Shown here: positions 1 through 64,000 of the stretch, one piece after another
Layout: the number at the start of each line of letters is the position of its first letter
Position numbering within the stretch: position 1 is the first letter of the stretch
Origin: Cryptosporangium phraense
Lineage (GTDB): Bacteria; Actinomycetota; Actinomycetes; Mycobacteriales; Cryptosporangiaceae
Reading direction: 5' to 3'
Assembly: GCF_006912135.1 (NCBI RefSeq)
Contig: NZ_VIRS01000007.1
Coordinates: forward strand, 1 to 64,000
DNA length: 64,000 nt
The notes under the pieces: generated by a model
Told to the model about the DNA's origin: nothing
The model's input: the letters and a program-made list of their open reading frames with translations, nothing else
The model's database searches: none
Position numbers and translations under genes: made by a program

Positions 1-670
1 GCCGGGCCGGGCGGGGCCTGGCCGGGCCGGGCCTGGCCGGCGGGGGCTGTGGCGGATGGGGTGCGGTGCGCTCTGGATGAGGTCGGCGGAGCGCAGGCCG
101 ACGGCAGCGGCCTCGGCCGCGGCGCGGCCCGAGTTCGGGCGCCCTCCATGCTTGTTCCGGCCGTCGCCCGCGGCCCCCCGCGCTCGCCCGCTCCTGGCCT
201 GCGGCCCCGCCGTGCTGCTCTGCGGCTCTGGCCCACCCCGCCTCGGCCCGGTGGCCTTGCCTCCGGCGCAGCCCGATCGCGGCGGGGGGTTGACGGCTCG
301 GCGCGGCCGACCGGCCATGGTTCGGCGCCCGGCCAAGCCGCGGGCTGATGTCCGAGCTCAGCTCGGCCCGAATGCCACGGCGGCCCGGCTCGACGCGTCA
401 GGACCCGGGTACTCGACGCGACCCGGCCGCGCCACGGGGCTGAGAAGGGGCGGGCCAGTCCCGTGCGGTCGAGCTGCGCCGTAGTCGGGCTGCAGCGCGG
501 TCGGGTCGTGGCGCGCTGGAGGCTCGCATCAACCCACCGCCGCGATCGGGCTGCGGGGTGATCGAGCTGCGCCGCGATCGGGCTCCGCCGCGATCGGGCT
601 CCGCCGCAGCGGGCCGCGGCGCCGTCGGAAATGGCCGGTGAAGGACCGCGTGAGCACGGCGGGATCCGGC
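1..670. other. GC-rich low-complexity region, no recognised gene
   Basis: I see no supportable gene here. The first 50 bases are iterations of GGCCGGGC/GGCCTGGCC, and the stretch from about 470 to 625 is built from variants of GCGATCGGGCT. Translations in all frames are Arg/Pro/Ala-rich with no recognisable domain and no ribosome-binding site. The nearest real gene, on the minus strand, ends at 671. The region could be the remnant of an expanded repeat, or the 3' side of something beginning outside the window. Confidence 0.6.
571..602. repeat. 16-bp tandem repeat, two exact copies with degenerate flanks
   Basis: The unit GCCGCGATCGGGCTCC occurs twice back to back (571-586, 587-602). Degenerate copies lie before (from about 539) and after (from 603). 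It lies in non-coding DNA. Confidence 0.8.
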
Positions 671-1135
671 TCACAGCGTCGGGGCGGCGACGAAGGTGGC
701 GGCGGTGGCGGTCAGGAGCAACGCGTGCAGGATCAGATGTTCCAGGTTGGGCCTCGGCCGATCGCCGATCCGCGGCACGACGGTCACCGTCTGCGCGTAC
801 GTGCGCGCGTGCAGATCGGCCCACGTCACCCCGGTCCCCCCAGTGGCCCACGGCACCGTGTACCCGGCCAGATACGGCAACCACCACAACAGCACCCCAC
901 CCACCGCGATCACCAGCTCCAACGCCCCGGCCACATAACCCAGGACCGGCAGCGACCACGCCGCCCCGAGGGCCAGCAGCACCGCGGGCAGCGTCATCAC
1001 CGGTGCGTTGATCGCCACCTCGGTGCGCTGCTCGGAGCGCTTCGCCGCGCGGACGTTGTTGAACGGATAGAGGTCGACGAGCGTCGTGACGAGGAAGTAG
1101 GCCACGGTGAGAAGGATCAGCGCCAACGCGATCAT
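671..1135 (-). CDS. Small integral membrane protein, function unknown
   Basis: The 154-residue protein starts with a hydrophobic segment (MIALALILLTVAYFLVTTLV). Further predicted membrane spans lie near residues 45-65, 68-90 and 135-152, so about four helices are likely. I do not recognise the family. The ATG lies 3 bp after the stop of the TetR gene on the same strand, so the two are almost certainly one transcript. In such pairs the TetR protein usually controls its membrane-protein partner, so this is the likely regulated product. Confidence 0.75.
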   Translation of the reverse strand: MIALALILLTVAYFLVTTLVDLYPFNNVRAAKRSEQRTEVAINAPVMTLPAVLLALGAAWSLPVLGYVAGALELVIAVGGVLLWWLPYLAGYTVPWATGGTGVTWADLHARTYAQTVTVVPRIGDRPRPNLEHLILHALLLTATAATFVAAPTL

Positions 1136-1138
1136 GAT

Positions 1139-1705
1139 TCACTCCCGGGAATAGCGAGCGGCAATACCGTCCAGAAAGGTCGTGACGGCCACGTCGAACC
1201 AGGCGTCGTAGAAGCCGGACGGGGCGGCCGGAGGCTCCGGCGCGTCACCGAACTCGGCCAGCGCCAGGCCCGTCACCAGGACGTAGACCGACTGGGCGAG
1301 GAGCAGAGCGACGTCGTCGGAGACGTCGAGGCCGGCCCGCAGCGAGGCGAGCAACGGCGGGACGAGCGGTTCCCAGACCTCCGGGGACACGTCCTGGGTG
1401 GCCACGATGACGGTGGCGCCCGGGTGCGCGGCCAGGGTGCGGCGCAGGTCGCGGGCCAGCGACAGCAGAAGGTCCCGCCAGCCGAGCGCCGGGTCGAGCC
1501 TTGCGGTGGCCTCGGTGGCGATCCGGTCGGCGAGCAGCCTCAGCAGCGTCACCCGGTTGGGCACGTGGTAGTAGAGCGACGCGGCCGTGACCCCCAGCTG
1601 GGTGCCCAGGTTGCGCATGGACAGCCCGGTGTAGCCCTTCTCGTCCACCAGGGCGAGGGCCGCGGCCTGGATCGCCGCCGCGTTGAGCTCTCCGTAGGCC
1701 GCCAC
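1139..1705 (-). CDS. TetR/AcrR-family transcriptional regulator
   Basis: 188 residues from the GTG at 1705. The N-terminal HTH is clear (roughly residues 8-52: IQAAALALVDEKGYTGLSMR, then LGTQLGVTAASLYYHVPN), followed by a variable helical ligand-binding domain. I preferred this GTG to upstream codons because the residues before it are low-complexity and belong to the 3' end of the preceding XRE gene. A hexamer TAGAAT ends 7 nt before the GTG, suggesting a leaderless transcript, and a perfect palindrome overlaps it. This implies autorepression together with the downstream membrane-protein gene. Confidence 0.85.
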   Translation of the reverse strand: MAAYGELNAAAIQAAALALVDEKGYTGLSMRNLGTQLGVTAASLYYHVPNRVTLLRLLADRIATEATARLDPALGWRDLLLSLARDLRRTLAAHPGATVIVATQDVSPEVWEPLVPPLLASLRAGLDVSDDVALLLAQSVYVLVTGLALAEFGDAPEPPAAPSGFYDAWFDVAVTTFLDGIAARYSRE

Positions 1706-1712
1706 GACCCGA

Positions 1713-1727
1713 ATTCTAACAGTGTTA
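1713..1727 (-). promoter_or_regulatory. Promoter and palindromic operator of tetR-membrane protein operon
   Basis: Read on the minus strand, TAACACTGTTA (1727-1717) is a perfect 11-bp palindrome. The -10-like TAGAAT (1718-1713) abuts it, 7 nt before the GTG at 1705. The arrangement fits a TetR autorepression site. Operator identity is inferred. Confidence 0.6.
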
Positions 1728-1731
1728 AAAT

Positions 1732-2316
1732 CTATCCGGAAGCCGGTCGGGCGCGCACGTGGATGCGTTCGCCCTGCGGGCCGAACAGCGCGAGGACCTC
1801 GGCCGCGGCCGGGCCCGGGTTGCTGATCGAGTGCGGCGTCCGGCAGTCGAACTCGACGACCTCGCCGACGCCGAGGACGAAGTCGTGCTCGCCGAGGATC
1901 AGCCGCACCCGCCCGGACAGCACGTACATCCACTCGTAGCCCTCATGTACGCGCAGCTCGGTGACGTCCACCGACGCCGGCGTCGGCGGGATGATCTGCT
2001 TGTAGGCCCGCAACCCGCCGAGGTGCTGCGACAGCGGGATCGTCGTCCGCCCGTGCGCGGTGTAGGGCTTCATGTGGACGCGGGGGTCGCCGGTCGCCGG
2101 GGCACCGACGAGCTCGTCGAGCTGGACCTGGTGGGCCCGCGCCAGGGGCAGCAGCAGCTCGAGCGTGGGTTTGCGCTGCCCCGACTCCAGCCGGGACAGC
2201 GTGCTGACCGAGATCCCGGTGGACTCGGCCAGCTGGGTCAGCGTCGTCCCGCGTTCGATCCGCAGCGACTTGAGCCGCGGCCCGACCGCGGTGAGGACGT
2301 CATCCAGATCCGCCAT
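1732..2316 (-). CDS. XRE-family regulator with C-terminal cupin
   Basis: 194 residues. An N-terminal Xre/Cro HTH (about residues 10-65; LAESTGISVSTLSRLESGQR contains helices 2-3) is fused to a single cupin domain (about residues 105-185; HEGYEWMYVLSGRVRLILG, then the PH of CRTPHS). HTH-cupin proteins of this type usually sense a small molecule. The gene is divergent from the FAD-reductase/methyltransferase fusion at 2384. An inverted repeat lies between them, so that fusion is the probable target. The start at 2316 places the HTH at the usual distance from the N-terminus. Confidence 0.85.
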   Translation of the reverse strand: MADLDDVLTAVGPRLKSLRIERGTTLTQLAESTGISVSTLSRLESGQRKPTLELLLPLARAHQVQLDELVGAPATGDPRVHMKPYTAHGRTTIPLSQHLGGLRAYKQIIPPTPASVDVTELRVHEGYEWMYVLSGRVRLILGEHDFVLGVGEVVEFDCRTPHSISNPGPAAAEVLALFGPQGERIHVRARPASG

Positions 2317-2325
2317 GATCCTACT

Positions 2326-2340
2326 TTGCCATTTCGGCAA
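2326..2340. promoter_or_regulatory. Candidate operator TTGCC-N5-GGCAA in divergent promoter region
   Basis: TTGCC (2326-2330) and GGCAA (2336-2340) form a 5-bp inverted repeat spaced by 5, with partial extension into CTTTGCC/GGCAAGAAAG. It lies 10 bp before the XRE-cupin start and 44 bp before the start at 2384, where an XRE regulator would act on both genes. Confidence 0.5.
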
Positions 2341-2383
2341 GAAAGTTTGTCACCCCGGGGCGGTCGGGTGCACGCTTCCGGCC

Positions 2384-4015
2384 ATGACGACGACGAACGA
2401 ATACGACGTGATCGTGATCGGCGGGGGCGCGGCCGGCCTGAGCGGCGCCCTGACCCTGGGCCGCGCCCGCCGGTCGGTGCTGGTGGTCGACGCCGGGCAG
2501 CCGCGCAACGCGCCGGCGGACGGCGTCCACGCGTTCCTCACCCGCGACGGCCTGCCCCCGGCCGAGCTGGTCGCGCTGGGCCGGGCCGAGGTCGAGTCCT
2601 ACGGCGGGCGGGTGGTGACCGGCACGGTCGCCGACGCGCGCCCGGCCGGGGACGGCTTCGCCGTGCGCCTGGCCGACGGCACCGGCCTGCGGGCCCGGCG
2701 GCTGCTGGTCGCTACCGGCGTCACCGACGAGATCCCGCCGGTGCCGGGGCTGGCCGAGCGCTGGGGCCGGGACCTGCTGCACTGCCCGTACTGCCACGGC
2801 CACGAGGTCCGCGACCGGGCGATCGGGATCCTCTCGACCGGGCCGTTCGCGGTCGAGCAGGCGCTGCTGTGGCGCAACTGGAGCGAGCGGATCACGCTGT
2901 TCCTGCACACCGGCCCGGAGCCGTCCGATGCCCAGTACGAGCAGCTCGCCGCCCGGGGCGTCGCCGTGGTGGACGGGACCGTGACCGGCGTGCGGGTCAC
3001 CGGCGACGTCCTGACCGGCGTGGAGTTGGACGGGGACCGGACGATCCCGGTCGACGCGGTCGTCACCACGACGCGGATGGACGTCCGCCTCGACGGGCTC
3101 GACGGGCTGGGCCTGCCGGTCGCCGACCTCGAACGCGACGGGGTCGTGATCGGCACCCACGTCCCGGCGGACCCGACGGGCCGGACCGCGGTGCCGGGCG
3201 TGTGGGTGGCCGGGAACGTGACCGCGCCGACGCTGCAGGTCGTCAACGCGGCCGCGGCGGCCAACCTGGCCGGCGCGATGATCACGTTCGACCTGATCGC
3301 CGAGGAGACCGCCCGCGCGGTGGACGCGGCGGGCCGGCACGGGCTGGGGCACGATGCGGTCATGACCGACGAGCTGGCCGAGACCTGGAACGACCGGTAC
3401 CGCGAGAACGAGGCGATCTGGAGCGGGGAACCCAATGCGGCGCTGGTCAAGGAGGTCAGCGACCTGACCCCGGGCCGGGCCCTCGACCTGGGCTGCGGGG
3501 AGGGCGGCGACGCGGTGTGGCTGGCCCGGCAGGGCTGGACGGTCGCCGCGGTCGACATCTCCTCGGTCGCGCTGGAGCGGGCGGCCGCCGCCGCGGCGAC
3601 CAACGGCGTCGCCGACCGGATCACGTTCGAGCAGCACAACCTCGGGGTGAGTTTCCCGGACGGCCGGTACGACCTGGTGTCGGCGCAGTTCCTGCACTCG
3701 TGGGGCGACATGCCCCGGGACGAGATCCTGCGGAAGGCGGCGGCCGCGGTGGCGCCGGGCGGGGTGCTGCTCATCGAGGGGCACTCGGGCGCACCGCACT
3801 GGCAGGAGGCCGACGGCTCCGCGGGCCACGACCCGCACGAACACCAGCACCGGGGTCACGACCTGCCCGGCCCGGGCGAGGTGCTGGCGTCCCTCGGGCT
3901 GCCGGAGACCGAGTGGGAGACGCTGGTCGTCGACGAGCACGAGCGGGTCCGGACGCTCCCGGACGGGCGGATCATCAACCACGTCGACAACACGGTAAAA
4001 CTCCGGCGCCGGTAG
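2384..4015 (+). CDS. Bifunctional FAD/NAD(P)-dependent oxidoreductase - SAM methyltransferase
   Basis: 543 residues with two complete enzymes in one frame. Residues about 1-315 are a thioredoxin-reductase-like flavoprotein: the FAD motif VIVIGGGAAGLSGALTLGRA at the N-terminus, the CPYCHGHE motif near residue 137, and the C-terminal GVWVAGNVTAPTLQVVNAAA. Residues about 330-543 are a class I SAM methyltransferase with ALDLGCGEGGDAVWLA. The CxxC keeps both cysteines. A His-rich patch (HDPHEHQHRGHD) lies near residue 490. The same fusion exists in annotated actinobacterial proteins, so the join is probably real rather than a lost stop. The XRE-cupin gene diverges upstream; a second methyltransferase follows at 4050. 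The substrate is unknown; detoxification of an electrophile is an inference. Confidence 0.9.
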   Translation: MTTTNEYDVIVIGGGAAGLSGALTLGRARRSVLVVDAGQPRNAPADGVHAFLTRDGLPPAELVALGRAEVESYGGRVVTGTVADARPAGDGFAVRLADGTGLRARRLLVATGVTDEIPPVPGLAERWGRDLLHCPYCHGHEVRDRAIGILSTGPFAVEQALLWRNWSERITLFLHTGPEPSDAQYEQLAARGVAVVDGTVTGVRVTGDVLTGVELDGDRTIPVDAVVTTTRMDVRLDGLDGLGLPVADLERDGVVIGTHVPADPTGRTAVPGVWVAGNVTAPTLQVVNAAAAANLAGAMITFDLIAEETARAVDAAGRHGLGHDAVMTDELAETWNDRYRENEAIWSGEPNAALVKEVSDLTPGRALDLGCGEGGDAVWLARQGWTVAAVDISSVALERAAAAAATNGVADRITFEQHNLGVSFPDGRYDLVSAQFLHSWGDMPRDEILRKAAAAVAPGGVLLIEGHSGAPHWQEADGSAGHDPHEHQHRGHDLPGPGEVLASLGLPETEWETLVVDEHERVRTLPDGRIINHVDNTVKLRRR

Positions 4016-4036
4016 GGCGCCGGTTGGAGGCGCCGG

Positions 4037-4042
4037 TAACGT
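4037..4042 (+). promoter_or_regulatory. -10-like TAACGT, leaderless start at 4050
   Basis: TAACGT ends 7 nt before the ATG at 4050, the spacing expected if transcription begins at the start codon. No Shine-Dalgarno sequence precedes the ATG. Confidence 0.5.
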
Positions 4043-4049
4043 CGGTTGC

Positions 4050-4811
4050 ATGGCTCCACGATCTCCGCACACCGACCGGGCTCGCGCCGAATCGTTCGGC
4101 GGTATCGCCACCGACTACGACCGCTACCGGCCGGTGTGCCCGGACGCGTTGCTCGCCGATCTGGTCGGGCTGGGCCCGGACCGCGTTCTGGACGTCGCGT
4201 GCGGCACCGGCAAGATCGCGGTGCCGCTGCGCGCGGCCGGTCTGGACGTGCTCGGGGTGGAGATCGACGAGCGGATGGCGGCGGTGGCCCGCGGGCACGG
4301 CGTCCCGGTGGAGATCTCCCCGTTCGAGTCGTGGGACGCCGCCGGGCGCCGGTTCGGGCTGATCACCTGCGGCAACGCCTGGCACTGGATCGACCCGGAG
4401 CGCGGCCCGGCGAAGGCCGCCGAGGTGCTCGAGTCCGGCGGCACGATCGTCCGGTCGTGGACGTACGCGGTGCTCGACGCCGACGCCCGGGCGTTGCTGG
4501 CGGCGGTCTACGCCGAGCACGCGCCGGACGCGTCGACGCATGCCGGGTCCGACGAGGACGACGACGAACCGCTGGACCCGTTCGCGTCCCGGCCCGAGTT
4601 CGACGCGCCGGAGATGCGCCGGTACGCGTGGGACCTCACGATCCCGGGTGACGAGTGGGTCGGGCTGATCGCGACGTTCTCCGACCACCAGCTGCTGCCG
4701 GCCGGTCAGCGTGCCCGGCTGCTGGAGGCGGTGTCCGGTGCGATCGCCGCCGCCGGCGGCGTCCTGCGCGGCCACGGCCGCGCCGACGCCCTCTTCACCC
4801 GCCGCCACTGA
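4050..4811 (+). CDS. Class I SAM-dependent methyltransferase
   Basis: 253 residues. Motif I VLDVACGTGKIAVPL is near residue 45, the acidic loop after strand 2 is LGVEIDERM, and motif IV is ITCGNAWHWID. The pattern matches the UbiE/YcgJ-like Methyltransf_11/25 group. The N-terminal ESFGGIATDYDRYRP is typical of these enzymes. A hexamer TAACGT 7 nt upstream suggests a leaderless transcript of its own rather than readthrough from 2384-4015. An acidic cluster (DEDDDE) lies near residue 170. The substrate cannot be read from sequence. Confidence 0.85.
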   Translation: MAPRSPHTDRARAESFGGIATDYDRYRPVCPDALLADLVGLGPDRVLDVACGTGKIAVPLRAAGLDVLGVEIDERMAAVARGHGVPVEISPFESWDAAGRRFGLITCGNAWHWIDPERGPAKAAEVLESGGTIVRSWTYAVLDADARALLAAVYAEHAPDASTHAGSDEDDDEPLDPFASRPEFDAPEMRRYAWDLTIPGDEWVGLIATFSDHQLLPAGQRARLLEAVSGAIAAAGGVLRGHGRADALFTRRH

Positions 4812-4830
4812 CCCGCCCCGGGGCGGCTGC

Positions 4831-7179
4831 TCACTCCGTGCGTAGCGCGGTCGCGGTGCGGGTCTTCGCGGCCCAGCCGGCCGGCAGGAACGCACCGACG
4901 ACCGCGAGCACGAGCCCGCCCAGCGCGAACAGCGTCAGCTGCCACGGCCGGTACACGGCCAGCACGACCGGCGGCAGCTCCACCCCGGCGCCGTGCCCCA
5001 TCGCCGGAACCAGCACACCGTGCAGCACCAGCCCGGCCGGCACCCCGACGACCCCACCGACCAGCCCGATCAACGCCACCGACGACAGCACCGAGGTCAG
5101 CGTCTGCCGGGGCGTCATCCCGAGCGCCTTGTGGATCCCGATGTCGTGCACCCGGTCACGCACGTCCAGCACCACCGAGTTGAGGACGCCCAGCCCGGCC
5201 ACCGTCACCAGCATCAGCGTCAGGAGCCCGGCCAGGGTGTCGATGACGACCAGCAGCTCGTCGACGCCCTCGCTGCCGTCGACGTGGACGGTCAGCCCGA
5301 GCGGGTCGAGTTTCGCCCGGATCGCGGTGGCGTAGGCGCCGACGTCGGTGCCGTCGGACAGGCCGACCTGCCAGGACTCCGGGGTGGCGCCGGCCCCGGC
5401 CCGGGTCAGGAGCAGCCCGTCGTTGTTGCCGGGGTCGAACACTACGCCGACGATCGTCAGCACGGTCGTGACCCGGCCGTGGGTCACGGTGATCGGATCA
5501 CCGAGCTTGGTGCCGGTGGCCCGCAACAGCTCGGTGGGGACGACGACCTCGCCGGGGCGGGTGAACCAGCGTCCGGAGACCAGCGCGAACCCGGCCCAGC
5601 CCGGGTCGGCGGTGCACTCGACGAGCGACGTGTTCCCGGAGAACCCGGCCACGACCGCGTCGGACTCGGTCGACCCGTAGTAGTGCGCGGTGCCGGGCTG
5701 GGCGTCGAGGATCGCCCCGACCGTCGCCGCGTCGACCGTCGGCGTCGTCGTCCCGCTGCGGGAGGCCGGTTTCTCGATCCGGTCGCGGTGGCCGTCGATC
5801 GTCAGATCGCTACCGGAGTGGTCGGCGGCGACCTGCACCCGGTCGAGGGACGCGGCGAGCCCGGCGGCGAGCGTCACCGCGGCCGCGCCGAACGCGATCG
5901 CGACGATCATCGCGACGGCCCGCACCGGGGCGCTGAACGGCCGGGCCAGGCCGAGGCTGACCGGCCGCGGCAGCGGCAGCCGGGCGGCGATCCGGGCCGC
6001 GGTCTGGCCGCGGTGCGCGGCCGGGGTACGGCCGACGGCGAGCGCGTCGACCGCCGAGAGCCGTCCGGCGCGTCCGGCGGCCGCCGACGCGGTGGCCGCG
6101 ACCAGGGCCAGCACCCCGAGCAGGACGACGACGTCGACCCACGGCGCGATCGTCAGCGACACCGTGCCGTACAGGTCCTCGGTCTCGGACAGCAGCGGCA
6201 CCGCGATCGCGTTCCCGGCGGCCAGGCCGAGCCCGGCGCCGATCACCGCCGGGATCATCGCCTGCCCCACGTACGCGCGGACCACTTCGGACGGCGTGAA
6301 CCCGAGCGCCTTGAGGACGCCGATGCGGCGCAGCGTCGAGGAGACCGCGCCGGCCACGACGGTGCCGGTGATCAGCACCGACAGCAGCAGGCTGAGCCCG
6401 CCGAAGGCCAGCAGGAACGGCACGAACAGCGACGTCTTGTCGGTGGCCTCCTGTTTGACGGTGAGCCAGGTCCGGGCGCCGGTCACCGCTCCGCCGGGCA
6501 GGGCCGCGGCGATGGCCTTCCGGGCCGCGGTGAGCCCGGCGGCGGTGCCGGGGTGGTCGAGCCGGTACAGCATCTGGTAGCCGGTCTGCTGCGCGTGCAG
6601 CCCGGCGACACCGGCCGGGGTCATCCACCCGCCGGCGGTGCCGCTGACCGACCGGGCGAACCCGACGACCGTCACGTCGACGCCACCGACCCGGATCGTC
6701 GTGTTCAGCGGCGTGCGGAAGTCACCGCCGGCGGCCAGCACGAGTTCGCCGTGTTTCGTCGCCCACCGGCCCTCGGTGAGCGTGAGCCGGTCGACGCCGG
6801 TCCCGGGGCCGGTGCGGGCGGCGATCGTCACGACCGGCCCGCGGGCGTTCGCCGGGTCGGGGTCGGGCATGCCCGGGGGCGGCGGCGGCAGGATCATGGC
6901 CTGGGCGACCAGGAACGGGCCCGCGGTCCCGGCGACGCCGTCGGTGTGTGCGGTGGCGGCCAGCTGCGCCGGGGTCGCTTTCGTCCGGTCGGTCAGGACC
7001 GTGAGGTGCGCGCCGTGCTGGGCGCGGAACGCGTGGTCGAACGGCGCGTTGGACGCCACCAGCAGCCCGACGCCGAGCAGCCCGGCGGTGACCGCGGCCG
7101 CGGTGGCGAGCGTGATCACCGCGGTCTGCACCCAGCGGCGCTGCACCCCGGACCGGACGACCCGGCTCAGCGCGCTCAT
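4831..7179 (-). CDS. ABC transporter permease, FtsX/MacB type (two FtsX domains)
   Basis: 782 residues. An N-terminal membrane anchor (about 15-40) is followed by an extracytoplasmic MacB-like periplasmic-core region, a first FtsX block (about 245-385; contains STLRRIGVLKALGFTPSEVV), a central membrane segment near 430, a second extracytoplasmic region and a C-terminal FtsX block (about 650-780; contains VRDRVHDIGIHKALGMTPRQ). The ATG overlaps the stop of the ATPase gene by 4 bp (ATGA), so the two are translationally coupled. With the facing histidine kinase/response regulator this resembles antibiotic-sensing BceAB-type or lipoprotein/peptide export systems. The exported compound is unknown. 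Confidence 0.9.
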   Translation of the reverse strand: MSALSRVVRSGVQRRWVQTAVITLATAAAVTAGLLGVGLLVASNAPFDHAFRAQHGAHLTVLTDRTKATPAQLAATAHTDGVAGTAGPFLVAQAMILPPPPPGMPDPDPANARGPVVTIAARTGPGTGVDRLTLTEGRWATKHGELVLAAGGDFRTPLNTTIRVGGVDVTVVGFARSVSGTAGGWMTPAGVAGLHAQQTGYQMLYRLDHPGTAAGLTAARKAIAAALPGGAVTGARTWLTVKQEATDKTSLFVPFLLAFGGLSLLLSVLITGTVVAGAVSSTLRRIGVLKALGFTPSEVVRAYVGQAMIPAVIGAGLGLAAGNAIAVPLLSETEDLYGTVSLTIAPWVDVVVLLGVLALVAATASAAAGRAGRLSAVDALAVGRTPAAHRGQTAARIAARLPLPRPVSLGLARPFSAPVRAVAMIVAIAFGAAAVTLAAGLAASLDRVQVAADHSGSDLTIDGHRDRIEKPASRSGTTTPTVDAATVGAILDAQPGTAHYYGSTESDAVVAGFSGNTSLVECTADPGWAGFALVSGRWFTRPGEVVVPTELLRATGTKLGDPITVTHGRVTTVLTIVGVVFDPGNNDGLLLTRAGAGATPESWQVGLSDGTDVGAYATAIRAKLDPLGLTVHVDGSEGVDELLVVIDTLAGLLTLMLVTVAGLGVLNSVVLDVRDRVHDIGIHKALGMTPRQTLTSVLSSVALIGLVGGVVGVPAGLVLHGVLVPAMGHGAGVELPPVVLAVYRPWQLTLFALGGLVLAVVGAFLPAGWAAKTRTATALRTE

Positions 7180-7868
7180 CGGGCCGCCTCCAGCGCCGTG
7201 TCGGAGGCGATCCGCCCGTCGACGACCTGGACCGTGCGGGTCGCGCACTCGGCGGCGAGCGTCCGGTCGTGGGTGACCAGCACGATCGTCTGCCCGTCGG
7301 CGTGCAGGTCGGTGAGCAGCCGGCGCACCTCGGCGCCGGACGCGGTGTCGAGCGCGCCGGTGGGTTCGTCGGCCAGCAGCAGCGACGGCCGGTTCATCAG
7401 GGCCCGCGCCACCGCGACCCGCTGCCGTTCCCCACCCGACAGCCGGCCCGGGTAGGCGCGGGCGTGCCGGTCGATGCCGAGGCCACGCAGCAGCTCGGTG
7501 GCGCGGCGGGTCGTCTCGCCGCGTCCGGCGCCGGCCAGCTGCGCCGGCAGCACCACGTTGTCGAACACGGTCAGGTCGTCGAGGAGGTTGAAGAACTGGA
7601 AGACCATCCCGATCGTGGCCCGCCGGTACTTCGCGGCGCGGGCCTCCCCCAGCGTGTCGATGCGGGTCCCGCCGACCGTGACGGTTCCGCCGGTCGGTTT
7701 GTCGAGGCCCGCGATGAGGTTCAGCAGCGTCGACTTCCCGCTGCCGGACGGCCCGAGGATCGCGACCGCCTCCCCCGGTGCGACGGTCAGCGACACGTCG
7801 TCGAGGGCCGGCGGTCCGCCGTCGTAGCGGCGGCTGACGCCGCGCAGGTCGATCAGTGGCTCGGTCAT
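7176..7868 (-). CDS. ABC transporter ATP-binding protein, MacB/LolD type
   Basis: 230 residues with all ATPase motifs: Walker A GPSGSGKST near residue 40, signature LSGGERQRVAVARAL near 143, Walker B LLLADEPTGALD, and H-loop VLVTHD. It is the partner of the FtsX-type permease whose ATG overlaps its stop. The 214 bp upstream (7869-8082) hold the divergent promoters of this operon and the histidine-kinase operon, so the two-component system probably controls the pump. Confidence 0.95.
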   Translation of the reverse strand: MTEPLIDLRGVSRRYDGGPPALDDVSLTVAPGEAVAILGPSGSGKSTLLNLIAGLDKPTGGTVTVGGTRIDTLGEARAAKYRRATIGMVFQFFNLLDDLTVFDNVVLPAQLAGAGRGETTRRATELLRGLGIDRHARAYPGRLSGGERQRVAVARALMNRPSLLLADEPTGALDTASGAEVRRLLTDLHADGQTIVLVTHDRTLAAECATRTVQVVDGRIASDTALEAAR

Positions 7869-8070
7869 GGTTGCTCCCCGCGTTCGGTCTCTTTCCGACG
7901 ACTTCCGACGACGCGGACGCTAGGGGTGTGCGCCGGGCGGGCACATCGCTCGGCGGACGCACTGCCCGTACCGCAGTGGGTGGACGGTGGAGCGGGTCAT
8001 CCGTGCGGCGTAGTCGCGGCCGCGGCCGGAGTGATCCCGGGGAGCGACGCCGCGGGCGGCGCCGGCATCG

Positions 8071-8076
8071 GAGAAT
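8071..8076 (+). promoter_or_regulatory. -10-like GAGAAT, leaderless start at 8083
   Basis: GAGAAT ends 6 nt before the ATG at 8083. No Shine-Dalgarno sequence is visible, so a leaderless transcript is likely. Confidence 0.4.
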
Positions 8077-8082
8077 GGGCGC

Positions 8083-9501
8083 ATGGTCCGAGTGCGGCGC
8101 CCGGTCGGCGCGAGCGTGCGCGGCCTGGCCGGGCAGCTGGTGCGCCGGTCGGGGCCGATGCTGCCGCTCTCCCGGCGGAGCTGGTTGTTCGACGCCGGGC
8201 TGGCGGTCGGGTTGTTCGCGGTCGCGGCGCTGACCAGCGTCGGGGACCAGGACGACGGGTATGTCTCGACGGAGCGGCTCGGGCCGCCGTACGGGCCGGT
8301 GGAGCCGGTGCTCCCGCCGGTGCCGCCGGCCGAGCTGCACCACACGGTGTCCACCGGTGAGGCCGTCGCGCAGGTGCTGCTGCTGGCGCTGATCGCCGCG
8401 CCGCTGATCTTCCGCCGCCGGTATCCGCTGTCGGTGCTGTGGTGCGTGCTGGTGACCTCGGCGTTCGTCGGGAACGACACCGCGCACCGCCCGATGCAGC
8501 TGTCGTTCTACGCCGCGGTGATCGCCGCGTACAGCGCCGCGGTGTACAGCCCGTACCGGGTGCCGGCGCTGGTGAGCCTGCTGCCGGCCGCGTTCCTGTT
8601 CCAGCAGTTGCAGGGCGGCGACGCCGAGCCGGTGGTGGGCGGGGCGATCAGCGCGGTCCCGCAGGGCGTCGTGCCGTACCTGATCCTGCTGCCGATCGCG
8701 GTGGCCGCGTACGGGCTGCGCGGCTGGCGGTCGCGGGCCGACGCGGAACGCGAACGCGCGGCCGAGGCCGAACGGGGCCGGGCGGAGGCGGTGTCGCGGG
8801 CCACGGCCCGGGAGCGGGCCCGGATCGCCCGGGAGCTGCACGACGTGGTGACGCACAACGTGAGCGTGATGGTGATCCAGGCCGGTGCGGCCCGCAAAGT
8901 GCTCGAGTCCTCGCCCGGGGACGCCCGGGAAGCGCTGCTGGCCGTCGAGTCGGGGGGCCGGGCCGCGATGACCGAGCTGCGTCACGTGATGGGCCTGCTC
9001 ACGATCGACACCGACGACCCTGCCGACGCGGAACCCGAGTTGGCTCCGCAGCCGGGGTTGTCGCAGGTGGGGCCGCTGGTGGAGCGGGTGCGGCGGGCCG
9101 GGGTGCTGGTGGAGCTGGTGGTGACCGGGCGGCCGCGGCTGCTTCCGGACGGGATGGATCTGGCCGCGTACCGGGTGGTGCAGGAGGCGTTGACGAACAC
9201 GGTGAAGCACGCGTCGGGGACGTCGGCGGTGGTGCGGATCGATCACGGTGCCGACCGGTTGTGGATCGAGGTCACCGACACCGGCGCCGGGGCGGCGTCC
9301 GGATCGGGTTTTGCGTCCGGATCGGCGTCCGGACCGGACGGCGGGGAACCCGACGGGGCCGGGCACGGGCTGATCGGGCTGCGGGAGCGGCTGGCCGTGT
9401 ACGGCGGGTCGTTGCGGGCGGGGCCGCGGATCCGGGGCGGGTTCCGGGTCGAGGCGGTCCTCCCCTACGCCGCCCTCCCGGATCCGGAGGTGGCCGCGTG
9501 A
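8083..9501 (+). CDS. Sensor histidine kinase, NarL-group (HisKA_3)
   Basis: 472 residues. The N-terminal half has about five membrane helices (roughly residues 38-55, 95-112, 120-190, 195-215). The dimerisation/phosphoacceptor helix reads ARIARELHDVVTHNVSVMVI with the phosphoacceptor His253. The HATPase_c domain follows, with the N-box in VVQEALTNTVKHA and a G-box ending in GHGLIGLRERLAVYGG. A Ser/Gly-rich insert (GSGFASGSASGPDGG) lies just before that G-box. The stop overlaps the response regulator's GTG. It faces the ABC exporter operon, its likely target. Confidence 0.9.
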   Translation: MVRVRRPVGASVRGLAGQLVRRSGPMLPLSRRSWLFDAGLAVGLFAVAALTSVGDQDDGYVSTERLGPPYGPVEPVLPPVPPAELHHTVSTGEAVAQVLLLALIAAPLIFRRRYPLSVLWCVLVTSAFVGNDTAHRPMQLSFYAAVIAAYSAAVYSPYRVPALVSLLPAAFLFQQLQGGDAEPVVGGAISAVPQGVVPYLILLPIAVAAYGLRGWRSRADAERERAAEAERGRAEAVSRATARERARIARELHDVVTHNVSVMVIQAGAARKVLESSPGDAREALLAVESGGRAAMTELRHVMGLLTIDTDDPADAEPELAPQPGLSQVGPLVERVRRAGVLVELVVTGRPRLLPDGMDLAAYRVVQEALTNTVKHASGTSAVVRIDHGADRLWIEVTDTGAGAASGSGFASGSASGPDGGEPDGAGHGLIGLRERLAVYGGSLRAGPRIRGGFRVEAVLPYAALPDPEVAA

Positions 9502-10163
9502 GCGGGCCGCGGGTGGTCGTGGCCGACGATCAGGCGCTGGTGCGGACGGGGTTCCGGATGATCCTGACCGCCGACGGGATCGACGTGGTGGCGGAGGCGA
9601 CGAACGGCGCCGAGGCGGTGGACGCGGTGCGCCGGACGCGGCCGGACGTGGTGCTGATGGACATCCGGATGCCGGAGCTCGACGGTCTGGAGGCGACCCG
9701 GCGGATCCTGGGCGCGGGTCCGGGCGGGCCGCGGGTGCTGATGCTGACGACGTTCGACCTCGACCGGTACGTGTACGCGGCGCTGTCGGCCGGGGCGTCG
9801 GGGTTCCTGCTCAAGGACGTGACGCCGGAGCAGCTGACCGCGGCGGTGCGGCTGGTGCGCACCGGGGACGCGTTGCTGGCCCCGGCGATCACCCGACGGC
9901 TGGTGGAGCGGTTCGCGCGGCGGGACGAGGCGGCGTCGGCGGTGCACCGGGATCTGGCCGCGCTGACGCCCCGGGAGCTGGAGGTGCTGCGGCTGCTGGC
10001 CCGGGGGTCGAGCAACGCGGAGCTGGCGTCGTCGTTGTCGTTGTCGGAGGCGACGGTGAAGACACACGTGGCCCGGATCCTCGGGAAGCTGCAGTTGCGG
10101 GATCGGGTCCAAGCGGTCGTCGTGGCCTACGAAACGGGGTTGGTCTCACCCGGGGAGGGCTGA
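9498..10163 (+). CDS. LuxR/NarL-family response regulator
   Basis: 221 residues from a GTG that overlaps the kinase stop (GTGA), so translation is coupled. The receiver domain has the acidic pair in VVVADDQALV, phosphoacceptor Asp55 in VVLMDIRMPELDG, Thr in LMLTTFD and Lys in FLLKDV. The C-terminal LuxR HTH (about 150-215) contains LTPRELEVLRLLARG and SEATVKTHVARILGK. With the upstream kinase it is a complete two-component system, probably acting on the divergent ABC operon. Confidence 0.95.
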   Translation: MSGPRVVVADDQALVRTGFRMILTADGIDVVAEATNGAEAVDAVRRTRPDVVLMDIRMPELDGLEATRRILGAGPGGPRVLMLTTFDLDRYVYAALSAGASGFLLKDVTPEQLTAAVRLVRTGDALLAPAITRRLVERFARRDEAASAVHRDLAALTPRELEVLRLLARGSSNAELASSLSLSEATVKTHVARILGKLQLRDRVQAVVVAYETGLVSPGEG

Positions 10164-10202
10164 TTTCCGGCCGCTGCGTTGATCTGAGGACGTTTTCGCT
10201 GG

Positions 10203-11417
10203 TCAGAGGGGTCGGTTTCGGCCCGCGGCGACGCCCGCGGCGCACTGGACGGCCATCAGGACGGTGAGGAACACCAGCGGGCCGTGCCAGGTGCCGGTGT
10301 GCTGGTAGAGCGCGCCGACGATGACCGGGCCGGGGATCGACAGCAGGTAGCCGGTGCTCTGCGCGAACGCCGACAGACGTCCGACGGTGGCGGCGTTGTG
10401 GCCGCGGAGGCCGATCATGGCCAGCGCGAGCGGGAAGCTGCAGTTGGAGACGCCGAGCAGGATCGCCCAGAGCCAGGGCGCGCCGGCCGGGGCGATCAGC
10501 AGCCCCAGGTATCCGGCGATGCCGAACGCGGCGAGTCCGGCGGCGAGGAGGCTCTGGCTGCGCAGGCGTCCGGCGAGCGCGCCGAGGACGTAGGAGAGCG
10601 GGACGCCGAGCAGGGACGTGACCGCGAAGAGGAGCCCGGCGGTGGAGGCGGAGAGGCCGGCGTCGCGGAAGACCTGCGGGAGCCAGCCCATGATGACGTA
10701 GGCGGCGGTGGCCTGGAGCCCGAAGAACACCGCGAGGGCCCACGCGACGGGGCTCGTGGCCATCGACCGCGGCCCGGTCGGCGCGGCCGGGGCGCTGACG
10801 GTTCGGGGACGGGTGGCGCGGGAGCGTCGGAGCAGGATCGGCCAGGGGGCGAGGGCGGTGGCGGCGACCACGGCCCAGGTACCGAGGCCGAGGCGCCAGC
10901 TGTCGCCGAGCGCGGACGCGAGCGGGACCGTGACGGCGGCCGCGGCGGTGGCGCCGACGTTGAGCGCGGTCGTGTAGACGCCGGTCATCGGGCCGACCCG
11001 GTCGGGGAAGTACTGCTTGACGACGACCGGCAGCAGCACGTTGACCAGCGCGATCCCGCCGAGACCGACGGCCGAGAGGATCAGGAACTCGGCGGTGCCG
11101 CCCACCAGCGGGCGCAGCGCCAGGCCGGCGGTGAGCGCGACGACGCCGGCCAGGATGACCGCGTCGACCCCGAACCGGCGGGCCAGCCGCGGCGCGGTGA
11201 CGCCGACCACCGCGAAGCAGAACGCGGGCACCGAGGTGAGGAGCCCGGCGACCGTGGCGGTCATGCCGAGGTCCCCGCGGACCTCCTCGAGCACCGGGCC
11301 GAGGCTGGTGACGGCCGGGCGGAGGTTGACCGCGGTGAGGATCAGCGCGGTGGCCGCGAGCCAGGGGGTGGCCCGGGTTCGTCCGGGGGTTTTACTCGTC
11401 ACTAATAGATCCGTCAC
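10203..11417 (-). CDS. MFS transporter, CynX/NimT-like
   Basis: 404 residues with about 12 membrane helices. The early signature TAVNLRPAVTSLGPVLEEV is characteristic of the CynX/NimT (cyanate/2-nitroimidazole) group of major facilitators. The start is a GTG at 11417 just before the first helix. The gene is divergent from a FadR-type GntR regulator with 22 bp between the two starts, so regulator and transporter share one control region. The substrate is unknown. Confidence 0.9.
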   Translation of the reverse strand: MTDLLVTSKTPGRTRATPWLAATALILTAVNLRPAVTSLGPVLEEVRGDLGMTATVAGLLTSVPAFCFAVVGVTAPRLARRFGVDAVILAGVVALTAGLALRPLVGGTAEFLILSAVGLGGIALVNVLLPVVVKQYFPDRVGPMTGVYTTALNVGATAAAAVTVPLASALGDSWRLGLGTWAVVAATALAPWPILLRRSRATRPRTVSAPAAPTGPRSMATSPVAWALAVFFGLQATAAYVIMGWLPQVFRDAGLSASTAGLLFAVTSLLGVPLSYVLGALAGRLRSQSLLAAGLAAFGIAGYLGLLIAPAGAPWLWAILLGVSNCSFPLALAMIGLRGHNAATVGRLSAFAQSTGYLLSIPGPVIVGALYQHTGTWHGPLVFLTVLMAVQCAAGVAAGRNRPL

Positions 11418-11420
11418 AAT

Positions 11421-11439
11421 CCCATCATAGAATCATGGG
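11421..11439. promoter_or_regulatory. Imperfect palindromic operator between MFS and GntR genes
   Basis: The 19-bp CCCATCATAGAATCATGGG pairs at 14 of its 18 arm positions (CCCAT and AT on each side). It fills the gap between the two divergent starts, including the base before the regulator's ATG. Binding by the adjacent GntR protein is an inference. Confidence 0.55.
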
Positions 11440-12108
11440 ATGAATCTTGACCCGGTCTCCCGGCCCCGGAGTCTGTCGGATCACGTCATCGCGACGCTGC
11501 GGGCGCAGATCACGTCGGGGGCGTGGCCGGTCGGGTCGCGGATTCCGACCGAGCCGACGCTCGTGTCGCAGCTCGGGGTGGCCCGCAACACCGTGCGGGA
11601 GGCCGTGCGGGCGCTGGCCCACAACGGGCTGCTCGACATCCGGCAGGGTTCGGGCACGTACGTGGTCGCGACCAGCGAACTCGCCGGCGTGATGCGCCGC
11701 CGGTTCGCCGACGCCCCGCAGCGGGACGTCACCGAGTTGCGCGGTGCCCTGGAGGCGACCGCGGCGAGCCTGGCCGCGGCCCGCCGCACCGACGCCGACC
11801 TGCGTCACCTCGACGGGATGCTGGCTGAGCGGGAACGCGGCTGGGAGTCCGGTGACCGGGAGGCGTTCGTCACCGCGGACACCGCGTTCCACCTGGCGGT
11901 GGTGGCGGCGGCGCACAACGAGGTGCTCGGAGGGCTGTACGCGGACCTCGGGGCGGTGATCCGGGAGTCGTTGCGGGAGCACTTCACGCCGGTGCTGCGG
12001 CCGGAGGACTACGTGGACCATGCGCGGCTGGTGGAGGCGATCCGGGCCGGGGACGCGTCGGCCGCGGCGGCCGAAGCCGCCTCCCACACGGAGTCGATCC
12101 GCGTCTAG
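11440..12108 (+). CDS. GntR-family regulator, FadR/FCD subfamily
   Basis: 222 residues. The N-terminal winged HTH (about 10-75) contains IPTEPTLVSQLGVARNTVRE and GLLDIRQGSGTYV. The C-terminal FCD domain (about 90-215) has the metal/effector histidines in FHLAVVAAAHNEVL and DHARLVEAI. It sits back to back with a CynX-like transporter and probably represses it in response to a small acid. The ATG begins one base after the palindrome at 11421-11439, which suggests a leaderless or very short 5' end and autorepression. Confidence 0.9.
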   Translation: MNLDPVSRPRSLSDHVIATLRAQITSGAWPVGSRIPTEPTLVSQLGVARNTVREAVRALAHNGLLDIRQGSGTYVVATSELAGVMRRRFADAPQRDVTELRGALEATAASLAAARRTDADLRHLDGMLAERERGWESGDREAFVTADTAFHLAVVAAAHNEVLGGLYADLGAVIRESLREHFTPVLRPEDYVDHARLVEAIRAGDASAAAAEAASHTESIRV

Positions 12109-12151
12109 CAATCGTTTCGTTTCGTTTTCGTCTTAACGTTTTGACGGGTGG

Positions 12152-12171
12152 CGTGACGATTGGTGGTCACG
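12152..12171. promoter_or_regulatory. Inverted repeat in AT-richer tract upstream of the recombinase
   Basis: CGTGAC (12152-12157) and GTCACG (12166-12171) form an inverted repeat with an 8-bp spacer. It sits in the most AT-rich tract nearby (iterated TCGTTT at 12114-12130). It could be a regulatory or recombination site for the adjacent recombinase. The role is inferred. Confidence 0.35.
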
Positions 12172-12225
12172 ATAGCGTTCATTATCGCGACCTGTTGGGG
12201 AGGGGTTCGGATTAACGAAATAGCC

Positions 12226-13260
12226 GTGACGGGCGGGGCGTCGGAGCTGGATCACACGATCTCGGCCGCCACCGCGCAGCGGATCGCCGATGCGGTCCCG
12301 CGGAACACCGTCCGGGCCTACGCGGCCGACCGGGCCGCGTTCCGCCGGTGGTGCGCACTCGTCGGCCGCACTCCCCTGCCGGCCACGGCCGAGACCGCCG
12401 CCGAGTACACCCGGTTCCTCGCCGACGGGGGCGCCCTCCGGGCGGACGGGCGGCGCAGCGGACCGGCCGCTCCACGCTCGATCGACCGCGCGCTGTCGGC
12501 GATCCGCACCGAGCACCGCGAGAACGGCTACGGCGGCCTCCCCGACCTGTTCGGGGCCCGGCGCATCCTCACCGGCCTGCGCAAGGACCGTGCCGAGCGC
12601 GGGGTCCGCGACCGGCAGGCGGCGCCGCTGAGCGTCGAGGACGTGCGGGCGATGGTCGGCGCCTGCGACCCGGGCACGCTGGCCGGGGCCCGCGACCGCG
12701 CGCTGATCGCGCTCGGGTTCAGCATGATGGTGCGCCGCTCGGAGCTGGTCGCGCTGAACGCGATCGGTGACCTGGCCGACCGGCCGGGCGGGGTCGAGGT
12801 GCTGATCCGGGCGTCGAAGACCGACCAGGAGGCGATCGGCGACACGGTCGCGGTGCACTACGGGTCGTCGCCGGCGACCTGCCCGGTGCGGTTGCTGGGC
12901 GCCTGGCGGGAACGGCTGGCCGGCGTGCGCCCCGGCGAGGGCCCGCTGTGGGTGCCGATCGACCAGAGGGACCGGATGCCGGGGATGGCCGGCTACTCCG
13001 GGAAGCCCGGCAGCGGGCGGCTCTCCGGCCAGGCCGTCGGGATCATCCTGCGCACCGCCGCGGCCCGGGCCGGCGTCAGCACCGAGGCGGTGACCGCCCA
13101 CTCGTTGCGGGTCGGCGGCGCCACCGCGGCCTACCAGGCCGGGAACGATCCGCTGAAGATCGCCCGCCGGGGCCGCTGGAAGGACGGGTCCCCGGTGTTC
13201 CTCCGGTACATCCGCGACGCCGACAAATGGAAGCACGACCCCATGGACGGCGTCCTGTAG
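12226..13260 (+). CDS. Tyrosine recombinase/phage-type integrase
   Basis: 344 residues from GTG 12226. An N-terminal SAM-like core-binding domain (about 10-105; NTVRAYAADRAAFRRWC) precedes the catalytic domain. Catalytic residues seen are Arg in MVRRSELVAL, Lys in RASKTDQEA, H-x-x-R in HSLRVGG, Trp at the second-His position in RGRWKD, and the Tyr nucleophile in VFLRYIRDAD. An upstream TTG (12160) would add 22 poorly conserved residues; I preferred the GTG. The gene stands alone, with no excisionase or phage genes beside it. Its stop overlaps the first half-site of the GTGCCA operator of the next gene. Confidence 0.85.
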   Translation: MTGGASELDHTISAATAQRIADAVPRNTVRAYAADRAAFRRWCALVGRTPLPATAETAAEYTRFLADGGALRADGRRSGPAAPRSIDRALSAIRTEHRENGYGGLPDLFGARRILTGLRKDRAERGVRDRQAAPLSVEDVRAMVGACDPGTLAGARDRALIALGFSMMVRRSELVALNAIGDLADRPGGVEVLIRASKTDQEAIGDTVAVHYGSSPATCPVRLLGAWRERLAGVRPGEGPLWVPIDQRDRMPGMAGYSGKPGSGRLSGQAVGIILRTAAARAGVSTEAVTAHSLRVGGATAAYQAGNDPLKIARRGRWKDGSPVFLRYIRDADKWKHDPMDGVL

Positions 13261-13318
13261 TGCCAAAGTGGCACCACTACCCTTGTGGTGGTGCCACGAT
13301 GGTGCCATAGTAGTGCCA
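13260..13318 (+). promoter_or_regulatory. Phased GTGCCA operator array before RHH gene
   Basis: GTGCCA occurs at 13260, 13291, 13302 and 13313. The last three are spaced exactly 11 bp, one DNA turn. A reversed copy TGGCAC lies at 13269. GTGGCACCAC (13268-13277) and GTGGTGCCAC (13288-13297) make a perfect 10-bp inverted repeat. The last half-site overlaps the ATG at 13318. RHH proteins typically bind such iterated short sites cooperatively, so autorepression by the downstream RHH protein is the likely function. Confidence 0.7.
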
Positions 13319-13815
13319 TGGAACTCGCGCCGTACGTAGCTGCCCTCCGGGCCGACCTCGCCAGCGCGGCGCAGGCCGGCGGGGACGACGCCCGGGCCCT
13401 GGCCGACCGGCTCACCGCCCCGCTGGAGTCCGCCACCCGCCTGGCCCTGCTCAACGCGCTCACCGCGGCGATGAGCGAGGTCACGCTCGACCTGGCCCCC
13501 GGCTCGGTCGACGTCCGGCTCCGCGGCCTCGACCCCGAGTTCGTCGTGACGCTCCCGGCGACTCCGGAACCCGCCCCGACTCCCGCGCCCACGGCCCCCG
13601 CCCCCGAGGACTCAGACGCCGGAACCGCGCGGATCAATCTTCGCCTGCCCGGCCACCTCAAGTCCCGCGTCGACGACGCCGCCGCCCGGGAGAACCTCTC
13701 GGTCAACGCGTGGCTCGTCCGCGCGGTCGCCGCCGCCCTCGACGGCACCCGCCCGGCGTCCCCGCCGCCCACCACCAACGCCTCCACCCAGCGCTACACC
13801 GGCTGGGTCCGTTAA
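13318..13815 (+). CDS. Ribbon-helix-helix DNA-binding protein (HicB-antitoxin-like)
   Basis: 165 residues in three parts: an N-terminal Ala/Leu-rich helical region (1-75), a Pro/Ala linker (about 80-102, TPEPAPTPAPTAPAPE), and a C-terminal RHH domain (about 105-142; ARINLRLPGHLKSRVDDAA followed by ENLSVNAWLVRAVAAAL). It ends in a polar tail. Actinobacterial proteins of this layout are commonly labelled HicB-family antitoxin, yet no HicA-like toxin is adjacent. A DUF4097 protein follows 50 bp downstream. The 11-bp-phased GTGCCA array overlapping the ATG suggests autoregulation. Confidence 0.8.
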   Translation: MELAPYVAALRADLASAAQAGGDDARALADRLTAPLESATRLALLNALTAAMSEVTLDLAPGSVDVRLRGLDPEFVVTLPATPEPAPTPAPTAPAPEDSDAGTARINLRLPGHLKSRVDDAAARENLSVNAWLVRAVAAALDGTRPASPPPTTNASTQRYTGWVR

Positions 13816-13865
13816 TCCCCTCATTCCGACAAAAGCCCGAAAACAGCACGGAGGTCAGCGCAGCC

Positions 13866-14708
13866 ATGCCCAGTTTCGACACCCCCTCGCCCATTTCCGC
13901 CCACTTCGAGACCGAATGCGTGACCCTGCGGGTCGTCGCGTCCGACCGCACCGACACTGTCGTCACCGTCGACCCGGCCGACCCCGCCAACGACCGCGAC
14001 GTCCGCGTCGCCGAGCAGACCACCGTCGGCTTCGCCGCCGGCCGCCTCACCGTCCGCGCTCCGCGCAGCCGGGGCCTGTTCAGCCGCCCCGGCACCGCCG
14101 CGGTCCTGGTCGAACTCCCGGCCGGCTCCGACGTCGACGCCGACGCGTCGATCGCCGACTACACCTGCGCCGGCCCGCTCGGCGCCGTCACGCTGAAGAC
14201 GTCGGTCGGCAGCATCCGCGTCGACCAGGCCACCGCGGTGACGCTCAAGACCGACCACGGAGACGTCCACGCCGGCCACGTCACCGGCTACACCGACATC
14301 TCCGGCTCCGGCCGCGTCGACGCCGACGACCTGGGCGCCGACGCGCACATCCGCAACACCAACGGCGACAACCGCGTCGAGGAGGTCGCCGGCGACCTGC
14401 GGATCTCCACCGCCAACGGACGCATCCGGATCGGCACCGCCCACGCCGACGTCGACGCGAAGTCCTCCAACGGCTCGATCCGCATCGGCCGGGTCACCCG
14501 CGGGCACGTCACCGCGAAGACCGCGGCCGGCGACGTCGAGATCGGCATCGGCCCGTCGACCGCCGCCTGGCTCGACCTGCACACCCAGCTCGGGTCGGTC
14601 CGCAACGGCCTCGACGGCACCAGCGGCCCCGGCGACGCCGCCCACACCGTCGAGGTCCGCGCCCGCACCCCGCTCGGCGACATCACGATCACCCGCACCC
14701 AGCCGTAA
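13866..14708 (+). CDS. DUF4097 family beta-strand repeat protein
   Basis: 280 residues. The protein is a run of short beta strands: many G-x-(V/I)-x-(V/I) turns such as VTLKTSVGSIRVDQATAV, DGDNRV-type loops and ANGRIRIGTAHADVDAK. This is the right-handed beta-helix/adhesin-like pattern of DUF4097. There is no signal peptide or membrane segment, so it is probably cytoplasmic. It lies 50 bp after the RHH gene, same strand, and is probably co-transcribed with it. The biochemical role of the family is unknown to me. Confidence 0.85.
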   Translation: MPSFDTPSPISAHFETECVTLRVVASDRTDTVVTVDPADPANDRDVRVAEQTTVGFAAGRLTVRAPRSRGLFSRPGTAAVLVELPAGSDVDADASIADYTCAGPLGAVTLKTSVGSIRVDQATAVTLKTDHGDVHAGHVTGYTDISGSGRVDADDLGADAHIRNTNGDNRVEEVAGDLRISTANGRIRIGTAHADVDAKSSNGSIRIGRVTRGHVTAKTAAGDVEIGIGPSTAAWLDLHTQLGSVRNGLDGTSGPGDAAHTVEVRARTPLGDITITRTQP

Positions 14709-15427
14709 CCACCGCACACGGCCCCATTTGCGGCGCATGCCGCCGAAGATCGTGGCGGTCAGGTCGAAGCGTTGGAGCGGCCCGGTGACCCTGGTCCTCG
14801 CTTCGGTGCGGCCGAGGTGGTGCCTGGCGATGTCGCTGGTCGGGAGGAGGCCGAACTCGCGGACCGCGTCGCGGTCCTCGGCTCCGCCCGGCCCGTCACC
14901 GAAGGCGCTCCGGCCGAGCTGAAGCGCCGCACCGACGGCGGCCACGTCGAGCGCCGGTCGAGCGCCGGTCGAGCGCCGGTCGAGCGCCGGTTCGCCGCCC
15001 CTGGGGCCCTCCGGGCCGCCATGGCCCGCGTCGCCGGCGCCACCCGGACCCGGACGCGCCGGCGCTGCGCGTCCCCGGCAACGGCGACGTCGCCGACCTC
15101 CGCCGCGACACCCTCGACGCAGCCGACATCGACGCCACCGAACTGTGCCGATGCGGCGGTGTCCGGGGCCGTGAGCACCGCGATCGGCATCTGCACCGAT
15201 GCGACCGAGGGCATCGTCGACCGCGATCTCCCGCACCGCCTTCCTGGCCGGGCGCGTCGCCGGCGATCGCCCGCAGACGACGCGGCCGGCCGCCCTCGGG
15301 CCGATATCGCGTTCACCCGGCCGGCCGCGGCGTCGGGCCGCGTCGCTCCCGCCGCGCCGACACCGCAACCTGACGGGCGCGTCGCGCGTAGTAGGGGCGT
15401 CCACAGTGTCGAACGGAAGGAGGGCGG
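14709..15427. other. 719-bp gap, no intact gene; possible gene remnant
   Basis: No frame gives a complete recognisable gene. On the minus strand, about 14735-14940 reads like genuine protein (VREFGLLPTSDIARHHLG, then PLQRFDLTATIFGG). It has no supportable start because it enters a tandem repeat. A plus-strand stretch near 15070-15150 (GDVADLRRDTLDAADIDATE) also looks protein-like but is frameshifted on both sides. I read the gap as degraded coding DNA and cannot assign a family. The last about 40 bp hold the sigma-factor promoter and a good ribosome-binding site (AAGGAGGG). Confidence 0.45.
14946..14991. repeat. 11-bp tandem repeat, four copies
   Basis: Four exact copies of GTCGAGCGCCG (14946-14989) are followed by GT. 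The repeat interrupts the protein-like minus-strand reading described for this gap. Confidence 0.85.
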
Positions 15428-15952
15428 GTGCCCAGCCGCGCAGACACCGACAGCTTCGACGCGTTCTACGCGACGCACTACGCGCCGCTCGCGGCCCAGG
15501 TCGCGGTGTACCTCGGGGACCGCGCCGAAGGGGAGGACGTCACCCAGGAGGCGTTCTGCCGGGCCTGGCGGCACTGGCCGCAGCTCGCCGGGGGCGCCAA
15601 CCCGGCCGGCTGGGTGTCGACGGTCGCCTACCGGCTGGCCGCGTCCCGCTGGCGACGGCTACGGACCGCGCTGCGGCACCGCCAGCGCACCCGCCCGCAG
15701 AGCGTCCCACCACCCGACGCCGACCACCTCGACCTCAGCCTCGACCTCAGCGCGGCCCTCCGCACGCTGCCCGACGCGCAGCGCCGCGCGGTCGTCCTGC
15801 ACTACCTGGCCGACCTGCCGGTCGACGAGATCGCCGCCCGGGAACGCGTCCCGATCGGGACCGTCAAGTCCTGGCTGCACCGGGCCCGCACCCGCCTGGC
15901 CGCCGAGCTGACCGAAGAACACCGGGAAGGCGCCTCCAGTGACCCTCGATGA
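15428..15952 (+). CDS. ECF sigma factor, SigE family (copy A)
   Basis: 174 residues from GTG 15428, preceded by AAGGAGGG. Region 2 (about 9-75) contains FDAFYATHYAPLAAQVAVYL and DVTQEAFCRAW. Region 4 (about 115-165) contains LPDAQRRAVVLHYLADLPVD and REQ-like RVPIGTVKSWLHRARTRL. It overlaps the following anti-sigma-like gene by 14 bp. A paralogue with near-identical motifs (DAFY, TQEAFCRAW, RRAVVLHYLADL, TVKSWLHR) lies at 22108-22608 on the other strand. The two enclose a four-gene operon, the likely target of one or both. Confidence 0.92.
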   Translation: MPSRADTDSFDAFYATHYAPLAAQVAVYLGDRAEGEDVTQEAFCRAWRHWPQLAGGANPAGWVSTVAYRLAASRWRRLRTALRHRQRTRPQSVPPPDADHLDLSLDLSAALRTLPDAQRRAVVLHYLADLPVDEIAARERVPIGTVKSWLHRARTRLAAELTEEHREGASSDPR

Positions 15953-16655
15953 CCCGACCCTCACCGCGGCGCTGGCCGCGCACGAACGCGCGATCCGGGA
16001 CGGCATCGTCCCACCCGGGGGCCCGGCGGCCCGCGCGACGGTCACCCGCCGTCGCCGGCGCACCGCCGTCGTCGCGGCCGCCGCGGCGGTGGTGGCCGTG
16101 GTCGCCGGGATCGGCCTGCTCCGGGCCGGCCCCGGCGAGGACCGCGCGGTCATCCCGGCGGCCCCGCCGTCGCGGTCCACCGCGCCGACCCCGTCGAAAC
16201 CACCGGCGCCGGCCCTGGCCGACGACACCATCGACTTCTCCCGAGCCCCCGAGTCGCAGTGCGGCGGCCCCACGATCCGCTTCCACGACGGCGACTCCGA
16301 CTACGTGCACCGGCTCGGCACCGTCTTCAGCTACCACGTCAAGATGAACGGCGGCCGGACGACGGACCTCACCGGCGACGGGAAACCCGACCGGATCGCC
16401 GAGCTCGGCTGCGTCGGCGAAGGCGGCGGCACCGGCCAGTACTTCCTGTTCCTGCTCACCGGGGCCGCACCGAACTGGACGGTCGCCGGGGCCGGGGTCC
16501 CGACCAGTGGCCCCAACGACGGCTGGGAGATCATCTCGATCGAGCCGGAGGACGGCGGCGTCGTCAAGGTCGGCCTGGCCGACCCCGGCGGCCGCGGCAC
16601 GGAGCTGCGGCTGACCTGGGACGGCACCCGCCTGACCACCGTCGGCTCCAACTGA
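15939..16655 (+). CDS. Membrane-anchored anti-sigma-like protein with FG-GAP/VCBS-like domain (copy A)
   Basis: 238 residues. The cytoplasmic N-terminus (1-40) is followed by one membrane helix (about 42-60; AVVAAAAAVVAVVAGIGLL), a Pro/Ser/Thr linker and an extracytoplasmic domain. That domain carries the DxTGDGxPD motif (TTDLTGDGKPDRIAELGC), as in calcium-binding FG-GAP/VCBS repeats. The start GTG lies inside the sigma gene's 3' end (14-bp overlap), so the pair is coupled. Position and topology suggest it holds the sigma factor at the membrane. It has no recognisable ZAS zinc motif. A paralogue sits at 21383-22105. Confidence 0.75.
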   Translation: MTLDDPTLTAALAAHERAIRDGIVPPGGPAARATVTRRRRRTAVVAAAAAVVAVVAGIGLLRAGPGEDRAVIPAAPPSRSTAPTPSKPPAPALADDTIDFSRAPESQCGGPTIRFHDGDSDYVHRLGTVFSYHVKMNGGRTTDLTGDGKPDRIAELGCVGEGGGTGQYFLFLLTGAAPNWTVAGAGVPTSGPNDGWEIISIEPEDGGVVKVGLADPGGRGTELRLTWDGTRLTTVGSN

Positions 16656-16666
16656 TCGATCCAGCT

Positions 16667-16698
16667 GCCCCGGGTCACCTGAACCGCTGACCCGGGGC
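16667..16698. terminator. Hairpin terminator after sigma/anti-sigma pair A
   Basis: GCCCCGGGTCA (16667-16677) and TGACCCGGGGC (16688-16698) form a perfect 11-bp stem with a 10-nt loop, 11 bp after the stop at 16655. There is no T-run, as usual for high-GC actinobacterial terminators. Confidence 0.65.
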
Positions 16699-16741
16699 AC
16701 GCCCTTGTGCTTCGCTGGGCTCCCCGCGCGAAGGAGCGCCG

Positions 16742-17812
16742 ATGGAGTCGTTCGTCCAGTTGCGCCGCGGCACCACCCCCCGCCGGATCCACGCCGACCT
16801 CGACGGCCTCAAAGACGACGAACTCGGCCGCGGCGGGTTCACCGGCCGCACCGCGCACCTCTACCGCCGCCACGACCCCACCGCGTTCCGCGCCGAAGGC
16901 CCCCTCGCCGGCACCGACGTCCAGGTCGCCACCCTCACCCCGGGCGACGCCACCGACCCGGCCGGCACCCCGCTGCTGCTGTTCAGCAACCCCGACTGCC
17001 GCCTCTCGCTGTCCCGCCGCACCGCACCGCACCCCTTCTACGTCCGCACGGTCGACGGCGACGAGCTGTACTTCGTCCACCAGGGCGACGGGACGTTCGT
17101 CACCGAGTTCGGGGACCTGGCCTACCGGCCGGGGGACTTCGTGTACCTACCGAAAGCCACCACCTACCGGCAGGTCCCGCGGACCGCCACCACCGCGCTG
17201 GTGATCGAGACCGTCGACGAGCTGCGGCCGCCACCGGCCGGGGCCCTCGGCCGGCACTTCCCGTTCGACTCCGCGCTCGCGGTCATCCCCGAGGCCCGCG
17301 CCATCGACGACGACGGCCGCGACGAATACGAGGTGCGCCTCTACCACTCCGGAGACCACACGAGCCTGTTCTACCGGCACGACCCGTGCGACGCCGAAGG
17401 CTGGCGCGGCGACAACTTCCCGTTCACGTTCCACGTCGACGACTACACCCCGGTACTGTCCGACGCCGTCCACCTGCCGCCCACCGTCCACCTGTTCCTG
17501 CAGGCCACCGGCGTCGACGTGCTGAACTTCCTGCCCCGGCCGGCCGAGACCGTGCCCGGCACCGAACGACTGCCCTGGTACCACCGCAACGCCGACCACG
17601 ACGAGATCGCGTTCTTCCACGGCGGCACGCTCTTCGGCGCCGACCTGCCCGCCGGGCTGCTCACCCACGCCCCGCAGGGCGTCCACCACGGCGCCCCCGA
17701 GGTCGCCCGCGAACACGCCCGCCGGCACTTCGCCGACCACGACCGGGTGAACTGGACGATCATCGCCGTCGACACCCGCCGCCGCCTCACCCCCGGCCCC
17801 GCACTGCGATGA
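16742..17812 (+). CDS. Homogentisate 1,2-dioxygenase-like bicupin
   Basis: 356 residues, shorter than classical HmgA (about 430-445). The first cupin (about 75-150) has FFVHQGDG-like text (ELYFVHQGDGTFVTEFGDL, YRPGDFVYLPKATTYR). The C-terminal cupin carries the likely iron site: WYHRNADHDEIAFFHGG near residue 280 (His and Glu) and HAPQGVHHGAPE near 315 (His). Classical HmgA spaces its HRN His and its Glu six residues apart; here the spacing is seven, so the substrate may differ. ATGAAGGAG-type coupling continues through the next three genes. I infer aromatic or side-chain ring cleavage feeding the acyl-CoA dehydrogenase downstream. Confidence 0.8.
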   Translation: MESFVQLRRGTTPRRIHADLDGLKDDELGRGGFTGRTAHLYRRHDPTAFRAEGPLAGTDVQVATLTPGDATDPAGTPLLLFSNPDCRLSLSRRTAPHPFYVRTVDGDELYFVHQGDGTFVTEFGDLAYRPGDFVYLPKATTYRQVPRTATTALVIETVDELRPPPAGALGRHFPFDSALAVIPEARAIDDDGRDEYEVRLYHSGDHTSLFYRHDPCDAEGWRGDNFPFTFHVDDYTPVLSDAVHLPPTVHLFLQATGVDVLNFLPRPAETVPGTERLPWYHRNADHDEIAFFHGGTLFGADLPAGLLTHAPQGVHHGAPEVAREHARRHFADHDRVNWTIIAVDTRRRLTPGPALR

Positions 17813-18894
17813 GCGCCTACGACCGCGTCCCGTACCTGGTCGTGTTCCCCGACACCTCACCCCACCGCGACACCTACGGCGGGCCCGGCGGCATCGTCGC
17901 GCTCGAGTCCTACCTGCTGCGCCCACCCACCCCGAGCGACACCGTGCTGATCTTCATGCACCCCATCGGCGGCGGCGCCTACCTGCCGATGGTCACCGCG
18001 CTCGCCCGCGCCGGGCACCACGTCATCTACTGCGGCAGCCGCTACCGGGGCGTCGACTCGGCGCTGATCATGGAGAACGTCGTCGAGGACCTCGGCGCGT
18101 GCGTCCGCGACGCCCACGACCGCCTCGGCTACGTCCGGATCGTCCTGGCCGGCTGGTCCGGCGGCGGCGCGCTCTCCCTCTACTACCAGCAGCAGGCCAA
18201 CGCCGGGACAGGCATCCCGGCCGACGCGATGCTGCTGCTCGCCGCGCACGTGTCCCGCCACGGCACGCTCACCGAATGGCTCGACGCCTCGATCCGCGAC
18301 GAGACGAACCCCGACGACCGCGACCCCGCCCTCGACCTTTACGGCGACACCGTCACCCCGCCCTACAGCGACGAGTTCCTCGCCACCTACCGGGCCGCGC
18401 AGATCGCCCGCAACCGGCGCATCACCGCCTGGGTCCACGACCAGCTCCGCACCCACGACGAACGGGCGTTCGTCGTGCACGGCACGATGGCCGACCCCCG
18501 CTGGCTCGACCCGGCCGTCGACCCCAACGACCGCGTCCCCGGCCGCTGCTACCTCGGCGACCCCCGCGTCGTGAACAACGGCCCGGTCGGCCTGGCCCGC
18601 TTCACCACGCTGCGGTCCTGGCTGTCCCAATGGAGCTACGACGAGGCCCGCGGCGACGGCGTCCGCTGCGCCGCCGACGTCGGCGTCCCCACCCTCGTCA
18701 TCGGCAACAGCGCCGACGACGCCTGCACCCCCAGCCACACCCGGCGCCTCTACGACGCCGTCGGACACCCCGACAAGACCCTCCACACCGTTCCCGGCGC
18801 CACCCACTACTACGCCGGCCCCGACCAGAAACCACACCTCGCCGAAGCCGTCGGAACCGTCAACGGCTGGCTCGCCGAACGGGGGCTCTCATGA
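17809..18894 (+). CDS. Alpha/beta-fold hydrolase
   Basis: 361 residues. The nucleophile elbow is VLAGWSGGGALSLYYQQQ (Ser near residue 118). An early HPIGGG oxyanion strand, a late acidic residue in GNSADDACTP, and the catalytic His in GATHYYAG complete the triad. A large lid-like insertion lies between the elbow and the late acidic residue. The ATG overlaps the dioxygenase stop (ATGA), and its own stop overlaps the next ATG, so it is the second gene of a tightly coupled operon. It could hydrolyse the dioxygenase ring-fission product or an ester precursor. Confidence 0.85.
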   Translation: MSAYDRVPYLVVFPDTSPHRDTYGGPGGIVALESYLLRPPTPSDTVLIFMHPIGGGAYLPMVTALARAGHHVIYCGSRYRGVDSALIMENVVEDLGACVRDAHDRLGYVRIVLAGWSGGGALSLYYQQQANAGTGIPADAMLLLAAHVSRHGTLTEWLDASIRDETNPDDRDPALDLYGDTVTPPYSDEFLATYRAAQIARNRRITAWVHDQLRTHDERAFVVHGTMADPRWLDPAVDPNDRVPGRCYLGDPRVVNNGPVGLARFTTLRSWLSQWSYDEARGDGVRCAADVGVPTLVIGNSADDACTPSHTRRLYDAVGHPDKTLHTVPGATHYYAGPDQKPHLAEAVGTVNGWLAERGLS

Positions 18895-20045
18895 ACACCC
18901 GCCGCGCCATGCGCGCGTTCCTCGACGACGAGGTCATCCCGGCCGAACCCGCCCTCAACGCCGGAGACCGCGACACCCTCCGCGCGCTCCAGACCCGCGC
19001 CAAAGCCGCCGGCCTGTGGGCGCTGGGCCACCCGGCCGAACTCGGCGGCGGCGGACTCTCGTTCGGCGACTTCGTCCTCGTCAACGAGATCATCGGCCGG
19101 TCCCGCTGGGGCCAACTCGCCGTCGGCACCGTCTCCATGCAGGACTCGATCATGCTCCACCGCTACGGTACCGACGACCAGAAGAGCCGCTGGCTCGCCC
19201 CGCTCGTCGCCGGCGAGATCCTGCCCAGCGTCGCGATGACCGAACCCGAGGTCGCCGGCTCCGACCCCACCCTCATCCGCGCGACCGCCCGCCTCGACGG
19301 CGACCACTGGGTGATCAACGCCCACAAATGGTTCACCACCGGCGCGTCCGGGGCCGCGTTCACCACCGTGTTCGCCCGCACCGACGACGCCGAGCCCCAC
19401 CGGTCGCTGTCGGCGATCGTCGTCCCGGCCGGCACCCCCGGCTTCGACATCGTCCGGGTCATCCCCACCATGGGCACCACCAGCGGCGACCACTGCGAGA
19501 TCCGCCTCACCGACGTCCGCGTCCCCCTCGACTCACTCCTCGGCGAACGCGGCGGCGGATTCACCGTCGCCCAGGTCCGCCTCGGCCCCGGACGCATCTT
19601 CCACGCCATGCGCTGGCTCGGACAGGCCCAGCGCGCCTTCGACCTCATGCTCGACCGCGCCCGCACCCGCTACGCCCACGGCTCCACGCTCGGCGAGAAA
19701 GGCGAGATCCAGCGGTACATCGCCGAATCCGCCGCCGACATCCAGGCCGCCCGGCTCCTCGTCCTCGACGCCGCCGCCGCCTACGACCGCGACGGCCGCG
19801 CTCGCGACGAGATCGCCCTGGTCAAATTCTGGGTCGCCCGCGTCCTGCACGACGTCGTCGACCGCGCCATCCAGGTCCACGGCGCGCTCGGCGTCACCGG
19901 CGACACCCCCCTCGAAGAGATGTACCGGGAAGCCCGCTACGCCCGCATCTACGACGGCCCCGACGAAGTGCACCGGATGACCGTCGCCCGCCGGCTCCTC
20001 GCCGACCCCCGCCGCGCCCCCTGGCGACGCGACGATGCCGACTAA
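18891..20045 (+). CDS. Acyl-CoA dehydrogenase family protein
   Basis: 384 residues. All three ACAD domains are present: the N-terminal helical part (GLWALGHPAELGGGGLSFGD), the FAD-binding strand SVAMTEPEVAGSDPTLIRAT and the following WFTTGAS, then a C-terminal helical domain ending DAAIQVHGALGVTGDTPLEE-like text and YDGPDEVHRMTVARRLL. The last segment resembles the ACAD10/11 group that works with an APH-like kinase. The next gene is exactly such a kinase and overlaps this stop by 11 bp. It probably oxidises a CoA thioester or a phosphorylated hydroxyacyl-CoA. Confidence 0.9.
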   Translation: MNTRRAMRAFLDDEVIPAEPALNAGDRDTLRALQTRAKAAGLWALGHPAELGGGGLSFGDFVLVNEIIGRSRWGQLAVGTVSMQDSIMLHRYGTDDQKSRWLAPLVAGEILPSVAMTEPEVAGSDPTLIRATARLDGDHWVINAHKWFTTGASGAAFTTVFARTDDAEPHRSLSAIVVPAGTPGFDIVRVIPTMGTTSGDHCEIRLTDVRVPLDSLLGERGGGFTVAQVRLGPGRIFHAMRWLGQAQRAFDLMLDRARTRYAHGSTLGEKGEIQRYIAESAADIQAARLLVLDAAAAYDRDGRARDEIALVKFWVARVLHDVVDRAIQVHGALGVTGDTPLEEMYREARYARIYDGPDEVHRMTVARRLLADPRRAPWRRDDAD

Positions 20046-21390
20046 CTCCGACGACACCGAGCAGCTCCGCGCCGCCCTGCAGGACTTGTTCGCCCGGCAC
20101 TGGGGGCCCGGCACCGTCGTCGGGGAACTCACCGCGCTCACCGGCGGCGCGTCCCGCTCCACCCACCGCTTCCCGGTCACCGCCGACGGCCGCGAACACA
20201 CCCTCATCCTCCGCCGCGACACCCTCGTCCCCGCCCCCGACTCGACGCTGCTGCGCGAAGCCGCCGCCCTGTCCGCCGCCCACGACGCCGGCGTCCCCAC
20301 CCCGGAAGTGCTCGTCGCCGGGGTCGGCCCCGAACGGCACCCGTACCTGATCATGCGGCACGTCCCCGGCGAAGCGATCCCGCGGCGGCTGCTGCGCGAC
20401 CCCGAATACGCCGGGATCCGTCCCCGGCTGGCCCGGGAACTCGGCGCCCTCGCCGCCCGCATCCACGCGGTGCCGGACCCTCCCTCGCTGCTGACCCGCC
20501 CCCACCCCCTCGAACTCCTCCGCGACATCTCCGACACCTACGACGACCCCCGGCCCACCGCCGAACTCGGCTTCACCTGGCTGCACACCCACCGCCCCCC
20601 GGACGCCCCCGACACGCTCGTCCACGGCGACCTACGCACCGGCAACGTCCTCATCGGCCCCGACGGCATCCGGGCCGCCCTCGACTGGGAACTCGCCCAC
20701 GTCGGCGACCCCGTCGAAGACCTCGGCTGGCTCTGCGTCAAAGCCTGGCGCTTCGGCTCCCCCCACCCCGCCGGGGGCTTCGGGTCCCGCCGGGACCTCC
20801 TCGACGGCTACCGCACCGTCGCCGGCTGGACCCCCACCCCCGACCAGCTGCACTGGTGGGAGGTGTACGGGACGCTGCGCTGGGTGCTGCTCTGCCGCCA
20901 ACAGGCCACCGTCCACCTCCGCGGCCTGCGCGACTCCCTCGAACACGCCGTCATCGGCCGCCGCGTCTGCGAAGCCGAGTTCGACCTCCTCCTCGCCCTC
21001 GGCCTCACCCACCCCGACCCCGCCGTCGGACCCGAGGCCGCCCCCGGCCCCGCCGACGTCCCCCGCCTACCGCACGACGCGCCGGACGCCACCCACCTGA
21101 TCACCGCGGTAGCGGACGCGTTCCGCGCCGGCGCCTTCGGCTCGACGTACCTCGGGCGGGTCGCCGCCAACGCCCTGAGCATCGCCGCCCGGGAACTGAC
21201 GCTCGGCCCCGAGCTGGCCTCGGCCCACTCCGCCCGGCTGGCCGCCCTGGGCCTGGCCTCCGACGCCGACCTCGCCGCCCGCATCCGCACCGGCGACACC
21301 ACCCCCGCGATCACCGACGCGGTCGTCGCCACCGTGCGCGACAAACTCCGGGTCGCCAACCCGGCCTACCTCGCCCAGCCGGTCAGCTGA
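20035..21390 (+). CDS. APH-like phosphotransferase with DUF6285-like C-terminal domain
   Basis: 451 residues. The kinase domain (1-about 320) has the Brenner motif TLVHGDLRTGNVLI with catalytic Asp, and the metal-binding Asp in ALDWELAHVGDPVEDLGWLC. The last about 110 residues form a helical domain (ITAVADAFRAGAFGSTYLGR onward) of the DUF6285 type attached to phosphotransferases that neighbour acyl-CoA dehydrogenases. In eukaryotic ACAD10/11 an APH domain phosphorylates 4-hydroxyacyl-CoA before the dehydrogenase acts; the same logic is inferred here. Its 3' end overlaps the convergent gene at 21383 by 8 bp. Confidence 0.85.
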   Translation: MPTNSDDTEQLRAALQDLFARHWGPGTVVGELTALTGGASRSTHRFPVTADGREHTLILRRDTLVPAPDSTLLREAAALSAAHDAGVPTPEVLVAGVGPERHPYLIMRHVPGEAIPRRLLRDPEYAGIRPRLARELGALAARIHAVPDPPSLLTRPHPLELLRDISDTYDDPRPTAELGFTWLHTHRPPDAPDTLVHGDLRTGNVLIGPDGIRAALDWELAHVGDPVEDLGWLCVKAWRFGSPHPAGGFGSRRDLLDGYRTVAGWTPTPDQLHWWEVYGTLRWVLLCRQQATVHLRGLRDSLEHAVIGRRVCEAEFDLLLALGLTHPDPAVGPEAAPGPADVPRLPHDAPDATHLITAVADAFRAGAFGSTYLGRVAANALSIAARELTLGPELASAHSARLAALGLASDADLAARIRTGDTTPAITDAVVATVRDKLRVANPAYLAQPVS

Positions 21391-22105
21391 ACCCGCCCTT
21401 CCCGTCCAGCCGGTAACTCCCCAGCCGGTTCGCGGCCGAGAAGTCCTGGTGCGACCGGTACACCACCACCGCCCCACCCTCGATCCGCAGACCGAAATCA
21501 CCCTCACCCAGCTCCACCGGCCCCGCCGCGACCGTCTCGTACCGCGTCGCCGACACCGCCCCCACCACCAGCAGCTCCGACCGCGCCGACCCGCCCTGCC
21601 GGCACACGATCGCGATCGCCTGCTCCGCGTGCCCGTCCCCGGTCAGGTCCCCGTCGGTGAACGCCGAACCCCCGTACAGCGTGTACTCCACCCCGCCGAC
21701 CGTGACGGTCGGCGACGACACCGCGAACCGCACCGTCGCCGCCGGACACCCACCGGCCCGCTCCGGCACCACGAGCGGCACCCCGTCGTAGAACCGCAGC
21801 TGAGTGACGTCCAGAAGAGGACCCGAGGCCGACGACGACGGCCCGGCGGGGGACAGGCCCGCAGACGGCCGGGAACCGGCCGTGATCCGCGCCGTGTCAC
21901 TCGGCGGCTCCAGCGACAGCAACCACCCGACCCCGGCACCGGCCAGCACCACGACCACCGCGGCCAGCGCGAACCAGCCCCGCCGGGCCCGCCGCCGCCG
22001 CGCCACCGTCCGGCGCGCCGCCTCCGGACCCGGCGGTGGCAACACCGGCGCCGTGGACTTCAGCTGCGCGAACGCGACATCGAGATCAGAACGATCCTCG
22101 GGCAT
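21383..22105 (-). CDS. Membrane-anchored anti-sigma-like protein (copy B)
   Basis: 240 residues from ATG 22105, 2 bp after the sigma stop. The layout matches the copy at 15939: basic cytoplasmic N-terminus (RRTVARRRRARRG), one membrane helix (about 43-65; WFALAAVVVVLAGAGVGWLL), a Ser/Pro linker, then an extracytoplasmic domain with DGDLTGDGHAEQAIAIVC, an FG-GAP/VCBS-like loop. A conserved Cys ends that motif in both copies. I infer anti-sigma activity from position and topology. The 3' end runs 8 bp into the convergent phosphotransferase gene. Confidence 0.75.
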   Translation of the reverse strand: MPEDRSDLDVAFAQLKSTAPVLPPPGPEAARRTVARRRRARRGWFALAAVVVVLAGAGVGWLLSLEPPSDTARITAGSRPSAGLSPAGPSSSASGPLLDVTQLRFYDGVPLVVPERAGGCPAATVRFAVSSPTVTVGGVEYTLYGGSAFTDGDLTGDGHAEQAIAIVCRQGGSARSELLVVGAVSATRYETVAAGPVELGEGDFGLRIEGGAVVVYRSHQDFSAANRLGSYRLDGKGGFS

Positions 22106-22107
22106 GC

Positions 22108-22608
22108 TCACGCCTCCCTCACCCACGTGCTCGACCCGTCCGACAGGGCCTGCCGCAACGCTGCCCGCCCCCGGTGCAGCCACGACTTCACCGTGTTGAC
22201 CGTGACGTCGGCGTCCGCCGCGATCTCGGCCACCGACAGATCCGCCAGGTAATGCAGCACCACCGCGCGCCGCTGATCACCCGGCAACGCCGCCAGCCCC
22301 CGCACCAGATCCACGTGATCGCCCCCGAACTCCACGACCACCGACTCGGCCAGCCTCGCCGAATGCGACCGCGCCACCCGCGCCCGCCGCCACCGGCTCA
22401 CCGCTAGCCGCCACGCCACCCGACGCACCCACGCCGCCGGATCGTCGTACCCCCGCACCACGTCCCACCGCTCCCAGGCCCGGCAGAACGCCTCCTGGGT
22501 CAGGTCCGCCGCATCCGCCGCATCCCCGAAATACGCGTACAGCTGGACGCTGATCGCACGGAAATGCGCCCCGTAGAACGCGTCGTAGCCGGTGGGATCC
22601 ACACGCAC
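22108..22608 (-). CDS. ECF sigma factor, SigE family (copy B)
   Basis: 166 residues from GTG 22608. This start aligns with copy A, where DAFY begins about 9 residues in; an upstream GTG at 22638 is also in frame. Region 2 has DAADLTQEAFCRAWERW, region 4 has GDQRRAVVLHYLADLSVAEI and VNTVKSWLHRGRAALR. It is the second paralogous SigE-type factor around the 16.7-21.4 kb operon, on the opposite strand. It directly follows the isochorismatase-like gene (stop at 22639), so it may be co-transcribed with it. Confidence 0.9.
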   Translation of the reverse strand: MRVDPTGYDAFYGAHFRAISVQLYAYFGDAADAADLTQEAFCRAWERWDVVRGYDDPAAWVRRVAWRLAVSRWRRARVARSHSARLAESVVVEFGGDHVDLVRGLAALPGDQRRAVVLHYLADLSVAEIAADADVTVNTVKSWLHRGRAALRQALSDGSSTWVREA

Positions 22609-22638
22609 TACACGCCGCTGCGACCCACCCGGTTGCAC

Positions 22639-23205
22639 CTAACGCAGAAGCGCCGCGATCTCGTCGACCGTGCCGGTCTCACCGACCATCCGCGCGAACC
22701 ACCCCACCGACAACGCGTGCGTGTCCGGCCGCAGATCCGTCACCGCGTCCGTCGCCACCACCACGTGATACCCCAGGTCGTAGGCGCCCCGGGCACTCGA
22801 CTCCACCCCGATGCTCGTCGCCACCCCCGCGAACACCACCTGCGTCACCCCACGGCGCCGCAACACCAGATCCAGCTCGGTCGCGGTGAACGCGCTCAAC
22901 GTCCGCTTCGCCACCGTCACGTCACCCGTGAGCTCCGGACCCGTGAGCTCCGGCACCAACTCGTCCCAGTCCGCCGGATACTCCTGACCGCCGCTCCCGA
23001 ACTCCGTCCGGCCCGGCGCCGCCCCGGCCAGCATCCGCACCAGCACCACCGGCTTCCCGGCCGCGCGGAACGCGTCCGCCAGCCGCACGGTGTTCGCGAC
23101 GACCTCCGCACCGGACAACGGCGTCAGACCGGCCCGGCCCACCGTGCCCTTCTGCAGATCGATCACGACCAGCGCGACGTTCTCATCCACGACCGAAACA
23201 GGCAT
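22639..23205 (-). CDS. Isochorismatase-like (cysteine hydrolase fold) protein lacking the Cys
   Basis: 188 residues from ATG 23205. Family motifs are clear: Asp in ALVVIDLQKG, Lys in VAKRTLSAF, and VVFAGVATSIGVESSARGAY. The nucleophilic Cys of amidases in this fold (as in TDVCV or TNICV) is replaced by Gly (TSIGV). Gly at this place is known in isochorismatases of the PhzD type and in many uncharacterised homologues, so it is probably not a nicotinamidase-type amidohydrolase. The reaction is unknown. It precedes the sigma copy B gene on the same strand. Confidence 0.85.
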   Translation of the reverse strand: MPVSVVDENVALVVIDLQKGTVGRAGLTPLSGAEVVANTVRLADAFRAAGKPVVLVRMLAGAAPGRTEFGSGGQEYPADWDELVPELTGPELTGDVTVAKRTLSAFTATELDLVLRRRGVTQVVFAGVATSIGVESSARGAYDLGYHVVVATDAVTDLRPDTHALSVGWFARMVGETGTVDEIAALLR

Positions 23206-23276
23206 AGCTTCGGGACCTCTCACAGGCGGGCGATCATGACCAGGAGCGCGGCCGCGCCGAGCAGCCACCCCGAACT

Positions 23277-23294
23277 CTTCAGGCTGAACTGAAG
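23277..23294. promoter_or_regulatory. Inverted repeat CTTCAG-N6-CTGAAG upstream of RHH/PIN pair
   Basis: CTTCAG (23277-23282) and CTGAAG (23289-23294) form an inverted repeat about 40 bp before the antitoxin start, between divergent genes. It is a candidate RHH antitoxin operator. Confidence 0.4.
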
Positions 23295-23321
23295 AAATTC
23301 GAGCCCGGAGTATGACTCATC

Positions 23322-23327
23322 TACGCT
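23322..23327 (+). promoter_or_regulatory. -10-like TACGCT, leaderless start at 23334
   Basis: TACGCT ends 6 nt before the GTG at 23334. No Shine-Dalgarno sequence is visible, so the toxin-antitoxin transcript is probably leaderless. Confidence 0.45.
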
Positions 23328-23333
23328 CCCGGT

Positions 23334-23573
23334 GTGACCAAGCGGATCACCATCAGCGTCCCCGACGACGTCGCCGCCCACCTCGAAGGCGTCGGCGCCC
23401 GCCGCGTCTCCGGCTACATCACCGACGCCATCCGCCACCACGTCCAACGCGAAGCCCAACGCCGCCAACTCGACGAAGTCTTCGCCCGCACCGGCGCCCC
23501 CGACGAACCCGACCGCCAACGCGCCGAACGCTTCCTCGACGACGTCGCCGCCTGGCAACACACACGCGGGTGA
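23334..23573 (+). CDS. RHH antitoxin (VapB/CopG-like)
   Basis: 79 residues from GTG 23334. The N-terminal RHH strand and helices are clear (TKRITISVPDDVAAHLEGVG, then VSGYITDAIRHHVQ). A polar C-terminal helix (QLDEVFARTG, ERFLDDVAAW) would wrap the toxin. The stop overlaps the GTG of the PIN-like gene (GTGA), the usual antitoxin-first toxin-antitoxin layout. Confidence 0.85.
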   Translation: MTKRITISVPDDVAAHLEGVGARRVSGYITDAIRHHVQREAQRRQLDEVFARTGAPDEPDRQRAERFLDDVAAWQHTRG

Positions 23574-24010
23574 CCACCACCCGCGCACCCAGCCAAGTCG
23601 GACTCGTCTTCGACCACCACCCCCTGACCGCCTACGCCACCAGCAAAGACCTCATCGCCCCCTCCCTCGTCGCCTCCATCCTCGAACGCCAGCAGTTCAT
23701 CGCCGTCTCACCGCTCGTCCTCGCCGAGGCCTACTGCTCCTTAGACCCCGAAGAAGCCGACGTCCTCGACCTCCTCACCTCCGGCGCCCTCGCCGCCGCC
23801 ATCGTCGTCGAACCCTTCGACGGCGAAACCGCCCGCCTCCTCGGCCGCGACTCCGCCCCCACCCTCACCGCCGGCGGCGGCCACCGTCCCACCCTCGCCA
23901 CCCTCCACACCGCGCAACTCGCCGTCCGCCACGCCGCCGGCGTCGTCACCGGCGAACCCGCACCCCTCCGCAAACTCCTCGGCCCCGACTGGCCCGTCCT
24001 CGAGGTCTGA
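23570..24010 (+). CDS. PIN-like toxin (VapC-like), divergent active site
   Basis: 146 residues from GTG 23570. The N-terminal strand (QVGLVFDHHPLTAYA) matches the first PIN strand with its metal Asp. The conserved Glu sits in SPLVLAEAYCSL. Where VapC normally has D-x-x-(I/L)-A and TDD, this protein has LHTAQLAVRHAAGVVTGEP: His for the third acidic residue and Glu for the last. The fold assignment is therefore good but RNase activity is uncertain. A one-base stop/start overlap couples it to the RHH antitoxin. Confidence 0.7.
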   Translation: MTTTRAPSQVGLVFDHHPLTAYATSKDLIAPSLVASILERQQFIAVSPLVLAEAYCSLDPEEADVLDLLTSGALAAAIVVEPFDGETARLLGRDSAPTLTAGGGHRPTLATLHTAQLAVRHAAGVVTGEPAPLRKLLGPDWPVLEV

Positions 24011-24072
24011 CAGCAAACACCAGCGGGCTGCCAGCACCACACTCTTCGACCCGGCCCGAACCATCCCTCGCC

Positions 24073-24078
24073 TACCGT
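24073..24078 (+). promoter_or_regulatory. -10-like TACCGT, leaderless start at 24085
   Basis: TACCGT ends 6 nt before the GTG at 24085 without a Shine-Dalgarno sequence. Confidence 0.5.
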
Positions 24079-24084
24079 CGAACC

Positions 24085-25023
24085 GTGACCACGACCGGAA
24101 CCCGCGAGCCCCGGCCAGAACCCGGCCCCCCAACGCGAACGGTGACCGCCACCACCGACACCGGCCAACGCCTGCGCACCCTCGGCGCCATCACGTTCAC
24201 CGTCCTCGCCTGGGCCTCCGCCTTCCTCGGCATCCGCTACGCCGGCCACACCTACACCGCCGGACCCCTCGCCTTCGGACGCCTCACCGTCGGCACCCTC
24301 GCCCTCGGCGCCGCCCTCCTCGCCACCCGCCGCTGGACCCCGCCCACCCGCCGCGAATGGCTCCTCATCCTGCTCTGCGGCGTCGCCTGGTTCGGCATCT
24401 ACAACGTCGCCCTCAACGAAGCCGAACGCCGCGTCGACGCCGGCACCGCCGCCATGCTCGTCAACCTCGGACCCATCCTCATCGCGCTCTTCGCCGGAAT
24501 CCTGCTCCGCGAAGGCTTCCCCCGCTGGCTCCTCGTCGGCGCCGCCGTCGCGTTCACCGGCGTCATCCTCATCGGCGTCCCCTCGGCCCGGGCCGGCCAC
24601 TCCGATGGCGTCGGAGTCCTGCTGCTCCTCGTCGCCGCCGTCACCTACGCCATCGGCGTCCTCGCCCAGAAACCCACCCTCCGGCGCCTGCCGGGCCTCC
24701 AGGTCACCTGGCTCGCCTGCACCATCGGGACGCTCTGCAGCGCGCCGTTCGCCCCCGCGTTCGCCCGCCAGCTCGCCGACGCCCCGGCCGGAGCCACCGC
24801 CGCCCTCGTGTACCTCGGGCTCGTCCCGACCGCCGCCGCCTTCGGCACCTGGGCCTATGCACTGGCCCGCACCGACGCCGGACGCCTCGGCATCACCACC
24901 TACGCCGTGCCGCCCCTGGCCGTCCTCGGAGGATGGGCGCTACTCGGCGAGACGCCCGCCGCCCTCGCTCTGATCGGAGGAGCCGTCTGCCTGGCCGGAG
25001 TAGCCCTGTCCCGCCGCCGCTGA
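24085..25023 (+). CDS. EamA/DMT-superfamily transporter
   Basis: 312 residues with ten predicted membrane helices in two EamA repeats (about 35-165 and 175-305). The first repeat starts ITFTVLAWASAFLGIRYAGH, typical of EamA carriers, and repeat two ends AVLGGWALLGETPAALALIGG. A 30-residue polar N-terminus precedes helix 1. The gene stands alone, with a -10-like hexamer just before the GTG and a hairpin element just after the stop. Such proteins export amino acids or metabolites; the substrate is unknown. Confidence 0.9.
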   Translation: MTTTGTREPRPEPGPPTRTVTATTDTGQRLRTLGAITFTVLAWASAFLGIRYAGHTYTAGPLAFGRLTVGTLALGAALLATRRWTPPTRREWLLILLCGVAWFGIYNVALNEAERRVDAGTAAMLVNLGPILIALFAGILLREGFPRWLLVGAAVAFTGVILIGVPSARAGHSDGVGVLLLLVAAVTYAIGVLAQKPTLRRLPGLQVTWLACTIGTLCSAPFAPAFARQLADAPAGATAALVYLGLVPTAAAFGTWAYALARTDAGRLGITTYAVPPLAVLGGWALLGETPAALALIGGAVCLAGVALSRRR

Positions 25024-25037
25024 CCCCCACGCCGATT

Positions 25038-25085
25038 GACGAGTTTCGGGGCTTCTCAGGGCTCCGACAAGCCCGATAAGTCGTC
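25038..25085. repeat. Imperfect inverted-repeat (REP-like) hairpin, copy 1
   Basis: The arms 25038-25054 (GACGAGTTTCGGGGCTT) and 25069-25085 pair at 13 of 17 positions. The element lies 15 bp after the EamA stop. Its motif GACGA(C/G)TTTC(C/G)GGG and overall size match the hairpin at 40928-40973, so the two look like members of one dispersed intergenic family. Confidence 0.55.
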
Positions 25086-25649
25086 AGTCCGCGGGGTCGC
25101 CGGCGGGCGAAGGAGTGGTCAGCCTCGGCGGAAAGATAAGCGGCCGTGCCCGCCCGAGGGCGACCCGCCGCGACGGCGGCCGCGGGAACACGTGCACAGA
25201 GCGGCGGGAACTCGCCACCGCTGTGCCATTCGCGGGCCGCGCTCGCGAATGGCACGCGGAGCACTGGGTCGGCCGGGCAGATCCAGGCGCGCCGGTTCGA
25301 GCGCACCACCCAACACGCGGGCTGGGCGGCGCACGCATTGCGCGCAGTAGACGACGTATGCGCTGGGCGATGTGCGGGCTGCGGCCAGGGCCGCCGGCTC
25401 AAGGCCTCGGGCTCTCCACGCCATGGATCGCTGCGCCGTCGCTCTGCGTCCGAATGCGCTACCTCAGCAGGCTGCCGCCCAGGCCTTCGTGATCGGCCAG
25501 CCGTCGACCCCGGGAAGCACCCAGATGCCGCAGCATGCGGCGGCGAACCGCAAAGGCTCAGTGTCTCGTGGGGTGCCGTTTTGGCCGTTCGAGGCGTGGG
25601 TCCAAGCGTATGGGCTTGTTATTTTCACGAGTACGTACGGAAACGAAAG
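25086..25649. other. Intergenic region with a strong 12-bp hairpin, no gene seen
   Basis: I see no supportable gene. The clearest structure is a perfect 12-bp stem, GTGCCATTCGCG (25223-25234) with its complement at 25244-25255 and a 9-nt loop. The last 40 bases before the terminator become AT-rich and include the 16-bp direct repeat at 25608. Translations across the region are frame-broken and unlike known proteins. Confidence 0.5.
25608..25623 (+). repeat. 16-bp direct repeat, copy 1 (second copy at 27095-27110)
   Basis: GTATGGGCTTGTTATT occurs here and, in the same orientation, at 27095-27110. The two copies flank the LCP gene and its promoter. The AT-rich composition makes a chance match in this GC-rich DNA unlikely. 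Confidence 0.7.
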
Positions 25650-25673
25650 AACCCCCGCGCGGAGGCGGGGGTT
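25650..25673 (-). terminator. Rho-independent-type terminator of the LCP gene
   Basis: AACCCCCGC (25650-25658) and GCGGGGGTT (25665-25673) make a 9-bp stem with a 6-nt loop, 15 bp after the LCP stop on the minus strand. CTTTCGTTTCC follows, a moderate T-rich tail. Confidence 0.8.
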
Positions 25674-25688
25674 CGATCGGGAAGCGGG

Positions 25689-26903
25689 TCAGGCGGCGGA
25701 AATCCACGTGGGGTTGGCCGCCACGAACTGGTCCATCGTGTCGTTCTTGATCGCCTGGAGCATCTCCAGGCTCTTGTCGCTGAGCTTCTCGTACCAGATC
25801 CCGTCGACCATCTCGGCGTTGAACTTGCCGTCGTTGGTCTTGACCATCGTGAGCTGCTCGGGCTTGATGCCCTTGAGCGTGAACACCCAGTCGGTGATCG
25901 ACACGTTGTTGTTGTAGAACGACACCGCTCCCCCGAGGGACTCGAGGACCTTGTTCACCTTCACCGGGTTGGTGACGACCCCGGACGAGGTGGCCTTCTG
26001 CATGATCGCCTTGATCAGCTGCTGCTGGTGGCGCTGCCGTCCGTAGTCGCCGTCGTTGTTGGCCAGCAGGTCGCGCTGGCGGGCGTAGTCGAGGGCCTGC
26101 CAGTTCGTGAAGTTCCGGCAGCCGGGGTAGTAGACCTGGGGCCGGACGTTGTACCGCAGCCCGGCGGGGGTGCCGTCGGGGTTGATGTAGTACGGCGCGG
26201 CCCGCTTACCGGTGGTCTTGTCCCACCCGATGTGGATCGACGTGACCTTCTCGTCGACGCACATCCGGACGCCGCCGAGCGCGGTGACGACGGATTCGAG
26301 GCCGGCGAAGTTCACGATCGCCGCGCCGTCGAACTTCATGCCGCCCATCAGGTCGCTGACCGTGTTGGCGAGCAGCGCCAGGCCTTTCTCGCGGCCGCCG
26401 TCCTTGCGGTACCCGAACTGGAACGCGGCGTTGATCTTGTCGCGCCCGCCGGGGTACTGCGTGTCGGGGAACGCGGGGATGTCGACGAGGCTGTCCCGCG
26501 GGATCGACGCGAGGTAGGCGCGGTCGTGGGCCGCGTTGATGTGGGCGATGATGATCGAGTCGGCCCGGACGCCCGCGGTCGGGTCGGTGGACCGCTCGTC
26601 GATGCCGGCCAGCAGCAGGTTGATCGGGCCTTCGATCGACTTGCCGGTGTCGGCCGCGTCGCCGAGGCCGCCGGAGTGGGTGATCTTCCCGGCGTAGTGG
26701 TTCACCGCGGTCGGGACGCCGATCAGGACGACGCCGGAGATCAGGACGAGGACCGCGCCGGCCGCGACGGCCAGCCAGGCCCAGCGCGGGGCACCTTTCC
26801 AGGTGCCGGGGTGGCGCGGGGGTTTCGGGGGGCGGCCCGGACCGGGGTCCGGGGTGTTCGGGGTCGGGCTGCCGGTCCGTTCCGGCGAGCCGAGGCTAGT
26901 CAG
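25689..26903 (-). CDS. LytR-CpsA-Psr (LCP) family protein, probable CTG start
   Basis: About 404 residues. A Pro-rich cytoplasmic head (PERTGSPTPNTPDPG) leads to one membrane helix (WLAVAAGAVLVLISGVVLIG) and the LCP domain: NLLLAGIDER, AGVRADSIIIAH with the phosphate-binding Arg/Asp, and YLASIPRDSLVDIP, later YARQRDLLANNDGDYGR. LCP proteins attach polymers such as arabinogalactan or teichoic acid to peptidoglycan. No ATG, GTG or TTG occurs in frame between the upstream stop (26952-26954) and the GTG at 26705, which would delete the membrane anchor. I therefore propose CTG 26903, preceded by GCAGGA. A strong terminator follows the gene. Confidence 0.85.
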   Translation of the reverse strand: MTSLGSPERTGSPTPNTPDPGPGRPPKPPRHPGTWKGAPRWAWLAVAAGAVLVLISGVVLIGVPTAVNHYAGKITHSGGLGDAADTGKSIEGPINLLLAGIDERSTDPTAGVRADSIIIAHINAAHDRAYLASIPRDSLVDIPAFPDTQYPGGRDKINAAFQFGYRKDGGREKGLALLANTVSDLMGGMKFDGAAIVNFAGLESVVTALGGVRMCVDEKVTSIHIGWDKTTGKRAAPYYINPDGTPAGLRYNVRPQVYYPGCRNFTNWQALDYARQRDLLANNDGDYGRQRHQQQLIKAIMQKATSSGVVTNPVKVNKVLESLGGAVSFYNNNVSITDWVFTLKGIKPEQLTMVKTNDGKFNAEMVDGIWYEKLSDKSLEMLQAIKNDTMDQFVAANPTWISAA

Positions 26904-27094
26904 CGTGTCCTGCCCGATGACTGCGACCCGCCCGGATGTCGCGCCGACGCATCAACAACCCCATCTCTCCCTGGCCGTTATCCGCCACACTCTATTGCCC
27001 CGGTGCCATTGCATCGGTAGCCGGGGAAACACATATTCAATCCTTACCCCTTCCCCTGGTGGCGGGCTTCTGCCGGGCGGGAGTGAGCCGGGAA

Positions 27095-27110
27095 GTATGG
27101 GCTTGTTATT
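27095..27110 (+). repeat. 16-bp direct repeat, copy 2
   Basis: GTATGGGCTTGTTATT is identical to 25608-25623. Here it lies immediately before the SDR gene, and an in-frame ATG (27097) falls inside it. Confidence 0.7.
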
Positions 27111-27117
27111 GTGCGGC

Positions 27118-27933
27118 ATGGCTTCTTCGGGCGTGGCGGTCGTCACCGGCGGCGGGAGCGGGATCGGCCGGGCGGCCGGGGTCGCGCTCGTCGCGGCCGG
27201 GTTCGGGGTGGTGTTCGCGGGGCGCACCGAGGCGACGCTGGCCGAGTCGGTCGCGCTCGCCCGGTCCGTTCCGGCCCAATCTGCTCCGGCCCGGTCCGCG
27301 TCGGCCCGGGCGTCCGACGCGCCCCCGGCGTCGGACGAGGCGTCGTACGCGGTGCTCGACGTCACCGACCGGGGCGCGGTCGACGGGCTGTTCGACGGCG
27401 TGGTGGCCGCGCACGGGCGGGTGGACCTGCTGGTGAACAGCGCCGGGATCTTCGGCGCGGCGAATCCGGTGGCCGGCACCACCGACGACGACTGGGACGC
27501 GGCGATCGCGGTCAACGTGACCGGGAGCTTCGCCGCGGCCCGGGCGGCGTTCCGGGTGATGTCGGCCCAGGAGCCGCGGGGCGGCCGGATCGTCAACCTG
27601 GGGTCGGTGTCGGCGCAGGTGCCGCGCCCGCACGCGACCCCGTACACGGTCAGCAAGCACGCGATCACCGGCCTGACCAGGTCGCTCGCGCTGGAGGGCC
27701 GGGATCTGGGCATCGCGGTCGGCCAGCTCGACGTCGGCAACGCGGCGACCGCGATGACGCGCGGCCTGCAGGTGGGCGCGCTGCAGCCGGACGGGTCGCG
27801 CCGGGCCGAGCCTGCGTTCGACGTCGGGCATGTCGCGGACACGGTCGTGTTCCTGGCCCGGCTCCCGCTGTCGGTGAACGTGCCGTTCATGACCGTGATG
27901 GCCACGGCCATGCCGCTACTCGGCCGCGGCTGA
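27118..27933 (+). CDS. Short-chain dehydrogenase/reductase (SDR)
   Basis: 271 residues. The classical SDR motifs are present: cofactor loop VVTGGGSGIGRAAG, LLVNSAGIFG for NNAG, catalytic Ser in NLGSVSAQV, and YTVSKHAI with Tyr and Lys. A low-complexity Ser/Ala/Pro insert (SAPARSASARASDAPPAS, about residues 57-75) lies in the region after beta-3 where the dinucleotide specificity loop sits. Substrate is unknown. An alternative ATG at 27097 would add seven residues. The 3' end overlaps the convergent TetR gene by 18 bp. Confidence 0.85.
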   Translation: MASSGVAVVTGGGSGIGRAAGVALVAAGFGVVFAGRTEATLAESVALARSVPAQSAPARSASARASDAPPASDEASYAVLDVTDRGAVDGLFDGVVAAHGRVDLLVNSAGIFGAANPVAGTTDDDWDAAIAVNVTGSFAAARAAFRVMSAQEPRGGRIVNLGSVSAQVPRPHATPYTVSKHAITGLTRSLALEGRDLGIAVGQLDVGNAATAMTRGLQVGALQPDGSRRAEPAFDVGHVADTVVFLARLPLSVNVPFMTVMATAMPLLGRG

Positions 27934-28656
27934 GCCCGTCCGCGCCGGATCGGGGAGCGACGCCTCGATACCGTCGAGGAGCCAGTTCAGGCCCTCGGTG
28001 AAGCTGTCTTCCGCGTAGCCGCCGGTCGCCATCGCGTCCCGGAGCAGCGGGTACTCCCCGGCGTCGAGCAGGGCCCGGTAGTACGGGTGCTCGAGCGTCC
28101 CGGAGACGTCGGCGGCGGCCCCCACGGACCGGCGGGTGAGGTAGCCGAGCACGTAGTCGTCGACCGCCATGAGGATCTGGGCCTGCCGGGAGGGCGGGAG
28201 CCCGAGGCCGGCCACCGCGCGCAGCGACTGCTCGACGTGGCGCAGGCCGGACGGGCCGCCGTAGCGGCGGCCCTCGGCCATCAGGGGGACGACCCAGGGG
28301 TGGCGGCCGATCTGGTCGCGGGTCGCCTCGGCGACGAGCGTCAGCGCGGCGCGCCAGTCGCCGGGCAGCGGCTCGGGCAGCAGGGTCTCCCCCGCGGCCG
28401 CGTCGCCCATCAGGTCGAACAGGTCGTCCTTGCTGTCGAGGTAGGTGTAGAGGCTCATCGCGCGCGCGCCGAGCTCGGCGGCGACCCGGCGGATCGAGAC
28501 CGCGGCCAGACCCTCGCGGTCGGCGAGGTCGACGGCCGCCGCGACGATCGCGGCCCGGCTCAGCGTCGAGCGCCGCCGGGTCTCCGGCCGCGCCCAGATC
28601 GGCTCCCGGACGTCGTTCCCGGACGACGGGCCGGGAACCGGATCAGCGCTGGTCAT
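27916..28656 (-). CDS. TetR-family regulator of the DHA2 efflux pump
   Basis: 246 residues. The HTH (about 33-78) reads LSRAAIVAAAVDLADREGL, then RRVAAELGARAMSLYTYLDS. The larger C-terminal domain is of the TetR_C type found in tetracycline/multidrug regulators. It diverges from the DHA2 transporter at 28776 with two palindromes between them, the standard TetR/efflux layout, so it probably represses the pump and itself. The -10-like TAGGAT (28668-28663) ends 6 nt before the ATG, suggesting a leaderless transcript. Confidence 0.9.
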   Translation of the reverse strand: MTSADPVPGPSSGNDVREPIWARPETRRRSTLSRAAIVAAAVDLADREGLAAVSIRRVAAELGARAMSLYTYLDSKDDLFDLMGDAAAGETLLPEPLPGDWRAALTLVAEATRDQIGRHPWVVPLMAEGRRYGGPSGLRHVEQSLRAVAGLGLPPSRQAQILMAVDDYVLGYLTRRSVGAAADVSGTLEHPYYRALLDAGEYPLLRDAMATGGYAEDSFTEGLNWLLDGIEASLPDPARTGSAAAE

Positions 28657-28662
28657 GGCCGC

Positions 28663-28668
28663 ATCCTA
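28663..28668 (-). promoter_or_regulatory. -10-like TAGGAT, leaderless tetR start at 28656
   Basis: On the minus strand TAGGAT ends 6 nt before the ATG at 28656 and lies next to the operator palindrome at 28671. Confidence 0.5.
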
Positions 28669-28670
28669 GC

Positions 28671-28696
28671 CGTACGGCGTAGCGCTACGCTGTACG
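28671..28696. promoter_or_regulatory. TetR operator candidate 1 (26-bp palindrome)
   Basis: CGTACGGCGTAGC is followed by GCTACGCTGTACG: 12 of 13 positions pair, with no spacer. It lies between the divergent tetR and DHA2 genes and shares the core CTACG/CGTAG with the second palindrome. Confidence 0.7.
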
Positions 28697-28703
28697 GGCA
28701 ATG

Positions 28704-28736
28704 CGCTACGGCGTACGCTCAACGTACGCCGTAGCG
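28704..28736. promoter_or_regulatory. TetR operator candidate 2 (perfect 14-bp arms)
   Basis: CGCTACGGCGTACG (28704-28717) and its exact complement (28723-28736) are separated by CTCAA. It lies 39 bp before the efflux-pump start. Two such sites suggest cooperative repression. Confidence 0.75.
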
Positions 28737-28775
28737 GTTACGGCGTTTTCCGAGCGGCCAGGAAGGCCTTCCCCC

Positions 28776-30290
28776 ATGACCACCTCCACCGCGCGCCTCG
28801 ACCCGCAGTTGCGGTCGCTCGCACTGGTCGTGCTCGCCGGCACGATCATGACCGTCCTCGACACGACGATCGTCAACGTCGCCCTCAACGACCTCGGCCG
28901 CGACCTGCACACCTCGCTCTCGACGATCCAGTGGGTGCTGACCGGCTACACGCTCGCGCTCACGATGACGATTCCGCTCACCGGGTGGGCCGTGCGCCGC
29001 TTCGGCGCGCGCCGGGTCTGGCTCGCCGCGCTGTTCGCGTTCGGGCTCGGCTCGGTGCTCTGCGGCGTCGCCTGGTCGGTCGGCAGCCTGATCGCGTTCC
29101 GCGTCCTGCAGGGCGTCGGGGGCGGCGCGCTGATGCCGGTCGGACAGACGATGCTCGCGCAGGCGGCCGGGCCGGACCGGATGGGCCGGGTCATGTCGGT
29201 CGTCGCGATCCCGGCGATGCTCGCGCCGGTGCTGGGCCCGGTGCTCGGCGGCGCCATCCTCGACCATCTGGCCTGGCGGTGGCTTTTCTTCATCAATGCG
29301 CCGGTCTGTGTGGTTGCGGTGGCGCTCGCGGTGCGGTGGTTGTCGTCGGATCATGGTGGATCGGATGTCGGGGTCCGGTTGGATGTGATCGGTCTCGTGT
29401 TGTTCTCCCCCGGCCTCGCTGCCCTGGTCTACGGTCTGTCCGAGGCCGGCAACGGCGCCGGCCTCTCCAGCTCTCGCGTCCTGGCCGGAGTGTCGGCCGG
29501 GGTCGTGTTGCTCGTCGCCGGCGTGGTCCACGGGGCCCGGGCGCGGGCGGGTGCGGCGCTGATCGACGTCCGGCTGTTCACCCGCCGGTCGTTCCTGCTG
29601 CCGACCGCCGGGATGTTCAGCTACGGCGTCGGGCTGTTCGGCGTGATGGTCCTGCTGCCGCTCTACTTCCAGCTGATCCGGGGCGCCGGGTCGCTGGAGG
29701 CCGGGCTGCGGATCGCGCCGCTGGGCCTCGGCGCGATGGCGACGATGGCGGTGTCCGGACGGCTCGCCGACCGGTACGGCGCCCGCTGGATCGCGGCCGG
29801 TGGCGTCGCGGTCGTGGGTGGTGCGCTGCTGGTGTGCACCCGGTTGTCGGCGACCACGAGCCTGCCGCTGCTGCTCGGGGTGGTGCTCGTGATCGGGGTC
29901 GGGCACGGGCTGGCGACTCCGCCGCTGATGGCCGCCGCCTACCGGGGGCTCGACCGCTCGCAGGCCCCGGCCGCGTCCACCGCCGGGAACGTCGTCCTGC
30001 GGCTGGGAACGGCGATCGGGCCGGCGGTGCTGGCCGTCGTCCTGCAGAGCGCGATCCGCGACCGGGTGCCCGGCGCGGCCGGGACCCTGGCCGACGCGGG
30101 CCGGGCGGCCGCGACCGGCGGCGCGGACGCCCTCGCCGGAGCCTTCGGTGTGGGCTTCGCCTGGGCCGCGGGCGCGCTCGCGGTCGCCCTGGCCCTGGTG
30201 CTGGCCATCCCGCGGGTGGTCAGGCCAGCAGCGCCGCCGGAGCCGGCAGCAGGTCGGCCAGCAGATCCGTCAGCTGCTCCGGCTGCGTGA
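28776..30290 (+). CDS. MFS drug efflux transporter, DHA2 (EmrB/QacA) family
   Basis: 504 residues with 14 predicted membrane helices. Helix 1 carries the DHA2 signature (TIMTVLDTTIVNVALNDLG), followed by TIQWVLTGYTLALTMTIPL and the motif A loop GWAVRRFGARRV; motif C is in MLAPVLGPVLGGAILD. The TetR gene diverges upstream with two operators between. The C-terminal Pro/Ala tail is cytoplasmic. Its last 71 bp overlap the convergent hydrolase gene. Confidence 0.92.
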   Translation: MTTSTARLDPQLRSLALVVLAGTIMTVLDTTIVNVALNDLGRDLHTSLSTIQWVLTGYTLALTMTIPLTGWAVRRFGARRVWLAALFAFGLGSVLCGVAWSVGSLIAFRVLQGVGGGALMPVGQTMLAQAAGPDRMGRVMSVVAIPAMLAPVLGPVLGGAILDHLAWRWLFFINAPVCVVAVALAVRWLSSDHGGSDVGVRLDVIGLVLFSPGLAALVYGLSEAGNGAGLSSSRVLAGVSAGVVLLVAGVVHGARARAGAALIDVRLFTRRSFLLPTAGMFSYGVGLFGVMVLLPLYFQLIRGAGSLEAGLRIAPLGLGAMATMAVSGRLADRYGARWIAAGGVAVVGGALLVCTRLSATTSLPLLLGVVLVIGVGHGLATPPLMAAAYRGLDRSQAPAASTAGNVVLRLGTAIGPAVLAVVLQSAIRDRVPGAAGTLADAGRAAATGGADALAGAFGVGFAWAAGALAVALALVLAIPRVVRPAAPPEPAAGRPADPSAAPAA

Positions 30291-31041
30291 GGTAGGCGTC
30301 GTTCGGGCCGTCGACCCGGAGCACGGACAGCGCCGGGACCTCGGCGGCCAGCCCGGTCAGGGCCGACGTGACCCACTCGAGGTAGGCGAGCCAGGCCAGC
30401 CCGAGCTCGGTCGGCAGCAGGTCGGCGAGGTCGGACTCCCGGCTGAGCACGGCGACGGTCGGACAGCGCACCGCGCGGTAGAGGTGCAGCAGGTCCAGGC
30501 TCTCGACGGCGCGGAGCGCTTGTCCGAGCGTCGCCGGGACGCTTCGCGCCAGATGGTCGGAGAACGCGACGATCACTGCGTCCCGGTTCGCGTCCGGGGA
30601 CAGCGCGGCGAGCTGCTCGGGCCGGGTCGGGTTGCCGTAGCCGTCGATCGTGACCGCGAGCGGGCACTCGGGGTGGCGGGCCGCCCAGCCGGCCGCGGTC
30701 GTGCCGCCGAGCCCGTGCCCGATCACCGCCGGCCGGTCGAGCCCGAGCGCGTCGACGACCGCGGCGACGTCGCCGAGGACCGCGTCCCAGGTCCAGTCCC
30801 CGTCGCCGGACCGCCCGTGGCCCCGGGGCTCGATCGCGACCGGCCGGTAGCCCAGCCCGCGCAGCAGCGTCCCCACGACGTCCCAGGACGCGGCCGTGCC
30901 CCGGGCCGACGGGAGGAGGACGACGTCGCCGCCCCAGCCGTCGCCGGACCCGCTCTGCGGGTGGCGTCCGAAGTCGCGGACGGAGAGCGGGACGGCGGCC
31001 GGGACGAGCAGGTCAGCGGGCGGCAGCCCGAGATCGTTCAT
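30220..31041 (-). CDS. Alpha/beta-fold hydrolase with Gly at the nucleophile position
   Basis: 273 residues from ATG 31041. Fold markers are the oxyanion strand VVLLPSARGTAASWD, the EPRGHGRSGDGDW loop and the elbow VIGHGLGGTTAAGWA. The elbow has Gly where the nucleophile (Ser/Asp/Cys) should be (GHGLGG rather than GHSLGG). The protein may be catalytically dead, or may be a non-hydrolytic member. It sits downstream of the CopD/CtaG gene with a 29-bp overlap, same strand, and its 3' end runs 71 bp into the efflux-pump gene. Confidence 0.75.
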   Translation of the reverse strand: MNDLGLPPADLLVPAAVPLSVRDFGRHPQSGSGDGWGGDVVLLPSARGTAASWDVVGTLLRGLGYRPVAIEPRGHGRSGDGDWTWDAVLGDVAAVVDALGLDRPAVIGHGLGGTTAAGWAARHPECPLAVTIDGYGNPTRPEQLAALSPDANRDAVIVAFSDHLARSVPATLGQALRAVESLDLLHLYRAVRCPTVAVLSRESDLADLLPTELGLAWLAYLEWVTSALTGLAAEVPALSVLRVDGPNDAYLTQPEQLTDLLADLLPAPAALLA

Positions 31042-33868
31042 GGTTGTCACTGTCCCGCCTGCGTCGACCGAATATCCGGGCCGCACGCAGTACCCGCGCC
31101 GCACCGCGGTCGGCCAGGAAGAGCAGGCCGGCGAGCGCGCCGACGACGGCGAGGAGGGTGCCGCCGACGGCCTGGTCCTGGGCCTGGCTGGTGCTCCCCC
31201 AGGGCCACGGGAGCAGCATCACGCGCTGCAGGCCGGTGTACCAGTCGGGGGCGACGACCCGGCCCGTCCCGGCGAGCAGGGCGCCCGCGGTGGCGGCCGC
31301 GGCGGCGGTGGCGGCCGCGACCAGGGTGCGGGTCCGGTCGGGGCGGCGGCCTCCCGGCCGCGGGTCCGGTCCGGTCACGAACCAGGCCAGGAGGACGCCG
31401 GTGGCGAGGAGGTAGCCGTCGAGGAGGAGCTCGGTGGCGTAGGACCAGCGGGCCTGGTCGAAGAGGGGGGTGAAGTAGATCGCGAACGGGCCGGCGGCCC
31501 AGAGCAGGACGACCGTAGCTGGGTGGGTGAGGGCGCGCGCGGTCCGGGAGGTGAGGGCCGTGCGCAGCCAGGCGCCGGCGCCGGTGGGGTCCGACGCGGC
31601 GCCGTCGGCGGCGGCGGCGGCGTCGGCGGCGTCGGCGGCGTCGGCGGCGGCGCCGTCGGCGCTGGCCGAGGCGGCGCTGTCGATGCTGGCCGAGACGGCG
31701 CTGTCGGTGCTGGCCGAGGCGGGCGGGCGCGGGGTGCGGAGCATGGCGGGATGCGAGGCGCGGAGCGCGAGCGTCAGCGGGGTGGCGCGGACCAGCAGGA
31801 GCGGCGCGACGAGCGCGAGCAGCAGGTGCTGGACGATCGCGACGCTGAAGAACACGGTCGTGTACCGCCCGACGCCGCTGCAGGTCGCGACCACGACTAC
31901 CAGGACTCCGGCCAGCCAGGACACCCCCCGCCGGGCCGGCCAGGGGATCCCGGCCCGGTGCGCCCGCGACTCGAGACGCAGGTAGCCGACGACCGCGGCC
32001 GCGCACAGCAGGAGCCAGACCAGGTCCACCGTCCAGCTGGTCGCGAGCGTGCCGACCGACACGACCGGCGGCAGGTCGAAGCCGAGCATCTGGACGCCGG
32101 CCGACTCGTGATGCGGGGCTCCGGCGCCGGAGTCGAGCGGCGCCGGGACCCGCGACAGCGCGACGGTCAGCCCGGTGGCCGCACCGAGCACGACCAGCTC
32201 CAGCACCGCGAACCGCAGGAACGGCCCGGGGAGGCCGCGTCCGATCGCCGGGATCGTCTGGGTGCGGTGCCAGCGGCCGATCGCCGCGACCACGGCGAGG
32301 GCCAGGAGTTCGAGGGCGGCGAGCCGCCCGTAGGCGCTGTCGAGGCCCGTGTCGGAGGGGGCAAGGATCAGGATCGCGTGCAGGATCCCGGTCGCGAGGG
32401 CGACCGGGACGGCGATCAGGCTCAGCCGGGAGTACCGCTCGGCGGTGCGCTGCAGGTCGCTGTGTCGCAATGCGGATCGGGTTCCGCGGGCCGCGGGCTG
32501 GTTTCGCCGGCCGGCGAGGCGGTCTACCGGGCCGGCGAGGCGCTCTACCGAGCCTGCGGGGTGGACTACCGGGCCTGCGGAGCGGCCTTCCGGGCCTGCG
32601 GGGCGATCTTTCGGGTCGGCGGCCGAGGCGGCGGCTGCGCCGGCGGGGTCGGCGTCCGCGGCGGCGGGTGAGTCGGCGGCGGCGGATGAGTCGGCGGCGG
32701 TCGAGGCGTCAGCGGCCGAGGCGGCGGATGAGTCGGCGGCCGAGGTGGAGGTGGAGGTCGAGGCGGCGCGGGGCGCGTTCGCCGCGGGGCGGGGCCCGGT
32801 CATGTCGCCGCGAGGCGCGGCCAGGGAACTCCGGGCGCGGAGCAGCAGGGCGCCGAGTGCGCCGGTGCAGAGGGTGAGGCTGAGCAGGTGCAGCAACTGG
32901 GCACCGGCCGCGAGCTTGAGATCGGCGACCACCACCTCGTCACCGACGAACGCAGACGGCGCGACCCCGAGCAGCGCCGCCCCGAGCGCCGCGACCGGAG
33001 CCCGCCGGACCAGCAACAGCGCGGCCACCGCGGCCACGACCGCGACGGCCCGGGCCCGCCCGGCCGGAGTCTCCAGCCCGACGTTCCCCAGCGCGCCGAC
33101 GGTGAGCACCTCCCCGACCGGCCGCCCGAGCTGGTCGGACACGGTCAACACCCAGGCCACGACCGCGGCCACCACCCACACGACCGCCGCGCGCGCGGCC
33201 ACCGCCCGATGCCGCACACCGCTGCCCGCCTGGACGCCCCCGCCCCCCAGACCCGCACCACGGCCGAGCGCGCGACCAGCAGCGGGACGGCCGGACATGG
33301 GCCCAGCGGTGGCATTGGCGCCGGAGCCGAGCGCGGTGCCGCCGGCGGAGCCAGCGATGCGGCCGGGCGTGCGGCCAGCGGCAGAGCCGACGGCGGAATC
33401 GCCGCCGGAGCCGGGCGCCCTGCCGGCGGGGCGGTCTTCCGGGCCGGCGGGGCGGCCATCCGCAAGGCCAGCCGCAGAGCCGACGGCGGGATCGGCGCCG
33501 GAGCCGGGCGCCCGGCCGGCGGCAGAGCCAGCGATGCGGCTGGTCGCGGGGCCGGCGACAGGGTGGGGCATGCGTTTGGTGGCGCGGCCGGCGGCAGGGG
33601 GTTCCGGGCGGCTCCAGAACGCGGCGGCCAGGGAGCTGCCGGCGACCAGCGCGGCGGCGAGGTCGCCGACGAGACGGGCGAGTGGCAGGCCCCAGTCGGT
33701 GAGGGCGCCCGGGGCCGGGAGTCCCGGCACCATCGCCCGGCCGGCGCCGTCGCCGTAACCGAGCGCGACCGCGGTCGTCCCGGCCGCGATGGCTCCGGCT
33801 GTGACCCCGACGACCAGCGCGGCCTTTTCGCGAGGAATCAAGTTCTGCAGAGGTGTGGCGTGCCCCAT
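31013..33868 (-). CDS. CopD-CtaG fusion: copper resistance D domain plus cytochrome c oxidase assembly protein
   Basis: 951 residues from ATG 33868, preferred to an upstream in-frame start. The N-terminal half is a CopD-like bundle (helices at about 15-40, 60-85, 225-245 and after; a HLLSLTLCTGALGALLL-type segment). The C-terminal half is CtaG-like (FSVAIVQHLLLALVAPLLLV, then LLDGYLLATGVLLAWFVTGP). This fusion is known in actinobacteria for copper uptake and cytochrome-oxidase copper delivery. Three long low-complexity loops interrupt it: about residues 92-218, a second of about 110 residues near 385-490, and a third Ala/Asp/Ser-rich one near 710-755. They make the protein far longer than the usual about 650 residues. 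Confidence 0.85.
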   Translation of the reverse strand: MGHATPLQNLIPREKAALVVGVTAGAIAAGTTAVALGYGDGAGRAMVPGLPAPGALTDWGLPLARLVGDLAAALVAGSSLAAAFWSRPEPPAAGRATKRMPHPVAGPATSRIAGSAAGRAPGSGADPAVGSAAGLADGRPAGPEDRPAGRAPGSGGDSAVGSAAGRTPGRIAGSAGGTALGSGANATAGPMSGRPAAGRALGRGAGLGGGGVQAGSGVRHRAVAARAAVVWVVAAVVAWVLTVSDQLGRPVGEVLTVGALGNVGLETPAGRARAVAVVAAVAALLLVRRAPVAALGAALLGVAPSAFVGDEVVVADLKLAAGAQLLHLLSLTLCTGALGALLLRARSSLAAPRGDMTGPRPAANAPRAASTSTSTSAADSSAASAADASTAADSSAAADSPAAADADPAGAAAASAADPKDRPAGPEGRSAGPVVHPAGSVERLAGPVDRLAGRRNQPAARGTRSALRHSDLQRTAERYSRLSLIAVPVALATGILHAILILAPSDTGLDSAYGRLAALELLALAVVAAIGRWHRTQTIPAIGRGLPGPFLRFAVLELVVLGAATGLTVALSRVPAPLDSGAGAPHHESAGVQMLGFDLPPVVSVGTLATSWTVDLVWLLLCAAAVVGYLRLESRAHRAGIPWPARRGVSWLAGVLVVVVATCSGVGRYTTVFFSVAIVQHLLLALVAPLLLVRATPLTLALRASHPAMLRTPRPPASASTDSAVSASIDSAASASADGAAADAADAADAAAAADGAASDPTGAGAWLRTALTSRTARALTHPATVVLLWAAGPFAIYFTPLFDQARWSYATELLLDGYLLATGVLLAWFVTGPDPRPGGRRPDRTRTLVAAATAAAAATAGALLAGTGRVVAPDWYTGLQRVMLLPWPWGSTSQAQDQAVGGTLLAVVGALAGLLFLADRGAARVLRAARIFGRRRRDSDNHERSRAAAR
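32513..32617. repeat. 21-bp tandem repeat, five copies inside the CopD-CtaG gene
   Basis: Five degenerate 21-bp units start at 32513, 32534, 32555, 32576 and 32597. In the coding (minus) frame they give seven-residue repeats of the type DRPAGPE, GRSAGPV, VHPAGSV, ERLAGPV, DRLAGRR. Being in frame, they lengthen a loop without breaking the protein. Confidence 0.8.
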
Positions 33869-35158
33869 GCCCTCACCTACGCACCCCGCCACCGGTCAGT
33901 TCACCGCGCCCACGGGCGATCCCTGCCGCGGGCCGCCGCGCCCCACCCGTACCAGCCTCGCGAATCGCAGCCGCGCGAGCCGCGGAGGCGCGAGCGGGCC
34001 GCGAGCGCAGGAGCGCGCGGGCACCCTGATGCGAAGACCCGGACGCGCGGACGCCTGGGCGCGAGCAGACCCGAGAGTGCGGAGGCCCGCCCGCACGCCC
34101 AGACGCCCAGACGCCCAGACGCACGGACGCACGGACGCCCAAACGCACGGACGCCCCGAGGCCAGGAGGCCCGACGCCTGAGGCGCTAACCCGCGGAGCC
34201 GCGAAAGCGCGGAGGCGCTAAGCCGCGGAGGCGCGCAGACGGGAAGAGGCGCACGTGGGAGGCCAGGAGGCGAAAGCGCGAACTCCCGGGACGCAGGCGC
34301 GACAGCGCGAACGCGGCAGGCGCAGACGCCCAGAGGGGGGCGCGCCCACGCGGAGGCACGAGGGCGAAGGCGCGCACACGCGACGGCGAGAAGGTCCGGA
34401 CGTGCGCACACGCGAAGGCGCGAACGCCTCGGTGCCCGCGACCGCGACGGCACGAACGCAGCGGGCCCGGACGCCCGGACGCAGGCCGGGAGGCCCAGAC
34501 GCAGGGCACGCGCAGCACGGAAGGTGGAGGCGCCCGGACGCCCGGACACGCGGACGCCCGGACGCCCGGAGGCGCGGACGCCCGGACGCCCGGAGGCGCG
34601 GACGCCCGGACGTCCGGAGGTGCGAAGACACGAAGACACGAAGACGCGGAGACGCGGAGGCACGAAGGCGCGCAGAAGCGCGGACGCGAAGGCGCGCAGA
34701 CGCGGAGGCTTCGAGGCGCGGACGCCGGAGACGCGCCCGGACGCGAGAAGCGCAGAGACGGGGGCGCAGGAACCGCCCCGACGCCAAACGCGCGAAGACG
34801 CAAAGGCCCGGACACCCGGCTGCGCGGACGCAGCAGGCCCGGAGGCACAGGCCCAGGTGACGCGCGGACACGGCCGGCGAAGGCACAGCAAACGCCCGGA
34901 TCCCCAACGTACGGAGACACAGAATCGCACAGGCCCAGAGACGCGGACCCGCGGCGGCGCGGACGCAGAAGGCCCGGATCCGCAGGCGCAGGGACTCACA
35001 GGCGCGGAGGGCGAAGGCGCAGGAAGCGCCCGAACGCCCGGCGTCCCGGGGCCCTCGACCAGCACCGCGAGCCCAAGCCCACCAACCCGCCCCGCGGCCC
35101 CCACCGAACCCCGCCGGCCCAGGCCCCCGGCCCCACGGCCCTCCGGCCCCGGCCGCCC
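33869..35158. repeat. 1.3-kb non-coding region with a degenerate octanucleotide array
   Basis: From about 34020 to 35060 the sequence is iterated 8-bp units: ACGCCCGG, AGGCGCGG, AGACACGA, AGACGCGG, AGGCACGA and relatives. Exact runs include ACGCCCAG three times near 34098-34121 and ACGCCCGG/AGGCGCGG alternating near 34530-34620. Because the unit is not a multiple of three, every frame stays open for hundreds of codons with 24-nt periodic peptides such as GRPGVRAS; I therefore do not call a gene. No ribosome-binding site or domain supports translation. The array lies between the CopD-CtaG start (33868) and the LuxR stop (35159), so it follows one gene and precedes the other on the minus strand. 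Confidence 0.75.
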
Positions 35159-38122
35159 TCAGCTCACCGCACCATCCAAAAGACCCGCCCTCCGCGCCAA
35201 CGCCGCCGCCTCCGTCCGGCCCCCCGCGCCCAGTTTCGCCATCAAATTCGTCACGTGCACGCTCACCGTCTTGTCGCTGATGTACAGCGCCCGGCCGATC
35301 TGCCGGTTCGTGCGGCCCAGGGCCAGCAACTCCAGCACCTGCTGTTCCCGGGGGGTCAGCTCGGCTCCGTCCCGGCGCTCGGGGACGGCCGCCGCGCGCG
35401 GCGACCCGGGCAGGGCCAGCGCGGCCAGCTCGGCCAGCAGCGGCTCGGCGCGCAGGGCGGACGCGACCTCTCGGGCGGTGGCGGCCTCGGCCTCGGCGGC
35501 GGTCAGATCACCGGTGGCCGACAGGGCGGCGGCGAGGCGGGTCGCCGAGCGGGCCTGCTCGAACGGGTGCCCGTAGCCGAACGCGTCGGCCGCCGTGCGC
35601 CAGGCGGCGACCAGGTCGGCGGCGTCCGGGGCGTCGATCGCGGCGGCCCAGCGCAGCCTCGCCCACTCGGCCTCGGCGCGGGCCACCCAGGCGACGCTCT
35701 CCGGGCCGCCGATCACCCCGCGGCGGCTCCGGGCGGCCTCGGCGTGGTGACGGACGTCGTCGATCAGGCTCGCTCCGCGGGTGACGGCGGTGGCGCGGTC
35801 GGCCCGGGGCGCGCCCGCCACCGAGCCGGCGAACGCGGCCAGCGCGAGCGTGTGCAGCCGGTAGCGGGCCTCGAACCAGTCCTGCCCCCAGAGCGTGCAG
35901 ACGGTCTCGACGACGTCGTCGTGGGTGGACAGTGCGCGGGCGACGTCGCCGCGCTGGCCGTACGTGTCGACGAGCGCGGCGCCGCCGATGATCGCCAGCA
36001 CCGCGTCGCGCTTCCACCACGGGCGGTTGGTCTTGGCCCGGCGGACCGCGTCGGCGGCGCCGCGACCGGCGTAGACGGCCAGGCTCGCGGCGGCCAGGCC
36101 GGCCCGGGCCAGCGCCGGGGCGTCGGGGTGCGCGTCGGCCCGGCGGACCGCGTCGTCCCAGCGGCCGGTCGAGTAGTCGGCCTGGACGAGCATGATCTCG
36201 GCGTCGGCCGCGTACGGGGCCCAGGGCCGGCCGCCCTCCCGGCCGATGCGCACGACCTCGGCGAACGTCTCGCCGGCGGGATCGAGCTGGCCCCGTTCGT
36301 GCTGGTAGATCGCGAGGCTGTAGACCGAGCGGAGCTTCGCCCGCAGGTCGCCCGATTCGCGGGCCCTGGCGATGCTCTCCCGGATCAGCCGCTCGGCGTC
36401 CTCCGGGGCGCCGCGCCAGCGCTCGACCCGGCCCCGGGTGGTGACCGCGTCGGCCTCGACGTTCGGGGTACCGACCTGCACGGCGACCGCGCGGGCCTCG
36501 TCGGCGTAGCGGATCGCCTCGTCGACCGTGCGGTCGTTGCCGGACAGCGACCGGGCCAGCGCGGCCAGCGCCCGGGCCCGCAGCGCGCTGGGCGGCTCCT
36601 CGGGGACCGCGTCGAGGGCCTGCCGGGCCAGCGCGACGACGTCGTGCCCGCTGTCGAGCGCGAGCGCGTGGTCGGCCAGCTCGATCAGCAGTGTGGCCCG
36701 GACGCCGGCCGGGGCGTCACCGGGCAGGCGGGCCAGCGCCTCCTCGATCACGTGCACGGCCCGGAACGGGTTGCCGGCGTGCGACGCCGCCCACGCGGCC
36801 TTGCGGGGCAGGTCGGCGACCGTGCGGGGGTCCTGGACGAGCGGGGTGAGCTCCTGGGCGGCCTCGTAGAGCCGTAGCGCCTCACCGGGGGCGGCGATGC
36901 GCATCGCCTCGTCACCGGCGCGGATGCCGGCGTCGAACGCGGTGGGCAGGTCACCGGCCTCGCGGGCGTGCCGGGCCAGGTCGGCGTCGGTACCGGGCAG
37001 TTCGGCCGACGCGATGACCTGGGCGAACTGGGCGTGGTGCCGGCGACGCTCGCCGGGCAGCAGGTCGTCGTAGACGGCCTCGGCGAGCAGCGCGTGCCGG
37101 AACGCGTACCCGTCGGACCCGGTGCGGTCGAGCACGTACGCGTCGGACGCCTCGCGCAGCGCGGCGTCGAGCGCGCCGTCGTCGAGGCCGGCGACGCGGG
37201 CCAGCCGGTCGTGGCTGATCTCCCGGCCGGCGACCGCGACGACCTGCAGGACGTGCCGGGTCGCCGACGAGAGCCGCTCGAGCCGGAGCAGCAGCAGGTC
37301 GGCCAGGTTGCGGGGCACCCCGGGCGCGGGCCCCGGCCCGACCCCGACCTCGGCCAGCAGCTGCTCGGCGAAGAACGCGTTGCCCTGGGCCCGGTCGAGC
37401 AGGTCGGAGAGCGCGCGGTCGTCGAAGTCGCCGCCCGAGTCGCCGGCCAGGCCGCGCAGGATCGCGGCCACGTCGTCGCGGGGCAGCGGTTCCAGCGGCA
37501 GCCGCAGCACCCCGGGCAGCCGGCCCCACTCGAGCACGACCGAGCGCAGCGGGTGACGCCGGTGCAGGTCGTCGGAGCGGTAGGAGCCGACGAGGACGAC
37601 CGGCCCGTCGGGCTCGGCGGCCAGCCGGGCCAGCAGGAAGCCGAACAGGTCGCGGGTGGCGCCGTCGGCCCAGTGCAGGTCTTCGACGACGAGCAGCACC
37701 CGCCGGTCGGCCGACAGGTCGAGCAGCGCGCCGAGCACGGCCTCGTAGAGATCGGCCGGGTCGAGCCGGCCCTCGCCGCCCTCGGACCCGACCATCCGGC
37801 GGTGCGGCAGCAGCCGGGCCAGCGGCGGGTAGTGGGCCCGCAGCGTGGCCACCGCCTCGGGCTCGTCCCGGGCGAGGCGCCCGAACGCCTCGCTGACCGG
37901 CAGGAACGGCACCGCGTCGCCGCCGAAGCTGACGCAGTGCCCGACCAGGACCAGCGCGCCGTCGGCGGCCGCCGCGCGGGCGAACTCGCGCAGCAGCCGC
38001 GTCTTGCCGATGCCGGCCTCGCCGGAGACGAGCGACGCGGCCGGCGGGCCGGGCGGCAGCAACCGGCCGAGCAGGGCGAGTTCGTCGTCGCGGCCCACCA
38101 GCGGCGTCGGCTCGGTCGTCAT
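35159..38122 (-). CDS. Large LuxR-family regulator with N-terminal AAA ATPase (LAL type)
   Basis: 987 residues from ATG 38122. The ATPase has Walker A SGEAGIGKTRLLREFAR near residue 35 and Walker B VLLVVEDLHWADGATRD near 140. A long TPR-like helical middle (about 380-900) follows, then the C-terminal LuxR HTH (about 915-980): LTPREQQVLELLALG and ISDKTVSVHVTNLMAKLG. LAL regulators sense a ligand through the ATPase/TPR part and activate transcription; the target is not evident. The gene stands alone. GACAAT (38134-38129) ends 6 nt before the ATG, suggesting a leaderless start. Confidence 0.93.
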   Translation of the reverse strand: MTTEPTPLVGRDDELALLGRLLPPGPPAASLVSGEAGIGKTRLLREFARAAAADGALVLVGHCVSFGGDAVPFLPVSEAFGRLARDEPEAVATLRAHYPPLARLLPHRRMVGSEGGEGRLDPADLYEAVLGALLDLSADRRVLLVVEDLHWADGATRDLFGFLLARLAAEPDGPVVLVGSYRSDDLHRRHPLRSVVLEWGRLPGVLRLPLEPLPRDDVAAILRGLAGDSGGDFDDRALSDLLDRAQGNAFFAEQLLAEVGVGPGPAPGVPRNLADLLLLRLERLSSATRHVLQVVAVAGREISHDRLARVAGLDDGALDAALREASDAYVLDRTGSDGYAFRHALLAEAVYDDLLPGERRRHHAQFAQVIASAELPGTDADLARHAREAGDLPTAFDAGIRAGDEAMRIAAPGEALRLYEAAQELTPLVQDPRTVADLPRKAAWAASHAGNPFRAVHVIEEALARLPGDAPAGVRATLLIELADHALALDSGHDVVALARQALDAVPEEPPSALRARALAALARSLSGNDRTVDEAIRYADEARAVAVQVGTPNVEADAVTTRGRVERWRGAPEDAERLIRESIARARESGDLRAKLRSVYSLAIYQHERGQLDPAGETFAEVVRIGREGGRPWAPYAADAEIMLVQADYSTGRWDDAVRRADAHPDAPALARAGLAAASLAVYAGRGAADAVRRAKTNRPWWKRDAVLAIIGGAALVDTYGQRGDVARALSTHDDVVETVCTLWGQDWFEARYRLHTLALAAFAGSVAGAPRADRATAVTRGASLIDDVRHHAEAARSRRGVIGGPESVAWVARAEAEWARLRWAAAIDAPDAADLVAAWRTAADAFGYGHPFEQARSATRLAAALSATGDLTAAEAEAATAREVASALRAEPLLAELAALALPGSPRAAAVPERRDGAELTPREQQVLELLALGRTNRQIGRALYISDKTVSVHVTNLMAKLGAGGRTEAAALARRAGLLDGAVS

Positions 38123-38183
38123 GAATCCATTGTCGCCCTCGGGTCCGACAGAATTTCCGGCTCCGCCACCGGCGAACATCGGA

Positions 38184-38381
38184 TCAGGACGGGCGTAACC
38201 GGGAGCGGGCGAACAGCAGTGTCCGCAGGCTCGCCCGGTGGCGTCCGGGCGCGTCCTCGTCGGGGCGGCGGCGGGCGCCGGCGGCCAGCCGCTCCCGGGT
38301 GTAGTCGTACTGGGCCTTCGCGAATTCTTCGGTCAGCGAGAACATGCTCCCACCGTGCGCGTCTGAGGGGGCCCGGGACAT
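38184..38381 (-). CDS. Small protein, function unknown
   Basis: 65 residues. I support it because GGGAG lies 8 nt before the ATG at 38381 and the centre (MFSLTEEFAKAQYDYTRERL) reads as a normal amphipathic helix conserved in small actinobacterial proteins. An internal ATG (38345) is an alternative start. The Arg-rich C-terminus (RHRASLRTLLFARSRLRPS) may bind nucleic acid or membrane. It lies between the LuxR regulator and the ECF sigma gene on the same strand. Confidence 0.6.
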   Translation of the reverse strand: MSRAPSDAHGGSMFSLTEEFAKAQYDYTRERLAAGARRRPDEDAPGRHRASLRTLLFARSRLRPS

Positions 38382-38418
38382 CGCTACTACTCCCTAACCG
38401 GACCCCCCTTAGACGCAC

Positions 38419-39402
38419 TCACCCGGCCTTAGGCGGCAGCCCGAACACCCGGAAATGCTCCGCCCCCAGGAACGACGTCACCGCGGCGATCCGGTCGCCC
38501 CGCAGCGTCAGCACGGTGATCGACCAGGCCGCGAACACCCCGTCCCCCGGATCCAGGTACGACGCGACCGCCGGCTGCCCGTTCGCGGACGTCGCCCGGT
38601 GCCGCCAGGCGCCGCAGCGGCTCAGCGGCACCTCGGTCGCGAAGTCGCGTACCGCCGGGAGCCCGGCGTACCAGTGGGCCAGCGGCGGCATCGACCAGGT
38701 CACGTCCTCGGTGAGCAGCGCGACCAGCGCGTCCGCGTCGCCGCGTTCGAGGGCGGCCGAGAATCCCTCGACGACGGCGCGGAGCCGGGCGTCGCCGAGC
38801 GCCCGGACGGTCCGCTGCCGGCTGCGGTCGCCGACCTTCTCGGTCACCACCCGGCGGGCCCGCTGCAGCGCGCTGTTCACCGAGGCCACCGACGTGTCCA
38901 TGATCCCGGCGATCTCCGCGGCCGAGAACCCGAGGACGTCGAAGAGCAGCAGCGCGGCCCGCTGGTTGCCCGGCAGGTGCTGGCAGGCCGCGACGAACGC
39001 CAGCTCGACGGCTTCGCGCTGCTCGTAGGCCAGGCCGGCGTCCGGGTACGGGGTCAGCCAGGGCACGTCCGGCACCGGCGGGTCGTCGAGCACCGCGTGC
39101 GCGCTGGACGGGCCCAGATCGATCGGCAGGACCCGGCGGGCCCCGATCAGGTCCAGGCAGGTCCGGGTCGTGACCGTGTAGAGCCACGTCCGCACCGAAC
39201 TGCGCCCCTCGAACCGGGCCAGCCCGCGCCAGGCCCGCAGCAGGGCGTCCTGCAGGGCGTCGTCCGCATCGTGGGAGGACCCCAGCAGGCGGTAGCAGTG
39301 CGCGTGCAGCTCCCGCCGCAGCGGGCGGACGAGGCGGTCGAAGGCCGCCTCGTCGCCTCCGGCGGCCGAGTCGAGGTCGGGCACCGCAGAAATCTGGCTC
39401 AC
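38419..39402 (-). CDS. ECF sigma factor with C-terminal SnoaL-like domain
   Basis: 327 residues from GTG 39402. Region 2 (about 18-85) has AAFDRLVRPLRRELHAHCYR and DALQDALLRAWRGL. Region 4 (about 140-195) has LPGNQRAALLLFDVLGFSAA and TSVASVNSALQRARR. Residues about 205-320 form a SnoaL/NTF2-like domain (ALVALLTEDVTWSMPPLAHW) that in related ECF groups acts as a built-in regulator in place of a separate anti-sigma. It is divergent from an alpha/beta hydrolase at 39466, a likely target. Confidence 0.92.
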   Translation of the reverse strand: MSQISAVPDLDSAAGGDEAAFDRLVRPLRRELHAHCYRLLGSSHDADDALQDALLRAWRGLARFEGRSSVRTWLYTVTTRTCLDLIGARRVLPIDLGPSSAHAVLDDPPVPDVPWLTPYPDAGLAYEQREAVELAFVAACQHLPGNQRAALLLFDVLGFSAAEIAGIMDTSVASVNSALQRARRVVTEKVGDRSRQRTVRALGDARLRAVVEGFSAALERGDADALVALLTEDVTWSMPPLAHWYAGLPAVRDFATEVPLSRCGAWRHRATSANGQPAVASYLDPGDGVFAAWSITVLTLRGDRIAAVTSFLGAEHFRVFGLPPKAG

Positions 39403-39465
39403 GAGCGATGAGTCTGCCGCACCGGCGCAGTCTGTTCCGGTGAGAACCCGAGCTGAGGAGGACGT

Positions 39466-40266
39466 ATGACCGCCGCAACCCTCGCCGTCCCCGGCGCCGA
39501 GCTGTACTACGAGGTCCGGGGCCGCGGACCGCTGCTCGTGCTGGCCGGGGCGCCGATGGACGCCCGCGCGTTCGGCGATCTCGCCGACCGGCTCGCCGAC
39601 GGCTTCACCGTCCTGACGACCGACCCGCGCGGGATCGGCCGCAGCCCGGTCGACGACCCGGACGCCGACTCGACGCCGGACGAGCGGGCCGACGACCTGG
39701 CCGCGCTGATCGCGCACCTCGACGCGGGCCCGGCCATCGCGTTCGGGTCCAGCGGTGGCGCGGTGAGCGTGCTCGCGCTGGCCCAGCGCCACCCGGCGTC
39801 GGTCTCGGCGGTGATTCCGCACGAGCCGCCGCTGACCGACCTGCTCGACGACCGGGCCGAGATCCGCGACCGCACCGAGGAGATGATCGCGGTCCACGCC
39901 ACCGGGGACCGGCGCGGGGCCTGGCTGCTGTTCCTGAAGAACGCGGGCATCGAGCTGCCCGGGCCGGTGTTCGAGGCGATGTTCGCCGCCCCGCTCGACG
40001 GTCGGGACGCGGCCGACGAGAACTTCCAGTTCGCGCACCTGCTGCGGGCGACCACCCGCTGGGAGCCGGACGTGACCGCGCTGCGCGCGGGCCCGCGGAT
40101 CGTGGTCGGGATCGGGGAGGAGTCGGCCGGTCAGCTGTGCGACCGCACGGCGCGCGCGCTCGCCGCGCGGCTGGGGACCGACCCGGTCCTGTTCCCCGGC
40201 GACCACACCGGCTTCCTCACCCACGGCCCGGCCTTCGCCGGCCGCCTCCGATCGGTCCTGTCCTAG
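39466..40266 (+). CDS. Alpha/beta-fold hydrolase
   Basis: 266 residues. A strong Shine-Dalgarno sequence (GAGGAGG) precedes the ATG. The nucleophile elbow is IAFGSSGGAVSVLAL with Ser near residue 98. The HxGxG-like early loop is LLVLAGAPMDARAFGDLAD, and the catalytic His is in FPGDHTGFLTHG. The intact triad contrasts with the hydrolase at 30220. The divergent ECF sigma factor with SnoaL-like tail is 63 bp away and probably controls it. Confidence 0.88.
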   Translation: MTAATLAVPGAELYYEVRGRGPLLVLAGAPMDARAFGDLADRLADGFTVLTTDPRGIGRSPVDDPDADSTPDERADDLAALIAHLDAGPAIAFGSSGGAVSVLALAQRHPASVSAVIPHEPPLTDLLDDRAEIRDRTEEMIAVHATGDRRGAWLLFLKNAGIELPGPVFEAMFAAPLDGRDAADENFQFAHLLRATTRWEPDVTALRAGPRIVVGIGEESAGQLCDRTARALAARLGTDPVLFPGDHTGFLTHGPAFAGRLRSVLS

Positions 40267-40285
40267 GTGGACGGGGTTCCGGACG

Positions 40286-40840
40286 TCAGACCGGGGCCGG
40301 TTCGGCCCGCCGGTAGACGCCGGCCTCGCGGGTGAGGATGCCCGCGTCGACGAGGTAGCGGCGGACCGAGACGTGGTCGATCGGGGCGCCCTCGCACCAG
40401 GCCGCGAGTCGCTCGTTCACCGCCGCCTCGCCGACCTCCTCGCCCCACGGGAACGACCGCCCGGCCAGGTACTCCAGCACCAGGCGCTTCTTCGTCCAGG
40501 CGGCCGGGAAGCCGATCAGGCGGTCACCGCGGACGAACGGGCGCAGGACGGCGTCGGTGCCCGCGCCGGTCGCCTCCGGGGCCGCCCGGCGGGCGAGGTC
40601 GCGGAACACGTCGGTGCGGGCGGCGAACGCCGGGCCGTCCGGCTCGACCAGGCCGCCGGCCCGCAGGCGGGTCAGGGCGGCGTTCACGGCCCGGGGGCTG
40701 TCGCCGGTGAGCTCGGCGAGCGCCGCCGGGGTGCGGGAACCGGGGGCCTGGACGCCGAGCGTCAGCGCCGCGAACACCCGCAGCCGCACCGGTTCGGCGA
40801 GCAAACGGACCACCGCGTCGGGCGTCAGGTCGGAATCCAT
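40286..40840 (-). CDS. ArsR-like transcriptional regulator with DUF2087 domain
   Basis: 184 residues from ATG 40840. The N-terminal winged-helix (about 5-70) reads LLAEPVRLRVFAALTLGVQA and ALAELTGDSPRAVNAALTRL. The C-terminal DUF2087 domain (about 100-180) has PAAWTKKRLVLEYLAGRSFP and VSVRRYLVDAGILTREAGVY. The -10-like TAGCGT (40853-40848) ends 7 nt before the ATG, indicating a leaderless transcript. Target and effector are unknown. Confidence 0.85.
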   Translation of the reverse strand: MDSDLTPDAVVRLLAEPVRLRVFAALTLGVQAPGSRTPAALAELTGDSPRAVNAALTRLRAGGLVEPDGPAFAARTDVFRDLARRAAPEATGAGTDAVLRPFVRGDRLIGFPAAWTKKRLVLEYLAGRSFPWGEEVGEAAVNERLAAWCEGAPIDHVSVRRYLVDAGILTREAGVYRRAEPAPV

Positions 40841-40847
40841 GCGCCCG

Positions 40848-40853
40848 ACGCTA
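40848..40853 (-). promoter_or_regulatory. -10-like TAGCGT, leaderless start at 40840
   Basis: On the minus strand TAGCGT ends 7 nt before the ATG at 40840. No Shine-Dalgarno sequence is present. Confidence 0.5.
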
Positions 40854-40893
40854 ACCCCCGCCCCGGCCGACGGACGACCGATTTTCCCGGGCG

Positions 40894-41016
40894 CCCGGTC
40901 AGCCCCGCTCGGGGCGCGCCGCGGTTTGACGACTTTCCGGGGTCTCCGAGCGCCCCAGAACCCCGGAAAGTCGTGAAAGCGCGCCAAAGCCCGCCCCGGT
41001 CAGCCCCGTTCGGGGC
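40894..41016. repeat. Hairpin element flanked by a 22-bp direct repeat (REP-like copy 2)
   Basis: A perfect 15-bp stem, ACGACTTTCCGGGGT (40928-40942) with its complement at 40959-40973, sits between two copies of CCCGGTCAGCCCCG(C/T)TCGGGGC (40894-40915 and 40995-41016, 21 of 22 identical). The right-hand copy contains the 3' end and stop of the HMG-CoA-lyase gene. The hairpin resembles the one at 25038-25085. The layout looks like insertion or local duplication of a small element at a gene's 3' end. Confidence 0.65.
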
Positions 41017-41920
41017 TCAGGGCGCCCGGGAAGTCGCCCGCCCGGCCCAGCAGGGCCGGGACCGGCGCGCCCAGCTCCCCCTCGATGAACGCGGCCGCCC
41101 CCACCACCCCGGACAGCGACAACCCGGACGCCACCCCCGACCGGCGCAGCGCGTAGGCGAGGTCCTCGGTGGCGATGTTGCCGGTCGCGGCGGGCGCGAA
41201 CGGGCACCCGCCGATGCCCCCGGCGCTGGCGTCGAGCGCGGCCGCCCCGAGCGACACCGCGGCCAGCGCGTTCGCGTACCCGGTGTTGCGGGTGTTGTGG
41301 AAGTGGAACCGCAACGGGAGCGCGGTCACGTCCCGGGCCGCCTCGACCAGCCGGGCCACGTCGGCCGGGACGCCGACGCCGATCGTGTCGGCCAGCGCGA
41401 TCTCGTCGGCCCCGGCGTCGGTGCAGGACCGGACGAGCGCGCCGACCGCCGACGGGGCCACCTCGCCCTCGAACGGGCAGCCGAAGCTCGCGCCGATCGT
41501 CGCCGTGACCCGCAGGCCCGCCGCCCGGGCCCGGGCGCTGATCGCGCCGAACGACGCCACCGCCTCGGCGACCGACATCCCCTGGTTGCGCCGGCTGAAC
41601 GTCTCGGTCGCGACCACGACGACGTTCACCTCGTCCACTCCGGACGCCAGGGCCCGGTCGAGCCCGCGCTCGTTGACGACCAGCCCGATGTACGAGACGC
41701 CGCCGCCGCGCGGGACGCCGGCCATCACGGCCTCGGCGTCGGCCATCTGCGGCACCCGCTTCGGGTGGACGAAGCTCGTCGCCTCGATCCGGCGCGCGCC
41801 GGCCGCGACCAACGCCTCGACGTAGGCGATCTTGGCCGGCGTCGGCACCAGCGCGTCCTCGTTCTGCAGCCCGTCGCGCGGCCCGACCTCGACGATCTCC
41901 ACCGCTGCTCGCTCGCTCAC
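41000..41920 (-). CDS. Hydroxymethylglutaryl-CoA lyase family protein
   Basis: 306 residues from GTG 41920. The DRE-TIM motifs are present: EVGPRDGLQNED at the N-terminus, the metal-binding HFHNTRNTGYAN near residue 205, and the lyase signature GGIGGCPFAPAATGNIATED near 238 with the catalytic Cys. It would cleave HMG-CoA or a related 3-hydroxy-3-methyl acyl-CoA to acetyl-CoA and a keto acid. It is divergent from a GntR regulator, with two shared operator-like sites, and faces the CoA-transferase operon. It is therefore probably the last step of the pathway encoded there. Confidence 0.9.
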   Translation of the reverse strand: MSERAAVEIVEVGPRDGLQNEDALVPTPAKIAYVEALVAAGARRIEATSFVHPKRVPQMADAEAVMAGVPRGGGVSYIGLVVNERGLDRALASGVDEVNVVVVATETFSRRNQGMSVAEAVASFGAISARARAAGLRVTATIGASFGCPFEGEVAPSAVGALVRSCTDAGADEIALADTIGVGVPADVARLVEAARDVTALPLRFHFHNTRNTGYANALAAVSLGAAALDASAGGIGGCPFAPAATGNIATEDLAYALRRSGVASGLSLSGVVGAAAFIEGELGAPVPALLGRAGDFPGALSPERG

Positions 41921-41946
41921 CGGCCCTGTCTAACACCGACCCGCAG

Positions 41947-41956
41947 ATGTATGCAA
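41947..41956. promoter_or_regulatory. GntR operator candidate 1
   Basis: ATGTATGCAA lies 26 bp before the lyase GTG, in the region shared with the divergent gntR gene. It shares nine bases with the site at 41999. Confidence 0.55.
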
Positions 41957-41998
41957 TGCCGACGCAGCCTCTTGATCAACACGCGCCTCACCCCTTAA

Positions 41999-42008
41999 AT
42001 GTATGCAT
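41999..42008. promoter_or_regulatory. GntR operator candidate 2
   Basis: ATGTATGCAT lies 22 bp before the gntR ATG and 52 bp from the first copy, about five helical turns. The pair fits a FadR-type regulator controlling both directions. Confidence 0.55.
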
Positions 42009-42030
42009 TCGGCGAAGGGACGGACGTCAC

Positions 42031-42675
42031 ATGACGGCGGCCAGCGACCGCGCGGCGGACGAACTGCGCATTCTGATCCTCGGCGGGGAGTACGTGCCCG
42101 GCGAGCGGCTCGGCGAGCAGGAACTGGCCGCGAAGCTCGGGGTGAGCCGCACCCCGGTCCGGGAGGCGCTGCGCCGTCTGTCGGCCGACGGGCTGGTCGA
42201 GATCACCACGAACAAGGGCGCCCGGGTCGTCGAGCACCCACGCACCGACCTGAACGCGATCTTCGCGATCCGGGCCCACGTCGAGGGGCTGGCCGCCCGG
42301 GCCGCGGCCGAGTCCGGCACCGACGCCGACTTCGACCGCCTCGAGGCGCTGGCCACCGAGCTCGACGAGCACTCCGACGCCGGCCGCCTGGACGAGGTGT
42401 ACCGGCTCAACGCCGAGTTCCACGGCCTGCTCAACGGGCTGGCCGGCAGCCCGGTGATGACCAGCACGATCAACCAGCTCATCCACGCGTCGGTGCTGTT
42501 CCGGACCCTGCACGCGTTCGACGAGGCGGCCCGGCGCCGCAGTTGCGCGCACCACCACGAGATCGTCGCCGCGCTGCGGGCCCGCGACCCCGAGTGGGCC
42601 GAGGCCGTGATGCACGCGCACCTGTTCTCGGCCCGCGCGTCGCTGCTCGGGCCCCGCCTCGAGGAGGATTCGTGA
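42031..42675 (+). CDS. GntR-family regulator, FadR/FCD subfamily
   Basis: 214 residues from ATG 42031. The winged HTH (about 5-70) contains ERLGEQELAAKLGVSRTPVR and DGLVEITTNKGARVV. The FCD domain (about 80-205) contains the effector/metal residues in LNAEFHGLLNGLAGSPV and CAHHHEIVAAL. Its stop overlaps the CoA-transferase GTG (GTGA), so regulator and catabolic genes form one operon. It probably senses an acid or acyl-CoA of the pathway. Confidence 0.92.
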   Translation: MTAASDRAADELRILILGGEYVPGERLGEQELAAKLGVSRTPVREALRRLSADGLVEITTNKGARVVEHPRTDLNAIFAIRAHVEGLAARAAAESGTDADFDRLEALATELDEHSDAGRLDEVYRLNAEFHGLLNGLAGSPVMTSTINQLIHASVLFRTLHAFDEAARRRSCAHHHEIVAALRARDPEWAEAVMHAHLFSARASLLGPRLEEDS

Positions 42676-43871
42676 CTCGCCCACTCCCCCTGCACGACGT
42701 CCGGGTGATCGAACTGGGCCAGCTGCTGGCCGGCCCGTTCTGCGGGCAACTGCTCGGGGACTTCGGCGCCGAGGTCATCAAGGTCGAGGACCCGAAGGCC
42801 GGCGACCCGATGCGCCAGTGGGGCCGGGAGAAGCCGCACGGCCGGTCGCTGTGGTGGCCGGTCGTCGCCCGCAACAAGAAGTCGGTCACCGCGAACCTGC
42901 GCAGCACCGAAGGCCAGGAGCTGCTCCGGAAACTGATCACCGAGGCCGACGTGCTGCTGGAGAACTTCCGGCCCGGCACCCTGGAACGCTGGGGCCTGGC
43001 CCCCGAGCAGCTCTGGGAGATCAACCCGCGACTCGTCGTCACCCGGGTCACCGGCTACGGCCAGACCGGCCCGTACGCGGCCCGGGCCGGGTTCGGGTCG
43101 ATCGGCGAGGCGATGGGGGGCATCCGGTACGTGACCGGCTCCCCCGACCAGCCGCCGTCCCGGGCCGGCATCTCGCTCGGCGACGCGCTGGCCGCGATGC
43201 ACGCCGCTCTCGGCACGCTCGTCGCCCTGCACGAGAAGACGAACTCCGGCAAGGGCCAGGTCGTCGACGCGGCGATCTACGAGTCGGTCCTCGGCCTGAT
43301 GGAGTCGATGCTCAGCGAATGGCAGCAGGCCGGCTACCAGCGCGAACGCACCGGCCCGGTGCTGCCGAACGTGGCTCCGAGCAACGTCTACCCGACCCGT
43401 GACGGCGACTCGATCCTGATCGCCGCCAACCAGGACACGGTCTTCGGCCGGCTGACCGACGTGATGGGGCAACCGGCCCTGAAGACCGACGAGAGGTACG
43501 CCACCCACGGCGCCCGCGGCGAGTACATGGCCGAACTCGACGCGGTCATCGCCGGGTGGACCGCCCTCTCCGACACGGAGGACCTGCTGCGACGCCTCCA
43601 CGACGGCGGCGTCCCGGCCGGGCGCATCTACACCGCGAAGGACATGTTCGACGACCCGCACTTCGCCGCGCGCGAGGCGATCGTCACCGTCGACGACCCC
43701 GACCTCGGCCCGATCGCCATGCAGAACGTCTTTCCGAAGCTGTCCGCCTCGCCCGGCTCGGTCCGGACGTCCGGACCGGCGCTCGGGCAGCACAACGACG
43801 AGATCTACCGGGACCTGCTCGGCCTCCCCGAGCAGGAGATCAGCCGGCTGCGCGCAGCCGGAATCATCTGA
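42672..43871 (+). CDS. Class III CoA-transferase (CaiB/BaiF family)
   Basis: 399 residues. Family markers are VIELGQLLAGPFCGQLLGDF, ADVLLENFRPGTLERWG, TGYGQTGPYA and the catalytic-Asp segment AGISLGDALAAMHA near residue 172. It moves CoA from a donor such as succinyl-CoA to a carboxylic acid, activating the substrate. GTGA overlap with gntR and an 11-bp gap to hyuA, with AAGGAGG, make it the first enzyme of the operon. The acid substrate is unknown; a branched or methylated acid would fit with the HMG-CoA lyase. Confidence 0.92.
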   Translation: MTRPLPLHDVRVIELGQLLAGPFCGQLLGDFGAEVIKVEDPKAGDPMRQWGREKPHGRSLWWPVVARNKKSVTANLRSTEGQELLRKLITEADVLLENFRPGTLERWGLAPEQLWEINPRLVVTRVTGYGQTGPYAARAGFGSIGEAMGGIRYVTGSPDQPPSRAGISLGDALAAMHAALGTLVALHEKTNSGKGQVVDAAIYESVLGLMESMLSEWQQAGYQRERTGPVLPNVAPSNVYPTRDGDSILIAANQDTVFGRLTDVMGQPALKTDERYATHGARGEYMAELDAVIAGWTALSDTEDLLRRLHDGGVPAGRIYTAKDMFDDPHFAAREAIVTVDDPDLGPIAMQNVFPKLSASPGSVRTSGPALGQHNDEIYRDLLGLPEQEISRLRAAGII

Positions 43872-43882
43872 AGGAGGCGCGG

Positions 43883-45925
43883 ATGCGCTATCGGTTAGGT
43901 GTCGACGTCGGTGGCACGTTCACCGACGTCCTGCTCATCGACGAAGACAGCGGCGAGTCGTACCGCGCCAAGACCCCGTCCACCCCCTCCGACCAGTCCG
44001 TGGGCGTCCTCAACGGGATCGACAAGGTCTGCGCCGCGGCCGGCACCTCGATCGACGAGATCAGTCAGGTCCTGCACGGCACCACGGTCGCCACCAACGC
44101 GATCCTCGAGGGCAAGGGCGCCACCGTCGGCCTGGTCACCACCCAGGGCTTCCGGCAGGTGCTGCAGATCGCCCGGTCGTTCGTCCCCGGCGGCCTCGCC
44201 GGCTGGATCATCTGGCCCAAGCCCGAGCCGCTGGCCGCGCTCGAGAACACCGTCGAGGCGGTCGAGCGGATCGGCGCCGACGGGACGATCGTCACCCCGC
44301 TCGATGAGGACGACCTGCGCGGCAAGCTGCGCACGCTGGGCGACTCGGGGATCGAGGCGCTGGCGGTCGCGCTGATCAACTCCTACGTCCGGTCCGACCA
44401 CGAGGACCGGATCGCCGCGATCGCGGCCGAGGAACTGCCCGGGATCCCCGTGTCGGTCAGTTCCCGGGTGCTGCCCGAGCTGCGCGAGTACGAGCGCACG
44501 ATCACGACCGTGGCCAACGCGTACGTGCAGCCGCAGGTCGCCCGCTACCTGGAGAACATGGGCGGGAGACTCAACAAGCGGCTCTACGTCCTGCGCAGCG
44601 ACGGGGGGCTGGCCAGTGCCCCGGCCGCGGCCGGCAACCCGGTGTCGATGCTGCTGTCCGGCCCGGCCGGCGGCGTCAGCGGCGCGGTCTGGGCGGCGGC
44701 CCAGGCCGGCCACCCCGACCTGCTCACGTTCGACATGGGCGGCACGTCGACCGACGTCGCGCTGGTGCAGGCCGGCGTCCCCCGGATCGGGCGGGAGACG
44801 AAGGTCGGCGACCTGACCGTCCGCTCGGCGTCCGTCGACGTGCGGACGGTCGGAGCCGGTGGCGGGTCCGTCGCGCACGTCCCCGAGCTCACGAAGGCGC
44901 TGCGGGTCGGTCCGCAGTCGGCCGGGGCCGACCCCGGCCCGGCCGCCTACGGCAAGGGCGGCACCGACCCGACGGTCACCGACGCGAACGTCGTGCTGGG
45001 GTACCTGCCCTCCGAGCTCGCCGGCGGCGAGATCTCCCTGGATACGGACGCCGCCCGGGCGGCGGTCGGAGCCATTGCCGACGCGATGGGGCTGGGCAGC
45101 GTGGAGGCGGCCGCGGCGGGCATCGTCGACATCGTCAACGAGAACATGTTCGGCGCGCTGCGGCTGGTCTCGGTGCAGCAGGGCTACGACCCGCGGGACT
45201 TCGCGCTGGTGGCGTTCGGCGGCGCCGGGCCGCTGCACGCGAACGCGCTCGGCAAGCTGACCGGGGCCTGGCCGGTGATCATCCCGCCGTCGCCGGGCGT
45301 CCTCTGCGCCTACGGCGACGCCACCACCGGCCTGCGTGACGAGGCCGCCCGGACCTACATCCGGCGGTTCTCCGAGCTGACCGACGACGAGGTCCGCGGG
45401 CTCTGCGGCGAGCTGGCCGGGCAGGCCGTCGCCGCGCTGGAGGCCGAAGGCGTCGACCGGGCCGATCTGGCCCTCACGTACCAGGCCGACCTGCGCTACC
45501 ACGGGCAGGGCTTCGAGATCACGGTCGCGTTCGACCTCGACGGCTTCTCGCTGGCCGGGCTGGGGGCGCTGTTCGACGCCGAGCACGAGCGGCTGTTCTC
45601 GTTCCTGCTGGAGAAGAACGAGCGGGAGCTGGTGTCGCTGCGGGCCGCCGCCACCGGGCCCCGCCCGCACGTCGCGCCGGTGGCGCTGGTCGAGGGCGGC
45701 CCGGATCCGTCCGGGGCGGTACGCACCACGACCACGATCCACGTCGAGGGATCCTCGGTCGAGGCGACCGTGTACGACCGGGCGAAGCTGCAGGCCGGCA
45801 ACGTCGTGCCGGGCCCGGCGATCGTCACCGAGATGGACTCCACGACCCTCGTCCTGCCCGGGCACGCGGCCACCGTGCACCCGTCGGGCAGCCTGCTGAT
45901 CCGCCCGTCCGAGGAGGCTTCCTGA
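43883..45925 (+). CDS. Hydantoinase/oxoprolinase family protein, subunit A
   Basis: 680 residues. The N-terminal ATP-binding motif RLGVDVGGTFTDVLLIDEDS and the second DMGGTSTDVALV are those of HyuA-type enzymes, which also include acetone and acetophenone carboxylase subunits. GGAGPLHANALG is a further family signature. An excellent AAGGAGG precedes the ATG. Paired with the HyuB gene it should form a heteromer that uses ATP to open a cyclic amide or to carboxylate a ketone. The neighbouring N-carbamoylsarcosine-amidase-like gene favours an N-methylhydantoin-type reaction; the CoA-transferase and lyase favour ketone carboxylation. Confidence 0.9.
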   Translation: MRYRLGVDVGGTFTDVLLIDEDSGESYRAKTPSTPSDQSVGVLNGIDKVCAAAGTSIDEISQVLHGTTVATNAILEGKGATVGLVTTQGFRQVLQIARSFVPGGLAGWIIWPKPEPLAALENTVEAVERIGADGTIVTPLDEDDLRGKLRTLGDSGIEALAVALINSYVRSDHEDRIAAIAAEELPGIPVSVSSRVLPELREYERTITTVANAYVQPQVARYLENMGGRLNKRLYVLRSDGGLASAPAAAGNPVSMLLSGPAGGVSGAVWAAAQAGHPDLLTFDMGGTSTDVALVQAGVPRIGRETKVGDLTVRSASVDVRTVGAGGGSVAHVPELTKALRVGPQSAGADPGPAAYGKGGTDPTVTDANVVLGYLPSELAGGEISLDTDAARAAVGAIADAMGLGSVEAAAAGIVDIVNENMFGALRLVSVQQGYDPRDFALVAFGGAGPLHANALGKLTGAWPVIIPPSPGVLCAYGDATTGLRDEAARTYIRRFSELTDDEVRGLCGELAGQAVAALEAEGVDRADLALTYQADLRYHGQGFEITVAFDLDGFSLAGLGALFDAEHERLFSFLLEKNERELVSLRAAATGPRPHVAPVALVEGGPDPSGAVRTTTTIHVEGSSVEATVYDRAKLQAGNVVPGPAIVTEMDSTTLVLPGHAATVHPSGSLLIRPSEEAS

Positions 45926-47796
45926 TGGCCGAGATCCTGACCGACTCGTCGCCGCTGGCGTCGGTGGACGTCGACCCGGTGACGCTCGACATCATCGAGA
46001 ACGCGCTGCGCAACGCCCGGTACGAGATGGACGAGGTGCTGTTCCGGACCGCGCTCTCGCCCGGCATCCGCGAGCAGCACGACGAGTTCCCGCTGATCGG
46101 CGACCCCTCGGGGCGGATGGTCGTGGGCCAGTTCGGGCTGTCGATCCCGGCGCTGCTCGACCGGTACGAGGGGACGATCGGCGAGGGCGACGTGCTGCTC
46201 ACGTCCGACCCGTACTCCTGCGACGGCGCGATCAGCCACGCCAACGACTGGCTGGTCGTGATGCCGATCTACGTGGACGGACGGGTCGTCGGGTGGGCGT
46301 CGATGTTCGGGCACATGTCCGACGTCGGCGGGAAGACCGTCAGCTCGATGCCGACCGACGCGCACACGATCTACGAGGAGGGCGTCGTCATCCCGCCGTT
46401 CAAGCTGTACGCGGGCGGGGTGCTGAACGAGGACGCGCTGCGGATCATCCTCAACCAGGTGCGGCAGCCGGAGTGGAACCGGGCCGACCTGAACGGGATC
46501 GTCGCCGCGTGCCGGACCGCGTCCCGGCGGATCCAGGAACTGTGCGCCCGGTTCGGCACCGACACCTACGTCTCGGCCCTCGACGCGCTGATGGACCGCA
46601 ACTACCAGGCGATGAAGAAGCTGCTGACGACGATCTTCGAGGACGGGGAGACGATCAGCTTCACCGACTACATCTGCGACGACGGGGTGGGGTACGGCCC
46701 GTACGAGCTGACGCTGTCGCTGACCCGCACCGGCGACAAGGTGCTGCTCGACTTCACCGGGTCGTCGCCGCAGTCGCCCGGGCCGATCAACTACTACCTG
46801 AACGAGAACCTGGCCCGGATGTTCTTCGGGATCTACCTGATCACGGTGGCCGACCCGCAGATCCTCTGGAACGACGGGTTCTACCCGCTGGTCGACGTGC
46901 ACATCCCGGCGGAGACGTTCTGGAAGCCGTCGCACCCGGCCGCGCTGAACGCCCGCAACCACGGCGTCGGGCGGATCTTCGACCTGTTCGGCGGGCTGCT
47001 CGGGCAGAAGAACCCGTCGCTGCTGAACGCGGCCGGGTTCTCGTCGTCGCCGCACTTCATGTACTCGGGGAACTACGTGGACGGCGACCGGGCCGGCGAG
47101 TGGTTCCAGCTGTACTCGATCGGGTTCGGCGGCATCCCGGGCCGGCCGATCGGCGACGGGCCGGACGGTCACTCGCTCTGGCCGTCGTTCGTGAACATCC
47201 CGTGCGAGTACCTGGAGTCGTACTACCCGCTGCGGATCGAGCGCTGGGAGACCGTCGCCGACACCGGCGGGGCCGGGCTGCACCGCGGCGGCAACGGCGT
47301 CGACGTCGCCTACCGGTTCCTGCAGCCGGGGACGATCGCGATCCACGACGACCGGTGGCTCACCTACCCGTGGGGCGTGAACGGCGGGGACCCGGGCGCG
47401 CGCGGGCGCAAGTGGATCGACCGGGCCGACGGGTCGCGGGAGATCCTGCCGTCCAAGGTGCACGACGTGCACGTCGGGATCGGCGACGTGCTGCACTTCG
47501 TCACCTGGGGCGGCGGCGGGTGGGGTGACCCGCTGGAGCGGTCGCCGGAGCTGGTGGCCCTCGAAGTGCGGCGCGGGCTGGTCTCGGCCGACGGGGCCGC
47601 GCGCTACGGCGTGGTGATCGACCCGGACGGGGCGCTCGACCCGGCCGGGACCGACGCGCTGCGGGCCCGGCTGGCCGGGACCCGGCCGGAACCGGCGGTG
47701 TTCAACATGGGCCCGCCGCTGGCCGAGATCCTGGCCAACGCCGAGTCCGAGACCGGGCTGCCCGCGCCGCGGCCGCCGGTGGCGGCCCGCCCCTAG
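45925..47796 (+). CDS. Hydantoinase B/oxoprolinase family protein, subunit B
   Basis: 623 residues. HyuB features are VDPVTLDIIENALRNARYEM at the N-terminus, the SDPYSCDGAISHANDWLVV segment near residue 90, DFTGSSPQSPGPINYY, and the Gly-rich GGAGLHRGGNGV and HFVTWGGGGWGDPL near the C-terminus. The ATG shares one base with the hyuA stop (TGATG), so the subunits are translationally coupled. It is the metal-binding partner of the ATPase-like A subunit. A perfect palindrome follows, probably ending this transcription unit. Confidence 0.9.
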   Translation: MAEILTDSSPLASVDVDPVTLDIIENALRNARYEMDEVLFRTALSPGIREQHDEFPLIGDPSGRMVVGQFGLSIPALLDRYEGTIGEGDVLLTSDPYSCDGAISHANDWLVVMPIYVDGRVVGWASMFGHMSDVGGKTVSSMPTDAHTIYEEGVVIPPFKLYAGGVLNEDALRIILNQVRQPEWNRADLNGIVAACRTASRRIQELCARFGTDTYVSALDALMDRNYQAMKKLLTTIFEDGETISFTDYICDDGVGYGPYELTLSLTRTGDKVLLDFTGSSPQSPGPINYYLNENLARMFFGIYLITVADPQILWNDGFYPLVDVHIPAETFWKPSHPAALNARNHGVGRIFDLFGGLLGQKNPSLLNAAGFSSSPHFMYSGNYVDGDRAGEWFQLYSIGFGGIPGRPIGDGPDGHSLWPSFVNIPCEYLESYYPLRIERWETVADTGGAGLHRGGNGVDVAYRFLQPGTIAIHDDRWLTYPWGVNGGDPGARGRKWIDRADGSREILPSKVHDVHVGIGDVLHFVTWGGGGWGDPLERSPELVALEVRRGLVSADGAARYGVVIDPDGALDPAGTDALRARLAGTRPEPAVFNMGPPLAEILANAESETGLPAPRPPVAARP

Positions 47797-47802
47797 CGCC
47801 CC

Positions 47803-47834
47803 GGGTGGCCGGTCGCCCGGGCGACCGGCCACCC
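47803..47834. terminator. Perfect 32-bp palindrome after hyuB
   Basis: GGGTGGCCGGTCGCCC (47803-47818) is followed directly by its exact complement (47819-47834). As RNA it would form a very stable hairpin, 7 bp after the hyuB stop and 20 bp before the amidase GTG. It may terminate or attenuate the operon, or may stabilise the upstream message. Confidence 0.6.
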
Positions 47835-47854
47835 CCCGATTCCGGAGGTTCGCG

Positions 47855-48508
47855 GTGAACGACTTGTCGGACGACTACGCCGGGGCCGGGTTCGGGCGGG
47901 CGCTGGAATGGGGCGCCTCGCCGGCCGTGCTCGTGGTCGACATGGTGCGGGCCTACTTCGAGCCCGGCGCCGAGCTGTACCTCGGGTCCCGGGACTGCCT
48001 GGCGTCGGCGGGGCGGGTGGTCGCGGGCGCCCGCGCCGCCGGCGTCCCCGTCGTCGTGACGCGGGTGGAGTACGCGCCGGGAGGCGCCGACGGCGGGCTG
48101 TTCTACCGGAAGGTCGGCGCGCTGCGCCATTTCGACCGGGGCGCGCCCGGCGGGCTCGGGGACTTCATGCCGGAGATCGCCCCGGCCGACGGGGACCTGG
48201 TGCTGACCAAGCAGTACGCGTCGGCGTTCTTCGGGACGTCGCTGGCCGCCACGCTGGCCGCGCGGCGGATCGACACGCTGGTGATCTGCGGGGTGAGCAC
48301 CAGCGGGTGCGTGCGGGCGACCGCGGTGGACGCGGTCTCCTCGGGGTTCGTGCCGATCGTGGTGCGGGAGGCGGTCGGGGACCGCGATCCCCGGCCGCAC
48401 GAGGCCTCACTGTTCGATCTGGAGGCCAAGTACGCCGAGGTCTGGGACGAGGCCCGAGTGCTCGCCGTTCTGCAACAAGTTCCAATTACGGACGCGAATG
48501 GGCGCTAA
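47855..48508 (+). CDS. Cysteine hydrolase, N-carbamoylsarcosine amidase/maleamate amidase-like
   Basis: 217 residues from GTG 47855 (GGAGG 8 nt upstream). All three catalytic residues are present: Asp in VLVVDMVRAYFEPG, Lys in LVLTKQYASAFFGT, and Cys in VSTSGCVRATAVDA. The long N-terminus (YAGAGFGRALEWGASPAVLV) is typical of the N-carbamoylsarcosine amidohydrolase branch. It would release ammonia from a carbamoyl or maleamate-type amide, a natural follow-on to a HyuA/HyuB hydantoin opening. The preceding palindrome and own ribosome-binding site leave open partial independence. Confidence 0.88.
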   Translation: MNDLSDDYAGAGFGRALEWGASPAVLVVDMVRAYFEPGAELYLGSRDCLASAGRVVAGARAAGVPVVVTRVEYAPGGADGGLFYRKVGALRHFDRGAPGGLGDFMPEIAPADGDLVLTKQYASAFFGTSLAATLAARRIDTLVICGVSTSGCVRATAVDAVSSGFVPIVVREAVGDRDPRPHEASLFDLEAKYAEVWDEARVLAVLQQVPITDANGR

Positions 48509-48537
48509 CATCGGGACGCTTCGAGCGAGGAGGCCCG

Positions 48538-49788
48538 ATGACCACCGTTGCGCGCACGTACGACCCGGCCGACATCAGCACGATGGAGTTCTGGTCGACG
48601 ACCGCCGCCGACCGGGAGCGCACGTTCGCGCTGCTCCGTGAGGAACGGCCGATCTCCTGGCACCCGACGCCGGAGAGCGGTTTCCTGGACGCGCCCGACG
48701 ACCCGGGCTTCTGGGCGGTGATGCGCCACGCCGACATCGTCGAGGTGTCGCGGCGCAACGACGTGTTCGTGTCCGGCCGCGGGGTGATGTTCGGGAACGT
48801 GCCCGAGGAGTTCCTCGAGGCGTCGCAGTCGTTCCTGGCGATGGACCCGCCCCGGCACACGCTGATCCGCAAGCTGGTCTCGGCCGCGTTCACGGCCCGG
48901 CAGATCGCCCGGCTCGAGGACCAGATCGCCGCGAACGCCCGGCTCGTGGTGCGGGAGCTGGCCGCGACCGGCGGCGGCGTCGACTTCGTCGAGCACTGCG
49001 CGATGAAGCTGCCGATCCGGACGCTGGCCCAGATGATGGGGATCCCGGAGTCCGACTGGGACACGGTCGTGACGCACGCGAACACGCTCGTGTCGGTGGC
49101 CGACCCGGAGTTCTGCGCCGGGCGGGACCCGCTCGACCTGCTGGTCGGGGCCTTGTTCGCGCTGCACCAGGAGGCGGCCGAGCTGGCCGCCCGGCGGCGG
49201 GTCGAGCCCGCCGACGATCTGATGACCGCGCTGGTGCAGGCCGAGGTCGACGGGGTCGGGCTCACCGACGCCGAGATCGCGGCGTTCTTCGTGCTGCTGT
49301 CGGTGGCCGGGAACGACACGACCAGGCAGACGACGTCGCACGCGATGCGGGCCCTGACGCTGTTCCCGGCGCAGCGCACGTGGTTGCAGGAGGACTTCGA
49401 CGGGCGGATCGGCACCGCGGTCGAGGAGTTCGTGCGCTGGGCCACCCCGGTGATGACGTTCCGCCGGACCGCGTCGCAGGACTTCGTGCTGGGCGGGCAG
49501 GAGGTCGTGGCCGGCGACAAGGTCGTGATGTTCTACGCGTCGGGCAACTGGGACCGCTCGGTGTTCGCGGCCCCGGAGCGGTTCGATCTGTCGCGGCGGC
49601 CGAACCCGCACGTGGCGTTCGGGGGCGGCGGGGCGCACTACTGTCTGGGGTCGAACGTGGCCAAGGTCCAGCTGCGGTGTCTGTTCCGGGAGCTGCTGAC
49701 GCAGTTGCCGGAGCTGCGGGCGGGGGAACCGGACTACGTGGCCGGAGCGTTCATCCACGCCATCCGCCGAATGCCCTGCGACTTCTGA
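48538..49788 (+). CDS. Cytochrome P450
   Basis: 416 residues. The heme-binding loop is HVAFGGGGAHYCLGSNVA with Cys369, the I-helix oxygen motif is LSVAGNDTTRQTTSH, and E-x-x-R lies in the expected K-helix place (VEEFVRWATPVMTFRR). It matches bacterial class I P450s of the CYP125/CYP142/CYP124-like acyl or steroid hydroxylase range. No ferredoxin is adjacent. GAGGAGG precedes the ATG; TAACAT at 48505-48510 may be a -10, so it may have its own promoter while belonging to the catabolic cluster. Confidence 0.93.
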   Translation: MTTVARTYDPADISTMEFWSTTAADRERTFALLREERPISWHPTPESGFLDAPDDPGFWAVMRHADIVEVSRRNDVFVSGRGVMFGNVPEEFLEASQSFLAMDPPRHTLIRKLVSAAFTARQIARLEDQIAANARLVVRELAATGGGVDFVEHCAMKLPIRTLAQMMGIPESDWDTVVTHANTLVSVADPEFCAGRDPLDLLVGALFALHQEAAELAARRRVEPADDLMTALVQAEVDGVGLTDAEIAAFFVLLSVAGNDTTRQTTSHAMRALTLFPAQRTWLQEDFDGRIGTAVEEFVRWATPVMTFRRTASQDFVLGGQEVVAGDKVVMFYASGNWDRSVFAAPERFDLSRRPNPHVAFGGGGAHYCLGSNVAKVQLRCLFRELLTQLPELRAGEPDYVAGAFIHAIRRMPCDF

Positions 49789-49829
49789 GAACCCTCCGGC
49801 GATCCGGCCCGCGTATCGGTCCGTAGCGG

Positions 49830-50244
49830 GTGCGTCACACCCCGCCGCCCCGGTGCGCGACCGCACTGGTCGGCGCCGTCCTGTTCGCGCTGTCCACACC
49901 GCCCGCGTACGCGGACCCCGGCGAACCAGACCCTCGCTACGACGTCGTCTCCTCGTGGAACGACACACAATCTCACGGTTGCCGCGGTCCGCACGGCGAC
50001 CCAGTGTCCAGAGACGCGCCGGCTCGTCGCGGGCAGCAAGTACAACGTCGTGACACCGGTCCACTATGTACGGCGCAGCGGATGGTGGATCTTCCGGACC
50101 TGCCGGACCGTGGAGACGCTCGACGTCACGGTCGGGGTCGATTTCCGCGGCGTGGGTGACGGATCGTTCGGCGTGGTCACCGCGTTCTGCTCGGGAGTAG
50201 TGCGCTGTCCGGACTGGGTCAAGGAAGCGGCGGACAGCCAATGA
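49830..50244 (+). pseudogene. Secreted small protein, apparently frameshifted
   Basis: Frame of 49830 (GTG) encodes a good signal peptide (TALVGAVLFALSTPPAYADP) and continues RYDVVSSWND. It then degenerates, while the +1 frame takes over near 49970 with THNLTVAAVRTATQCPETRR through WWIFRTCRTVETLDVTVGVD to the stop at 50242-50244. Joined, they give a coherent secreted protein of about 137 residues with four cysteines. One extra base near 49968 explains the break. It is either a pseudogene or a sequencing error. The family is unknown to me. The next ATG overlaps this stop. Confidence 0.6.
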
Positions 50245-50794
50245 CTCCCGACGAGGGGATGCGGCCGGTGGGACTCGCGGTGGAGCAGGGGCGCTCCTGG
50301 TCGAGGCGGTGGCGGTCCAGCGGGCCTGGGCGGGTGTGCTCACTCTCGTGCGGTTCGCGGACGACGGCACCGTGTCGGCGACGGGCACCGGGCCGGCCGG
50401 GGAACGCACCGCGCGGCTACCGCTCGGGGCCGGGCGGGGCGAGATCGCGGCCGCGGTGGCACCCGGGGTCGCGCCCGCCCCCGGTGACGCGAGCGGCCTG
50501 CCGGTCGGCTCGCCGCCCGGCGCGGTCTACGCGGACCTCCTGCGCGATCTCGGCGTCAACGCCGACGCGCTGGAAACCTACCTCGGGGGCGGGTTGCGGT
50601 ACGCCGGGGTCCGGACCGACGGTCTGAGTACCGCGGTCGTGGGCGTCGCCGACGCGGCCGGCGTCCTGCTCGACACCGCGGTCACCCTGGCCGAGCCGCC
50701 GATCGGGGTGCCCTACACGCTCGTCGAGAGCTTCCGGGGCCTATGGAATCCTGAGCCGCGTGAGTACGCGGTTGATCGAGACGACACCCGGTAA
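50241..50794 (+). pseudogene. Unknown protein, apparent frameshift near its start
   Basis: ATG 50241 overlaps the stop of the preceding gene (ATGA) and opens MTPDEGMRPVGLAVEQG. Around 50291 the natural continuation (ALLVEAVAVQRAWAGVLTLV) is in the -1 frame and runs to 50794, including YADLLRDLGVNADALETYLG and YTLVESFRGLWNPEP. One missing base would explain it; alternatively translation starts at GTG 50309 and the first part is not used. No domain is recognised. Its 3' end overlaps the Imm51 gene by 35 bp, so the three genes form a unit. Confidence 0.5.
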
Positions 50795-51095
50795 CTTCTC
50801 GCTGCTGCTGGACGCCGGGGCCACCCCGGCCGACGGGGCGGTGTTCGACGCCGGGCACGAGCCCAACGGCTACTTCTGGGAGGGCGTCGCGCGGTTCCTC
50901 GTCGGCACCGAGGCGCCCGGCCTCAAGGACCGGTTCGCGTACGACCCGGAAGGCAGCATGTTCTGCGCCTACGGCGCCGACCGGGAGGCCCTCGAAGACC
51001 TCGGGATGCTCCTCGACGAGATCGCCGCCGACCCGGCCCGGATGCACGACCTGATCACCGCCGCCGAAGCCGACGGCCACGACTTCGATGACTAG
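50760..51095 (+). CDS. Imm51-family immunity protein
   Basis: 111 residues from GTG 50760. The core AGHEPNGYFWEGVARFLVG with the surrounding acidic text (FAYDPEGSMFCAYGADREAL) matches Imm51 immunity proteins of polymorphic toxin systems. No toxin gene is in the window. The stop codon TAG (51093-51095) lies inside the left end of the hairpin MITE at 51092, so the native C-terminus may have been altered by the insertion. The upstream overlapping gene may be a partner. Confidence 0.75.
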   Translation: MSTRLIETTPGNFSLLLDAGATPADGAVFDAGHEPNGYFWEGVARFLVGTEAPGLKDRFAYDPEGSMFCAYGADREALEDLGMLLDEIAADPARMHDLITAAEADGHDFDD

Positions 51096-51261
51096 GCCCT
51101 GTCCTGCGGATCCGTGCTCGGCTGCGGCTCCGCTCAGCCGCCGCCAGGCCGCGTTGTCGGGATGTCCGGATACAACGGCGGTATCCGGACATCCCTCCGC
51201 CTTGCCTGGCGACGCCTGAGCGGAGCCTCGCTGCGAGCGAGATCCGCAGGACAGGCCCTAG
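51092..51261. mobile_element. 170-bp hairpin MITE with nested inverted repeats
   Basis: Terminal inverted repeats of 21 bp (51092-51112 and 51241-51261) match at 20 of 21 positions and begin CTAGG(C/G)CCTGTCCTGCGG. Inside, 51126-51149 pairs with 51204-51227 at 22 of 24 positions. The centre 51159-51173 (GGGATGTCCGGATAC) pairs perfectly with 51181-51195 around a 7-nt loop. Nearly the whole element folds into one long hairpin. The ends carry CTAG, consistent with a TA-type target. No transposase is present, so it would depend on one elsewhere (IS630/IS5-like ends are possible). Confidence 0.8.
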
Positions 51262-51314
51262 CCGTTACGCTCGCCGAGGGTTAGCGACGGCCGCGCCTGG
51301 ATATTCGCCGACCC

Positions 51315-52994
51315 GTGACCACTGACGACGAGCGGCGCCGCCGCCGCCGGCGATCGCCCCTCACCTGGGCCCGCCGCCGCAGCGACCTGAAGAAGCTCCG
51401 GACGATCGCCCGCCGGCTGTACGGCTGGGACGAGCTGCGACCGGTCCAGTCCGAGGCGATGGTCCAGCTCGCCAACGGCGTCGACACGCTGGTCGTGGCC
51501 CCGACCGGGTCCGGGAAATCGGCGATCTACCAGGTCCCGGCCGTGCTCATCGACGGCCCGACGATCGTCGTCTCGCCGCTGCTGGCCCTCCAGCGCGACC
51601 AGATGGAGGCCCTCGCGGCGCACGGCGCGCCGACCGCCGTCGTCGTCAACTCCGACCGGACCGCGTCCGAGAACGCGGCCGCGTTCACCAGCCTGCAGGA
51701 CGGGAGCGCCGAGTTCCTGTTCCTCTCCCCCGAACAGCTCACCAAACCCGACGTCCTCGACGCGCTCCGCGCGGCCAAGCCGTCACTCTTCGTCGTCGAC
51801 GAGGCCCACTGCGTCTCGGCCTGGGGCCACGACTTCCGCCCCGACTACCTGCGCCTGGGCGAGGCGATCGACCACCTCGGTCACCCCACCGTGCTCGCGC
51901 TCACGGCGACCGCGGCCCCGCCCGTCCGCAAAGACATCCTCGCGGTACTCGGCCTGAAAGATCCCAAAGAGGTCATCGGCGGCTTCGACCGTCCCAATCT
52001 CTGGCTGGAAGTGTCGCGGCAGGTCACCGCCTCCGGCGTCCGCAAGGCGGTGATCGACCGGGTGGCGTCGGAGACGCCGACCGGACTGCTGTACGTGCAG
52101 ACGCGCCGCGAGACCGAGGAGTACGCGGCCGCCCTCCGCGAGCTGGACGTCCCGGCCTACCCGTACCACGCGGGCATGAAGCAGTCGGAGCGCGAGGCGG
52201 TGCACGACGCGTTCCGCGGGACGGAACCGGTCGTGGTCGTCGCGACCTCGGCGTTCGGGATGGGGATCGACAAACCCGACGTGCGGTTCGTCATCCACGC
52301 CGGGCCGGCCGAGTCGCTCGACTCCTACTACCAGCAGATCGGCCGGGCCGGCCGGGACGGCGAGCAGGCGATCGCCGCGCTGTACTTCCGGCCCGAGGAC
52401 CTGCACATCCCCCGGTTCTTCACCGGCGGCACCCCCGACGAGGACCTGCTGGTCCGCGTCGGCACCGGCCTCAAGCACCACCGCGGACCGGTCCGCGTCG
52501 CGGACCTCGGCACCGAGCTCGAGCTCACCAAGGCGAAGGTGACCCGCGCGGTCAACCTGTTCGAGCAGTCCGGCTCGGTCGACGTGACCCCGGACGGGTC
52601 ACAGTGGCACGGCCGGCGCACGGTCGGCAAGGCCGTGGAGCTGGCGGTCGAGTGGGCCGAGCAGCGGCGGCGCATCGAGCAGACCCGCGTGGAGATGATG
52701 CGCGGCTACGCCGACACCGAGGGCTGCCGCCGGCAGTTCCTGCTCGGGTACTTCGGCGAGGACCGGTCCGAGCCGTGCGGGTTCTGCGACACGTGCCGGG
52801 ACGGCACCGCCGAGGAGACCCCGTCGGGCGAGACCGGGTTCCCGGTGCAGTCGCGGGTGAAGCACACCGAGTGGGGCGAGGGCACGGTGATGCGCGAGGA
52901 GGACGACCGGCTGACGGTCCTGTTCGACGGCGAGGGCTACCGCACGTTGTCGCTGAAGGCGATCCGCGAGCACGACTTACTGACGTCGCTGTAG
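51315..52994 (+). CDS. RecQ-family ATP-dependent DNA helicase
   Basis: 559 residues from GTG 51315. Helicase motifs are VQSEAMVQL (motif 0), [15 protein letters not shown] (I), [19 protein letters not shown] (II plus the aromatic loop), [10 protein letters not shown] (III) and [11 protein letters not shown] (VI). The Zn-binding Cys pattern of the RecQ C-terminal domain is present near residues 475-497 (C-x19-C-x2-C-x2-C region). There is no HRDC; a small tudor-like tail ([20 protein letters not shown]) replaces it. It is a 3'-5' helicase for repair or recombination. The N-terminus is strongly basic. The 3' end overlaps the convergent glycosyltransferase by 18 bp. Confidence 0.95.
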
Positions 52995-54167
52995 GGACGT
53001 CTCGGCCTGCGGCCGGAGCACGGCGACGGCGGCGCCGGCCGGGTCGAGCGCGCGGATCCGGGCCCCGACCGTGGCCGCCGCGGCCCGGTGCGGGCCGGGT
53101 CCGGCGAGCTCGGCGATCAGCGCCCGCAGGGCCGCCGGGCTCGACCGGCGGCTGACGGTGCGGCCGGCGCCGGCCGCGGCCACCGCGGTGCCGATCGCCG
53201 GGTGGTCCATCAGCGGGTGCCCGGGCAGCACCAGGACCGGGACGCCGTGGGCCAGCGCGCGCATCGTCGTGCCGTGGCCGCCGTGCCCGACCACGAGGTC
53301 GACGCCGGGGAGCAGGGCCTCGTGGTCGGCGTGGCGGAGCACCTCGGCGTTGGCCGGGGCGCGCAGGGCGGCCGGGTCGACCGAGGCGCCGGTCGTCACG
53401 ACCGCGTCCAGGTCGAGTCCGGCGACCGCGTCGAGCAGGTGTTGCAGCGTGCGGTCCTGGCCCGGGTACCAGATCGAGCTCAGGCTCAGCAGCACCCGCG
53501 GCCGCGCACGGGTGCCGCCCCGCGAGCCCGCCGCGCCCGTGTCCCCCGCGTCCGCCGCGTCCACTGCGTCCGCCGCGTCCGATTCGGACGCCGGGGACGG
53601 GGCCGGGGTCACCGGGCCGACCGCGTGCAGGGCGGGGAACGCGGACGCGCGGCCGGCGTCGAACTCGGGCAGGACCGTCGCGATCGTGGCCGAGGCCGCA
53701 CCCCAGACCCGCGCCGGCCCGCACCCCCGCAGAGCCGCGACGGCTCCGATCGGCGTCCGAGCGAACGGCCCGGCGAAGTACGACGGCAGCGTGTGGACGA
53801 GCGTCACCGTCCGGAACCCGGCGTCGCCGACCGCCCGCCCCACCGCGAGCAGCAGACAGTCGACCACCACCACGTCGGCCCGCTCCCGCTCGGCCACCGC
53901 GACCGCACCCCGGCCCGCCGCCGGGTCGGTGAGCACGGCGGTGAGCGCCCGGATCGTCCCGAGCGCGTTCCGGTGCCGGGCCGGGTCGTACGGACGCAAC
54001 CCGGGCAGCGGCGCGAACTCCACCCCCGCGGCGGCCACGGCGTCGGCCTGCCCGGGATGACCGAGGACGAGCGCCCGTCCCCCGCCGGCCGCGAACCGCT
54101 GGGCGACGCCGAGCATCGGCGGGAGGTTGCCACCCGCGCTGAGCGTGACGAACAGGGCAGTGCTCAT
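52977..54167 (-). CDS. Glycosyltransferase, MGT/UGT-like (GT1)
   Basis: 396 residues from ATG 54167. The N-terminal acceptor domain ([20 protein letters not shown]) and the C-terminal donor domain with [20 protein letters not shown] and [17 protein letters not shown] match the macrolide/flavonol glycosyltransferase superfamily. A low-complexity linker ([18 protein letters not shown]) of 9-bp repeat origin joins the domains. The ATG overlaps the TetR stop (ATGA), so the regulator and the transferase are one operon. The glycosylated compound is unknown; detoxification or natural-product tailoring would fit. Confidence 0.88.
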
Positions 54168-54724
54168 GCCGGGCTCCCCAGGATCGCGTCGACCAGGCGG
54201 CGCATGCGGGCTTCGGTCGCGGCCCGGGACAGCCCCCGGTCGCGGCGCAGCAGTTTCCAGGTGAACAGGTCGCAGGCGACGACGAGCAGGTCGAGGACGT
54301 CCTCCGAGCCCGGCGCGAACACCTCGGCGACCCAGGCCCGGTGCAGCGCGCGCCCCGGCCCGGTGATCGCGGCGAACCGCGGGTCGTCGCGCTCGTGCCC
54401 GATCAGGTGCAGCATGAAGTCGCCGCGCTTCTCGTAGTGCGCGACGACCGTGCGCACCGCGACGGCCGTGCGCGCCGCGGCGGTCACGGCCCCGGCCGGG
54501 ACCCGGCGCTCGTCCCGGGTGTCTTCCAGCCCGGCCGCGATCGCCGCGTCGAGCAGCGCGTCGCGCGTGCCGAAGTGGCGCAGCACGGTCTGCACGCTGA
54601 CGCCGGCCCGGGCCGCGACCGCCTCCAGCGTCGGGTCGAGGTCGAACGACTCCTCGGCCAGCTCGCGCACCGCCCGCAGCACACGCAGCCGCGTCCCGGC
54701 GACCGCGTCGGCCCGGGAGCGCAT
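54164..54724 (-). CDS. TetR-family regulator
   Basis: 186 residues from ATG 54724; in-frame starts further upstream are possible. The HTH (about 10-60) reads TRLRVLRAVRELAEESFDLD, then AVAARAGVSVQTVLRHFGTR. The C-terminal domain is a helical ligand pocket. It is first in an operon with the glycosyltransferase and diverges from an ABC transporter (150 bp), so it may regulate both. Confidence 0.88.
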   Translation of the reverse strand: MRSRADAVAGTRLRVLRAVRELAEESFDLDPTLEAVAARAGVSVQTVLRHFGTRDALLDAAIAAGLEDTRDERRVPAGAVTAAARTAVAVRTVVAHYEKRGDFMLHLIGHERDDPRFAAITGPGRALHRAWVAEVFAPGSEDVLDLLVVACDLFTWKLLRRDRGLSRAATEARMRRLVDAILGSPA

Positions 54725-54860
54725 CGTGTACGCCCTTTTCACGGTAACGAAGACTTCCACCAAATGCTTTTCGCGTCAACGTCCACTCACGCGGAATCAC
54801 TGCCGAAAGGCAGGGGGCGGACCTGCCGATCGGCAGCGGCGGCCGGGGTGGGCCGGACCC

Positions 54861-54866
54861 TAGCGT
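54861..54866 (+). promoter_or_regulatory. -10-like TAGCGT, leaderless start at 54874
   Basis: TAGCGT ends 7 nt before the ATG at 54874. No Shine-Dalgarno sequence is visible. Confidence 0.5.
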
Positions 54867-54873
54867 CGGGCCC

Positions 54874-55593
54874 ATGATCACGTTCCGGCACGTCACGAAA
54901 CGCTACGGACGGCGGACCGCGGTGGACGACCTCACGGTCGACGTCCGTCCCGGCCGCGTCACCGGGTTCCTCGGCCCCAACGGGGCCGGGAAGTCGACGA
55001 CGATGCGGATCCTGCTCGGCCTCGACCGCCCGACGTCCGGCGAGGCGCTCGTCGGCGGCGTCCGGTACGCGGCGCTGCGGTGGCCGCTGCGCGAGGTCGG
55101 CGCGGTGCTCGACGCCCGCAGCGCGCACCCCGGCCGCACCGCCCGGGCCCACCTGACCGCGCTGGCCCGCAGCAACCGGCTCCCGGCGGCCCGGGTCGAC
55201 GCGGTGCTCGACCGGGTCGGGCTGACCGCGGTCGCCGGCACCCGGGCCGGGAAGTTCTCGCTCGGGATGAGCCAGCGGCTCGGCATCGCGGCCGCGCTGC
55301 TCGGCGACCCCGGGGTGCTGGTGTTCGACGAGCCGGTCAACGGTCTCGACCCGGAGGGCGTCCGCTGGGTGCGCGAGCTCGCGCGGTCGCTGGCGGCCGA
55401 GGGCCGCACGGTCCTGCTCTCCTCCCACCTGATGAGCGAGGCCCAGCTGACCGCCGATCACCTGCTGGTCCTCGGTCGCGGACGGTTGCTCGCCGACGCC
55501 CCGCTGGCCGATCTCGTCGCGTCCCACGGTTCTCTCGAGGACGCCTACCTGGCGCTGACCTCGGGCAGCGTCGAGTACGGGGCGACGCGATGA
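54874..55593 (+). CDS. ABC transporter ATP-binding protein (drug/bacteriocin-export type)
   Basis: 239 residues. Walker A is GPNGAGKSTTMRILLG near residue 36, signature FSLGMSQRLGIAAAL near 125, Walker B VLVFDEPVNGLDPEGVRW and H-loop LLSSHLMSE. LGM in place of LSGG is common in this CcmA/BcrA-like group. Its stop overlaps the permease ATG. A convergent two-component system follows, which may regulate it. The leaderless-type promoter before the ATG sets it apart from the divergent TetR operon. Confidence 0.95.
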   Translation: MITFRHVTKRYGRRTAVDDLTVDVRPGRVTGFLGPNGAGKSTTMRILLGLDRPTSGEALVGGVRYAALRWPLREVGAVLDARSAHPGRTARAHLTALARSNRLPAARVDAVLDRVGLTAVAGTRAGKFSLGMSQRLGIAAALLGDPGVLVFDEPVNGLDPEGVRWVRELARSLAAEGRTVLLSSHLMSEAQLTADHLLVLGRGRLLADAPLADLVASHGSLEDAYLALTSGSVEYGATR

Positions 55594-56354
55594 CCGCGGC
55601 GGTGAGTTTCGAGTGGGTGAAGCTGCGGACGCTGCGGTCGACGTGGTGGTGCGCCGGGGTCGCGGTGCTGCTGCAGGGGCTGTACGCGCTGCTGCTCGGC
55701 ATCGACGCCCGGGCCGACCTGGAGCACGGCGGCGGACCGTCCGATCTGGTCGTCGGCGACGCCGGGCTGCTCTCGGTGCAGTTCGCCCAGTACGCGCTGA
55801 TCGCGGCGGCGCTGCTGGCGGTCACCGGGGAGTACTCGTCCGGGACGATCGGTGTCACGCTGCGGGCGGTGCCGGTGCGGGCCCGGATGCTGGCGGCGAA
55901 GGCCGCGGTCGTCGCGGCCGGGGCGGCCGGGCTGGCCGCGGTGCTCATGCTGCTGGCCGCGGTGGCCGGGGGTCTGGCCGCCGGGTCCTACGCCCGCTGG
56001 GAGGTCGGCGGGCTGCTCGGCGACACCGCGCTGGTCGCCGGGTACGCGGCCGCGCTCGCGGTGTTCGCGCTGGGGCTCGGCACGGCGGTGCGGAGCGCGG
56101 TCGGCGGGCTGACCGTCGTGCTGGTCGTGGCCGTGGTGCTGCCGACCGTGCTGGCCCGGATCAGCCTGTCCGCGGTCGCGGACCTGAACGACTACCTGCC
56201 CGGCTCGGCCGGGACCGCGGTGCTGTACGGCGCGCTGAGCGACCCGCAGCCGCCGCAGCCGTACGGCCCGGGGATCGGGCTGCTGGTGTTCGCCGCCTGG
56301 GGCGCCGCCGCCCTGGCCGCCGGCTACGCCGTCCTCCGCCACCGCGACGCCTAG
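55590..56354 (+). CDS. ABC transporter permease (ABC-2 type)
   Basis: 254 residues with six predicted membrane helices (about 20-40, 65-85, 105-130, 145-170, 175-200, 228-248). The N-terminal SFEWVKLRTLRSTWW and TGEYSSGTIGVTLRAVPVRA are typical of permeases paired with BcrA-like ATPases in actinobacteria. ATGA overlap with the ATPase gene shows coupling. The substrate is unknown. It ends 10 bp before the convergent response-regulator gene. Confidence 0.9.
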   Translation: MTAAVSFEWVKLRTLRSTWWCAGVAVLLQGLYALLLGIDARADLEHGGGPSDLVVGDAGLLSVQFAQYALIAAALLAVTGEYSSGTIGVTLRAVPVRARMLAAKAAVVAAGAAGLAAVLMLLAAVAGGLAAGSYARWEVGGLLGDTALVAGYAAALAVFALGLGTAVRSAVGGLTVVLVVAVVLPTVLARISLSAVADLNDYLPGSAGTAVLYGALSDPQPPQPYGPGIGLLVFAAWGAAALAAGYAVLRHRDA

Positions 56355-56364
56355 CCGCTGATCC

Positions 56365-57015
56365 TCAGCCGGTCAGGCCGGCCTCGTGGGCCAGGAGCGC
56401 GGCCTGGACGCGGTTCCGGACGCCGAGCCGGGTCAGGATCGTGCTGACGTAGGCCTTGACCGTGCCCTCGACCAGGAACAGACGCCGGGCGATCTCGGCG
56501 TTCGAGTGGCCGCCGCCGACCAGGGCCAGCACCTCCCGCTCCCGGTCGGTGAGCACCGCGATCCGCTCCCGGGCGGCGGCGGCCGGGCCGGTCCGCGACC
56601 CGGCGTAGGCGGCGATCACCCGCTGCGCGACCTTCGGCGACAGGAACGCGGCCCCGCCGGCGGCCGCGTGCACGGCGGCGAGCAGCTCGCGCGGGTCGCC
56701 GGACTTCAGCAGGAACCCGGCCGCTCCCCCGGTCAGCGCCCGGTCGATGTACTCGTCCTCGCCGAACGTCGTCAGCATCAGCACCGCGACCGACGGCGCG
56801 ACCCGGCGCAACTCCTCGGCCGCGGTCAGGCCGTCCAGCGACGGCATGCGGATGTCGAGCAGCGCGACGTCCGGCCGGTGCCGCCGGGCCGCCTCCACGG
56901 CCGTGCGGCCGTCGCCGGCCTCGGCCACCACGGCGACGTCCGGGTCGGTGGTGAGGATGGCCCGGACGCCGGCCCGGATCATCGCCTCGTCGTCGGCGAC
57001 CAGGACGCGGATCAC
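56365..57015 (-). CDS. LuxR/NarL-family response regulator
   Basis: 216 residues from GTG 57015, overlapping the kinase stop (GTGA). The receiver domain has the acidic pair in VLVADDEAMIRAG, phosphoacceptor Asp54 in VALLDIRMPSLDG, Thr in LMLTTFG and Lys in FLLKSGDP. The C-terminal HTH has LTDREREVLALVGGGHSNAE and GTVKAYVSTILTRLG. It is the second NarL-type pair in the window and is convergent with an ABC transporter, its possible target. Confidence 0.95.
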   Translation of the reverse strand: MIRVLVADDEAMIRAGVRAILTTDPDVAVVAEAGDGRTAVEAARRHRPDVALLDIRMPSLDGLTAAEELRRVAPSVAVLMLTTFGEDEYIDRALTGGAAGFLLKSGDPRELLAAVHAAAGGAAFLSPKVAQRVIAAYAGSRTGPAAAARERIAVLTDREREVLALVGGGHSNAEIARRLFLVEGTVKAYVSTILTRLGVRNRVQAALLAHEAGLTG

Positions 57016-58622
57016 GGAGTCCCTCCTCGGGCGGTGCGGCCGGGGATCAGGTCGACGCCGACCACGCGGTCGTGCGCGAAGCAGACCCGGTAGACGTCGC
57101 GGACCGGCGGGAACAGCTCGGCGCTGGTGCCGTAGTAGCGGCACTCGGCGCCGGGCGGGCGGGGCGGCTCGGCGACGGCCGGGCGTTCGGTCGCCTGCAG
57201 CCACGGGAGGAGCGCCTCGGCGTCGGCCCGGGACTGGCCGGGGTGCAGGCGGGCGGCGTCGGCCGGGCGCAGGACCGAGCCGGTGACCTCGATCGCGTAC
57301 CCGCCGACGACCACGCCGACCAGGACGGCCCCGGCCAGCACCGGGACGACGACCGTGAGTACGAGGTCGCGCCGGGTCCGGCGCCGGGCCGCGGCCCGCC
57401 GGCCGGCCGAGTCCGACCGCGGCCGCTCGGGCCCGGCCGCGACCGCGCCCCCGGCCGCCCGCGGCACGGTCGCGGTCACCGTGAACGTTCCGCCGCCGAC
57501 GCCGGCCGTCAGCGTCCCCCCGACCAGCCGGACCCGCTCGGCGAGCCCCACCAGCCCCGACCCCTCCCCACCCGGACCACCCGTCCGGCCGGGCGCCGGA
57601 TCCGGCCGCTCCGCGCCCGACCGGCCCGCCGGCGGCGCCTCCGGGGTCAGCGGGTTCGTGACGGTCACGGTCACCGCGTCCGGCGTCGCGGTCAGCCGGA
57701 CCGTCACCGGCGCACCCGGCGCGTGCCGGGCCGCATTCGTCAGGGCCTCCTGCACCACCCGGTACAGCGCCCGGTCGGCCAGCGGCGGCAGGCCCGGCTC
57801 GCCGGCGGCGCCCCCGTCCGAGAACGCGATCGTCAGGCCGGCCCCCCGTACCCGGTCGATCAGCGTCGCGAGCGTCTCGTCGACCGGGGCCAGCGGCGCC
57901 GGGTCCGACGCCCGGAGCACGCCGATCACCGCCCGCAACCGCTCGGTCGCGGCGGCCGCGCCGAGGCGCAGCCCGGCCGCGGCCTCGCGCTGCGCGGGCC
58001 CGAGCGAGGGGTCGAGCTCGAGCGCGCCCGCGCGCAGCGCGAGCAGGCTGAGCTCGTGGCCGAGCGCGTCGTGCATGTCCTCGGCGATCCGGGCCCGCTC
58101 CCGCAGCCGGGCCCGGTCGGCGACGAGCGCGTGCCCACGCTCGAGCTCCTCGGCCAGCGCCCACCCGCCCTCGACGAGTTCCCGCCGCTGGCGCAGGTAC
58201 CGCCCGGCCAGCCAGGGCACCACCCCGCACAGCACGATCTCGGTCAGCACGTAGTACGCGGTCCAGCGGTCGGTGCCGCGCAGCACGGCCAGCCCGAACG
58301 CGAGCCCGGCGCCCCCGCCGGCCAGCCCGGCGTACGTCCAGAGGGCCGGGCGGGGACGCAGCGCCGAGCGTCCGGCCAGGAACGACAGGACCGCGAACGG
58401 CGCGGCCAGCCAGGGATCGACGGCCACCAGGCCGGCCGCCAGGACCAGCGACGCGAGCGGAGCCACCCGGCGCACGCCGGTCGCGACCGCGAGCACCAGC
58501 GCCGCGACCAGCAGACCGCGGACGTACGGGCCCTCGTCGATCCGCGCGCCGTTCAGCGGCAGCAGCGCCGAGAGCAGCAGCCAGAGCAGCACGTCGCCGC
58601 CCCACCGCCGCACGCTCGCCAC
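57012..58622 (-). CDS. Sensor histidine kinase with extra C-terminal membrane/extracytoplasmic domain
   Basis: 536 residues from GTG 58622; an ATG at 58709 would add 29 residues without membrane or domain features. The N-terminal half has about five membrane helices. The phosphoacceptor helix reads ARIAEDMHDALGHELSLLAL with His184, and HATPase_c includes VVQEALTNAARHA and GSGLVGLAERVRLVGG. Unusually, after the ATPase (about residue 405) there is a basic stretch, a further membrane helix (LVLTVVVPVLAGAVLVGVVV) and about 85 residues with two cysteines (ECRYYG and YRVCFAHD). That places a second sensing domain outside the cell. Confidence 0.88.
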   Translation of the reverse strand: MASVRRWGGDVLLWLLLSALLPLNGARIDEGPYVRGLLVAALVLAVATGVRRVAPLASLVLAAGLVAVDPWLAAPFAVLSFLAGRSALRPRPALWTYAGLAGGGAGLAFGLAVLRGTDRWTAYYVLTEIVLCGVVPWLAGRYLRQRRELVEGGWALAEELERGHALVADRARLRERARIAEDMHDALGHELSLLALRAGALELDPSLGPAQREAAAGLRLGAAAATERLRAVIGVLRASDPAPLAPVDETLATLIDRVRGAGLTIAFSDGGAAGEPGLPPLADRALYRVVQEALTNAARHAPGAPVTVRLTATPDAVTVTVTNPLTPEAPPAGRSGAERPDPAPGRTGGPGGEGSGLVGLAERVRLVGGTLTAGVGGGTFTVTATVPRAAGGAVAAGPERPRSDSAGRRAAARRRTRRDLVLTVVVPVLAGAVLVGVVVGGYAIEVTGSVLRPADAARLHPGQSRADAEALLPWLQATERPAVAEPPRPPGAECRYYGTSAELFPPVRDVYRVCFAHDRVVGVDLIPGRTARGGTP

Positions 58623-58717
58623 CCGCGCGACGGTACCGGCGCCCGGCGGCCCGGCGGTACTGCCGAAAGTCAGGTCCCCCCGCCACCGCGAGCGGGACGC
58701 CTGATCCAATACCGGAC

Positions 58718-59455
58718 ATGCGGTATGCGGCGATCGGCGACAGTTTCACCGAGGGAGTCGGCGACGTCCGGCCCGACGGCACGCTCCGGGGCTGGGCCGA
58801 CCGGGTCGCCGAGGGCCTGGCCGCGGCCGCGCCCCCGGTCGAGTACGCGAACCTGGCGATCCGCGGGCGCCTGCTGCGCCCGATCGTGACCGGGCAGCTC
58901 GACGCGGCCCTGGCGCTCGACCCGCTCCCCGACCTGATGACGCTCAACGGCGGCGGCAACGACATGCTCCGCCCGGGCATCCACCTCGACGACCTGATGA
59001 CACTGACCGAGGGCGCGGTGCGCCGCTGCCGGGACGCCGGGGTCCGGCTGGTGCTGCTGTCCGGCGCCGACCCGACCGCGCGGCTGCCGCTGGGCCGGCT
59101 CGTGCGCCGCCGGGGCGCGGTCCTGACCGCGCGCACCCGGGCGCTGGCCGCGAAATACGACCTGACGTTCGTGAGCGCGTTCGAGGACGAGGAGATCCGG
59201 CACGAGCGGTACTGGTCGCCGGACCGGCTGCACCTGGCCCCGGCCGGGCACGCCCGGGTGGCCGGCCTGGTGCTGCACGCGCTCGGCTACGGCGACGTCC
59301 CGGAGCCCGCGCCCCCGGCGCCGCCGGCCGCGCGCCACACCGTGCGGTACTACCGGGAGCACGTCCTGCCCTGGGTGAACCGGCGCCTGCACGGCCGCTC
59401 GTCCGGCGACGACCGGGACCCGAAGCACCCGGTCTGGTATCCGGTCACGGGTTGA
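58718..59455 (+). CDS. SGNH/GDSL-family hydrolase
   Basis: 245 residues. Block I is AAIGDSFTEGVGDV with the nucleophile Ser9, block III LNGGGNDMLRPG, and block V DRLHLAPAGHARVA with Asp and His. These are esterases or acyltransferases of lipid or cell-wall substrates. There is no signal peptide, so it is cytoplasmic. The C-terminal 40 residues are basic with many Trp/Tyr (YYREHVLPWVNRRLHG). It diverges from the histidine-kinase operon and overlaps the convergent flavin oxidoreductase by 11 bp. Confidence 0.9.
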   Translation: MRYAAIGDSFTEGVGDVRPDGTLRGWADRVAEGLAAAAPPVEYANLAIRGRLLRPIVTGQLDAALALDPLPDLMTLNGGGNDMLRPGIHLDDLMTLTEGAVRRCRDAGVRLVLLSGADPTARLPLGRLVRRRGAVLTARTRALAAKYDLTFVSAFEDEEIRHERYWSPDRLHLAPAGHARVAGLVLHALGYGDVPEPAPPAPPAARHTVRYYREHVLPWVNRRLHGRSSGDDRDPKHPVWYPVTG

Positions 59456-60602
59456 GGACGCAGTGGCTGCGGTCGGAGTAGATCGTCGGCATGCAGCGGT
59501 TGCGGTGGTCGCACCGGCTGCGCACGCCCGGGTCGGCCCGGATCCGGTCGACCAGGTCGGGGTCGGCCAGCAGCGCCCGGCCCATCGCGACGAACGCGAA
59601 CCCCTCGGACAGCGCGAGGTCCATCGTCGCCCGGTTCGTGACGCCGCCGAGCAGCACCATCGGGAGCCCGATCGCGGCCCGCACCCGGCGGGCGTCGGGG
59701 AGCAGGTAGGCGTCGGTGTACGGGTACTCGCGCAGGAACCGCTTTCCGGCCAGGCGCAGCCCGGTGCGCAGCGGCTGGGGCATGGCGGCCGCGAACTCCC
59801 GGACCGGGGCGTCGCCGGTGAACAGGTACATCGGGTTGAGCAGCGAGCTCCCGGCGGTCATCTCGAGCGCGTCGACGGTGCCGTCCTCCTCGAGCAGGCG
59901 CGCGACGGCGACCGACTCGTCGAGGGCGAACCCGCGCCGGACGCCGTCGTCGAGGTTGAGCTTGGCCAGCACCGCGATCCGGTCGCCGGCGGCCTCGCGG
60001 ACCGCGCGCATGATCGCCCGCGGGAACCGGGCCCGGTTCTCCAGCGGGCCGCCGTACTCGTCGCGGCGACGGTTGAGCCGCGGGCTGAGGAACGCGCTGG
60101 CCAGGTAGTGGTGGCCGAGGTGGATCTCGACCGCGTCGAACCCGGCCCCGATCGCCATCCGGACCGCGTCGGCGTGCTGGCCGACGATCCGCTCGAGGTC
60201 GGCGCGCGTCGCCGTGCGGGCCGGCACGGTCACCGGCGTGGCGAACCGGCTGGGGGTGAGCGCGACCGCTCCCGCGCCGCGGGAGAGCCCGACCGGGCCC
60301 GCGTGCCCGATCTGCGCCGAGACCGCCGCGCCGTGCGCGTGCACCGCGTCGGTGAGCCGGCGCAGGCCGGGCAGGGCCTCGGCCCGCCAGACGATCTGGT
60401 GCCGGTCGGTGCGGCCCTCCGGCGCGACCGCGCAGTAGGCGACGGTCGTCAGTCCGACGCCGCCGGCCGCGAACCGTTCGTGGAACGCGATCAGCTCGTC
60501 GGTGACCAGCCCGTTGCGTGACCGGTTCTCGTACGTGGCCGACTTGATCACCCGGTTGCGCAGCCGGACCGGCCCGAGCGCGGCCTCCTCGAAGACGTTC
60601 AC
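59445..60602 (-). CDS. NADH:flavin oxidoreductase, old yellow enzyme family
   Basis: 385 residues from GTG 60602, overlapping the SDR stop (GTGA). OYE/2,4-dienoyl-CoA-reductase-type features are LGPVRLRNRVIKSATYENRS at the N-terminus, VSAQIGHAGPVG, the substrate-side VEIHLGHHYLASAFLSPRLN and the FMN-binding GFAFVAMGRALLADPDL. The C-terminus keeps three cysteines (RSRCDHRNRCMP and SHCVLNP) in a cluster-like spacing, but the protein ends before the second domain of 2,4-dienoyl-CoA reductase. It is co-transcribed with the SDR, so a reduction in steroid or unsaturated acyl degradation is likely. Confidence 0.9.
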   Translation of the reverse strand: MNVFEEAALGPVRLRNRVIKSATYENRSRNGLVTDELIAFHERFAAGGVGLTTVAYCAVAPEGRTDRHQIVWRAEALPGLRRLTDAVHAHGAAVSAQIGHAGPVGLSRGAGAVALTPSRFATPVTVPARTATRADLERIVGQHADAVRMAIGAGFDAVEIHLGHHYLASAFLSPRLNRRRDEYGGPLENRARFPRAIMRAVREAAGDRIAVLAKLNLDDGVRRGFALDESVAVARLLEEDGTVDALEMTAGSSLLNPMYLFTGDAPVREFAAAMPQPLRTGLRLAGKRFLREYPYTDAYLLPDARRVRAAIGLPMVLLGGVTNRATMDLALSEGFAFVAMGRALLADPDLVDRIRADPGVRSRCDHRNRCMPTIYSDRSHCVLNP

Positions 60603-61507
60603 CGGGCACCGTAGGGCGGTTCGGGGTCCCCGGCCCGGGCCAGCAGGTCGCGCAGTGCCGGGCCGACCGCGGCCGCGTCCCAGCGGTCGTCGCGGTCGGC
60701 GGCCGGGCCGTGCCGCCAGCCGTCCTCGACGCAGATCCGGCTGCCCTCGACCTCGATCACCCGCCCGGTCACGTCGGCCGCGCCGGGGGACGCGAGCCAG
60801 GCGACGACCGGCGACACGTTCGCCGGGTGCATCCGGTCGAACCCCTGGTCCGGGGCGGTCATCGTGGCCGCGAACACGGCCTCGGTCATCCGGGTCCGGG
60901 CCGACGGCGCGAGCGCGTTCACCGTCACCCCGTACGGCTTCAGCTCGGCCGCGGCGACCAGCGTCAGACCGGCGATGCCGGCCTTGGCCGCCGAGTACGT
61001 CGCCTGCCCGACGCTGCCCTGCAGCCCGGCGCCGGACGACGTGTTGATCACCCGCGCGGCCCGCGGCCGCCCGGCCTTCGCCTCCGCCCGCCAGTACGCC
61101 CCCGCGTGCCTCAGCATCGCGAAGTGCCCCTTCAGGTGGACGCGGATCACCGCGTCCCACTCCTCTTCGGACGTGTTGACGAGCATCCGGTCGCGGACGA
61201 AGCCAGCGTTGTTGACGAGCACGTCGAGCCCACCGAACGTGGCGATCGCCTGCTTCACGAGGCCCTCGGCGGCGGCGAAATCGGCCACGTCGGCGTTGTT
61301 GGTGACGGCTTCGCCCCCGGCCGCGCGGATCTGCGCGACCACCTCGTCGGCGGGCCCGGCCGAGGAACCCTCCCCGGCGCCGGACGTCCCGAGGTCGTTG
61401 ACGATCACGGTGGCGCCCTGGCGGGCCAGCTCGAGCGCGTGCTCCCGGCCCAGGCCCCGGCCCGCCCCGGTGACGATCGCGATCCGTCCGTCCAAGAGGC
61501 CGCTCAT
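60599..61507 (-). CDS. SDR family oxidoreductase (hydroxyacyl-CoA dehydrogenase-like)
   Basis: 302 residues. Motifs are IVTGAGRGLGREHALELAR, VLVNNAGFVRD, Ser in VINTSSGAGLQG and YSAAKAGIAG. The length and VNDLG segment match the peroxisomal HSD17B4-type group and mycobacterial Rv3548c, a KstR2-regulon SDR of about 304 residues located beside echA20. It diverges from an echA20-like gene here in the same way, which supports a role in steroid C/D-ring degradation. TAGCGT (61520-61515) ends 7 nt before the ATG. Confidence 0.88.
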   Translation of the reverse strand: MSGLLDGRIAIVTGAGRGLGREHALELARQGATVIVNDLGTSGAGEGSSAGPADEVVAQIRAAGGEAVTNNADVADFAAAEGLVKQAIATFGGLDVLVNNAGFVRDRMLVNTSEEEWDAVIRVHLKGHFAMLRHAGAYWRAEAKAGRPRAARVINTSSGAGLQGSVGQATYSAAKAGIAGLTLVAAAELKPYGVTVNALAPSARTRMTEAVFAATMTAPDQGFDRMHPANVSPVVAWLASPGAADVTGRVIEVEGSRICVEDGWRHGPAADRDDRWDAAAVGPALRDLLARAGDPEPPYGAR

Positions 61508-61514
61508 GTGAGCT

Positions 61515-61520
61515 ACGCTA
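61515..61520 (-). promoter_or_regulatory. -10-like TAGCGT, leaderless start at 61507
   Basis: On the minus strand TAGCGT ends 7 nt before the ATG at 61507 and abuts the operator candidate at 61520. Confidence 0.5.
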
Positions 61521-61537
61521 CCAAGCAATCGCTAGGT
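61520..61537. promoter_or_regulatory. TetR (KstR2-type) operator candidate
   Basis: ACCAAGC (61520-61526) and GCTAGGT (61531-61537) pair at six of seven positions around AATC. The left half contains CAAG as in the published KstR2 motif (AnCAAGnnCTTGnT), but the spacing differs. The site lies between the divergent SDR and echA20-like starts and overlaps the -10 of the SDR. Confidence 0.5.
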
Positions 61538-61549
61538 TAGGAACGCCGG

Positions 61550-62299
61550 ATGCCACTGGGGACAGCGCTGGGCGACGACGGGATCGCGGTCGTCACGATG
61601 GACTATCCGCCGGTCAACGCGCTACCGGTGGCGGCCTGGTTCGCGCTGGCCGACGCGCTGTCCGGCGTCGGGCCGGACGTCCGGGTGGTCGTGCTGCGCG
61701 CCGAGGGGCGCGGGTTCAACGCCGGGGTCGACATCAAGGAGATGCAGCGCACCGAGGGCTTCTCGGCGCTGCTCGGCGCGAACAAGGGCTGCTTCGCCGC
61801 GTTCAAGGCCGTGTACGAGTGCCCGGTGCCGGTGGTGGCGGCCGTGCACGGGTTCTGCCTCGGCGGCGGCGTCGGGCTGGTCGGGAACTGCGACGCGGTG
61901 GTGGCCGCCGACGACGCGTACTTCGGCGTCCCCGAGGTCGACCGGGGCGCGCTCGGCGCGGCCACCCACCTGGCCCGGCTGGTACCCCAGCACCTGATGC
62001 GGACGCTGTACTTCACCGGCCGGACGATCCCGGCGTCGGCGCTGGTCCAGTTCGGATCGGTCGTCGAGACCGTGCCGCGCGACCGGCTCGACGAGGCCGC
62101 GCTGGGCCTGGCCCGGGAGATCGCGGCCAAGGACCCGCGGGTGATCCGGGCCGCGAAGGAGGCGCTCAACGGCATCGACCCGGTCGACGTCAACCGCAGC
62201 TACCGGTTCGAGCAGGGCTTCACGTTCGAGCTCAACCTGGCCGGGGTCGCCGACGAGCGCCGGGACGCGTTCGTCGGCGACGGGAAGGCTCCCCGATGA
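61550..62299 (+). CDS. Enoyl-CoA hydratase/isomerase family protein, EchA20-like
   Basis: 249 residues. Crotonase features are GFNAGVDIKEMQRTEGF near residue 60 (oxyanion loop), VHGFCLGGGVGLVGNCD near 105, and the acidic FGVPEVDRGALG near 128. MDYPPVNALP at the N-terminus and the short C-terminus resemble EchA20 of the steroid C/D-ring pathway, a ring-opening hydrolase. It overlaps the next gene by 4 bp (ATGA), as expected for an operon with ipdC. The steroid role is inferred from this neighbourhood. Confidence 0.85.
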   Translation: MPLGTALGDDGIAVVTMDYPPVNALPVAAWFALADALSGVGPDVRVVVLRAEGRGFNAGVDIKEMQRTEGFSALLGANKGCFAAFKAVYECPVPVVAAVHGFCLGGGVGLVGNCDAVVAADDAYFGVPEVDRGALGAATHLARLVPQHLMRTLYFTGRTIPASALVQFGSVVETVPRDRLDEAALGLAREIAAKDPRVIRAAKEALNGIDPVDVNRSYRFEQGFTFELNLAGVADERRDAFVGDGKAPR

Positions 62300-63348
62300 A
62301 CCTGCGCACGCCGCTGACCGAGCTCACCGGCGTCGAGCACCCGATCGTGCAGACCGGGATGGGCTGGGTGGCCGGGCCCCGGCTGGTGGCGGCGACCGCC
62401 CGGGCCGGCGCGCTGGGCATCCTGGCCTCGGCCACGATGACGCTCGACCAGCTCGAGAAGGCCATCGTCGAGGTGCGGGAGCGCACCGACCGCCCGTTCG
62501 GCGTCAACCTGCGGGCCGACGCCGGCGACGCCGGGGCCCGCGTCGACCTGCTGATCCGGCACGGCGTGAAGGTCGCGTCGTTCGCGCTGGCTCCCCGGCC
62601 CGAGCAGATCGCCCGGCTCAAGGAGCACGGCGTCGTCGTCATGCCGTCGATCGGCGCGGCCAGGCATGCCCGCAAGGTGGCCGGCTGGGGCGCGGACCTG
62701 GTGATGGTGCAGGGCGGCGAGGGCGGCGGCCACACCGGCCCGGTCCCGACGACGCTGCTGCTCCCGTCGGTCCTCGACGCGGTCGACATCCCGGTCGTCG
62801 CGGCCGGCGGCTTCTTCGACGGCCGCGGCCTGGCCGCCGCCCTCGCCTACGGCGCGGCCGGCATCGGCATGGGGACGCGCTTCCTGCTGACCCGCGACAG
62901 CGCGGTGCCCGACGCCGTGAAGCAGGTGTACCTGGGGTCCGGCCTGGACGGCACGGTCGTCACGACGAAGGCCGACGGGATGCCCCACCGGCTGTTGCGC
63001 ACCCGGTACGTCGAGGGTCTGGAGCACGAGAACGCGCTGGTCCGGGCGCTCCGATCCGCGCGGCGGGCGGCCGCCTACCGACGGATGAGCGGCGCCACCT
63101 GGCGCGAGGTCCTCCGCGACGGCCGGGCGATGAAACGCGCCGGCGACCGCTCCTGGAGCCAGCTGCTGCTCGCCGCCAACACCCCGATGCTGCTGCGGGC
63201 GGGCCTGGTGGAGGGCGACCCGAACGCCGGGATGCTCGCCTCCGGCCAGGTCGTCGGCCTCCTCGACGACCTGCCCACCTGCGAGGAACTCGTCGCCCGG
63301 ATCGTCGCCGACGCGACCGCCCGGCTCAGAGCCGTTCGAGGATCGTGA
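62296..63348 (+). CDS. Nitronate-monooxygenase-fold FMN protein, IpdC-like
   Basis: 350 residues. Family motifs are HPIVQTGMGWVAGPRLVAAT at the N-terminus, the catalytic-region VMVQGGEGGGHTGPVPTT near residue 135, and the FMN-phosphate loop PVVAAGGFFDGRGLAAAL. The length and position next to an echA20-like gene match IpdC (Rv3553) of the KstR2 regulon, which reduces a steroid-ring-derived CoA ester. In mycobacteria ipdA and ipdB lie between echA20 and ipdC; here the two genes overlap directly and ipdAB are absent. The 3' end overlaps the convergent thiolase by 23 bp. Confidence 0.85.
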   Translation: MNLRTPLTELTGVEHPIVQTGMGWVAGPRLVAATARAGALGILASATMTLDQLEKAIVEVRERTDRPFGVNLRADAGDAGARVDLLIRHGVKVASFALAPRPEQIARLKEHGVVVMPSIGAARHARKVAGWGADLVMVQGGEGGGHTGPVPTTLLLPSVLDAVDIPVVAAGGFFDGRGLAAALAYGAAGIGMGTRFLLTRDSAVPDAVKQVYLGSGLDGTVVTTKADGMPHRLLRTRYVEGLEHENALVRALRSARRAAAYRRMSGATWREVLRDGRAMKRAGDRSWSQLLLAANTPMLLRAGLVEGDPNAGMLASGQVVGLLDDLPTCEELVARIVADATARLRAVRGS

Positions 63349-64000
63349 CGTTGGCCTGGCCGCCGCCCTCGCACATCACCTGCAGGCCGTAGCGGCCACC
63401 CCGGCGCTCCAGTTCGTTCAGCAGCGTCGTCATCAGCCGCGTCCCGGTCGCGCCGATCGGGTGGCCCAGGGCGATCGCCCCGCCGTTCACGTTCACCCTG
63501 GCCAGGTCCGCGCCGACCTCGGCCGCCCAGGCCAGCACCACCGACGCGAACGCCTCGTTGACCTCGAACAGGTCGATGTCGTCGATCGACAGCCCCGTGC
63601 GCGCCAGCGCCCGGCGCGTCGCCGGGATCGGGCCGGTGAGCATCCACACCGGATCGTCGGCCAGCACCGACAGGTGGTGCACCCGGGCCCGCGGGGCCAG
63701 CCCGTGGACGCGGACCGCGTCCTCGGACGCGACCAGCAGCGCGCTGGCCGCGTCGCTGATCTGGGACGCCAGGGCCGCGGTCAGCCGCCCGTCCGGACGC
63801 AGCGGCTTCAGCCCGGCCATCGACGCCGGCGACGTGCCCCGGCGCGGCCCCTCGTCGACCGCGAAATCCCCGACCGGCTCGATCTCGGCCGCGAACCGCC
63901 CGGAGTCGATCGCGTCGAGGGCCTTGACGTGCGAGCCGAGCGCGAACGACTCCATCCGCTCGCGGGAGATCCCCCACTTCTCGGCGATCATCTCGGCCGC
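63326..64000 (-). CDS. Thiolase (acetyl-CoA acyltransferase), FadA6-like, 5' end outside the window
   Basis: 224 C-terminal residues are visible; the start lies beyond position 64000. Thiolase signatures are FEVNEAFASVVLAW, NGGAIALGHPIGATGTRLMT with the catalytic His, and CEGGGQANVTI with the second Cys. IPATRRALARTGLSIDDIDL is a standard thiolase segment. Beside echA20- and ipdC-like genes, FadA6 (the thiolase of the steroid C/D-ring pathway) is the best guess. It is convergent with ipdC, as in mycobacteria, where fadA6 is also on the opposite strand. Confidence 0.88.
   Translation of the reverse strand, partial: AAEMIAEKWGISRERMESFALGSHVKALDAIDSGRFAAEIEPVGDFAVDEGPRRGTSPASMAGLKPLRPDGRLTAALASQISDAASALLVASEDAVRVHGLAPRARVHHLSVLADDPVWMLTGPIPATRRALARTGLSIDDIDLFEVNEAFASVVLAWAAEVGADLARVNVNGGAIALGHPIGATGTRLMTTLLNELERRGGRYGLQVMCEGGGQANVTILERL

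Follow-up and report, generated by a model that had tools for sequence, protein, structure and literature searches.

A long degenerate octanucleotide array between a LuxR-type regulator gene and a CopD fusion gene in Cryptosporangium phraense

The genome of Cryptosporangium phraense contains, between two genes, about a kilobase of DNA that reads as variants of a single eight-base word, and this raises the question of how such a tract arose and whether it has a function as a gene, a regulatory element or a mobile element, or needs none. The tract lies in the window analyzed here, a stretch of 64,000 nucleotides at positions 1 to 64,000 of contig NZ_VIRS01000007.1. Its neighbors are a LuxR-type regulator gene of 1006 amino acids with AAA_16 and GerE domains (35159-38179, minus strand) and a CopD/Caa3_CtaG fusion gene (31013-33868, minus strand), such that the order along the minus strand is the LuxR gene, the block, and then the fusion. 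The CopD open reading frame is listed from a GTG at 33892; the gene is counted here from the ATG at 33866-33868.

A worn repeat with an eight-base unit

The array is real, and it is an eight-base repeat that has become worn. Identity at lag 8 over 34020-35060 is 0.531, compared with a mean of 0.335 (sd 0.015, maximum 0.382) in 1000 simulations of a Markov null, and further autocorrelation peaks are present at lags 16, 24, 32, and 40, so that the original prediction of an octamer array of about 1 kb, for which peaks at 8 and its multiples had been expected, is borne out. Scanning of lag 8 through the window in 200-bp steps gives a top value of 0.70 at 34551, whereas the window mean is 0.29. An eight-state circular profile, trained de novo from random starts with insertions and deletions allowed, returns the consensus GC[GC]CGGA[GC], and the array scores +314 bits under this profile as against -81, -88, and -95 for three shuffles. 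Autocorrelation, profile and phasing together place the degenerate array at 33959-35060 on the plus strand, where it consists of about 142 octamers with the consensus A-[CG]-G-C-[GC]-C-G-G/A, 112 of which are complete, with 50 positions deleted and 24 inserted.

Little of this array is well preserved. TRF calls period 8 at 34095-34178, 34531-34618, and 34537-34704, and the longest perfect period-8 run anywhere in the window is a segment of 28 bp with ACGCCCAG units (34095-34122, plus strand). The best-preserved part (34531-34624, plus strand) is composed of 24-bp blocks of three octamers each, present in 3.9 copies with 94% matches according to TRF and containing a 40-bp exact repeat at a distance of 24. 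Outside of the short perfect runs of at most 28 bp and this 94-bp stretch of 24-bp blocks (94%), the array is degenerate. The octamers are contiguous and lack spacers, which distinguishes them from CRISPR and other spacer-bearing repeats. T is scarce on the plus strand of the array (27 of the 1041 bases at 34020-35060), and the T-poor block extends beyond the limits first proposed for the array, 34020-35060: in 60-bp steps T remains at four or fewer from 33961 to 35160, and a 200-bp scan delimits the block at 33925-35210.

Probable growth of the array in one lineage

Three other genomes of the genus (G001, G002, and G003) were compared, and the gene pair is kept in two of them, G001 and G003. 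A search for the same locus in related genomes had been suggested along with the idea that the array is the decayed relic of an expanded microsatellite, and its outcome agrees with that idea: the LuxR stop and the CopD start are separated by 31 bp in both relatives and by 1290 bp in the window. A TCA triplet at 33901-33903 (minus strand) aligns with the LuxR stop of these relatives and is 32 bp from the CopD start, compared with 31 bp in the relatives, and because this stop triplet has survived, the block appears to have grown in this lineage, at the point where the LuxR gene ends. The last LuxR residues differ between species. The extra DNA of the lineage, defined by the two short relatives and by composition, thus runs from the relic of the old stop to the present one (33904-35158) and is T-poor on the plus strand; at its edges (approximately 33904-33958 and 35061-35158) it is T-poor or C-rich, with no clear period of 8. 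No CopD match was found in G002 within the 17-kb region examined. We note that three copies of a unit of about 50 bp lie directly behind the LuxR orthologue of G002 (L071 9255-9406), so that a tandem repeat of a different type occupies the same gene end in another species.

We regard it as very probable that the array is a simple sequence repeat of 8-bp units, intergenic, long and degenerate, which grew by slippage and has since partly decayed. In such a history, a short octamer lacking T, located where the LuxR gene has its 3' end, would have been duplicated by replication slippage and would have grown by one to three units per step to about 1.2 kb, and the product would have been eroded through substitutions and indels while parts of it were re-amplified; its position between genes would have made it tolerable, and no sequence-specific function would be required. 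Slippage is supported by the 31 bp of the relatives as against 1290 bp here with the relic of the old stop retained, by the presence of purer, recently duplicated pieces inside worn ones, by the several repeat periods seen in the genus, and by the near-perfect tracts of a second array, on contig C26, that is described below.

The order of the units fits this reading in part. Phased units are 64.5% identical at a distance of one unit, compared with 61.3% when the unit order is shuffled (z 3.0), and identity is 0.645 at a distance of four units as well (z 2.8), whereas z ranges from -0.9 to 1.4 for distances of 2, 3, 5, 6, 8, 10, 12, 15, 20, 30, and 40 units. The gradual drift of the unit along the array that had been proposed is therefore mostly unsupported, apart from the likeness at distances of one and four units, and the fact that identity is independent of distance beyond four units counts against slippage, since duplication that is strictly local would be expected to produce a steeper gradient. 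Repeated local duplication, which had been put forward on the strength of the drift, does find support: 12 exact repeats with a length of at least 13 bp occur within 64 bp, whereas 200 shuffles of the unit order yielded 1.6 on average and never more than 7, and the longest of the 12, 40 bp at a distance of 24, is inside the 24-bp blocks of 34531-34624. Exact repeats more than 200 bp apart number six, versus a mean of nine in shuffles. Recent local duplication is present and is restricted to a few places, and the remainder of the array is a collection of mixed variants of one word.

The variants themselves also differ from those of plain decay, which is a further observation against slippage. 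T occupies the two unit positions with a C majority in 12 of 268 cases and A the three positions with a G majority in 79 of 405 (Fisher p ~4e-9; A in 39 of 272 with p ~1e-4 when position 8 is omitted), an odd asymmetry because plain decay should give T as readily as A. Unit positions 2 and 5 are mixtures of C and G, the base in one unit being uncorrelated with that in the following one (p 0.63 and 0.28), and position 5 is associated within the unit with positions 6 and 8 (p 0.007 and 0.001). The non-majority share varies from 7% to 54% by unit position (chi-square p ~9e-28), and conservation is still uneven among positions 1, 3, 4, 6, and 7 (p ~3e-4). The mixing of C and G may date from the growth phase, through exchange between distant units or through slippage of blocks that were already mixed; alternatively, a constraint may act.

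Slippage on this scale would meet little opposition from repair. The MutS_V domain was not found in any of the four genomes of the genus, in a search that was positive for 11 of 14 control genomes, and NucS_C was found in all four; the genus seems to have NucS as its only mismatch-repair route. NucS is described as correcting transitions, with little activity on transversions and no correction of indels (PMC8228993), and canonical mismatch repair is likewise described as handling loops of more than a few bases poorly (PMC4060949). Loops of at least eight bases would be poorly seen by any mismatch repair, and since NucS is blind to indels, no known repair would oppose such growth. This argument is weak, because canonical repair is itself poor at loops and the lack of MutS is near-universal in Actinobacteria, in almost all of which it is stated to be absent (PMC5290159); repair permits growth of the array and leaves its growth at this particular site unexplained. 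Arrays of this type are natural test sites for slippage tolerance in genomes with NucS and without detectable MutS.

Other arrays in the genome and genus, and known repeats

A second octamer array is present in the same genome, on contig C26, where it lies behind ssb (NCBIfam) and reaches the contig end; the two small open reading frames that accompany ssb in front of it are presumably rpsR and rplI. Near-perfect tracts at 102.22-102.39 kb (L069 4219-4386) comprise four copies of CTTCGCGC and 17 of GCTTCCGG and its variants. Without the pure tract, the C26 tail scores 2.2 and 2.6 bits, versus -37 to -41 for shuffles, and outside of this tract its identity at lag 8, 0.339, is not in excess of the mean over lags of 0.335; the part at the contig end, with 15.7 bits, does no better than its shuffles (14.0, 10.1, and 19.4). 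The consensus shared by the window and C26 arrays emerges de novo, and the two arrays may belong to one family. Also in this genome are an A-poor, T-rich degenerate stretch near a contig end (C20, 183.09-184.29 kb; L186 16201-17400), which includes a longer repeated block of words, smaller arrays on C6 at 39.97 kb and on C34 at 54.5 kb (different word), and a degenerate 13-bp array of about 48 copies and 0.6 kb between convergent genes (C6, 119739-120368), in which A makes up only about 3% of the plus strand. Among the relatives, G003 has about 19 clean octamers, AAGCGCGG and GGACGCGG (L120 2625-2776), preceded by a gene that we take to encode a sigma factor, G002 has six ACGCTCGG units at 2.2 Mb, and G001 has an A-free repeat of about 17-18 bp (GTGCCGTGCGTGGCGCG; L184 2850-3060) behind an rplI-like gene, a gap that is occupied by the C26 octamer array in C. 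phraense.

A survey of intergenic regions with a minimum length of 150 bp in 1,264 kb of sequence, 864 kb from C. phraense and 400 kb from G002, identified 15 of 241 regions with a 160-bp stretch at z >7. The best periods are 18 (three regions), 14, 15, and 30 (two each), and 8, 13, 16, 21, 27, and 28 (one each); six of these regions have periods that are not multiples of three (8, 13, 14, 14, 16, and 28), and the multiples of three may include missed genes, as the gene caller was home-made. Intergenic arrays with periods of 7, 8, 13, 14, 16, and 17 occur in the sampled genomes. We therefore rejected the notion that period 8 is special, as the sampled regions show many other best periods and just one of the 15 has a period of 8. 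Among arrays whose period is not a multiple of three, the one in the window is the most widely covered, with 570 bp at z >4 and 450 bp for the next, in a ranking that also scored six hand-picked regions; three regions with periods of 15, 18, and 21 are covered more widely and may be missed genes. In the arrays first examined, the upstream gene mostly has the T-rich strand as its coding strand, with a single exception, but a transcription-linked strand bias was likewise rejected, since with co-directional neighbors the T-rich strand and the gene direction are the same in four regions and opposite in four (three convergent regions and one divergent region were left unscored).

Several classes of short repeats invite comparison. 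The STRR of filamentous cyanobacteria are short-unit, partly degenerate intergenic arrays of heptamers, and judged by description only they resemble the window array in being short-unit, partly degenerate and intergenic, whereas their unit is of seven bases and their hosts are cyanobacterial. It had originally been stated that no standard actinobacterial element with this period was known; a position outside of the recognized kinds is not supported, as long simple sequence repeats (LSSRs) with units of 5-11 nt are known (PMC4679880) and both the genome and the genus hold further intergenic arrays. As recounted in PMC4679880, the 2007 LSSR survey of Mrazek et al. covered units of 5-11 nt, found heptamers to be the commonest, and proposed slippage, which is taken to explain most LSSRs; three Actinobacteria were among the ten genomes richest in such repeats. 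The window array resembles an LSSR in that it is tandem, has an 8-nt unit that falls within the 5-11-nt range, and is longer or more regular than expected by chance for the genome; it differs in being far more degenerate, with perfect runs of no more than 28 bp in about 1.1 kb, and in having an octamer rather than a heptamer as its unit. It is thus ordinary in kind, and most likely an unusually long and worn member of the long simple sequence repeats. The TAACTGA heptamers, which PMC4679880 describes in marine Beggiatoaceae, some Cyanobacteria and Bacteroidetes, with arrays of up to 43 copies in some genomes, are also short direct repeats between genes; they are made of one fixed heptamer, are often situated beside start codons and have been given a proposed regulatory role, whereas the window array is a worn octamer, GC[GC]CGGA[GC], behind a gene in another phylum, and does not belong with them. 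Short tandem repeats are, on average, stated not to be enriched in bacteria (PMC12699852), and no actinobacterial octanucleotide array of this type was found in the literature searched. As this locus demonstrates, a short-period array on the scale of a kilobase can exist in a large actinobacterial genome at a site where congeneric relatives have none.

Alternative readings of the array

The uneven conservation of the unit lends itself to a different reading, in which the octamer would be held by constraint, with an A..C.CG core, free choice of C or G at positions 2 and 5, and a near-absence of T on one strand, and the array would be a cluster of 8-bp protein-binding sites serving as a regulatory or chromosome-organizing scaffold under selection. 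We consider this very unlikely. It draws on the strongly unequal conservation by position (7% to 54%, p ~9e-28) and on the in-register correlation of other arrays with the window profile (0.89 for C26, 0.79 for C20, and 0.83 for G003), although the column-permutation P values are just 0.013, 0.064, and 0.047 and the likeness is not independent, because those arrays were found using the window consensus. Allowing up to two mismatches, the window pattern has 60 matches in its own genome, including 19 places outside of the C7 and C26 arrays, as compared with 10 matches at 10 places for the single permuted pattern used as a control. Across the order, however, the word is not favored, as three exact copies of the consensus are present in 28 of 397 genomes and those of two permuted words in 40 and 33, and we rejected a privileged octamer at the level of the order on these grounds; the reversed word, which in this order-wide search matches the C. 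phraense genome 11 times, was not used as a null since it coincides in part with a rotated form of the window word. The C26 tail, with 2.6 bits and no lag-8 excess, and the lack of the block at this site in two relatives argue in the same direction. Were the constraint to be genuine, it would, together with the register shared with unlinked arrays, point to a recurrent octamer scaffold, as a candidate binding array for a protein or as the outcome of a copying mechanism in which units become mixed and T is avoided. No evidence emerged for the nucleoid-protein or topological site that had been listed among the candidate roles. A role of the array in RNA form, as a terminator or as a processing or pausing element downstream of the LuxR gene, is also highly improbable. 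The array does lie directly behind that gene on the same strand, and the minus strand of 34020-35019 folds at -540.1 kcal/mol as against a shuffle mean of -518.3 (z -2.3, with none of 20 shuffles as good), but repeats favor self-pairing in any case, the region 33500-35500 has no Rfam match at the gathering score, and no terminator-like site was found within 33700-35400. Nor does the absence of the array at this place in two relatives fit such a role, or the even split, four to four, between T-rich strand and gene direction in the sampled skewed regions.

The abrupt presence of the block, as opposed to 31 bp in two relatives, might also be accounted for by insertion of a mobile or foreign element carrying the repeats, with duplication of a target site of about 15 bp, and a 15-bp near-repeat with 13 of 15 matches does flank the block (33896-33910 and 35159-35173, plus strand), the right copy overlapping the last bases of the LuxR gene. 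Shuffling produced a near-repeat of this quality in 48 of 2000 trials, and 59 of 2980 randomly drawn pairs were as good, a chance of about 2%, and we have not relied on it as a target-site duplication. The repeat occupies nearly the whole block, the block contains no gene-like open reading frame with a codon signal, and the longest one lacks a Pfam match, such that insertion offers a slim prospect at best. That same open reading frame (402 amino acids, 33896-35104, minus strand) is stop-free across the whole array, and a genuine repetitive protein encoded by it or by another array frame is scarcely credible. The array is unlikely to be coding, as had been predicted, and it does not have the properties of a gene for a repeat protein: identity at lag 3 is 0.274, versus 0.361 in the LuxR gene and 0.387 in CopD, so that no three-base periodicity is evident; G+C content at the three codon positions of the 402-aa frame is flat, at 0.78/0.75/0.77 compared with 0.82/0.54/0.96 in LuxR; a Pfam search with the frame at E 0.001 returned no match; single-base gaps occur in many units throughout, and the frame is not kept by indels in threes; and the site is without an array in two relatives. 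The frames are open because T is scarce. All six had been expected to be free of stops, and stops are indeed few (eight, versus about 35 expected from the genome composition), although only one frame, on the minus strand, is entirely stop-free, and the remaining five have one to three each. The accompanying warning of mis-annotation was justified, as arrays of this type do create long false open frames such as the 402-aa one, and at least one other array in the genome runs into a contig end. We note that the CopD/CtaG gene contains repeats of its own (31591-31766 and 32509-32768), with periods of 18, 21, 24, 33, and 42 that are multiples of three, in contrast to the intergenic period of 8.
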